A stretch of DNA of 64,000 nt, taken from contig NC_092568.1 in NCBI RefSeq assembly GCF_037975245.1, forward strand, positions 7,733,501-7,797,500, written 5' to 3'. Below, in pieces: positions 1 through 64,000 of the stretch. Both the position numbers and the translations under genes were made by a program. The notes beneath the pieces were generated by a model. It was not told the origin of the DNA and searched no databases. It saw only the letters and a program-made list of their open reading frames with translations. Every line of letters starts with the position of its first letter. The first letter of the stretch is position 1. Origin of the DNA: Apostichopus japonicus. Its lineage: Eukaryota; Echinodermata; Holothuroidea; Aspidochirotida; Stichopodidae.

Positions 1-238
1 TGTCTTTCCACAAGAAATGGCATTTCTTACTAGACTCTATGGAATTACAAGAATAGATTTCAAGTTATGGTTTAAGTTTCATATCGTCGTGGAAGCATTA
101 TATTACAAAAACAAATCTTTTGACAGGAAACCGCATCGTACGTGTAAGACTAAATGCAAATATAAATGTTGTGACGTCGTTATATATTAATATTGTACCA
201 GCTTAGTGAAAGTGTACTTGTTGTATTCATATGCGTAG

Positions 239-2618
239 GTCTTGAAGGAGGTATTGAGAATTGCCCCACCAGTGACGGGAGTGCAGCGAACTAACGAAGA
301 GGACATAATTGTAAATGGATTGAAAATCCCAGCAGGAAGTAACATATCAGTGAGTATACATGTTACAATACTCTGTATAGGCTGCCTGCTTCTGTATTTA
401 GTTACTCTTTGTGTATAACTTTTCTACTTAGGAAGAGGATCTTGATAACTATGACTTCATTATGACGTAAATAAGGTGATTCCGACGAATACAAATTGTT
501 CGGAGATTTGTGAATGTTTCTCAACTTTGCGAATATCCGAATTACCGTGCATAACGAAAAGAGGGGTTGCATGTAATGGGGAAAAAACATATTCTTTTTC
601 TTTATAAAAAAGTGTCAAAAACAGAGGTTCTAGTCCGTTATAATAGAAACTACAAATAAAGACAAAAGCCCCCAGACTAACTCAGTTAATACCAAAATCA
701 TTATTAAGGATTTTTAATATCGAAAATTGGGCAATCCCAATGCAAAAAGGTTGCTTTAACTGAATATTGCATGAACAAATGCATCCAATTAATCTTGGTT
801 TAACTTAATCATGTGCCGAAAGTTGGTGATTTTAGGATATAAAACTGACTACGTTTTTAATTTGTCAGCTGAACACTTATGCACTGGGACGAGATGAGAG
901 ATTCTGGGACGAGCCAGAAGTATTCAATCCAGAAAGATTCAGAGAAAAAAATAGCAGGTATGAATGAATGAATGAATAAGTGAGTGAATTAGTGAATAAA
1001 GGAAGACACGAGTGAGTGAATCAATGAATCAATTTTAATGAATTCACGGACGGACGGACGGACGGACGGACGGACGGACGGACGGACGGACGGACGGACG
1101 GACGGACGGACGGACGGACGGACGAAAAATACATTTTTTTCAATTCATTTTTCTTTTAAATTATCTTTCCTGAGAGGAAAATTGCATGCTTTACGGTAGA
1201 AATAGCACATGTCCTTCTCTATGAGTTGGAAAAATCCAGAATAATATTTAAAAAGTGCAATACTGCGACACTTACATCTGAGATAACATGCTAAGCAACT
1301 GAAACTCCGGTTTTGTTGAACAGATTACTACGTTTATGGTATTTGCAATTGATAACAATTCACTTTGTAGTATCACTTCATCTATTTGATGAAAATCACA
1401 AGTTTAGAATGTCGAATAAACGTCTTAATTTTGGATCTTTTGCATATCACTTTATTATAAACTTTCACAAAATATTGTCTTTATAATCCGATTTACTTTT
1501 TGCCCATATTTATGCTGCGGTCTTTTGCCTTTTCTTCAAATAATAGACATATGTACGCCTACTTTCCGTTTAGCTTGGGACCGAGGGTATGCATTGGACA
1601 ACAATTCGCATTGGTAAGAATTAAGAAAAGTTAGGAAATCCCAAACAGTTTTGAAATAGCAAATAGTTTCTCAAAATAATTGTACACGGAAATATTTGTG
1701 TACATTATTGGAGTGTGCCAATTTTGCTTTGTGTGTTGTTTGTTTCGTTTAGTTTTGTTTCGTTTCGTTTTTCTTTTTGGTCTATTTAAAAGATTAAAGT
1801 TGCAGTACCAAGTGTATTGAATAAACATGGAACAATAAACATGTTAACTGAGGCCCATCAGATTTCATCAATTTAATCTTGAAGCTTTCATCGTTTTATT
1901 ATTTACTTAACTTTTCCGTTTTATTTTATGTGAATGAAAATGTTTTATAACGAACTCCTTTACTACAATACATTTCTTACAATATCTTATTATTCGGACA
2001 TTAGGATGCAGTACAATGCGAACTTGCAGACATATTATTTGAGGTTAAAAAATTAATTTGTTCTCTTATATCGACTGATGTGTTATATTCACGAGAACTT
2101 GAATATTTCAAACTTTAAGAGAAATTCTATAACCAAATGGTAAATTTGGTACTATCCCCAAAATTCATTTCCGCAATTTAAGTTACTAAAAATACGTCAC
2201 AAGATTGTTGGTAGTCATATTCAGGGGCGTCGAGAGCCCCTCGGTCAATTATGCCTGAAGGCCCCGATTTTGCAATGTTCATATATCCTACACTTTACCA
2301 GCCCTCTATATTCCCCTGGCACTCAATTTAACCCATGGCCCGGGCTTTACCCCAGACCCTCCCACCCACTGCTCCGACCACCCCAACCCCACCCCCCCCC
2401 GCGCCTTTGAGGACAGCTAATAGCATGATTTGTACTTGTAATATTCTTTTCCTCCTCAGCTCGAGGCAAAGGTGGTTCTTGCCAAATTCCTGCAGCTATA
2501 TAAGTTCACTTTGGTTCCCAATGTCCAACTGAAGACATACATAGCTGGTACTCTGAAACCGGTGCATAAGACTCCTTTATATCTTAACGTACGAAGAGAA
2601 AACGTCCGCAGCTCTTAA
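239..2618 (+). CDS. CYP46A-like cytochrome P450, C-terminal four exons
   Basis: Heme monooxygenase of the cytochrome P450 superfamily, probably membrane-bound in the ER. The closest family I recognise is CYP46A (cholesterol 24-hydroxylase in vertebrates). Exons are 239-349, 869-957, 1547-1613 and 2460-2618. All have GT-AG borders and phases that add up, giving the last 141 residues and a TAA stop. The first exon carries the K-helix ExxR motif (KEVLR, then IAPP). The second carries the PERF-type motif (FNPERF). The third carries the heme-ligand loop FSLGPRVCIG with its axial Cys. The fourth carries the L-helix and final strands (LEAKVVLAKFLQLY). The 5' part lies upstream of the window. All key residues in this part are intact, so a working gene is likely. 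The sterol substrate is inferred from family resemblance only. Confidence 0.9.
959..1124. repeat. Tetranucleotide microsatellites (GAAT-type, then ACGG)
   Basis: A short imperfect GAAT/GAGT run (about 959-1030) is followed by about 20 nearly perfect ACGG units (1046-1124). Both lie in the P450 intron that starts at 958. Confidence 0.95.
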
Positions 2619-3112
2619 AACACTTGTTATCACTCGAGAGGATCATAACTTCCATCGAATGAACATTTTGTATTACAACTTAACAGCGTTAACATTTGCA
2701 ATCACTTCAATGCTTTTCATAGGTTTCAACATATGCAGTCTATACTCAATCCTCACTGTGTTTTAGCTGTCTGTTTTCAAATGATTCGTCATTTTCCCGC
2801 CAATTTCATTATAAAATTTGTCGAATTAAGCTTAAAGTGGCAGACGTATAGCCTATTTTGAAAGGGAAAGAATTTGGTTGTATTTATTTTCAACCGAGCG
2901 TCGTTCCATCATTCTAAAGTCAAATTCATATGTAAGTTCTGATCTCAGAGTTCAGATCGACAGTATGTATGTATTTTAGATCCTCCTGCAAGCAGGAACT
3001 CGCGAAGGAACTCTCATGTAGTCAGTAGTCAGTCTCTTAGATTCATATTTAACGTCCATGATTATGAATTGTCAATTGTCAACAAATCTGTAACTGGACG
3101 ACATACATTAAT
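2619..3112 (+). other. P450 3' flank and likely 3' UTR
   Basis: No coding signal is seen after the P450 stop. The first clear AATAAA hexamer is at 3297-3302, past the tRNA-like insert, so the transcript end is uncertain. Confidence 0.4.
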
Positions 3113-3184
3113 CTTGGAGTGACTCGAACTCGTGACCTTATGATTGAAAGGCACCGGTGTTAACCACTGATCTAACACTCCTAA
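3113..3184 (-). repeat. tRNA-like sequence, probably a tRNA-derived SINE head
   Basis: On the minus strand there is an A-box-like TTAGATCAGTGG and a B-box-like GAGTTCGAGTC at tRNA spacing, and the ends can pair (GGAGTG with CACTCC). The D-stem and T-stem do not pair well. A tRNA pseudogene or SINE head is therefore more likely than a working tRNA. Confidence 0.5.
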
Positions 3185-3384
3185 GTATGATCAAGTTTTA
3201 CCACCATTTTCTCTTCTATCTCTTTTACTTCATCCTTTGTTATACCTTGCGCTCATTAGTTAAATAACAACTTGATCTTGATTATGCACTTTTGGAATAA
3301 AGAACAGGTTTTGAATACTTTAGCGGTAGAGGAAACAACATGTAACTAAAGAGTAAATTGAAGAAGTCAGATATGGAATGTTTA

Positions 3385-3688
3385 AGGCGCCGTCAAAATT
3401 ATAAAACCTTTCTATGCAATTTGGCCCTGCAAAATGTTGAAATGATTGACATTCTGATGTAAGCTTAATTCATCATTTCTTTGCAAACTGTGTAATTGGT
3501 GAAATATATTAAGTGATACGCTTTCAGTTTGCTTCCAAGCAAGGTGTTGAATTAATTCTTCACATGTTAGATTTAAGGAATTAGTCATTTTGTTGCAAAT
3601 TGTTAATACATTAGCTGAACAATTCAAAATACTTTCTTGAAAATTGCTACAATTTTTACAGCAATATGTTAATATTTTGACGGCACCT
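3385..3688. mobile_element. 304-bp MITE, PIF/Harbinger-like
   Basis: The ends form a near-perfect 15-bp inverted repeat: AGGCGCCGTCAAAAT on the left and, in reverse complement, AGGTGCCGTCAAAAT on the right. Each end is flanked by TTA (3382-3384 and 3689-3691). A 3-bp TTA/TWA duplication is typical of PIF/Harbinger elements. No transposase is encoded; the 71-codon minus-strand frame inside has no recognisable domain. The family assignment rests on the duplication and short size only. Confidence 0.7.
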
Positions 3689-3691
3689 TTA

Positions 3692-4275
3692 CGTTCAGAG
3701 GAACTCGTAATTCCATGAGTTCAAAAAACTAGATCATATTAAAAACTTCTTTATCATTTTAAATACTTCTTTATAATTTACTATTCAAAAGAGGGCAGCG
3801 TTTAGAACGCTCCTGTGTGGTATGCTTGAAATAAACAAAACGATTCCAAAAGTCATCTTTAACAAGAGCTATGTTTGTTTGCGTTTTCTTTATTTCTGGT
3901 TTCTTTGCTCCAAGGCATAACTTAATATTGTTTATTATTTTGATTTGTATGTTTTATTGTAAAGCGCCTTAGAGCGATTTTATATTGAATAACGCGCTAT
4001 AAAAATTCTATAAAATAAAAAATAAATAAACTCAATGTTAAATTATGTACTACTTATGTTGCCAACATTGAGCAAATATGTATACTTATGTTTCTTATTC
4101 TCCCCCACCCCCTCCCCAACTCCTCTTTGCTTTTAACTTTTCGTATCTTGTCCATACATGTAATTTACCCAAGAAAACAGATTGTACTCTATCGATAACT
4201 TGTGTAAAGCCTCACATATCTTCGACCTTTACATTACGCATATGTACTTAACTATGTTTATCACAATATTTTCTA
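3692..4275. other. Intergenic, no gene recognised
   Basis: AT-rich sequence with an A/T-rich run near 4010-4030 and a C-rich tract near 4102. No splice-bordered coding exon was recognised. Confidence 0.5.
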
Positions 4276-4592
4276 TCAAATCCTTCTTCGCAAGCCTTCA
4301 AACTTTAATCCATGACAAGTACCTCCTAATATGTTAACACTTGTCATAAAATCTCACATCGAAATTTGAACTAAACACTGTGTTTTTCACAATGCGTTTT
4401 ACTCGTGTCATAAGAGACATGGTTGTTAGTAGTTCCATAGGACATATTTCAAGTTAACCGTCATAAGAGCAAACACTTCATCAAATCCTTCATCGCAAGA
4501 AAACCCTTCAAACTATTATCTATGACAAGAACCCCTTCATATTTTTAATACTAGTCATAAAATCTCACATAGAAATTTCGAACCAATAAACA
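4276..4592. repeat. Diverged tandem duplication, about 200-bp period
   Basis: The segment at 4276-4382 recurs at 4480-4592 with small indels. Both copies read ATCAAATCCTT, then CGCAAG, CCTTCAAACT, ATGACAAG and CATAAAATCTCACAT in the same order. Confidence 0.75.
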
Positions 4593-5740
4593 TGATTGTT
4601 TCAAAATGAGTTTCAATCAAAGCGCCACCACTGAATGGTTCCAGGCCATTAACTGGGTTGCAGGGTGTGCAAAGAACATGAACAACAAGTTCCTCTTTGT
4701 AGCAGAATGCAAATATTCATACTGGTTGTGATGATACTATACAGTCACTATGTTGTAATGAGTCAGACAAGCTGTACATTGATGGTTTGAACATATTTGA
4801 TGAAGGAAGTACAGCAACTAAAGGTGACATGAATGTAATCAAAGTGATAGATGTTGACCACCAACCTCCAGTAATATGCTTCTTGTACTCAATGTTATAC
4901 ATGTGCATATATACTAAACATTAGATCTGTCCAAGTTCACCATCTTGAGATATATTTACGAGGTTGTCACTATTTGATCATTGTTGACTCTAACTGACTT
5001 TTTGACCTTCAACAAAAACGATAGTCTTCTGGCACTAATTTTGGTTCACCTGCAAACCTAATCTGAGGTGTATTCAAGCTTCCCTTCTTGAGATATCTTG
5101 GTTAAATACTTTTCACATAGGCCTATATGGACCTCAGCTGAACCCAATTCACATGTGACTTTCACACAGAATACAGATGATGTGTTCAAATGTTTCACAG
5201 TTTTCTTGGATTTCACGTCTGCTAATCTCAAATTACCTCTACTAAAAGCAATAGAGCACATTTACCAAGCATAGTGCATCCATATGTCAATTATGAAAGA
5301 AGAACTAGCTTCCGTACTTGACTCCATTACAGATTACAACTTTAATGCTATTGTCGTTCTACTCTTCAATTCAGGAACTAACCTAGACCTAAGTTACTCT
5401 ACCACGAACGTTATACATTAATTTTTTCCACACAGGCAAAACATGCGCCGACTTGTCGTGGGAAGGATGAGTTCGGCTTAAGCAACTACTTGACAATCCT
5501 TTGATCAATCGCACAACAATGTTTACTCGGTCCAAGCCTGTGACAGAGTTGTACTTCGAACAACAACGATTCACGAACCTCTGTCTGGGTCACGTAGGGG
5601 TCAAAACGGGGTCAACAGATGAGCGACTACATTGGTTCCAGGGAACCAAAAACGGCATGACGTATGAATTATTCATATGAATATAGCTGATCATTTTGTT
5701 TTGCAAGCGTTCAGAGTCACGAGACACTTAAAAACTGAAT
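4593..5740. other. Intergenic, no gene recognised
   Basis: Several open frames of 60-70 codons occur on the minus strand. None has a recognisable domain or convincing splice borders. Confidence 0.5.
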
Positions 5741-6243
5741 GATTTAGGAGGAGCAATCCACAATCAACATTGACAATCAACCCGACGGAATATAGTTTTC
5801 TAAAGGTAGTGAGGTAAGTTATATCTTCGTCCCTCACAAATCCTAAGCATAAAATAAGTTGCATGCATCTTAAATCTGTTAATGAAGTGTTTAAGATAAC
5901 AATATCTAAACTGATCTGTACATTTAGGAGGAGCAATCCACAAGATATCAAATCATCCAGGTACCTATACTAATGTACATTGTGTCGTTAAAACGAAAGC
6001 ATAGCAAAAGCAACCCAACTACAAAGTATTGCAGCTGACATTGACAATCAACCCGACGGAATATAGTTTTCTAAAGGGTAGTAAGGTAAGTTATATCTTC
6101 GTCTCTCACATATCCTAAGCATAAAATAAGCTGTTGGTGTTAAGTGCATCCGTTCGGTAAAATAGCAGGCAAGAGTATCGAAACATGCATCTTAAATCTG
6201 TTAATGAAGTGGTAAAGATAACAATATCTAAACTTATCTGTAC
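5741..6243. repeat. Partial tandem duplication, period about 270-320 bp
   Basis: A block beginning ATTGACAATCAACCCGACGG occurs near 5770 and again near 6040. A following block, CATGCATCTTAAATCTGTTA, occurs near 5862 and again near 6184. A smaller motif, AGGAGGAGCAATCCACAA, occurs at about 5747 and 5926. The order is conserved but spacing differs, suggesting duplication followed by indels. Confidence 0.8.
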
Positions 6244-6474
6244 ATAAACATCGGAGTAGCCAATTGAAGAGTAAAAATGTACATTTGTTAAATTTCTAAA
6301 TTGTCGAGTTCAAATGTAGGAATTGTTCTCTAATAACAGGTTTTGTATTTTTTTTTTTACATATATAAGTCAACTTTGTGTAAATTAAGGGTTCTTTCTA
6401 TTAACTTTACACATATCATCAACTCCCTTAATCCCTATATGTTTCCAACCGTCGTAATATTTTTGATTTGGTGC

Positions 6475-6476
<2 letters not shown>

Positions 6477-6549
<73 letters not shown>

Positions 6550-6555
6550 TTGGTG

Positions 6556-6614
<59 letters not shown>
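6477..6614. repeat. Interrupted (TA)n microsatellite
   Basis: Two long TA runs are separated by a short GATTTGGTGCTT spacer, which also occurs just left of the first run (near 6465). They end about 30 bp before the start codon of the P450 fragment. The Tyr-Ile open frames here are artefacts of the repeat. Confidence 0.95.
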
Positions 6615-6616
<2 letters not shown>

Positions 6617-6647
6617 TTTTTTCAGTTACTACGTAAAGAGATAAATC

Positions 6648-7349
6648 ATGGTTTTCCTGAAATTATTATTTCTGGCCATCATGCTTCTCCTTTTGCTGCT
6701 TGCTGCACCTTTTGTATACACGTTTGGTCAAGTACTGCTGTTAAGATGGATATACAGACACATACCGAGCCCGAAAGTCAAAAGGTAGGCTTTATTTATG
6801 TTATAAATATTGTTACGATTTTAAAAAAAAAGTTGCGGGGGCTCTTTTTAGTCTAGATTCTTCTTGGTTTTGCTAGATATGACGAACTTATAACATTATG
6901 TAAAAACGAAACCAAATTTGCAACCAAAAAAAAAATAATGCTTGGGTATAGACGTAGTGTCGAAGATCATGTTGTAGGTCTAAAGGGTTTCTTTCTTTCT
7001 TATTTTAATTTTATTTATTTAATTCTTAGTATTTTTTGCAGTTTTAAATTACCAAAGGGGCGTACAAGATGGCGAGAACCCATTAAATTATTCTACCGCG
7101 CCTTATGTAAATGATTTGTACTAGCATTTGATCCCACCCTTGTGTATACCCCCCCCCCCCCACACCCAACACCCCATCCTTGGTCATATACGCGCGAGAC
7201 TTCTCATGTCCTCACTATATATATCTTGTTTTTACATATAGGACTTCTCAATGCACAAACACATAGTAGAATTTTACATAGCGATAATATGTATTAACTC
7301 AGATTCAGTTCGGCATTTACTCGTTTAGAATAAAGACGTATATATATAC

Positions 7350-7391
<42 letters not shown>

Positions 7392-8639
7392 CCCGTTCTC
7401 ATGTGTTTTGTTTTGCGTGTTCGTTAGAGTTAAACCAGCGGATACGTCATATACATTTGAAAAATATAACCGTATCTGATTGCAATACAAACAGAGAGGC
7501 TTAAAGTGGTGTTTGGACATAAAACTGTAGGGATTAAATACCAAATGCTAATTCGAGATGTTTCTTGATGAACGTTGTTCTCAAATGACCGTTAATATTC
7601 ATATTCGGATAAAATGAATTTTATTTAAAAAAAAATATCTAATTAATATACATTGTATTCATATTTTTTCAAATTGTTCAGTTTCCTTTTAGGACACGCT
7701 AAAGACCTTATCGAAATGGAGAAACAGGGAAAGTATTATTCCATGTTGATGGTGGATTGGTAAGAAATAGATGAGGTTGAAATTACAACGGAAACCAGCG
7801 AGAAGGGTAGTATATGTGATTCCCCCGCCCCCTCCCCACCAAAACAAATCATACTTTTTGATGGAGAAAATAGGTCATGCCTGCCTCTTCTTCAAAACAG
7901 GACATTCAGGAATTCAAAATAGATTACATACGTTTTAATACATTGGCTTATTACTTTGTAAGATATCTAGGTAACAAGTGAAGAAAGATTATTTGCATGT
8001 GTGTGTGTGTATGTTTCTTGTTTGTTTGCGTTTCTTTGTTTGTTTTCCTCTGACATAAAGAGCATATGATTTAGCTATTGCCGTGTGTTCCGAGTATGAA
8101 ACATCCAAATGACAATAAAAAAAACGTGAAAGGCCTTGAATAAATTATTCAATGTATTAGTAATGAATATTCATCTACAGAATGATGATTTCTTTTCTTT
8201 CTTTATCCCCCTTACCTTCACTTTCTTTCACAGTATATATGTATGAAACTTCTAGCTGCGTAGGTTATAACACCATAATCACGTATATTGTATGAATAAT
8301 ACGGTAAACTATTTGCTTTCTGCCCTCCCCCTCCCCCTCCCCCTCCCACTTCCCCTTTCCTCTTCCTCAAGTCCAGAATTACCGGTTGCGATTATGTTTG
8401 GCATAAATATGAATATAAATATATACAAGCATTCTCTTCATCACTAATTGGGGCCATGCGGTCCCCCATTGGTTCTGTACTTGTGAAAATGATATGATGA
8501 CCCTCAGTGCAGGTTGTGAAATTACCTATGTACATATAATGTGATATGACGGCCCCCAGTGGGGTTGTGATCATGCCTATGCTCATGTACTGGGATATGA
8601 CTGCCCCCAGTAGGGTTGTGAACAAGCTTCTGTATATAT

Positions 8640-8685
<46 letters not shown>

Positions 8686-8839
8686 CTGATGTACATATAC
8701 TGTGCTGATGTTCATATACAGTGCTGATATGCATATATATTGTGATTTTATACATAGGAAGAAAATACACGGATCCGTTTTTGTTCTGTTCTTTGTGAAC
8801 CGGGCAACAGTGATTTGCCTGGAGCCATATATCGTCAAG
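6648..8839 (+). CDS. CYP46A-like cytochrome P450, N-terminal three exons
   Basis: N-terminal part of a microsomal P450. Exons are 6648-6784, 7682-7759 and 8758-8839; phases add up to exactly 99 codons. Residues 1-30 form a hydrophobic membrane anchor ([20 protein letters not shown]), followed by the basic, Pro-containing hinge [11 protein letters not shown]. Exon 2 starts SFLLGHAKD, the usual 'FLLGH' of CYP46A. Exon 3 resembles the first beta sheet ([10 protein letters not shown]). I found no fourth exon on this strand in the next 10 kb, where repeats and a minus-strand lectin are met instead. It may be a truncated copy, a gene with a very long intron, or one half of a rearranged gene whose other half is at 239-2618. 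Confidence 0.8.
7346..7390. repeat. (TA)n microsatellite
   Basis: A simple TA run in the intron between the first and second exons of the P450 fragment. Confidence 0.95.
8440..8745. repeat. Short tandem repeats around a (TA)n tract
   Basis: About three diverged 60-bp units, each containing GATATGA, a C-rich stretch and GGTTGTGA, are followed by a TA run (about 8640-8682). Three 22-bp units starting GTGCTGAT(G/A)T then follow. They fill most of the second intron of the P450 fragment before its third exon. Confidence 0.75.
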
Positions 8840-9784
8840 GTAACAATTGTCACATTATTACATTTTTTGGCAAAACTTTTGTTCTCCCAAAATTATAGTC
8901 GGATTATTCTCAGTAACTGACTATCCTACATAAGTCTATATTTGTCAGTTGTAGATATTTTGTGCGTTGTTATTTATATGAATTCAGTCATTATGGCATA
9001 TATATTCTTTAATAGTTTCCTATTTTTTTCTCTTCTCGGTATTACGATAGAGTTAAATGCACAACTGATTATGACGCATTCAAGGGGACGGGAAATTGGG
9101 AGAGATGTCCTACAAAATATTATTATGCCCCCCCAGTGAAAAATATGGAGGGGCGGAAGTATCATTCCGCCCCCACCCCCGCTTCGCAAGTCAGAAAACC
9201 CTTTTTTCATTTCCAAATGAGAAAAAAATCTCAATTGGAGCAGCAAATTGCATCTAAGGCCAGGTGAAAATGCAAATTCTTTTACAGATTGTAGTGGGTG
9301 GGTTGAAGTGTGCTATATTGCACCAAATTGCACCTGAGGCCACCTGAAAATGCAAAAAAAAAAATCCAAAGGGGGAGGGGGGCATGGTATAAGGAAACCG
9401 TGCGAGCATTTCAAGAATATGTTCAATTCTCGACATTTGTTCGTCCAGTTCGTTTTCATATTAGTACTAATCACATCCCTTATAAACAAATAGAGAGATT
9501 TCAAACATTTTTACGAAATTTTGTTTTGAAATAACACATGTCAAACTAACATTGTTGTGCAACATCGTCAATGTTTTGAGTGACTGTGTTAACCCCGAAC
9601 CAGTGACATGCGCATGCATGTTCAGAAGTGTGGTGGCAGATTTTAATTTCTTTCTCCGACTGATTTAGGTAGAAGTAAGGGCCTGAATGGAAGGACAAGA
9701 GGGAGTGAGACCCTGGAGTAGGTAAATTGGGCTCCCATTGAAGGGAATCTGGGTTTTGTCCGCAACCATAAAAGGGTATACGCA
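8840..9784. other. No gene recognised; repeat-like debris
   Basis: I looked here for the fourth exon of the P450 fragment and saw none. A motif (GCAAATTGCATCTAAGGCCA, then AAATTGCACCTGAGGCCA) occurs twice, near 9243 and 9323, each followed by TGAAAATGCAAA. This suggests a small duplicated transposon fragment. Confidence 0.45.
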
Positions 9785-9960
9785 GGCGCGGCGGAACGGA
9801 AAAATTATTGGGGGGGGGGGGGCTAATGTGTGGAGACTATCTAAGCGGAGCGCCACCATCGGTTGGCCCGGAGCGTACAAGAAAATTTTGGGTTTTTCAA
9901 ACCCCCAGATGGCCAGAAACGGCACTTCCCGAGTGTTTTATGCTGCGAATACCTAGCCCT
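9785..9960 (+). mobile_element. Fragment of an interspersed repeat with the shared core
   Basis: It begins CAGGCGCGGCGG, passes a G-tract, and contains the roughly 50-bp core (CTAAGCGGAGCGCCACCATC onward, 9836-9889) found in five other full copies in this window. The right inverted end was not seen, so the copy is probably truncated. It encodes nothing recognisable. Confidence 0.65.
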
Positions 9961-10104
9961 AAAATATGGGTCTCAAGCCTGCAATTTCTCAGATTGCACG
10001 TAAAAGTCTGTAAAAACATTGTAATTTGTATATTCGATGGTGTTTTAAGAGAGTAGCTATTACTCGTAGTGTACTCGCAAAGACGTTTTTGAGTGTAGTA
10101 AGGG

Positions 10105-10506
10105 CAGTGGCGGAGCTAGGGGTTTTGATCGGGGGGGGGGGCAAGAATGGTCTGTAGGGGCGCTTTCGACACTATCTAAGCAGAGCGCCACCACAGGTTG
10201 GCGCGGAGCGTACAGAAAATTTTTGAGTAAAGATACTCCCTAGATTGCAGGAAATGACCCTTTCCGGGCCTTGCTAATTTGCAGATAAACGGAGAATAAA
10301 TAGGTGTCGTCGCCATTTTGTCGGAAAATTACACCAACAGAATATGACAAATGTCAATAGGTATATGAGAGCGCAATAAAATAGTCAATAATCGCGAATA
10401 AGTAAAAAGTAGTGAAAAGCTGAAAAGGGCGCCAGCAGTCCATTTGAGTCCGTCAGGGGGGGGGGGGCATCCGCCCCTGACTGTATATATGGACGCTCCG
10501 CCACTA
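10105..10506 (+). mobile_element. hAT-type non-autonomous element (402 bp)
   Basis: The left end is CAGTGGCGGAGC and the right end GCTCCGCCACTA, a 12-bp terminal inverted repeat with one mismatch. It is flanked by a perfect 8-bp direct duplication, AGTAAGGG (10097-10104 and 10507-10514). CAG-start ends with 8-bp duplications are the hallmark of hAT transposons. It carries the shared core at about 10171-10224. No transposase frame is present. A second copy is at 36729-37105. Confidence 0.9.
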
Positions 10507-10514
10507 AGTAAGGG

Positions 10515-11206
10515 GATGTTGGAGAACTGGCTGAAATGAGGCAAGTCATTGGCCTAAGACGAAGTTGTGTTACGCTTACCGGTATTCACACTCACTGCTT
10601 CCACTTTTCACTGGGTGTGAAGACGCGGTTGGGGTGACAATGTGGTCTATAGCCAGGGGACGGGCCGAGGGTCCCCCAGCAATTACTAAAATTATTACAC
10701 CTATATAGTATACGTGTGCATCGGACAGATCGACAAGTATGCATTGAAAAATGGGCAGATGCACGTTTTGGAGCATGGTAAATATTGGGGGGGCTTATCA
10801 TGCATTTGCCCCCTCAACTTTTTCATTGGGGGCTGAGCCCCCCCCCCCAAGCCCCCCACCCCGGTTCCGCCGCCACTGGGTATACGTCAAATGGTGCTTT
10901 TTGAGGTATATTTAGACTATAAGTTAGGTCTATAATTCGGTATAGACGCAAGCTTGTGGTTACAAATAAACTTGAATTGTAAAAGAAAGCCCCCCCCCCC
11001 ACCCAACTGACGTGGAGGTGTCAGCCATGGCACCCCTCCTCCACCTCTTTGGTCACACCACTGTGCCGAAAGACCGTTCAGTTATGACCGCCGTAAGAAC
11101 CATTACCGCTTATAGACGCGGGTTGAATATATCACGCGCTTGTTTTCAGTTACAGTTCAAAATCAGTTATTATTGCTTCTCCGTATAGAATGTTGTCAAT
11201 ACTCAC
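10515..11206. other. No gene recognised; one transposon-like end
   Basis: GTTCCGCCGCCACTGGG near 10863-10880 looks like the right end of another CAGTGGCGGCGG-type hAT element, whose left end was not found. C-rich tracts occur near 10839 and 10990. I searched the minus strand for a third lectin exon and found none. Confidence 0.45.
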
Positions 11207-12385
11207 ATGTAAAGTTGACCTAACCATTTCTAAGAGAAAGTTTTGTTCTTCTTGGCTCTGAACAGATGCCAGATGACCACTGGCAAGAATATTACCTCGG
11301 CAGTCAACGAGTTTCGCTCCTTGACAGGCTGTCTCCGCGGCATCAAATTGTTTGGGTGCAGCAGCAAACAATCTGTAACGAATTGGAATGTAGATATGTT
11401 TGTGATTATAATGTTCCATTTGGATCGCCGAGTGATTTGAAAAGTACTGAAGAGTAGCAGGTACATTTCAGTTTTGGACTTTAAGGGAGGGGGGAGGGGG
11501 AAGAATCGGAAAATTACGGTTAAATTGAAGAGACACCCTATATAACCCCTTTAATGAGGAATTTTTAATTTATTGACGTAGCTGAAGTTCATCAACCGTA
11601 TATCAGAGGGTACCATAAAATCAACCATGTTGTTTTCATCTCAAGTTAAACATGAACAAGTTGACCACAGCCTAACGCAAAGACATGTGCGAGAGCAGAA
11701 AATGTTGCAGACACAAAGGTTTGAAAACCTTCAGATAATGAGATTTGCAGTGAGTTTGACCATGAAAGTTATCAAAATACTGTATAGTAAATATCAATCG
11801 CCTATCTTGAAATGTTTTACCTTCGTCATAGCCTATAATTAATGCATTCAGTGAGTAGCTTCCCCACACATGAGCAGTATCGTGGTTACTGGTTAGTTAA
11901 TTAAGATGACATAATCATTGGCATCATTGTGACAGATTATCTAACAATAGGCCTTCTCGTTATATAAAGCCAATTTTCAGGAGTCAGAAAGGAATTGAAT
12001 GTGCAATTTCTTAGCAGATTTGGATCATAATCAACAGAATATTATTGGTGGCATTTTTTCTTAGCAGACTGGCTACTCTCACTTCAGCTTCTCAACACGG
12101 CAACGCATCATAAATAGATTACATCTCACATGCAGGCCTTATAATATGCTATAGTTACAAATATATCCCAGTTTGGTAGTACGACGTGTTGCCAGATTGC
12201 AGTAACATACCAATATAATCAAGTTTGCAGAGAAACACGAATAGATCAGAAATAAATAAACATGATTACCTGTAACACTTTCCATTGAAGCCAGTCCATT
12301 TTGATGGACATGCCGTCAAAGTACAGCTGCTGGAATGCACAAACAACATGCAAGTGACAACGAGCAGAAAAACAGTGCGATACAT
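11207..12385 (-). CDS. Secreted C-type lectin, N-terminal two exons
   Basis: Likely a secreted carbohydrate-binding or immune recognition protein. Exon 1 is 12385-12270. It encodes a signal peptide (MYRTVFLLVVTCMLF) and then CPSKWTGFNGKCYR, the long-form N-terminal hairpin of a C-type lectin domain. Exon 2 is 11372-11207. It starts after a TTACAG acceptor, in matching phase, and encodes LFAAAPKQFDAAETACQG, then GHLASVQSQEEQNFLL, which covers helix 1, the first core Cys and helix 2. The model gives 94 residues and ends at a GTGAGT donor. The exons with the WIGL core, the EPN/QPD sugar-binding site and the last Cys pair were not found towards lower coordinates. They may be very distant, or the gene is broken. 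Confidence 0.8.
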
Positions 12386-13679
12386 CTTGGGTAGTAGTTG
12401 TCGGATCTTCAATTCGCGATTAATGAATGTCTTGAATGATTCCCAGTTCTTGGTTTTATCCGATCATGTAAAACCAGTATCGTTGATGTCACATTATTGA
12501 CGATTGTGGTCGGGAAGGCGTGGCTTGCTTTTTTTTACGACTGATTGCAGCATAAAGTTAACTCATCGGTTTTGTAGCTAGCTGATGGCGTTATTTTTTT
12601 ATTTATTTATTTATTTTTTTTTCTATATGAAGTTTCTAAAAAACATCCAGAATCAAAGCGACTGTAAGGTTGAAAGTTCGCAGAACGGCAATACTTTACT
12701 GATATGTTGTTTATATGTAAAAAGTAAAATTATCTTGTAGATATTTACCAGGACGTTGATCCAGGATTTTTGGTTCCTTGCTTTTTGCAAAGCAAGGAAC
12801 CTATGCGTTCAACTTGGCGTGTGTGTGCGTGGGTGTGTGTGTGCGTTAGCAATTACCCTCAACCGCGGACGAAAATGTGAATACACACCCGTCAATCGCG
12901 GACGCCTCGGGAAACGCGGACGGTCCCCGATTGTTATTACAATGGGAACAGTATATTTTGGACCTAATAGTGGCGCTATTTAATTATTTCGTGCCTGTAA
13001 TGCTGGTCCACGATTGAACCGTACAGCGTATGTTGCAGTGTATCCAGTGTGTATGTTATGTCTGTCAATAGTACATTGTGTATCAACAGCGCCCTCATAC
13101 ACTTCCACAGTATGTTGGTCCAAGCAAGCTGCGTGTTTGCGCGCGTTTTTGTTACAAGCAAAGATTGTATGTTACAAGTTACGTACCCGTTCCGTGCACT
13201 GCACTACACAAGTTACGAGTCTATAGACGCTTGCCTCATCAGTTATTCGGTGAGTAATGAACAGAATGTTTTTTTTTTCTGAGTGTCTCGGTTTGATATG
13301 ATTCCGATGTGCAGCACTGTCAGCCGAAAATAACAGTGCTACCTAACTCTAATTGTAAGAACTTAGTATTTTAAGTTTCATTGAAGGCTAGGCCTAGTAA
13401 TAGTATTACTATTAGTACTATTACTACTTCCGTGGCCGGCCTCTATCAGTATCACTGTTAGGCATAGTCTAACTCTAGTCTAATTGAGGCTATCATTGAT
13501 TGACTATTCTTGGCCGAGGCTTTAGGCCTCGAATTTCAAATATATCAAGTAGGACTTTCTAAATGCGATTAGAAAAGATAAGACTGAAGAAGCTAGGTGT
13601 AGGCCTAGTATTTTTCAGCAAGTTGAATTCATAGTGTAGTTTGTTTCACTCGTTTCTTTATCAAATAATTACATGGCTA
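12386..13679. other. Intergenic; possible 5' non-coding exon of the SET gene
   Basis: No protein domain is recognised. An imperfect palindrome (CTTGCTTTTTGCAAAGCAAGG, about 12778) heads a short repeat-like stretch. A consensus splice donor (TTATTCG before GTGAGTAAT) sits near 13248, in locally more GC-balanced sequence. It could end a 5' non-coding exon of the SET-domain gene, with the 210-bp array then lying in its first intron. That is inference without transcript support. Confidence 0.3.
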
Positions 13680-16600
13680 CAGTACAGTAGGTCTAAACTA
13701 GCCTAGCACTGAACCCTTCTGTGGGTTCACCTCTCTATGTTCTGTGTTCCTATGGTACATTAATGGATGTGTATCTCCCCTATTAGATAATCAATCTTTT
13801 AATTGGTGGAATGTGTAGAGGAATGCTTAACTATTCAATGCCAAATGGTAATTAAGTTGTATTTATCTGCTCTCTATCACATAATTACAAAGGATACAGT
13901 ACAGTAACTTGTATAAGTCTAAACTTGCACAATTTTCCTTTCTGTTGGTTCACCTCTCTGTGTACTGTGTTGCTATAGTAATGTATTGGAGATATATGTC
14001 CTAGTTTATGGTAATTGTTAAGTCATTTTCACCTGTCTCATTAAATAATTACATGGGCTATAGTACAGTAGGTCTAAACAAGCACAATTTTCCCTCCTGA
14101 TGGTTCACCTCTGTTTGCTGTTTTCCTACGATACTGTATGGAAGATATGTCCCCTATTAGATAGTCAATCTTTACTATGTTGATATTCATAGGAATGACC
14201 AACTATTTTATGTTAAATGTTTAAGTTATATTCAACTGTCTCATTATTAAATAATTGCATGGCATTAATACAGTAGGTTTAAAAGGCTAGCACAGTTTTC
14301 CCAACTGCTGGTTCACTTCTGTGTGTGCCTGTGATGATATTTTACACTAAATGGCAATTCATATTCATCTGTTAAATTATCAAATAATTGCATTTCTACA
14401 GTAGATGTAAACTAGAACTGCTTCCTGTGTGTTCAGTGCCTGTGATGCTGTATTGTAGATATATGTCCCCTATCAGATAGTCAATCTTTTACTGTGTTGA
14501 CGTTTCATAGGAATGTGTAACTTATTTACGCTAAATGGTAAGTAATATTCATCTGTTTCATTAGCAAATAATAACATGGGATACAGTACAGTAGGTCTAA
14601 ACTAGCACAGTTTTCCCTTTTGCTGTTTCACCTCTCTGTGTGTTGTGTTGCTATGGTACATTATTGTAAATATATGTCCCCTATTAGATAGTCAATCTTT
14701 CACTTTGTGGAATGTTTACAGGAATGCTTAACTATTTTATGTTAAATGGTAAGTCAATTAATCTGTTTCATTAGCAAATAAAAACATGGAATAGTACAGT
14801 AGGTCTAAACTAGCACAGTTTTCCCTTTTGCTGCTTCACCTCTCTGTGTGTTGTGTTGCTATGGTACATTATTATAGATATATGTCCCCTATTAGATAGT
14901 CAATCTTTCACTTTGTGGAATGTTTACAGGAATGCTTAACTATTTTATGTTAAATGGTTAGTCAATTAATCTGTTTCAATATCAAATAATTACATGGGAT
15001 ACAGTACAGTAGGTCTAAACTAGCACAGTTTTCCCTTTTGCTGTTTCACCTCTCTGTGTGTTGTGTTGCTATGGTACATTATTGTAGATATATGTCCCCT
15101 ATTAGATAGTCAATCTTTCACTTTGTGGAATGTTTACAGGAATGCTTAACTATTTTATGTTAAATGGTAAGTCAATTAATCTGTTTCATTAGCAAATAAT
15201 TACCTGGGATACAGTACAGTAAGTCTAAACTAGCACAGTTTTCCCTTTTGCTGTTTCATCTCTCTGTGTGTTGTGTTGCTATGGTACATTATTATAGATA
15301 TATGTCCCCTATTAGATAGTCAATCTTTCACTTTGTGGAATGTTTACAGGAATGCTTAACTATTTTATGTTAAATGGTTAGTCAATTAATCTGTTTCAAT
15401 ATCAAATAATTACCTGGGATACAGTACAGTAAGTCTAAACTAGCACAGTTTTCCCTTTTGCTGTTTCACCTCTCTGTGTGTTGTGTTGCTATGGTACATT
15501 ATTATAGATATATGTCCCCTATTAGATAGTCAATCTTTCACTTTGTGGAATGTTTACAGGAATGCTTAACTATTTTATGTTAAATGGTTAGTCAATTAAT
15601 CTGTTTCAATATCAAATAATTACATGGGATACAGTACAGTAGGTCTAAACTAGCACAGTTTTCCCTTTTGCTGTTTCACCTCTCTGTGTGTTGTGTTGCT
15701 ATGGTACATTATTGTAGATATATGTCCCCTATTAGATAGTCAATCTTTCACTTTGTGGAATGTTTACAGGAATGCTTAACTATTTTATGTTAAATGGTAA
15801 GTCAATTAATCTGTTTCATTAGCAAATAATTACCTGGGATACAGTACAGTAAGTCTAAACTAGCACAGTTTTCCCTTTTGCTGTTTCACCTCTCTGTGTG
15901 TTGTGTTGCTATGGTACATTATTATAGATATATGTCCCCTATTAGATAGTCAATCTTTCACTTTGTGGAATGTTTACAGGAATACTTAACTATTTTATGT
16001 TAAATGGTTAGTCAATTAATCTGTTTCAATATCAAATAATTACCTGGGATACAGTGCAGTAGGTCTAAACTAGCACAGTTTTCCCTTTTGCTGTTTCACC
16101 TCTCTGTGTGTTGTGTTGCTATGGTACATTATTGTAGATATATGTCCCCTATTAGATAGTCAATCTTTCACTTTGTGGAATGTTTACAGGAATGCTTAAC
16201 TATTTTATGTTAAATGGTAAGTCAATTAATCTGTTTCATTAGCAAATAATTACCTGGGATACAGTGCAGTAGGTCTAAACTAGCACAGTTTTCCCTTTGC
16301 TGTTTCACCTCTCTGTGTGTTGTGTTGCTATGGTACATTATTATAGATATATGTCCCCTATTAGATAGTCAATCTTTCACTTTGTGGAATGTTTACAGGA
16401 ATGCTTAACTATTTTATGTTAAATGGTTAGTCAATTAATCTGTTTCAATATCAAATAATTACATGGGATACAGTACAGTAGGTCTAAACTAGCACAGTTT
16501 TCCCTTTTGCTGTTTCACCTCTCTGTGTGTTGTGTTGCTATGGTACATTATTGTAGATATATGTCCCCTATTAGATAGTCAATCTTTCACTTTGTGGAAT

Positions 16601-18000
16601 GTTTACAGGAATGCTTAACTATTTTATGTTAAATGGTTAGTCAATTAATCTGTTTCAATATCAAATAATTACCTGGGATACAGTACAGTAAGTCTAAACT
16701 AGCACAGTTTTCCCTTTTGCTGTTTCACCTCTCTGTGTGTTGTGTTGCTATGGTACATTATTGTAGATATATGTCCCCTATTAGATAGTCAATCTTTCAC
16801 TTTGTGGAATGTTTACAGGAATGCTTAACTATTTTATGTTAAATGGTTAGTCAATTAATCTGTTTCATTAGCAAATAATTACCTGGGATACAGTGCAGTA
16901 GGTCTAAACTAGCACAGTTTTCCCTTTTGCTGTTTCACCTCTCTGTGTGTTGTGTTGCTATGGTACATTATTGTAGATATATGTCCCCTATTAGATAGTC
17001 AATCTTTCACTTTGTGGAATGTTTACAGGAATGCTTAACTATTTTATGTTAAATGGTTAGTCAATTAATCTGTTTCAATATCAAATAATTACATGGGATA
17101 CAGTGCAGTAGGTCTAAACTAGCACAGTTTTCCCTTTTGCTGTTTCACCTCTCTGTGTGTTGTGTTGCTATGGTACATTATTGTAGATATATGTCCCCTA
17201 TTAGATAGTCAATCTTTCACTTTGTGGAATGTTTACAGGAATGCTTAACTATTTTATGTTAAATGGTTAGTCAATTAATCTGTTTCAATATCAAATAATT
17301 ACATGGGATACAGTGCAGTAGGTCTAAACTAGCACAGTTTTCCCTTTTGCTGTTTCACCTCTCTGTGTGTTGTGTTGCTATGGTACATTATTGTAGATAT
17401 ATGTCCCCTATTAGATAGTCAATCTTTCACTTTGTGGAATGTTTACAGGAATGCTTAACTATTTTATGTTTAATGGTAAGTCAATTAATCTGTTTCATTA
17501 GCAAATAATTACCTGGGATACAGTACAGTAAGTCTAAACTAGCACAGTTTTCCCTTTTGCTGTTTCACCTCTCTGTGTGTTGTGTTGCTATGGTACATTA
17601 TTATAGATATATGTCCCCTATTAGATAGTCAATCTTTCACTTTGTGGAATGTTTACAGGAATGCTTAACTATTTTATGTTAAATGGTAAGTCAATTAATC
17701 TGTTTCATTAGCAAATAATTACATGGGATACAGTGCAGTAAGTCTAAACTAGCACAGTTTTCCCTTTTGCTGTTTCACCTCTCTGTGTGTTGTGTTGCTA
17801 TGGTACATTATTGTAGATATATGTCCCCTATTAGATAGTCAATCTTGACAGTGTTGATGTTTCATTGGAAATTGGAACACTTAACTATTGTATTTTAAAT
17901 GTTTAAGCTATATTCACCTTTTCATTATGTAATAATTTCATGGCTACACTACAGTACATAGGTCTAAACTAGGAATGTTTTCCCATCTGCTGCATGAACT
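13680..18000 (+). repeat. Tandem array of 210-bp units
   Basis: The marker ACAGTACAGTA(G/A)GTCTAAAC recurs near 14583, 14792, 15001, 15211, 15421, 15631, 15841, 16051, 16261, 16470, 16680, 16890, 17100, 17310, 17520 and 17730. That is a 210-bp period with one 1-bp deletion. The core (about 14580-17845) is highly homogeneous, about 15.5 units. Older units with irregular spacing (about 13680-14580, 17850-18000) flank it, as expected for unequal exchange homogenising the centre. Units come in two variants at the junction: GGTAAGTC with CATTAGC, and GGTTAGTC with CAATATC. Confidence 0.97.
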
Positions 18001-18784
18001 TTCTGTGTGATGTGTGCCTTTGGTATGTGTATGTTCAAACTAACACAGTTCACTGATTTTGCTGGTTAATACCACTCTCAACCGCTGGTTCAAGAATACA
18101 TTTCTACTGTACTGACAGTGTTCATATAACAGTGTTCATGTATTCATAGGAATAAAGATGTATTGTCAGTTATATTTTAGACAGCTCTAGGTCATTTCAC
18201 CACCATGTCAGATGAATAAAGTAATCACAAAAAGTATTATAATAAGCGAGATAACTGACATTGTCATAGTAAAGCAAACTACGTAGTTACCTGTATTAAA
18301 ACATTCAATTCAAGAACCTATTCATTCACCTTTAAGCATTATACATGTCACTTTGCAATGAGTAAAAAATACCTTTAATTTTCTGAAATACAGATTTGTA
18401 CCCAGCAGTAGGTCTTTGGTCAGATGGATAGTAACAAGCACCTGTAGTTAGCATATTAAAGTCCTATACAGTGAGAACACTATCACACATTGAGTATTGA
18501 CACTTAATATACAGCCAAAATGGAAAGTGCTGGGGTTGTCATGTAAAATGATTTTACCCTTCAGATTGCTTGTTCCCTTTATAGACAAATGGTAAATTTG
18601 TAATGACTAAAATTCAATGGATGTGTATTTGCATAGAACAATACTGCATGGCAAGCTTAATTTAGCAATGATGTTTCTATTCAGATAATATTAGTATTAA
18701 CATGAATTGGACCTAATAGTAGTACAGTTTGACTAGATTTTGTTTGAGTTTTCCATTTCTTCTTCTTTTTCTCTGCAATGCAAG
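18001..18784. other. No gene recognised
   Basis: Single-copy-looking AT-rich sequence between the array and the hydrophobic exon. A long pyrimidine tract near 18750-18775 leads to the acceptor at 18783-18784. Confidence 0.45.
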
Positions 18785-18901
18785 GAATGAAATGTGCTGG
18801 TGAATGGACATTGTACATCAGTTTAGCCGCCTTACTCATCAGTCTGATAATCATCATAGTCTACTTGATGATAATATACATTGAAGTTGCCATCAAACCT
18901 G
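18785..18901 (+). CDS. Candidate alternative first coding exon with a membrane segment
   Basis: This stretch is bordered by a long pyrimidine tract and AG acceptor (18783-18784) and a strong GTAAGA donor (18902). From ATG at 18787 it encodes 38 residues. MKCAGEW is followed by about 25 strongly hydrophobic residues (SLAALLISLIIIIVYLMII near the centre), then EVAIKP and one extra base. The phase matches the SET exon at 19826, and joining them reads KP-GRGVFA in frame. Joining instead to the exon at 19250 gives an immediate stop. It could be an alternative exon giving a membrane-anchored SET protein, an upstream reading frame, or chance. Confidence 0.4.
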
Positions 18902-19262
18902 GTAAGAAAATAGTATCCCATCACTTGTGTACACTTGTGTTTGTATAAGTAGGAAGGAAATTTATTTAGGGATGATGCTGAAACTACCTCCGAAAGTTTG
19001 ATTTCTCTAGTTTTTTTTTTTATTAAGTAACAGTAATATCCAAGTATATTGTTAACTTTCCCCACTTCTATCATCATTTTATCATCATGTTCTGCAGTGA
19101 GTGTTTGAATGAGCTACCATTTTCTACAGGAAAAGAAGAAATATGGATTACCTTTAAACTACTGTACCTCAATCTAATCTAAAATACATTATGACTTCTG
19201 TGAAAAGTAAATTTGAAAATGCTGCAATTAAATGAATTATTTTTTTCAGGTTGACACACAAA

Positions 19263-22200
19263 ATGAGGAGGAAAAGAAGAGAGAAACCAGAAGATGTTGC
19301 CATTTCCATGGTTAAACGAAAAACTGATAGAGATGGATTTTATGTAAAAGAAATACCACAAAAAGGTATCAAATTCAGTTTTATACTTCTTGTGCTGTAA
19401 TAAAGTAAGAATACCTTGACAGAAGTACCCACAAGTTTGTGTAGTGACATATTCACATTTAACATAGGACTATTTAGCAATGGCATAAATAGTGAGTGAA
19501 AACAACAGGAGAGTGACAATGAACCTAAGTGAAGAATGGGGCGAGGAGGGGAAAGGATCATTGGAGAATTAAGGAAAAGATGTTCTTCTTGGATGTTCAA
19601 GTAGTATGGATGTGGTGTGAAGGCATATTATTGCACACCCTTTCGACTGAGGCACAGAATGAGTGGCTATTAAAATTTACAGCTGCGTTTTGAAATTGTG
19701 TGGTTTTGAAACTCTTTCCCAATTTGGGTTCATTTTGTTGAATGTTGGGAAGGTGCAGCTAGTGATCTTGATAGAATGAGCAGTGAACTTTGTAAAAATA
19801 ACTTGGATTTTCTTCTCTGTTCTAGGCAGAGGAGTGTTTGCGAAGGTCAAATTTACCAAAGGAGAGTTTCTACTGCAGTATGCTGGGTCACTTCTGTCAG
19901 TTAATGAAGGAGATAAGCTTGAAGAGGAAGAAGGGTCATCAGGCTTTAGATTTTTCATTTCATGTAAAGGAAAGGAGTTCTGGTGAGTTGAATACCAAAT
20001 GATTCTTTTGTGAGAACATGTACTATTCTACTCTTTAACAAATTGTTAAATTGTCTGCCTGAGTGCAAATGTAAAGGAGTTCGCCAATTCATCTTGAACA
20101 GCGTGCTATATATTTGAAACACTGTTTGCATGCAAAATTGTTTGCTGCATACTTCTAGTACTACAGTCGAGTCAACATGGTCAAATACAGAAATAATAGC
20201 ACTAAACATATGTAATTTGTGGTTTAAACAGTTCAAATATGGGTAAATAATTCACATGCATAAGCCTGAAGACATATTAGCTGTTCCATATTTATACAGT
20301 AGTCAAAGCAATGAAACCCAAACTCCAATCTCTGAAGTAAATTGTAATCCTGAAATTGTTGAGTTTTCATTAACGTTTTACATTTGTGTCTGTAGTAAGT
20401 GACATGTCAACAATCACTCATCTTCTAATCAAACTATTAATCCTTAAAGTGACAGGATTAATCAAGAGTAGACTTGATGATATTTCATAATATGGACCTT
20501 ATTTTCTTAAATAGTATTGATGCAACAGAAGAAAGAGAGACAGGGCCTATATTGGGACGGTTGGTAAACCACGGAGAGAAAAATGAAGTAAACGTGAAGC
20601 CATCTATTCTTGATTTTGAAGGCACACCAGTAATATGCCTTTTTGCCCTCACTGACATAGCAGAAGGTGAGGAGCTGCTATACGATTACGGTGTGTCTAA
20701 TCTACCCTGGAAGCAGCAAGCTAAGGTAAAAATTGAGGTTATACCATAAGGAAGACTTCTGTTACTGGGAATCATGAGAATGAAACAAGTGTTCAACACT
20801 TCACATTGCAACTTTAAATCTAGAATACCTTTGTGAGAAATTCCTTTGCTTTTCTATGAATAAAATGCAACCCAGTATAAGTAGTCTTCTACTTCATGAA
20901 AGTGAATGTTTCAAAACGTTTGCTATTCTTTAATATTCTTGTTGTTGCTTGAAGTAACATATGAAGTTTACTTTCATGTCAGTTTGCTTTGTTTATTGTA
21001 TTCATTAAAATGTTAATTATTATGAAGAAGCTATTCTCAGCTCAACTGTAAGATAGGTAACTTTGTACATAGTTCTCACCAAAGTTATAACTTTGTAGTT
21101 TGCCATAGTATATATGCTATCTGGCTTTGTGTTTAGCACATTCATACAGCAAAGTAGTGGAGCAAATATATGGAACCAATCAACGTTGCAACTCGTCTTT
21201 CACTTTTAATTGAATTTCTAGGATATTCAAAGACATCTCATTTAGTTGCATCACTTTGAGAATAATCTATAATATTTGCTGTGTATGTATGCTGAATGTG
21301 TCAATATAATATAAAATGTGCTCAGGTAATGTAGACAGACAGTAAAGAAACAACCTACTTGAGTTTTGTTTCTTAAGTTATTGACTTTATTCATCAGCAT
21401 TAAGTAGTTCTGACTGATTTATCAACTCAGACAATAATTCAGTCAGGTGAAACTCTGTTGAAACTATGATCATCACCGAACGAACTCACATTACTCAGAC
21501 TTAAGGATGTATTCTAACTTTGCTGAATATTACAGGCACATAATGAAAATGGATCAACATCATCTGTGGCAACGGGGATATCAGCATCTCTCAAAAAGGA
21601 TATTTTGTCATCGCTGGAAAAGAGAGTTTCAGATCAACACTCTGAGTTAATTTCGTCAGTCATAGACACAGAAGACTCACCAGAGAGCAATGCATTAACC
21701 AGTGACCCCACACCAATGACTGAGAGTGAACAAAATGAGAAGGAATCATCATCTCCCACAAAGATATCAGCTGAAGGACTTGAAACATTTTCGTTGGTGA
21801 TGGACACTAAAGAACCCTCATATGGCGATGTCTCAACTAGTGACTCACAACCCATGAATGCTAATGAACAAAACGAAGAGAGATCATCATCTCAGGAAAA
21901 GGACATATCAACTATAGGAACTAAAATAAGTTCATCGGTAATGCACACTGAGGACCCCTCAAACAGCAATGCCTTAAACTCTGACCCACAACCCATGACT
22001 GTTTCGGAACGAAATAAAAAGGGATCATCATCTCCAGACAAGGACATAACAGTTGAAGGACCTGAAATATGTTCATTACTCATGGACCCTGAAGACCCCT
22101 CAGACAGCTCTGCTTTAACATCTGATTCACAACCCATGACTGCTGATGATATGAAGTTTGCACCACAGATTTTGATGAAAGAGACTCCAATGAAGCATAC

Positions 22201-25200
22201 TGAAGTAAGCTCTTTGGTCCTGAACTTGGAAACTGAAAACGTTTTAAAAGATGCATCTCAATTACTCAATGAAAAGAGTCCACTTTCTTTGGAAAAGTAT
22301 ATGTCAGACATAGGATCTGAAATACGTTCCCTGATCATGGACACTGAGGACTCCTTGGAATGCAATGCCTCAACCATTGATTCTCAACTCATGACTCAGG
22401 ACATACCTGCTAAAGGGCCTGAAACATGTTCCTTAGTCATGGACAATGAAGTCTCTGAAAGTGATGCCTCAACCAGTGAGTCAGAATCTGAGTCTTCTCA
22501 TAGTGATGACTATGTGCCTGAATCTGATTATTCTGAGGATGGAGAAAGTTATGTCATACCCTTACCTCGATTCACACAGAGGAGTGGTTGTGTATCTAGC
22601 TCTTCAAGCAGAAAATGTTCATCTCACAATACAAAACAGAACTGTGAAGAAGAAACTGATTGTGTATCCAGCTCATCAGACATTATCAACCAATGCTCTC
22701 AGGAAAAAACCAGTTGTAACTCAGCATCATCAAGCAGATCATGTGGGATTCAGGTGTTGCAAACAAATAATGGTAGAAAAAGGAAATATGATAAGAGTGC
22801 ATATTGCCCATTTTGCCAAACAAGCCAAGCAAAATTGCCTCGACATCTCTCTGAATTTAAGGAACATAAGGATGAGCCAGAAGTTATTCAATGGCTGGCA
22901 ACTAAAGATCCAGAGCTGAAGGCTAAAAGACTTACAAAAATGAGAAATTATGGAAACTTTGTACACAATGCAAAAGTAAGGAAAGAAAACCAAGGAGTTT
23001 TGATTCCAGTTTACCGGCCAAATTTCACGGCAGACCCAGATGATTACTTACCATGCAGTGATTGCTTTGGCTATTATGCCAAAAGTGATCTGTGGAAACA
23101 CCGTTGTCCATTTAGAAAGCATGTAGGCGCACAAAATGCAAAACCAGCAAAGAGGAGGAATTACATTAAAGAAGGGAAAATGATGTTGCCTGAATTTGGC
23201 CTAACCAAGATAACTTCAGAAATCTTTTCGAGTCTTAGATGTGATGAGGAAGGCGTTGCACGTTTCATTAAAGCAGACACGTTAACCAGACAGCTGGCAG
23301 AAAAGCTTGCCTTGAAACTTGGTCATGATAAAGACCAGTATACATATATTAGAACGAAATTAAGAGAAGTTGGCCGCATGGTAGTTGAATACAGACAATT
23401 GACTGGTGAAAGTAATGCATCATTAACCGACTTGATCGATCCAAAGAAGTTTGTAGCTGTTGTAAACGCCACACGCCAGACATCAGGCTTTGATGCTGAT
23501 AGCCACCTTTATGAGACACCAAGTCTAGCACTAAAAATTGGTCACAGCCTGAAGAAGTCTGCAGAAATCTTAAAAGGTGATGCTCTAATGAAAGGTGATT
23601 TTGACCTTGAAAAGCGAAGCAAAGCCTTTATTGAGCTGTATAACATGAAGTGGGAAGAGCTTGTTTCAACGCATGCTTTGAGAACTCTAAATGAGAACAA
23701 GAGAAATGAACCAAAGTACCTCCCAGTCACAAGTGATATTGTCAAACTAACCAAGTACCTCAAAGACAAAGTTGCATGTGGAGTGAATGTACTGAAGAAT
23801 GAGTCAACAAGTAAACCAAATGACGCAAAACATACCTGGAAAGACCTAGCTGAAGTGACCCTCGCCTCCTTGATAGTGTTCAACCGAAAGCGATCAGGTG
23901 AAGTTGCAAAAATGACGACATCAGACCTAACCAAATGCACAAAGGGTGGTAATGGAGTTGCGGTGGAAGGATTATCAAAATTGGAACAGGAGCTATGCAA
24001 AGTACTGTGGCGAGTAGAGATAATCGGAAAGAAAACTAGAACTGTTCCAGTGTTAATGACAAACGAGTTGAAGGAAGCATTGGATCTACTCTACCAGAGA
24101 AGAAGAGAGGCTGGTGTTTTGGAGACAAATCCGTACATTTTTGCAACATTGCACAGTGAAGGTCATATCAGAGGACCTGATGTGATTAGAACACATGCCA
24201 GGAATTGTGGGGCGATCCATCCTGAGTATGTAACATCGACAAGCCTTCGCAAGCACATTGCGACAGTTTGCCAAATAATGAACTTAAAAGACAATGAACT
24301 TGACATCATTGCTCGTTTCATGGGACACGACATTAGGACACACAGAGAATACTACAGATTACCTGATCAGACGTTGCAAGTGGCAAAAGTGTCTAAAGTC
24401 TTGTTCAACATAGAAAATGGCAACCTCCAAAATGTAGTTGGAAAGAGCTTGGATGAAATCCAAATACAGCCTGATGAAGGTGATAATACTTTCTTGTTTT
24501 TAGTTGGAAAAAGCAGCAGACTGTTTTATTATATTAAATTGTGTACTCGAAGTAGTAATGGGAAGAGCGATGATTTGTCCTGTATGTTACAAGAATCCAT
24601 CATTACACCCTTCATTACATTATTCATCAGTACATTAGAGAGGTGTAATTGACCTGAACACATATTTATCTACCTGCATTAATGCTTATCAGGTATCTGT
24701 TAGTTTGTGACTGTAATGTCTAGCCTTGGAACATGAGAACTCGGCGTTCAGTCATTTCAATGATGACCTTTAAACATGATATTGAAACACTTCAGCTTTA
24801 AGCTGCACCTTTGTCTAACGAACAGCCATGGTAGTAAGAACTTCATTAAATTTCTTTTATGAAGTGATCTCACATGCATTGCAAGTAACTGTAAATAATT
24901 TGAACTAAACTTTTTGCCAAACAGTACTAATGATGATGTGCTAATTGGTAACAATTATCCACTTTCCAGAGGTCCCACGTGATGAAGACGTTGAAGATGA
25001 TTACAGTACTATTGCGGTGTCATCCACTGCATCCGATTACACAGACTCCAAGGTCAAAGCAAGTGAAGGTATGCAAATGCTATCAATTGTGAATTTTAAA
25101 GGTTATTACAAGTTGTCTTTTGTAATGTGTGAGAACTTCAATTTGCAACAAGATCATGAAAAAACTTTCACACAATCTTTTATAAATCTTATTATATATA

Positions 25201-25456
25201 CATGTTATTAAATTGATCAGGTGTAAAGAAGACAAAACAAAACACAACGAAGAAGCCATGGACCACAGAAGAAAAGCAAGTTGTAGCAAGAATATTCAAG
25301 AGCTGCTTTTTAAAGAACAATCTTCCTGGAAAAGACAAGATCATGACAGCTATACATGCTGAGCCAACACTACAATCTAGGACGTGGAGGAACATCAAAG
25401 ACTTCATTCGAAACCAAAATAGAAAAAGCGATCCATTGAGTTTTGTGACACTATAG
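19263..25456 (+). CDS. KMT5A-like SET domain / tyrosine-recombinase-like fusion protein
   Basis: Exons: 19250-19365 (start 19263), 19826-19982, 20515-20725, 21536-24479, 24970-25068 and 25221-25456. Phases close to 1,249 residues. Residues 35-150 are a SET domain closest to the KMT5A/SET8 class: GRGVFA, CIDAT, RLVNH and EELLYDYG are intact, so lysine methyltransferase activity is plausible. Residues about 190-480 are acidic, Ser-rich, diverged repeats. Cys/His motifs follow at about 581 (CPFC) and 664 (CSDC...HRCPF). Residues about 880-1115 resemble a tyrosine recombinase: Arg943 (RSGE), Lys989/990 (GKKTRTVP), Arg1062 (SLRKH), His1088 (MGH) and Tyr1096/1097 (EYY). The C-terminus has a Myb/SANT-like segment (PWTTEEK ... 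RTWRNIKDFI). It may be a domesticated or mobile Crypton-like recombinase joined to a SET gene. The SET part and the large exon could also be separate transcripts. Confidence 0.75.
20859..20864 (+). promoter_or_regulatory. Possible intronic polyadenylation signal
   Basis: AATAAA lies about 110 bases after the stop (20747-20749) reached if the third SET exon is not spliced at 20725. Use of it would give a SET-only protein ending KIEVIP. No transcript evidence is available. Confidence 0.35.
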
Positions 25457-25516
25457 TACCTTTGATCATGGTCTTTGCATTACTGTTACTATATACTACA
25501 CTTATACTTTCTTTCA

Positions 25517-25522
25517 AATAAA
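25517..25522 (+). promoter_or_regulatory. Polyadenylation signal of the SET/recombinase gene
   Basis: AATAAA sits about 60 bases after the TAG stop at 25454-25456, a normal distance for a short 3' UTR. Confidence 0.6.
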
Positions 25523-25794
25523 GCCTTCTTGTTCCTGCTCAATCCCAGAGAAAAAGATTGTGAAAGACCTTCCAAAACTTAACATGCAAATAGTCAAGTC
25601 TTTGATGCATTCATTGAGGTCTATATTGATGAGTACCTTTTACGTTGTTTTATGCATTAAAGGTTTATCAGTTGCGTTGGTGACAATGGTGATTTTGTAA
25701 TACACTATGATTAGTTTACCAATTATAGTATTGGTAGTTATGTATAAGTAAAATGATGGGTGGAGTATTTTACCAGTAACATTTTAACAGTCAA

Positions 25795-27415
25795 CTTGCC
25801 CTAGATATCCTTTTAAATTTACAGTGACATTGTAATCAATACAAGAACAAATAGTTTGTGAAATAATCCTATGATATGGTTTCATCTGTAGATGGTAGCA
25901 TCATCCCTTCCCTTCAATATGGTGGGTGAACCAAGAAGGGTGTGAAGGAGGGGGGGGATGGTGGAGAAGTAAGAGAGGTGGGTGCTTAACTCTAATTAAA
26001 GTAGATGTTGTTTATATAGTTTTAAAGTTAAAGTGTTAAGATAACATGTTTTACGTTAAAGATAAAGTGTTTAAAGTTTAGCAAGGTGTGTTATCTACAC
26101 ATTTTACCAGTCACCTTTCTAGATATCCTTTTAATTTTACAGTGAAATTGTTATCAACAAAAAAACAAATAGTTTGTGAAATAATCATATGATATGGTTT
26201 CATCTGTAGATGGTAGCATCATCCCTTCAATATGGTGGGTGAACCAAGAAAGGTGTGAAGGGGGGGGGGGGTGGTGGAGAAGTGAGAGAGGTGGGTGCTT
26301 AACTCTAATTAAAGTAAATGTTGTTGTTTATATAGTTTTAAAGTAAAAGTGTTTAGATAACATGTTTTACGTTAAAGATAAAGTGTTTAAAGTTTAGCAA
26401 GTTGTTTTATTTACACATTTTACCAGTCACCTTTCTAGATATCCTTTTAATTTTACAGTGACATTGTTATCAATACAAGAACAAATAGTTTGTGAAATAA
26501 TCCTATGATATGGTTTCATTTGTAGATGGTAGCATCATCCCTTCAATATGGTAAGTGAACCAAGAAGGGTGTGAAGGAGGGGGGGATGGTGGAGAAGTAA
26601 GAGAGGTGGGTACTTAACTCTAATTAAAGTAAATGTTGTTGTTTAGTATAGTTTTAAAGTTAAAGTGTTTAGAAAACATGTTTTACGTTAAAGATAAAGT
26701 GTTTTAAAGTTTAGCAAGCTGTTTTATTTACACATTTTACCAGTCACCTTTCTAGATATCCTTTTAATTTTACAGTCACATTGTTATCAATACAAAAACA
26801 AATAGTTTGTGAAATAATCATACAATATGGTTTCATATGTAAGTGATAGCTTCAACCCTTCAGTATGATGGGTGAACCAAGGAGGGTGTGAGGGGGGAGG
26901 GGGTGGTGGAGAAGTAAGAGAGGTCGGTGCTTAACTGTAATTAAAGATTATATAGTTGTTTATATAGTTTTAAAGTTAAAGTGTTTTAAAGTTAAAGATA
27001 ACATGTTTTAAAGTTGAAGATAAAGTGTTTTAAAGTTTAGCAAGTTGTTTTATTTACACATTTTACCAGTCACCTTTCTAGATATCCTTTTAATTTTACA
27101 GTGAAATTGTTATCAATACAAGAACAAATAGTTTGTGAAATAAGCATACGATATGGTTTCATCTGTAAGTGATAGCATCATCCCTTCAATATGGTGGGTG
27201 AAGCAAGGAGTGTGTGAGGAGGGGGGGGGGTGGTGGAGAAGTAAGAGAGGTGGGTGCTTAACTGTAATTAAAGATTATATAGTTGTTTATATAGTTTTAA
27301 AGTTTTAGTGTTTTAAAGTTAAAGATAACATGTTTCAAAAGTTGAAGATAAAGTGTTTTAAAGTTTAGCAAGTTGTTTTATTTACTTATTTTACCAGTCA
27401 CTTTCTAGAGGGGGG
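25795..27415 (+). repeat. Tandem array of five units of about 316-327 bp
   Basis: The marker AGTTTGTGAAATAA recurs near 25853, 26171, 26487, 26803 and 27130. Each unit carries TAGATATCCTTTTAA, a poly-G stretch followed by TGGTGGAGAAGT, and an AT-rich TTTAAAGTT tract. The last unit breaks down near 27400. No coding capacity is seen. It begins about 340 bp beyond the SET/recombinase gene. Confidence 0.95.
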
Positions 27416-28599
27416 TGTGGAAAAGTGAGAGGGGTGGGTGCGTTACTCTAATTGAAGTTGACAGGATTGCAGATTTGTTCCTTTAAAGTGAAGTTTAATG
27501 TTATAAAGTTCACCAAGTGAGTTCCTTTTTAAGTTTTACCAGTGAAGAGTGTTTGAATGAACTACCAATCAGTGAAAGCATGTGGATGATTTGTAGTTAT
27601 CAAAGTTTAAACTTTTCTGTTTAAAAACTTTAATTTTGTTTCATTAAGTGGCTTTTAGCCCTAGTATGTGGTTACCATACCCTGCTCTTTAACATGACAA
27701 CAAGTGGTAGTTTATCTCATTACTTCAATATTAAATACAAGTAGGACTTGTGCTGATGGATTGCCAACCTGAGCAAGGATTCACTTTTGTGAGATATTAA
27801 AGGGACATTGTACCTGAGCTTGTTCATGTGTTTGCTTGCATAGTTGGCATATCATATAATGTCTCTTACTACTTTATTGCTGTTGGTAGGCCTATACTTG
27901 TTGTGGTCTATAATGAATTATTCACATAGAATAGCAACAGGTCATACGACAATGATGAAGGCATGTAGCGCCACAAGTCACTTTCTGCAACTTGTAGATC
28001 TGCTGTATTGGCCCAAATATAGTGTTTTCATGTATGATTCATTGTAGTTTACTCTTTAAGAAGCCTCTGCATTGTTCACAGTGCATACATGCAAAGAACA
28101 AGTGAGATGTGACGTTACCATGTGTCAAGTCTCTATAGATATGGTAAATACTCTAAAGGAGCTGCATTACATGACAATACATGTGAACTGGAACAACAAT
28201 TTGTACATTGTTTATTGTCTATTTGTACATTGTTTTTTGTCTATGCTGTACATTTCATGATTCTTTGCATCGGTAAAGGTCAACATTGGAGCTCAAACCT
28301 AATTCTGGAGAGATGTTTTATTTCCTACTGAGCTTTAACATTTTGTAGACTTGGACCCCGCCACTGATTGTGTCATGAGAATGTCAGATTAATTTCTGAG
28401 GCTTCACTGGTTAGCTGTTTTATATGTCTTTCTAAACTACACAAAAGTTTACAGCTCAATATAGTTTAGACAAACAAATGGTTATCTGTTACATATATGT
28501 ACAGAAATAAAACCTTTCAGCAATGTAATACTTCCATGTTTGTAGGATGCTTTAGGCAGCCATATGTTACAAATAGCTGTAATATCCAGAGGTTGTGCA
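27416..28599. other. No gene recognised
   Basis: AT-rich sequence with short open frames only. None shows a domain, splice borders or a coding-like composition. Confidence 0.5.
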
Positions 28600-29520
28600 A
28601 ACACGTCCCCGCTTAGATTTTGGAAAACCCTCTGCTTAAGTGTGCACATCCACAATTGGATGGTATTCATTAAGTTCATAGTTGACATTGGGAACTTCCG
28701 CATTATAAACGCTGTGTCCACAATTGGATAGTATTCATTCAAATCCACAGTTAATATATGGAAACTCCACACTAAAGACACAGCATGTCCGCAGTTGGAT
28801 AGTATTCATTCATATCCACAGTTGATATGGGAAAACATCGTACTATAAGCTACCGTGTCCTCGGTTGGATAGTACGGTATTCAGTGTCAATATTTCAACA
28901 GTTGAGATATGGAAAATCACGTTGATCGCCAGTGATGACTAATTATGATGTTAACGTGGCACTTGTGCTATTTACATGTACAGAAAATATGCCTTTAACA
29001 GTAGGGTGGTGGTTTGAGCTGTCACGTGTTAAAAATATCTTGCATATGGAGGATATGCAAACATGTCCCTGGTTAGAATTGGGAAAACTACTACGGTGTT
29101 TCCAGCATTGGATTGCCTTCCCGTTGTGTCCACAGTTGCAATGTGCTAATTCACACTATACCCTGTCCACGATTGGATAGTCCGGTATTCCCATGATGTC
29201 CACAGTTGAATTGTGGAATATCACATATTGGTATTTGATAATAAATAATGACTATTCCTAATGTTTGTGTTCGGAAATTATAGGGTGGTGGTTTGAGCTG
29301 TCATGTGTTGCAAGTACCTGGCATATACAGATGCTATGCACACATGTCCCCAGTTAGAGTTGGGAAAACTCTACGCTAATGTGTCCACAATTGGATAGAA
29401 TTACCTTCGCATCCACAGTTGGTATGTGGAAAGTACACACATTATTGTGTGTCCACGATTGGATAATATATTTTCATTATGTCCACAGTTGCATGTGGAA
29501 AATCACATAATGATAATTGA
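28600..29520. repeat. Diverged tandem repeats built on GTCCACAGTTGGATA
   Basis: The motif TCCAC(A/G)(A/G)TTGGATAGTATTC and its variants recur about every 70-110 bp. A longer unit containing GGGTGGTGGTTTGAGCTGTC occurs near 29005 and again near 29283, giving a period near 280 bp at a higher level. The repeats are strongly diverged. Confidence 0.75.
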
Positions 29521-29779
29521 TCGTAAATGATGACAAAAATAAACAAATCAGGTATTTACATAATGTTTTATTAACAATCAAGGAAGTACGCTTGTAACCT
29601 GTAAACAATAACTTGATATGAAGACGTCCACACTTGCATAGTATCAACATATGGTCCCCGATTGAGGGCATTTACATGTATGCGTGTGTGTATGTGACGC
29701 TTGGCTTGTGTACACGATATCTCAATAAGGAAATGATGTATCATGATGAAACTTGTTGGGTGGATAGCCCATAGTAAGA

Positions 29780-31250
29780 GGAAGATCCCTATTGTTTTTG
29801 GTGCCCGCAAAGGTCACCAAAGGTCAGTTAGATGCCAAAAACCAATATATTAAAAACAGCAATAACTCCCATTGACAGGGTCCGACATGGTTGATATTTT
29901 GGGAGTAGTTGTGAATGGGGTAAGGCATCGTTTCCAAACATAACGGTAATGTGATCGAAGGTCAACAAAGGTCAATTAATGATAAAAAACTAGTATTTTT
30001 GCGATAACTTGAGAACAAATTGTCCGTTAGGGTTGGGAGTTGCTTCAATGTAATCCAATTGTCGACCCGCATCTGGGTGACCCTTGACCTCAATTTGACC
30101 TCTGGTGACCTCTGGTGACCTTTTTGTGTTTTGTGGATTTTTACAGTTTCGATGCTATTTTCAGATGTTAAAGGTACCTTCTGATCATAAATGTCAATGG
30201 GTTGACCCCCGTGTGACCTTTGTGTGCGAAGTTATACGAGGTCAAAGTTAATTTTTAGACATTTAATGCAATAACTCCCAGTTCCAAGGTGTGACACGGT
30301 TGATATTTTTGGAGTAGTTGCAAATGGTATAGGGGAATATTTTCAAACTTAACGGTCATGTGATCCAAGGTCACCAAAGGTCAATTAATGATAAAAAACT
30401 AGTATTTTTGCGATAACTTGAGAACGACTTGTCAGTTAGGGTTGGGAGTTGCTTCTATGTAATCCAATTGTCCACCCACATCTGGGTGACCCTTGACCTC
30501 AATTTGACCTCTGGTGACCTTTTCGTGTTTTGGGGATTTTTACAGTTTTGATGCTATTTTCAGATGTTAAAGGTACCTTCTGATCATAAATGTCAATAGG
30601 TTGACCCCTGGATGAGCTTTGTGTGTGAAGTTATAGGAGGTCAAAGTTAATTTTCAGACATTTAATGCAATAACTCCCAGTGCCAAGGTGTGACAAGGTT
30701 GATTTTTTTGGACAAGTTGCGAATGGTATAGGGAAATATTTTCAAACTTAGCGGTCATGTGATCCAAGTTCACCAAAGGTCAGCTAATGTTAAAAAACTA
30801 GTATTTTGGGGGGAGAAAATGGGCAAAGAAAAAATGTTTGAATTTTTACAGTTTTGATGCTCTATTTAGGTCTCACCGATCAAAAATGTCAATTGGTTGA
30901 CCTACGGGTGACCTTTGTGTGTGAAGTTATGTATACAAGTTCAAAGTTAATTTTTAGACATTTAATGCAATTAAATCCCAATGCCAAGGTGTGACACGGT
31001 TGATAATTTGGGACAAGTTGTGAATGGGGTGGTGGAACATTTTCAAACTTAAAGGTCATGTCATCTGAGGTCACCAATGTTATCATATCTGTTGACCCAC
31101 TTGTAGGTGACCTTATATTTCTTACATTTTCGACGCCATATTTAGATCTCAAAAGTGCCTTTTGATCAAAAATCCGATCACATTTTGTGATCACAAAAGT
31201 GTTGGCTATAGTGTTGGTTACTTTATGGGAACATGTAGGACCACAATTAC
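29780..31250. repeat. Tandem array, about 400-bp units, rich in AGGTCA half-sites
   Basis: The marker GCAATAACTCCCA (with variants) starts units near 29862, 30270, 30668 and 30968, so periods are about 408, 398 and 300 bp (last unit shortened). Each unit contains GTGACA(C/A)GGTTGAT and several AGGTCA/TGACCT hexamers. Exact direct repeats with a 4-base spacer occur at 29811-29826, 29959-29974, 30096-30121 (triple), 30368-30383 and 30505-30520. A one-mismatch copy is at 30767-30782. No coding function is seen. Confidence 0.9.
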
Positions 31251-32234
31251 TTGGACTATTTGAGCCCAATCTTGCTTGATAATATTATGTGTATTGTCAT
31301 ATACCCCAAGCAAGGAACCACAGTGCCTTGGGCTCTTGTTTTCCAACGGAGGGGGGGGGGTGTAGCTCTGGGTCGTTGAAATGTAGGGGATGAGGCGGGT
31401 TCTCTTCAGAAAAAAGAAATACTAATTTGGACCGTCGTGTCAATGGGTGCATACTGAGGCATATGTATACTTTAAATTGGTTTATAAATCGATCTTAGGG
31501 CAATCTTGTGCTAATTACTACTTTTGAAGTTTTGGTAGGAGAATTAAAGGGATGTACACCCCACTACCTGTATGGATCCACGCAAATAGGTTTACAATAG
31601 CGTTGGTCAACCTGTTGTGATACATTGGAACACTTATCATTGATATCAAAAAAATATATCAAAATATTATCTTTCGTTATCTGGAGGCAAATGTTATTCC
31701 TCTCAATTTCCATGTCATTTTAACACACAAAAGAACATGTTAGGCAAATGAATCGATATAAAACTAACACCTAGAGAGAAAATTAATTTGAAAATTACTA
31801 AAGATAACCGTTGGTGGATCATTTGCCGTCTTTCTATATAAATAACACTTTAATAATGCACTCCAAATAGGAACACAAACGGAAATTTTCTTTTTTGGTG
31901 ACGGTGTCTATTGCCACGTACAGTAGTGTGTTTATCATGCCATGGTGTAAATTTTATCAAAATGGTGGTTCGGCCATATCCATTGTAACAGCTATTTCTG
32001 GTTAACAAGCAGAAGTCTAGTGCAATAAAGTCATCGAAACCTCAATGCGTGTTGCAAAAAAGTGCCTTGAACCTTATAGCACGATTAACACGATTAGCAG
32101 GAGCCAACAAGTCCTTTCACCTATACCAAAACGTCTGCTAGAAAAATAACTCTAAAAGTATTAATTTTCTTTAGTTTCAATTTCATTGTGCCAAACAGTC
32201 ATAAATACACAAAATTATACAATATATACATGAA

Positions 32235-32306
<72 letters not shown>
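31251..32306. other. No gene recognised; ends in a (TA)n tract
   Basis: The sequence includes GCAAGGAACCACAGTGCCTTGGG near 31309, which resembles the palindromic start near 12778 and may mark a repeat end. A G-tract follows at about 31349, and a (TA)n run occupies about 32238-32306. Confidence 0.45.
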
Positions 32307-32310
<4 letters not shown>

Positions 32311-33172
32311 GGCGTACGGGACCATTTCAGTTTGGGGGGGCAGGAATTTTTGTGCCCGAAAGTTCCCTCTATCTAAGCGGAGCGCCACCATCGGTTGGCG
32401 CGTAGCGTACAAGAAAATTTTTGGCAAAAAATGCCTCTCAGATTGCCGGAAACGGCACTTCTGAGGCCTTGCAAGTTGCATCTAAACATTCTTTATTTTA
32501 TAATCTCACGTTTTAGAAATTTACACTTCAAAAATTTGGTAAATTAAAGGAAGTAAAAATGGTAAAATCACTTTGAAGGGGAAAAATAGGACAGTATATG
32601 TTTTAAGCTCCTATTTAGTTACCGTATTTATTATTTTAACACAGTACTCAGCTACCTCCAGAAAAACATACATTGTTCGACGACACGTAGGCGGGATAAT
32701 GTCGCTGTGTCGGGTGAGACTGCAATTTGTCTCACAAAAAAAGTATAAAATATCACAAAGAATATGATAAACCTGTACTTCTAGGCTTGTATGCACTCCC
32801 CCCCCCCCCCCCCACCATCCATGAAAAAGAAAATGTTTCTTATATACACTCATGTCGGGGATGTCCAGGTATACAGTTGACTAGTTAGAAAAAAATTTGA
32901 TCGTGCAAAAAGCGTGGTAGCCCAGATGAGCTGCGCTTACGGTGGTGTTACACGGAAATATTCGGGCATCATGATGCTAAATAAAGAAAATCATGGAATT
33001 GTCGGGCAAAAAATTGAAAAAGATTCGGGCAAGCTACTGCATATTTATATACAAATATATATATTTTTTTTCTCCTCTTCGGCTGCCCCAATTTTTCAGG
33101 ACTTTTGCCCGAATTTCTTGTCCTCTGGAAATTTGGGGGGCAGTCCGCCCCCTGCCCCCCGCCTCGTATGCC

Positions 33173-33176
<4 letters not shown>
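32307..33176 (+). mobile_element. 870-bp element with CATAGGCGTAC inverted ends
   Basis: The left end CATAGGCGTACGGGAC pairs with the right end, whose reverse complement is CATAGGCATACGAGGC (13 of 16 identical). Both ends abut TA repeats, so the target duplication cannot be told from the microsatellite. The shared core lies near the left end (32371-32421). No transposase is recognised. A related left end occurs at about 36710. The superfamily is uncertain. Confidence 0.65.
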
Positions 33177-33204
<28 letters not shown>

Positions 33205-34388
33205 AGAATGCAGATCAGAAAGATTGTGAGGATATATGCGCAAGAGATGTTATTCAACATTACCCTCGGCCCCTGCCTCCCCCCCCACCCCACCCCCAGT
33301 CGACTTACTCATCCTCGATTCCCATACATGGTTGAATACTCCATTCAAGTCCCTTTTGCCCCTTCCCCCTCCCCCCACCCCTCATTGAGTGAAATACTAA
33401 ATCGTCAACGGAGGGTCGTTCTAGAGCAGAATTTTCAGTGAAAGGCAAAATCATTTTTCTGGATCCTGAAAAATTGATCATCCTTATTTGTTTCCATATC
33501 ATAACCATGACAATCTTTAGGTAACGTGGTGAGTGGGAGGAGGTAGTGTTCGTCACCGAATCCAAGTGTCAACTTAGCCTCAAAATTGAACCGATTTCCT
33601 GCGCTGACATAAAGTAGTCAAAAATTGATTCAATTGTCCACTTGCGTGTTTGCTACACGTATTCTTCAATATCCAGGCACTCTTAATATACGAAGTCACA
33701 AAACCAACCAAATCCCCAATAATATTTTGGGGGCATTCTCCTCTGAGAGAACACTGGGGTCTAATTATATCTAATTTACACCATCTGGAGTATGGTATGA
33801 GTGTTGTTTGTCAGAGAGGTGTTCCCTGAATATAATGCTATATAATACTGACTACATATTCCTGATTAATTATCTTTACTTATACGTTTCAGGACGTCAG
33901 AGGTTTTACTCTAAACAGCTGTTACCGTTGCCGCGCGCAACTAAAATGACAAATTAGTTTACCTTAGTTCCAAACAACACCGAAGTGTAGTAAACTTCCC
34001 TTACTTCGAACAGTTGGTTCCGTCATGTGTAACTAATGATTCATACCTTCGTTTTTTCTTCCTTTTTTTTTCTTTTTTTTTCTGTGTTCTCCGTTTTTCA
34101 TATTTCTTCTTCTTCTTAGACTTTTTTCGATCAAATTAGGATCTATCAGTCACAATTTTAGAATTATAGTAGCCAATATCAAACAACAAGAAATTATTAA
34201 TTTATTTGTTATTCATTAGTCGTTACACGTCCGCTCTTGCTGTTTTTTTCTATAATGTTTGCTTCAGTTTGCAAACATCACAAAACCAGAAACTTCATCA
34301 AACGTAATTTATTGGGAAATATTATTTTCTTGGTGAAAGAGAAATTTCCTTTGTCAAAAGAGCGATCACAATTCTCCGACAATATTCA
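33177..34388. other. Intergenic, upstream of the fibrinogen-like gene
   Basis: It starts with a short (TA)n run and C-rich tracts (to about 33385), then AT-rich sequence with a T-rich run near 34055-34090. No coding exon was recognised. The promoter of the fibrinogen-like gene should lie here, but I see no firm TATA box or initiator. Confidence 0.4.
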
Positions 34389-37300
34389 ATGATGTTTGGC
34401 ACCGTTCTATTTGCCTCTCTCCTCTTCGTGGGTTGGCCTCCGGATCCAGTAGTGTCTGCTGGCGATTCAGCTAACTGGGTAAGAATTATAACGGTTTTCT
34501 ATATCGATACCTTTAAAAATGTTAATCATTTTAGCTTCATAAATTTTTCCATGAAGCATGATAAATAAAATATCCTTTCGCTTTCTATGTCATATTGGTA
34601 AAGTTCTCATTTTCAATAAATAATTGTATGTTAAGCCGATTTAGTCTGGAAATAGATGTGGAAACACTCTAAAATCAGTTGCTTGGTACAAAATATTTAT
34701 GTTTGGTGAAAATCTGGGTACAAGTTTAGTTGGGTAATAAGAAATAAGTATGAAACGTTGAACCTATATTCGGTGAATCTAATGTGAAGTAAAATATGAT
34801 TATCCAAATTTAGAAAGGAAACAAAATCAACAAGTATAGTATTTATACTGAAAATGTTTCATTTTATGTTAATAGAATAAAAGAAAATAATTTCATGTGA
34901 ACAAAATATGTGAATGTACGTTTTTGATATGTTTCATGACAGATTGAAAGCATTTTGGAAACGGTAAACCTTGAAAGAGAAAAACGACAAGCTGGTAAAC
35001 TTAACTCATATTTTGATATTTTCATTTATTATTCATTGTTTTTGTGTGTTATTCATGCTCTTTCTTGACCACAAAGAGAACAACAGAGACTGGGAAAACA
35101 CTCTTACATGAAGAGCTTCTCATGGAAAGAATTTCTTAAGATAGAAATTAAAGCTGCAGCTTTTTGACTTTTCTATTTTCGATTTGAAGTTTGATAATAT
35201 TCGATATAAAAAATTCCACATCAATTCACAATATTGGAATTGTTCCATTTGCATTATAGTCTATATTATCTTCATATATATGTAAATTAATGAGGGAAAA
35301 TTACAAAAGCTGGAAACTTTTCTTTTTAAATTCTGTCGCTGATTAACATATGTAGTATGAAAAATTCTCCGCTTATACAGAACGATAATTTCGGAACCGA
35401 TAAGCATGCACCAGTTAATAAATAGTATTGAATTGACTGCGTTTATTTTCATGTAACTTTGTAGAAGAGTATTTTCAAATTTGATCAATTATCTTGTTTT
35501 GAGGATACACTATTTATTCCCAAAACGGTGAAAATTCACTCTATGAGAGTGTCCAGGGTTATGACTTTTTAAGAGTGAATTAAGAACGAATTTCAAGAGG
35601 GACATAACTTACAGAGATGACAGAGCCGGGGGGGGGGGGGTTACAGGGAACACATGCCCAATTAACTCCTCACCCCACTCCCACTCAAAACCACAGAAGT
35701 GCCCCTTGATTGTAATAAAAAGTACCCTTTTTGTTTTTTTGGTGAATATATAGGTCAAACAGTGTGATTAAAATTTCCTAAATACACTTCTCAAGAAAAG
35801 CTTCAAATGATACGATACGTCATTTTTTCTTCAGATACTGGATTCTGTCCAAATCCCATGACCAGATATTCGGACTCAAAGTATCCAACAGATTGCTTTG
35901 ACATTCTTCGAGCATGCGCAGGACAACATCCCTCGAGTGGCCAATACGAAATCAAACCATACGGCCATGATAGCATACAAGTGTACTGTGATATGGAGAC
36001 TGACGGCGGTGGTTGGACAGTAAGTATATTTCATTTATTTTAACAGGCGCGTATCCAGGATTTTCAAACCCGGGGGGCGCGAATTACTATCTAAGCGGAG
36101 CGCCACCATCGGTTGGCGCGCAGCGTACAAGAAAGTTTCTTATTTTGATACCCCCCAGATCACCGGAGACGGCACTTCTCGGGCTTGAAATAACCAACCA
36201 GATGTACAATTTTTGCCTGAGAACCAAGTAATTCCTAATAGTTTTTTTTCCATCCATAACCTTTTTGAAGATTGTCAACCCGGCACACATCACGTTCGAC
36301 CTGATCGCATGTCCTGTGGGTCTTTGCTTTTGAAGGTGATTCTACGTCGCGGCCCACAATACCCGTCAGCCCCACTTTTCAAGGTTTTAAGCCCCATATT
36401 TGTTCAGAATTTGAAAATTCACATTTCTCGTGAATAAACTCAGTTCAAAACATACCCATAATGTTGTACAAAATTTCATCTATGGACAACCAATATAGAA
36501 AAACTTCCATCAACCCTAACAGACCGGTCAAAATTGCACGAGTAGAGGGAAGTGTGATGCAGAATGTTGGTCAGAAATTTTCGAAACTTCAGACACAGTT
36601 AATTTATTGGTGTACAAATATTAAAACCTCTTATAACGGCTATTATAAAACTTGGTTGAAGGAAATGAAAAAATAGCAGATATTTCCGAAACCGAACACT
36701 ACACACATAGGCGTAGGAGGCGCGGCGGCAGTGGCGGAGCTAGGGGTATTGGTCAGGAGGGGCGAGAATGGTCTGTAGGGGCGCTTTCGACACTATCTAA
36801 GCGGAGCGCCACCACTGGTTGGCGCGTAGCGTACAGAAAATTTTTGAGTAAAGATACTCCCTAGATCGCCGGAAATGACCCTTTCTGGGCCTGGCTAATT
36901 TGCAGATAAACGAAGAATAAGGTGTCATCGCCAAATTACACCAACAAAATGTGAGAAATGTCAATAAGTAGATAAGGGCGCAATAAAAAAGTCAATAATC
37001 TAGAATAAGTAAAAAGTGGTAAAGAGCTGAAAAAGGCGCCAGCAGTCCATTTGAGTCCGTCAGGGGGGCATCCGCCCCCATAACCGTATGGACGCTCCGC
37101 CACTGCGCGGCGGGGGTGCAGCCCCTAATTCGCCATTACTAATGTAAAAGAGAGTTTTGACATAAATGGACCTCCGTGCTTTTTATACATCTACATGAGA
37201 CATGTCGTTGTTTACATTAGCATCCCGCGGTATACTGCGCAATTTTAACGGAACGTACGGTACATGATGGCATGCGATGTAATAACCGAGGCTTGCTTAT

Positions 37301-40300
37301 ATGATATTGACATTAACACGTTGAGCGCGCGCGAAAATTTTTGGTTATTTTTTCAGGCAAGTCGGACAGTTTTGAGGCTTTTCATCCTGGAACGCCATTT
37401 TCATGCTCACTGATATGATGTGATATCTGCTGTTTGCGTTACAAATTCAAACAGGCGCGTAGCGAGGAATTTGTAAAGGGAGGGGCGAAGCCTGTAGGCA
37501 AATTATCTAAGCGTAGCGCCACCATAGGTTGGCGCGAAGCGTACAAGAAAATTTTGGCCGAAAATGCCTCCCAGATCGCTGGAAATGGCACTACCCAGGA
37601 CCATTTGTTAGCGCGAAGCGTACACGCAAATTTTGGCCAAAAATTTCTCCCAGATCGCTGGAAATGACACTTCCCAGGCCTTGTAAGTTGCATCTAAGCA
37701 CTTTCTATTTTGAAATTACTTAGCGATATCATTTAAAAAAATGCTGAATGGGGGGGGGGGGCGGGCGGTCGCCCCCATCCCAAAAATCGTCATGTTCCCC
37801 GACGACGCTGTCGAGTTCGAGACCAGCCACAGTTGGTTTCATAGCACAATTCTACACACGCGTTATGATAGACCATATATAGTATATATATGGATCATTA
37901 GTGAGAGAGGAAAATGGAAACGTCAAAAAATGGAGTTGTCGGTGTAAGGAGTAGGGTGAGTCACACATTTACGAAATCATTGATCCGTCACTGGCTACCC
38001 TTCAGCGCTGTAATGATGTCACTGTTCCTCTTTCTCTTCCCGATGTCTTCGCGCTTTTCTTTTACTCCCTCCTTTTTTCCTTTTTCTCTCTTTCTTCATT
38101 TTCTTTTCCCTTCCTTCCTCTCCTCCTCCTCTTTTTCCCCCTTTTTTCCTTTTTTCTTTTCTCTCCTCTTTTTCCTACCCGGGGGGCGCGCGCCCCCAAC
38201 GCCCCCCCTGGATACGCACCTGTTTAAAGTCTAATTAAGGTTTTGCTTTTAAAAACAAAGGTTTTATAAAACATAACTCAAAAAAATTTTCGCTTATACT
38301 TATCATCAAACATGTACTCATTTTTTTCTTTATATTTTGTTTAAGTGTCATTCATTTTCTTGTTATTGGAGGCGTCACGCCAGTGATCCGTAGCATTTAT
38401 ATAATGAGAGACATACATTAATGCTGCGCATATTGGAATTAAACTTCCGAATTCTGAATAACATTAGTACTCGTTTATTCAAGCAAAAACATTTGATTAG
38501 CTACATTCTTTGTGCCCGATTTTTCATAATCTAATAATACAGTAGAGTCAAATATTATATGTAAGCCCGGATGTCAGCCTTGGTAAAACTCCTGCTACGA
38601 ATAACAAAGTTTGATATCGCTATATATTTCTTTTCTATTTAATTGAAGCAAAATAATATACTAAAAAGGCAAACATCTTATATTATTTAATATTTACCTC
38701 TAACATCACTGGTAAACATTCTTAAACTTTGCCCAAAGCCTTTAAAATCTCTATACGGTCTTTGCGAATCAAGCTCTTCAAAAATTCTCCTGCGGCAAAC
38801 ACAGAGAAGAATTTTGAAAGAAATAGTTCAGAGGTACATGTAAATTTAGGGATTATCAAAGAGGAACTAAATTTTAGTGACTTGGTAAAACTTGTATATA
38901 ATTTCGACATGAAAAATTCCTGATAATGGTGCTTGAAGTTGTCACATATATATGCCAAGAGGGAACTTGGATTCAGCAGCCTTATAAATGCAATATGACA
39001 AAAAAAAGTTTTGTTTTCTGTTTGTCGCTCTATTTCTTTGCCATTGAAGTAGGTATGATACCAACTTGCCCCATCTCAGGGGTTTTAAACTTTATACAAT
39101 ATACACCAATAAAAATACCGTGTTATCGGATGCACTCAGGTTTAAGTTGGAAAACTTGAGTTGAAGCTTTTAAGCCTCCCCAAAAAATCATTTCTTAGCA
39201 GTTGTGTATTTACTTATATGAAGTTACATTTGTTTGATTAAATTTCATATTTGGTACAAAAAGTATAAACATTGAAAACAGATATTAGAAATTTTATAAA
39301 TTTCACAAGGATTTTAAGATTATATTCCTCGTTTAGATGACAAAACTTAAAGTATACCTCTTAACTATATCATTTTTATAACGATACAATGGAATTTCTC
39401 CGGAATACTTTGAGGGTGCAGGCCTATAAAATACTTGCTGTCTAACCATGAGTGAACATGTATGAACAGGGAGTCGCCTGAATGACAACTCCCTGGCCTG
39501 AGCAATGAGTGACCATTGTTTTAACCTATTAGCAAATTTTGGCACAATACGAATGACGTCTACACAACACTTGTTCTTCTCGCTAGGTTTTCCAACGTCG
39601 CTTAGACGGAACCATCGATTTCTACCGATCCTGGAATGCTTACAAAGTAGGCTTTGGTAATATGAATACCGAATTTTGGTTGGGCAACGATAATATCCAC
39701 TTCATTTCCACACAAGGAGAATACGAATTGAGCATCGACCTGACCAACTCTCTGGGGAACAAATATTACGCAAAGTATCAAAACTTTAGGGTTGGAGACG
39801 AACTAGCCAATTACATACTGCTGATTGGTCAATATTCCGGGACGACAGGTGAGATATGATGTTTAGATGAATCTCTTGAAGTAGACCTTTTTATAAGAGT
39901 GATGCATGTGATGAATATTTCCTCTCTGAACACCCCCCCCCCCCCGATGTCCCCCTCCGTTACACCCACCTACCAATACACGGAAGGAACTGAAATAAAA
40001 TTACAGTTTGCGCTTGCAAGATATCGAAGGTTTATGTTGGTAGCTGTGTCTATAACTATAGTGATCATTATGGAGTATTTGACCTATGTTTGTGACTTGT
40101 GTTACTTTTTACATTTCTCTCTAAATCTGGTGCCGAATTTTATTAGTGAGTTAGTTAACAATGGTATCGCATCTAACAAAGTCATTACTATATATAGCAT
40201 TAGAAACCTAGTCCTTTCCGCAGCGTCAACAGTTAGACTATTCCCTATATATTGTCATAAATAAGATACGGAACGGGATGAAAGGCAAAGGTTTGGACGA

Positions 40301-41517
40301 CCTGAACAAGCTTTGTTAGGCTGAATCAAACTTGCATGTCCATTCCGTCCAGCATCTGCCTTTCACGGAGATATGTTCTAACAGCTGTTTGAGGGGAACG
40401 GAAAGGGGATTGGGGGGGGGGGATACGGCGATTGACAATGGTACCAAGCCACACTAATGGAACGCAGTCCAAAGATTAACCCTCAACTCCATAAACCGAT
40501 TGAAAATGAATCGCGAGTTGATAGACTATATGGAAGTCACACCCACTTTGCCTCCTTCTTCTCACCTTCCTCGCTTCCCCACTTCCTCTCGCCCTCTTCA
40601 GAATTTCCATGTAGTGACCTAATCTGCACAACCGGTCCTTGCCCCGTCCGGCGTGAGATTCAACTCCATTCGAGTGCCCGTCCCATCCGACCCTACCATA
40701 CCCCCCCCCCCCCTCAACGTCATCTCTCCCATCTCCGCCATTGTAGCTGAAGTTATCACTGTATATATATACCAACACTGAGTGAACCTGAAGCAATAAA
40801 GGCCAAAATAGCTTTGTTTTTCATTATTTTTCTTTCCACTTTGTCCCTAAATGTTTTTACGAAGTTCACGCCAAAACCAAATTATATGGTACATTCAAAT
40901 TATAATGTCTCCAATTTTGGAGAACACAAGTGACGCAAGTTTGGAAAAGACCAAAGTAGTTTTGTGACCTAAATACATACGGTTTATGGCTTCACCGTGA
41001 CAGATTATTCGCTCTAAGTTCACTGATGTTGTTACAGAACATTTGAACTTTCAATGTTTATTACCCTACATACCGTCGAAATGGTATATCGAAATTAAAT
41101 GCAGATTGCTCCACGATGCAGATCATGTTCCGCATTTGCCAATTCTAGATAATAAAAAAAAATAATGATAATTTTTTTTTTAAACTACCATTGCACTATT
41201 ATTTTTCAGTAACTTGTAGCCGTTAATAAATACTGATTTCCTCCCTCACTCTGTCCTCTTTAGGTGATTCCTTGACAACCTGTCATCTCAAGCAATTTTC
41301 AACCTACGACCGTGACAACGATCAGTATTCGTCGTACAACCAAGCATCGCGATACCGCGGAGCTTGGTGGCTGTCATCCAGTATATATACCCAACTAAAC
41401 GGAAACTACTACGGTTATACGGGAGCGTCGAGTATCTACTGGTCGTTACTACCCGGTGATAACGACAATATCATATACACCGAGATGAAGATGCGACCGA
41501 TGAATCGCAAATATTGA
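34389..41517 (+). CDS. Secreted fibrinogen-domain (FReD) protein
   Basis: Exons: 34389-34478, 34943-34994, 35835-36019, 39587-39848 and 41264-41517, closing in frame to 280 residues. Exon 1 is a signal peptide (MMFGTVLFASLLFVGW, cut probably near VSA-GD). Exon 2 is a short charged helix (IESILETVNLEREKRQ) that may be a coiled coil. Exons 3-5 form one fibrinogen C-terminal domain: TDCFDIL, VYCDMETDGGGWT, EFWLGN, the DRDND calcium site, NGNYYG and the end EMKMRP. This is the general plan of ficolin- or FREP-type recognition lectins, but no collagen or immunoglobulin part is present. The first disulfide pair is kept, while the second pair is missing (NQA for NCA; WWLSSSI for WW-x-x-C). A role in innate recognition is inferred. 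Confidence 0.9.
36729..37105 (+). mobile_element. hAT-type non-autonomous element (377 bp), nested
   Basis: Same family as 10105-10506. The ends CAGTGGCGGAGC and GCTCCGCCACTG are perfect inverted repeats. They are flanked by an exact 8-bp duplication, CGCGGCGG (36721-36728 and 37106-37113). Removing it rejoins a CATAGGCGTAGG-type element, so it landed inside an older insertion. The shared core is at about 36791-36845. No transposase is encoded. Confidence 0.92.
37451..37740 (+). mobile_element. Repeat copy with duplicated core
   Basis: It begins CAGGCGCGTAGCGAGG. A full core is at 37501-37555 and a second, partial core follows at about 37599-37640, each followed by CTCCCAGATCGCTGGAAATG. This looks like an internal tandem duplication of about 80-90 bp within one element. 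Confidence 0.65.
38223..39586. other. Rest of FReD intron 3, no gene recognised
   Basis: AT-rich intron sequence. A 64-codon plus-strand frame (38729-38923) and an overlapping minus-strand frame show no domain and are probably chance. Confidence 0.5.
39849..41263. other. FReD intron 4, no gene recognised
   Basis: It contains a poly-C tract near 39930, a G-tract near 40412 and C-rich stretches near 40560-40720. Open frames here are low-complexity or lack domains. Confidence 0.5.
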
Positions 41518-42175
41518 GAAAACTTGAAGAAGTAAAAAAAAAACTGTGATTTCTTAAAATTATAGTCCAGATGAAATCTTTTTTTTTTTTTTTTTGAATG
41601 ATTGGAGAGGAAAATTTTCTAAGCAACCTGGTGAAATTTGCAAGCAATTCTGAAATACTATAGCTTTTATCGAGATATTGAAAATTAAAATTATGACAGA
41701 GTGCAACATAACTTGAAGCAAATATGAGTGACGTCATACTTGCACACTGACAGCAAAATGTTTTGTTTTTCTCTGTTTTTCACTTTTATTTTCTTGACCT
41801 GAATTGGATTGACTAAGTTTCCATTTTTAACCAAAAGGAAATATGACGTTGACAATACACCAATGACTGGGTGTGTTCATATTGAGATGTACCCCAATTT
41901 TGAAGTAGAAATTTCAATGTAAATTTTAAGACAGAGATATATTGAACGTGTCAGTGTACTTCTATGACATCCCACCTGTTTGCTTCAAGCTTACTTATTG
42001 TACGTACAACACGTGCCAAATTAAAATGTTAATATCTCGAAAAACGATACTTGGGAATTTAATGCAAATTTCAACATGATACTGAGGATACGTTCCTTTT
42101 TCATCTGTCAAAAAAATAAACTTTAGGCAAAATTTTAGTCTTAATATGTTACAATAAAAGAAAACAGCAAATAAA
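41518..42175 (+). other. Probable 3' UTR of the FReD gene
   Basis: The stretch follows the TGA at 41515-41517 and includes A- and T-runs. Two AATAAA hexamers lie at 42153-42158 and 42170-42175. They are the first good polyadenylation signals after the stop, so the mRNA end is probably near 42190. Confidence 0.45.
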
Positions 42176-55323
<13,148 letters not shown>

Positions 55324-55404
55324 GTGAGTACCCTCTGCAACTGGTTAGAAGTAGGAATGGAGGGAAAGAAACCTTGAGGATGAAAATTAAAATGTTTCTT
55401 GTGG

Positions 55405-55855
55405 GATCTTCTTCTGAATTCAGGCCCAAATAACCAGCCCTTTTGTGGGTTCTTCTTCTGAATGTAGGCGCAAATTACCAGCCCTTTTGTGGGTCCTTCT
55501 TTTGAATGTAGGACCACTTACCGGCCCTTTTGTGGGTTCTTCTGAATGCAGGCCCAAATTACCAGCCCTTTGTGGGTCCTTCTACTGAATGTAGGCCCAA
55601 ATTACCGGCGCTTTTGTGGGTTCTTCTTCTGAATGCAGGCCCAAATTACCAGCCCTTTTGTGGGTCCTTCTGAATGTGGGCCCAAATTACCAGCCCTTTT
55701 GTGGGTTCTTCTGAATGTAGGCCCAAATTATCAGCCCTTTTGTGGATCCTACTGAGTGTAGGCCCAAATTACCAGCCCTTTTGTGGGTCCTTCTGAATGT
55801 AGGCCCAAATAGCCAGCCCTTTTGTGGCTTCTTCTTCTGAATGTAGGCTTTGGTG
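55405..55855. repeat. Minisatellite, about 37-46 bp units
   Basis: About ten or eleven units contain TGAATGTAGGCCCAAATTAC, then CAGCCCTTTTGTGGGT and a variable CTTCTT tail. The unit length varies by small indels. It starts about 80 bp after the last SEC23 exon found. Confidence 0.95.
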
Positions 55856-55904
55856 AAGATTGGATATTTCTTCATCTGAGTATGATAAAAATGATCTGTG
55901 CATC

Positions 55905-56460
55905 TGTAAGAGGCATACTATATGGTATTGTACTGAGTTACAGAGGCACACTATATAGTATTGTACTGAGTTACAGAGGCATACTATGTATTGTACTGAG
56001 TTACAGAGGCACACTATGGTATTGTACTGAGTTACAGAGGCATACTATATAGTATTCTACTGAGATACAGAGGCATACTATATAGTATTGAACTGAGTTA
56101 CAGAGGCATACTATATAGTATTGAACTGAGTTACAGAGGCATACTATATGGTATTGTACTGAGTTACAGAGGCATACTATATGGTATTGTACTGAGTTAC
56201 AGAGGAATACTATATGGTATTGTACTAAGTTACAGAGGCATACTAGGTATTAATGAGTTACAGAGGCATACTACATGGTATTGTACTGAGTTACAGAGGC
56301 ATACTATATGCTATTGTACTAAGTTACAGAGGCATACTATATGGTATTGTACTGAGTTACAGAGGCATACTCTATGGTATTGTACTGAGTTACAGAGGCA
56401 TACTCTATGGTATTGTACTGAGTTACAGAGGCATACTATATGGTATTGTAATGAGTTACC
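55905..56460. repeat. Minisatellite, 33-bp units
   Basis: About 16 units of GAGTTACAGAGGCATACTAT followed by ATGGTATTGTACT. Because 33 is a multiple of three, open frames run through it (SYRGILYGIVL repeats). They have no start context or splice borders and are taken as artefacts. Confidence 0.95.
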
Positions 56461-58856
56461 ATGATAGAACAATTTCATCTTTGCTAAGAGAATACTGTTT
56501 ATCACTTCTTCATCCAATTGGTGATTTCAGGACTATACCACACCTTAAATTACCTTAAATTCCGGCCATTCATTCTTGTGAGAAAAGCGATTAATAATAG
56601 TTGTCAACATCCTTTGTTGTATTGTGTGATTACTTTGGTGTCATTTGATACGGTTAATAAAAGTTTGCCGGTTTTAAAGTACATTTCATACAATATACAC
56701 ATTGATATGGTATTTTATGCATATGACGTTCTCAGTTGTTATTTTATTTTTCCTGCGTTCTACTAATCACTAATTCACCTCCATTCTCCCTAATACGTAA
56801 TATACTTCATTGAAGAACTGCGTCAACCGTTGGATAATTGACGCAATATGGTTAGATGAAATAGTGAACAAACTCTTCATGGAAAGTAAGCCCCCATGTC
56901 CTGATCAAGTTTCAACAACAACATGCTACAGACCCCAGATACGTTACTCAGGGAAGTGATCAAATATCAAAGTGAAAACTCAAGACTAGTGATCGGTGTG
57001 TTTTCTAGTCTTCACAACGCACTGTGCACTTTGAGCATTCATCCACTTTCTGTGATCCGCAAAATTAGTTTTGTGCAACTTGGAAAAAGATCTCAGATGA
57101 AACTATGGATCTATTTTCCAGGATAAGTGAATCATACACTTCGGACAATAGCTGGATTACTTAGATTATAACGTATCCCAAGAAAAAAAACAGACCAATT
57201 CTTCGTAGGAGAAATTGACGTCACAGTGTATCTGGATGTCGTAAATATCTAACTCGGATCTAATAGTGCTTGAGTGGACAGCAGATTCCTCCCACCCCAG
57301 AAATCAGTGTAAAGTGCAATGCACCTCAGCGTTCTGCTGCAAACTAAGGGTCTGATCTTGTGTGACACCAGTGTACCCTAGCCACAACCACCACCCCACC
57401 ACCACCACACATTATGTGATCTTGTGTCTCCACAAGACAACCAAGGTTCACTGTTACAATTTTACTAGGACTACATTTGCGGGTGTAGAGGGCAATTAAT
57501 GTACTACTCCTTGCAAATTTATGCTGTTATTGTTTAAGAGTTAAGATGTACTCTTCCCTTCAGAACATAAGAATCCAATAATCAGTTTGGCATGGTCAGA
57601 GATTATCACTGTTCCAATTTTCGTCTGAAAAAAATGAGTTTTTTTTTCTAGTAAATTTGTGATTTTAAGACCCACTTCCCATGTCACTGTTTTATATGCT
57701 GTAAAGAAATTTGGGAAACCTTAAAATTTGATATTAATCAAAGCAGAATGATGGAAAACTTTCAAGTCGTATTAAGCACATGGGTAAACAGTATCATATT
57801 CTATGGTCCTGTCTGACAAATCTCCAATGATTTCTCTGTAGCTCCGCAAATAAGAACACTTGATGGATCTCACAAGTACATGTTCTATGCCAAAGTGCCA
57901 TAGTTAACGACATTCTTTTAATCACACATTTAGGCGGTCTGTATGAAGGTATTTATAGATGGCATGCCAAGAAGTGGGTTAAACTTACGTCAAGTATCTC
58001 CTGCTGAAGAGAGATCAAAGGCTTCCGTATCGAAATGGTTGACATTTCTTTACTGATACACCTCACATTCAAGAACATTTGCTCTAAAAGTGTTTTGACT
58101 TGTCAACTTTTTTTTCTGGTCTCTTCATCCTTCAGTGCATCTTGAAATTATCTCATTTCATACCTCGTAAAAGGGAACAGACCTCACTCGCTGGTAGTTT
58201 GTAATTACATGTGGTTTTTCTCTTTTGTTGTCATGGTGACAGTGTGTTATTATTAGCTAAACTCAACTCGGACGGTGCTGGGATATCCATCAAAAGTCTA
58301 AGACAGTTTGATAAAAGTTTCATTTAATCCAAGATATCAAGTGATATCATTCGAATCTATTTGTAGACTCTGTGGTTATAGTAACTTATTAAAATCTTTC
58401 AAAAATTCCTCTAGTAAACATATGTAGTTAAATTCCCTCGATCAGGTATTCTGTCTAATTCTGCCCACTGATACTTGGCAGTAACCGTGATTTGAACTCG
58501 CGCTTGTGGTTGATACACGGTTACACAATTCTATAGCCTCTCACAGTTGAATGAGTCACCATTGGGCCCCCATGCTGGTATTATGTGCAACTCAAAATAA
58601 TAAAAAACATGAGACCTCAAGCGATCTGGATGAAAGACTTTCTGTTGTACTATAAACCAAGGCTAATCCCTCTTCTTGTGTCACTGCAAAGGCAGGAATC
58701 TGTTTCAAGGGATTGGTTTAATGTTATATACATAGAAAAGATTCCTGTACTTTGGTAGCTTAAGTAGCTTTTGATTAGACTGATTACTTTTTTTCATTGC
58801 TATTTTGATACTGAGTCCCACAACATTGTGGTTTGCTTAAACACGACTAGTCAATT
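56461..58856. other. No gene recognised; downstream of known SEC23 exons
   Basis: I searched for the next SEC23 exon (expected to follow FFEVVNQ) and found none. A weak minus-strand tRNA-like patch near 58485-58550 (GAGTTCAAATC) may be another SINE remnant. Confidence 0.4.
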
Positions 58857-59010
58857 ACCGGAGCTGTTGCCGAGTGGATAAAGGCGGTGGCATTTGAAGC
58901 AATAAGGCTTAGCAATCGGGAGGTTCCATGTTCGATCCCCGGCCGGGTCATAGTAAGGGGGCAGGGGGTATTTCATCCAAGAGCAATCTATGGTTTTCCC
59001 TTTTGAAATG
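58857..59010 (+). repeat. tRNA-derived SINE
   Basis: There is an A box (GTTGCCGAGTGGATAAAGGC, whose GCC/GGC can form the D stem) and a B box (TGTTCGATCCCCGG) at the spacing of a tRNA with a long variable arm (Leu/Ser type). The T stem pairs only partly and there is no clean anticodon arm. A non-tRNA tail follows. This is RNA polymerase III promoter-bearing SINE structure rather than a working tRNA gene. Confidence 0.65.
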
Positions 59011-59462
59011 ACTTTCTAAATTGAAAAGGTTCCAAATTTGAGTTTAAAATGTTGAATTGGAAGCCACGCGACATGTAAGTTGTAACCCATAAGCCATTGC
59101 GGGTTTCTCCCATATTTGTGATCACTTAAGTGTTGTAAAATAACTGCTGTTACACATGTTTCAACTTGAATAGTAGTAAAGATTTCGGGGTGGAAATGTT
59201 GCATATGGATTCATTTGTTGGAAATGTCTGAATGGGGTGTCCTAGTTTGATCAATAACAATTTTAATTTGAGTAAAACTCTGTAAAAAAGAACAAAATGC
59301 ATAAAGCTACTTCAGAAAATTGGGGAAATAGGTCTGGCAACAGTCGTGTTTGTGACATACCTGTAATTGGCCGTGACAGGTTTACTGTATTAGCTAATCG
59401 CCATCTCTGTTGTACATTTGTTGTTGTTAATGCAGTATTTCACTATTTACACTGTTGACTAG

Positions 59463-59464
<2 letters not shown>

Positions 59465-59519
<55 letters not shown>

Positions 59520-59606
59520 AATATATATATATATGTATATTCATACATATATATATATATTCATACATATATATATATTCATTGATATATATATATATTC
59601 ATTCAT
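59465..59606. repeat. (TA)n microsatellite with TTCATACATA interruptions
   Basis: A long TA run is followed by alternating short TA runs and TTCAT(A/T)(C/G)ATA spacers. Confidence 0.95.
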
Positions 59607-61247
59607 GTGTCTATGTGAGGGTATCCAGAATTCATTTTTTATAGTGAGTTGTTCTTTAATTTTAACCTTTAACTTTAGCTGTGTGGAATTTTCTGCCTTT
59701 TACAGCATGCTAGTATTTTTAAGTCCCAGTATTTTACACTTTGCCAGATTATTCATCGGATAATACTTTCTGTTCAGTACATCCAATTTCCAGGTACTTT
59801 CCAATTCAACCCTGCTCTTTAATATAATAAATTGCCATGGCAGACCACCCAGTTGTGCATGGCACTATGTAATTGGCATCCCGAAGAATGTGGTGACTGT
59901 TTAATGTCCTAAATGTTTCTGCCTTTATTCCCTAAAGTGAATCAATTTTCAGACATTTTCTATTACCCTGTCCACAGTTTTGGTATATTGGAATGATTAA
60001 TATATAATTTTTTTCTTTTAAGCAAAAGCAAGAACACAGATGTGAAGCATTGTATTAAACACTTCAAAAATATTTGTAAGGCTTATTGGTGACATTTGTT
60101 TTTTTTTGTGACGTTTGCTTTATTTGTGGCATTTGTCTGATAGCTTGAGCCTAATCTTGTTTTATATAAACCTAAACTAACCCCTTTAAGGTTTATCCAA
60201 CTTGACAAAGAATAACAGAATGTATCATGGTGAGACATTCTTGTGCAAGCAACATTTTCTCTCCCCCCCCCTCCCCACACCCTGATTGATCAGTTCATTT
60301 GCAGCACAGTTTGCAAGTGATCTGTCTTCCCATAATGACTGAAGCTGCTTGTACACTTAATTATGAAATTGTTTGACTCTCTTAATTGCCTCATTTAATA
60401 CATCTGTTCATGGCAGAACTTTATTAAAGTCCTAGTTCTTTTATAAATATAGAGTATACCAAGTCTTTTAGTTAGTTAGTAGGTGTACTGAGCCATGATA
60501 GCTGGATTACCTGTAATAATAATTCACTGTTAGTTTCTTTGGTTTTGCCTCAAATGTTGTCACAATTCAGTGACAGTCTCTGCATCAGAAATTTGCAAAG
60601 TTGAATTTAGTAAATATATTTAACCTAAATGGATGGTTTTGCATGTGATGATAAAGTGATGTTTACCAGCAGTTGATTTCTTTGGTGAATACTCATTTTC
60701 TATGTTGATTTATGTAGAAGACGAGAGAGTATCACAATAAGAAATACTCTACTGTTGGCTCATTCCACAGGCACTGCAAGGACCCTCCTTTAATCTTCTT
60801 CTTTTTGGGGGGTGGGGGGGGGGGTGACAGCTTGAAAAAAATGAGAGAAGGGCAAGATTCTCCTACTGTCCATTGCCCAGTTATACAAAACAAATTTCAT
60901 ATCATTACTTACAAAATAAATATGAAATGGGAAATCTCCCAAAAATTTGTTGCATTTTGGGCGCATTCTCCGCCTCCAGATTTACAGGTTAGGTATTGAA
61001 TACGCGTTACAAGTGTTTTTATGAGTTATCAATGGTATCTATATTATTGTCAAAATTGTTTGCCAGCAATCAGAGAACTTTCTCTAAGTTTTCCGACTAA
61101 ATTGTATTTCAATTTTGTTTTCATTCATAAATTTGATAACTGAAATTTCACAGTTAATTCACAGGTGGGGGGGGGGTAGGGTGGAGGTGAAGGGATGTAC
61201 AAACAAAAGAAATAAAAGGACCAGATGCAACTTGTTGTGATTTTCTG
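59607..61247. other. No gene recognised; 3' flank of the GPCR
   Basis: G-tracts occur near 60807 and 61165. The GPCR 3' UTR should lie just below 61248 on the minus strand, but I did not identify a firm polyadenylation signal. No SEC23 exon was seen. Confidence 0.4.
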
Positions 61248-63217
61248 CTAAATTGTTTTATTCCTAGTCACAGGTGTTGAAAGAGATTTCTGCATTTGAG
61301 AGCTAGTTGAAACAGTTATTTGTGGCTCCGAGACTTGATTTGGTAAAAGTGGTACCCGCTTAGTTTCCAAATCTTCCTGTTTTATCTGACTTTGACTCAT
61401 TTGGTCCCTCTGCCTGCCAAAGTCGCCGCGTTTCAGCTCCATGTCGGAAGGTGGGCGAACTTTATTATCGTCGCAGTAACAAAATACTCTAATACTGTCA
61501 CGAATGTTTTTATACTGTTTACATGCGGCGGTGCGAAACGTCCTGTTGAGAATTGAGTATAGCCATGGGTTGATGGCAGCATTCATCAATGTTAATGCGA
61601 GAGATAGCTGACACAGACTGCATTGCAAATTGTCAGGTTTGAAGAGGTCAATCACAGTAAGGATGTTCAGTGGTAACCAACAGGTCGCAAAAACACCTGT
61701 AAGAACGACACCAAAAAGAAAGGCAGGCAATTATTTTAATATAGTTAAAAATTGATTAAATATATATTTAGAATGCTGCTGCAGTGGTTGCTCTGATAAG
61801 ATATCAAATATGTCTTTTTTTTTCTATCCTAATATAGGTTTTATGGTGTATATACCTTTTAGGCGATATTTTTCTACTATTTGCTTTGAATGTTTCCTGT
61901 ATTTGAAATGTTTCCTGTTTAGTAATTGTTTCAATTCCTGTAAAGCGCTTCGAGCAGCGTTGCTGATCGAGTTCTCATCGTTTGGAAAGATCTCAAAACC
62001 TACAGAAGGAGTTTACTCGTCACTTTGTGTTAGAGTATTTATGACTTTTTCATCCTATTCTGGTGATCTTGTAAATAAGTCGGTAATTTAAATGACGCCC
62101 TACAAAATGTTGAGTTTCCTTGCCTCTTGAACCCAGTCACCATGACGACAGCTGTAATGAATCACCTGAACTCTTGTTACATCTAACTACAGTACATATC
62201 GTAATAATAGGCGAACCATCAAACCCTCTCCCTCCCTCTTAGCCCCTCCCCCATCCCCCCCTTCATCAGAGAAGCGCTAAATTTAAAGGGCAAAAACTTG
62301 ACAAACTCCTAGTGCAACCTGATATTGTCTCATCATAAAATACTCTTTTTTTTTTTTTTTTAATGGGAAACCCATTTTATCAATCAGATGGGGCAGTTAA
62401 AGGAAAAATGAAAGTAATTCTAGCGATTGATGGATCGTAGAGACTGTTTTATCGTGAGACTGGGTTTTGACTTACCGGCGAGTAGCGCTAGAATCTTGAC
62501 AGCTCTGTAATCTTTATGCTTGGGGGCAACATATCTACAGTTGTCTTCGTTGCATTCTATGACTTTCCGCTGCGCTTGAGTGAAGGCTGTCCGTCCGATG
62601 GATATGTACATGCAGCATAGGATGACGAACGGCAGACATATACCGATGCCGATGAAAGCCAGGGTGGCGGCCACTCCCAGCATGGGAAGACACATACGGA
62701 ACTGTCTGTGGAAGCTATAGCCTGGTAGTAACAGTGCGCTGCTCCAACACAACGCGCAGATCCAAAGTGAACAGACGGCGACGATCGCTCGGTGTTTCGT
62801 GACCCGCTGGTGGTAATGGAGCGGTTGATTCACCGCAAAGTATCGCTCTATGCTGAGTAGAGCCAACGTCCATACGGAGGCCTCGGCTAACACGGTGTAC
62901 GTGAAGCCTATTAGAGTACACAACCAGTGCTGACGCATGCCCCCGTTGGATGGCTGTATGCTAATCACCATCGGTACGAGAAGCGCGGCCGATAGGAAGT
63001 CGCTACTCGCCAGGTTCAACAACAGGCACCAGGTGATGGTATGAAGTTTGCTGGTCCGTATAATCACTGCTATCACCATGAGGTTTCCTAAGAAAGCAGC
63101 CATGGCAGTTAATGCTAAAACAGTGCACATGATGACATAGGTGTAGCTGGTAGAGATCACCTCAGGTTCCTCGGAAGTCACTGGGCTTACAGTAGCCATT
63201 CCAAAACAGGACATCAA
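61248..63217 (-). CDS. Class A (rhodopsin-like) orphan GPCR
   Basis: Seven-transmembrane plasma membrane receptor. Exon 1 is 63217-62476 and exon 2 is 61696-61248, joined in phase at LLAG-VFATCWLP, giving 396 residues. TM1 has GNLMVIAV. TM2 has NLASSDFLSAALLVP (the sodium-site Asp). TM3 starts at WLCTL (disulfide Cys) and ends SIERYFAV, with ERY in place of DRY. TM4 contains SLWICALCW and TM5 CLPFVILCCMYIS. TM6 has the CWLP motif and TM7 NAAINPWLY. A cytoplasmic tail with CYC and basic stretches follows. The single intron splits the third loop from TM6. All class A hallmarks are intact. The ligand cannot be told from the sequence. A start seven residues in (MATVSP) is possible. Confidence 0.92.
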
Positions 63218-64000
63218 TTCCCAGTCAAGCCAATATTGAAATTTTGTCTCCCATTTTCATTCGCTAGACAAAAACCCTTTCTCTAGAAAAGTAGTTTGTC
63301 AACAATGACCCAAACTGTTGATGTTGACTGTTGAATGCTGGTAGAATATATTTGTATCATCTTGAGGGAGTCTCATCTAACTTTCTGGAAAACGATTAAA
63401 TACTGTTGGTTCCAATCACATCACCTTCAGAGACAGACTGGAGATTTTCAGCATAGCTTCAAATTAGCAGATAACAGGAAAGCTCTGAAATAAAGCAAAA
63501 CCATTTGTCAGAAACTTGCAGGCAACTTTAAGCATTGGCACACATTGTACCCCCTTCATATCTTGGTTGACATTTGCAACACCAAAAAGAGATTCCATTT
63601 GTTCTTCAGTGTTCTCTTAGGTGGTACAGTTGTCAATATCAATTGAGTCTTTAACTGTTGGAGGAAACATGACCCCTATCTTAATTGTAGAACAACAGGA
63701 AGATGTCCCGGTTTACTACTGTTTGTAATACAAATCTGCAGAGTGTATTCATTAATGGGAATCTACACACTACTATGGTATACCGTAGTGGCCTGAAACA
63801 AGACCAGATATATTTAAAAATGAACCAAATATTTAATACAACGGGGGAAAGAGCAAAAAAAAACTAACGCTCTAGAAAACATTTAGATAATTGAAGTTGC
63901 AAAATGAATTGACATGATGTTTATAACTTTTTGACAACCTTGTTAACAATGTTGTGTTTTGTAATATTTACAAACTTAAGCAAGTCTGATGAATTTCAAC
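63218..64000. other. 5' flank of the GPCR
   Basis: No coding exon was recognised. The GPCR promoter and 5' UTR should lie here. I see no clear TATA box at a fitting distance. Confidence 0.4.

Follow-up and report, generated by a model that had tools for sequence, protein, structure and literature searches.

Within the 64,000-nucleotide stretch of Apostichopus japonicus DNA analysed here (the window), located on contig 8 of a genome of 671,581,487 bases in 35 contigs, we identified a large spliced gene lying inside a repeated element of 19,284 bp (Table 1). Six exons with GT-AG borders join in phase to encode 1,249 residues without an internal stop, as had been proposed in the first-pass annotation, and the repeat region assigned to the protein was found to correspond to a 141-bp tandem unit in exon 4. 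C-x2-C pairs were recovered from its predicted Cys/His motifs, invariant in four aligned families, whereas Pfam yielded only weak zinc-ribbon noise for the Cys region of the window protein; zf-C2HC_2 matched one of four family members (E 0.0033). A proposed Myb/SANT-like tail was not supported, given no Pfam match of the C-terminal tail at E<=5 and a B-MYB match that is only partial, at E 1.9, and ranked under unrelated matches.

Table 1. Positions of the element, its gene and its ends in the window.
Feature	Position	Strand	Remark
TTTTT of insertion site, left side	12767..12771	+	precedes 15 of the 20 left ends and all seven flanked type-B ends
Whole mobile element, window copy (19,284 bp)	12772..32055	+	copy homology stops here; flanks differ
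Left end, type B: palindrome GGTTCCTTGCTTTTTGCAAAGCAAGGAACC then TATGCGTTCAA	12772..12812	+	
210-bp tandem array, 16 copies	14451..17846	.	within element; also in other copies
Exon 1	19263..19365	+	residues 1-34; frame intact in window copy, c2 and c3
Exon 2	19826..19982	+	N-terminal half of SET; 3' intron position and phase as in host KMT5A
Exon 3	20515..20725	+	C-terminal half of SET (RLVNHG, LLYDYG)
Exon 4	21536..24479	+	repeats, two C-x2-C motifs, tyrosine-recombinase-like domain
Protein repeat region	21841-22149	.	141-bp tandem unit, exon 4
Cys/His motif region (C581/C584, C664/C667)	22805..23107	+	Cys invariant in 4 aligned families
Catalytic codons R943 (23891), K989 (24029), R1062 (24248), H1088 (24326), Y1097 (24353)	23891..24355	+	
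Exon 5	24970..25068	+	gene model; intact in window copy, c2 and c3
Exon 6 and stop	25221..25459 (coding to 25456)	+	gene model; intact in window copy, c2 and c3
316-bp tandem array	25779..27409	.	inside element
399-bp tandem array	29859..30807	.	inside element
Right end TCATCGAAACCTCAATGCGTGTTGC	32031..32055	+	outermost bases atypical

The N-terminal part of the protein comprises a SET domain (PF00856, E 3.9e-17, residues 35-146; Pfam) with N105-H106 and an LLYDYG core. In the profile check that the first-pass annotation had suggested for its KMT5A/SET8-like assignment, KMT5A was the best solved-structure match to this domain (E 6.6e-22, PDB sequences). Identity to KMT5A is about 40% (45/113 aligned residues for the host protein, 45/114 for the human one), and a tree grouping the SET with KMT5A as against three other host SETs received weak support (76/81). 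Upon comparison of host KMT5A (L007, contig 15) with the window and three further loci (L028, L037 and L172), the intron within the SET was found at one shared position, interrupting a cysteine codon in phase 2 (TG^C or TG^T), in host gene and elements alike; together with the two database matches, this common intron bears out the assignment. Because its position and phase are common to host KMT5A and the elements, the SET was most likely captured from the genomic DNA of a KMT5A-type gene, with the intron kept.

Ten families were compared, nine of which are 32-52% identical to the window's C-terminal tyrosine-recombinase-like domain (YR). Across these diverged families the SET half is kept open, with YDYG or FDYG retained in 10/10 and the NH motif in six, the window's included. 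The alteration of NH to ND in the other four would favour a SET that is a passenger sequence or a chromatin reader lacking methylation activity, a possible but rather doubtful interpretation in view of the retained NH motifs and the YDYG or FDYG found in every family. SET and YR distances were correlated among the ten families (Mantel r 0.43, p 0.009), and well supported pairs disagree between the SET and YR trees; such local conflict suggests that modules may have been exchanged to some extent between families.

Copies, ends and insertion sites

Alignment showed the copies to be homologous far past the gene, between roughly 12.8 and 32.1 kb in window coordinates, with sister copies of 17,210 bp (c2) and 16,810 bp (c3). 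The genome-wide count of the 2.9-kb exon 4, as the first-pass annotation had recommended, identified four copies that are 99-100% identical, on contigs 8 (two), 19 and 14, in addition to diverged or broken copies (81-91%) on contigs 8, 2 and 12 and a single 119-bp match (71%) on contig 17. All six exons and the complete frame are present in three of the four copies, namely the window copy, c2 and c3, the latter two with 4 and 13 changes relative to the window in 3,753 coding bases; in the fourth (c4) both the frame and a splice acceptor are altered. Introns are retained in all four copies examined, so that copying did not proceed through mRNA and a retro-origin is ruled out. Outside the gene, inspection of ATG-started ORFs of at least 60 aa revealed none of more than 100 aa in the element, a result compatible with the presence of small spliced genes.

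The left end occurs in two forms, type B in the window copy and type A in c2 and c3. The first bases of c2 and c3 read GGTTTCGATGAAATCGTAACC and their last bases TCATCGAAACCTCAATGCATTTTGCATTCTGG, and their right end, GCATTCTGG, is followed by TT. Allowing up to three mismatches, we located the type-A left end at 146 places in the genome, the 24-base part of the type-B left end at 220 and the usual right end at 897, with 0 matches for the reversed-pattern control in each case. The exact right-end form of the window copy was found once in the genome and does not carry TGGTT. With its type-B left end and unique right end, the window copy may itself be a hybrid or a decayed copy.

Among 20 left ends, including two with a common flank (L064/L065) and two that are tandem copies (L066/L067), the flanks read TTTTT in 15, TTATT in three, CTATT in one and TCTTT in one, while 16 of 17 right ends read TGGTT and one CGGTT. 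Many of the ends belong to short elements; at least 12 of these, 1.6 to 3.3 kb long and with both ends on one strand, were paired from the ends listed. All 12 paired elements have left flanks ending in TTTTT or TTATT and right ends reading TGG then TT, and TGGTT is present at both ends of all 12 and of c2 and c3. The flanking direct repeats for which the first-pass annotation had advised a search were thus found in c2 and c3, whereas the right end of the window copy is without them. Of an 11-bp inverted repeat, only the left arm is terminal, the right one being subterminal.

Empty sites were recovered for 4 of the 12 short-element insertions, those in dispersed repeats, and therefore derive from the short elements rather than from those of 17-19 kb. 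In all nine empty loci, TTTTT leads directly into the right flank and GG is missing, which rules out TGGTT as a duplicated target. Insertion would fit either a 2-bp TT duplication or an exchange over a non-identical 5-bp overlap, with TTTTT in the target and TGGTT in the element.

The SET-YR protein may also be the mover of the short elements. Among the left ends listed (100 of the 146 type A and 100 of the 220 type B), nine have a full-length YR within 30 kb: seven upstream on the YR strand, three of which belong to the window copy, c2 and c3, one upstream on the opposite strand, and one downstream. This bias, together with the presence of exactly these ends in c2 and c3, both young and complete, argues against movement by another recombinase, with SET-YR elements merely sharing or borrowing the ends. 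Such an arrangement nevertheless draws on two observations, namely that type-A left ends are found no more than 30 kb from 4 of the 16 PF00589-positive genes, the four forming two clusters (contigs 16 and 14), and that few of the listed ends adjoin a SET-YR gene (7/200 upstream on its strand); we consider it unlikely.

The recombinase-like domain

From a single sequence, the first-pass annotation had selected Arg, Lys, Arg, His and Tyr residues in the order expected of a tyrosine recombinase. These same residues proved invariant in 10/10 families (R943, K989, R1062, H1088 and Y1097), K989 and Tyr1097 each being one of two adjacent candidates that it had named; the probability that five R/K/H/Y residues drawn at random would all be invariant is about 2.5e-5. 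The K-R, R-H and H-Y spacings of 73/26/9 are close to the 75/23/9 of XerD, while the R-K spacing of 46, as against 24 in XerD, represents an insertion. By spacing, the nucleophile would be Tyr1097 (H+9, as for H270-Y279 of XerD) rather than Tyr1096. At the first His position of the H-x-x-R box, corresponding to Thr1059, threonine is found in 9/10 families and serine in one.

Profile comparisons, also recommended in the first-pass annotation, supported the register of the motifs, but no profile reached its cut-off. Aligned by hhalign to a profile of 84 Xer/Cre/Int sequences, the R, K, R and H of the family fell on the known motifs, with 2 of 60 column shuffles scoring higher, and the family HMM scored one of the 84 bacterial recombinases higher than any of 2,604 decoys (E 0.007), with the motifs in register. 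In the reverse search, the Xer HMM failed to separate family members from shuffles. PF00589 matched two of eight members (9.2e-6 and 1.7e-5); these two matches are not counted, because their best stretch precedes the catalytic motifs and because catalytic parts trimmed of that stretch matched in 0/10 cases. Searches with the YR against Pfam, PHROGs, NCBIfam and PDB returned nothing above cut-off or convincing; of two PDB comparisons of YR profiles, one gave a single unrelated match at 0.29 and the other none. The Crypton-type DUF3504 is absent from the Pfam matches of the family proteins, and none of the 16 places in the whole genome with PF00589 above cut-off is in the list of window-YR relatives. 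When viral contigs were searched for relatives with the YR alignment pattern, none of the 65 pattern matches was confirmed.

Failure to reach a profile cut-off and the lack of a PDB match would be expected of another DNA-binding or nuclease fold in which the motif order arose by chance. Such a fold is improbable, however, given five predicted residues invariant in all ten families, K-R-H-Y spacings near those of XerD, an hhalign register in which R, K, R and H coincide with the motifs of Xer, the bacterial recombinase ranked above every decoy, and element ends without terminal inverted repeats. We consider, with high confidence, that the C-terminal half is a predicted tyrosine recombinase.

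Pairing and fusion of SET and the recombinase-like domain in the genome

The window recombinase domain has 135 matches in the genome. For the analysis of SET pairing 134 of these were used, of which 78 were full-length, defined as at least 700 nt. In 60 of the 78 full-length copies a PF00856 match is present on the YR strand no more than 40 kb upstream, compared with none upstream on the opposite strand and one downstream on each strand; in 1,000 random placements, SET-YR pairs averaged 0.31 and never exceeded 3. Pairing was found for 58 of 70 copies with a YR identity of at least 33% and for two of eight below 33%. As the genome SET search scored 150 of 270 candidates, the 18 unpaired copies may include cases in which a SET was missed.

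Long spliced genes, and an architecture old enough for families to be 32-52% identical to the window YR, would also be features of a host gene family, a domesticated recombinase-SET spread by segmental duplication and no longer a transposon. This explanation is very unlikely, since the copies cease to be homologous at common ends, beyond which their flanks are unrelated, the intact dispersed copies are nearly identical in coding sequence, and the same ends recur at hundreds of places, with empty sites. Between the two origins offered in the first-pass annotation, a domesticated Crypton-like transposase is accordingly disfavoured by the near-identical dispersed copies and defined ends, and capture of a SET gene by a mobile element is favoured because such copies are intact as well as dispersed, with defined ends and, for the short elements, empty sites.

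Evidence for a single protein extends beyond the window. At four loci belonging to two families, the C-terminal half of the SET and the YR lie in one uninterrupted frame (L028, 1,498 aa; L031, 1,484; L032, 951; L033, 1,429), the second SET exon continuing into the YR with no counterpart of window intron 3. At L030, the SET-bearing frame ends within the recombinase domain. Since SET and YR share one frame at the four loci, two independent transcripts are unlikely. That the two are separate adjacent genes joined by a gene-model artefact has in its favour the 810-bp intron 3 between the SET and recombinase parts of the window gene, where the fusion is read from genomic sequence alone, and the separate open stretches of SET and recombinase side at L029, but is scarcely credible beside the four one-frame loci and the phased window exons kept intact in c2 and c3. 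The fusion of SET to a tyrosine-recombinase-like domain, as first annotated, is therefore upheld by phased exons and one-frame loci.

Proposed mechanism and known systems

Taken together, we interpret the element as probably an autonomous, recently mobile Crypton-like tyrosine-recombinase transposon with a captured and fused KMT5A-type SET, and as one family of a large superfamily, described here from this one animal genome. The recombinase-like half would bind the palindromic ends, the element would be excised as a circle via Tyr1097 recombination, and the circle would be recombined into TTTTT-like sites. Short non-autonomous elements sharing these ends, of which there are many, would likewise be mobilized by the SET-YR protein or its sister families. 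For its part, the SET half would most likely methylate a nucleosomal histone at the bound element or target, with H4K20-type methylation suggested by kinship with KMT5A, or another lysine as the substrate. One protein might in this way perform both reactions, and methylation could couple transposition to the state of the chromatin or the phase of the cell cycle. The SET might act to license movement, to time it, or to silence the element itself and so contain damage. Since contact with the element ends must be made by that very protein, local chromatin marking at the bound element would be the most likely use of the SET. Only tentatively do we extend this to an animal transposon superfamily whose recombinase is itself a histone methyltransferase, and in which movement is timed or licensed by a KMT5A-type mark placed on the element or its T-tract targets.

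Transposons are commonly silenced via histone methylation. If the proposal is true, a transposon with its own histone-mark writer fused to its mobility enzyme would show selfish DNA acting on chromatin. With young intact copies whose ends are defined, excision, insertion and methylation are open to direct test, and families that have or lack the NH motif of the SET form a natural series within the superfamily. In the accessible text of the literature searched, mainly open-access and with Repbase outside its scope, we found no description of a Crypton or tyrosine recombinase fused with SET, a histone methyltransferase or KMT5A, and to that extent no earlier description of a SET-fused Crypton-like superfamily.

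The element resembles KMT5A/SET8 in its SET sequence and in the position and phase of the intron within it, but differs in its limited identity; KMT5A is not known to carry a recombinase. Starship elements of fungi are likewise large and led by a tyrosine recombinase, with multi-gene cargo and a captain of another family, whereas the present element has one large gene with a fused SET.

In the accessible text of the Crypton survey, Cryptons are characterized by a tyrosine recombinase with an R-H-R-Y tetrad, no terminal inverted repeats, and direct repeats of 4-6 bp, the direct repeat serving in the model as the recombination target for a circular DNA intermediate (Kojima and Jurka 2011, PMC3212892). 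By that account, the present element is Crypton-like in its recombinase-type gene, the absence of terminal inverted repeats or any sign of reverse transcription, and the short direct repeat TGGTT at the filled-site ends of c2, c3 and the short elements. It is unlike a Crypton in its length of 17-19 kb with tandem arrays, its N-terminal SET fusion, and the lack of a Crypton-type Pfam match. Measured against the tetrad, R, R and Y are invariant in 10/10 families, as are K and H1088, but the box-II His is replaced by T or S, and no profile scores above cut-off. Unlike in the Crypton model, the pre-insertion site reads TTTTT and holds no copy of the terminal repeat. The terms "SET domain" and "methyltransferase" do not occur in the accessible text of the survey (PMC3212892), nor does "Crypton" in that of the main text of the Apostichopus japonicus genome paper (PMC10344927).

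Two further systems combine a methyltransferase with transposon enzymes. SETMAR of primates, in the accounts of it consulted, is a SET methyltransferase fused with the Hsmar1 transposase, and in this respect parallels the present protein; unlike SETMAR, which is a domesticated gene of the host and whose transposase is of the mariner type, the present fusion has a recombinase-like domain and occurs in many mobile copies, some of them young and nearly identical, rather than as a single-copy host gene. DNMT-carrying retrotransposons such as SymbioDIRS-Dnmt3 likewise represent capture of a chromatin-modifying methyltransferase by a mobile element, and one of them has a tyrosine recombinase, although in the accessible text on these elements the enzyme is a DNA methyltransferase, the elements are reverse-transcribing and found in dinoflagellates and charophytes, and the recombinase occupies a separate ORF (PMC5890265).

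Element ends and the recombinases that may use them

The window copy of the mobile element possesses a left end of type B (at 12772), one of two left-end forms, and a right end (at 32055) that lacks the TGGTT repeat found at both ends of sister copies, and whose exact form occurs once in the genome, at this site. Judged by these ends, the copy is either a hybrid or decayed. Both left-end types share a GGTT...AACC palindrome and differ in their inner sequence, a difference that possibly reflects recognition by distinct families of recombinase. From the clusters of type-A ends on contigs 16 and 14 (see table), where PF00589-positive integrase-like genes are interspersed, a second recombinase family is perhaps using the same ends.

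Features located in the window and elsewhere in the genome
Feature	Location	Remarks
Type-A left-end clusters, PF00589-positive integrase-like genes interspersed	Contig 16, 17.47-17.72 Mb; contig 14, 24.43-24.55 Mb	Among ends listed
Left ends spaced 1,355 and 1,270-1,286 bases	Contig 22, 17071894-17074629; contig 17, 19384214-19386793	Among end matches listed
Three SET matches, equal scores	Contig 13, 9229189, 9269216, 9309243	Genome SET search, 150 of 270 candidates scored
L048, open frame of 634 aa with recombinase domain	Contig 16, 4990749
Small exon-like stretch from ATG, GT at 18902	Window, 18778-18901	Within element, 5' to exon 1
Open frame of 278 aa	Window, 62423-63256	Minus strand

Arrays, tandem repeats and broken copies

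The left ends listed in the table for contigs 22 and 17 are head-to-tail arrays of short elements, and at a further locus (L080) a type-A right end directly adjoins a type-B-like left end, with the joint at TGGTT. On contig 13 the SET matches, exactly 40,027 bases apart, constitute a 40-kb tandem repeat with a SET match in each unit. Contig 17 also holds 22 of 56 partial recombinase matches, all but one of them inside 15.6-24.2 Mb; this region is a graveyard of broken copies, and perhaps one of low recombination.

Related and additional open frames

The recombinase domain of L048 shares only 26% identity with that of the window, and no SET domain (PF00856) was found within 40 kb upstream, with 150 of 270 genome SET candidates scored. 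Three copies have similar scores and may represent a SET-less sister group. Within the element, the exon-like stretch encodes a hydrophobic segment, MQGMKCAGEWTLYISLAALLISLIIIIVYLMIIYIEVAIKP, and is possibly an alternative 5' exon. By eye, the predicted product of the 278-aa frame resembles a G-protein-coupled receptor.
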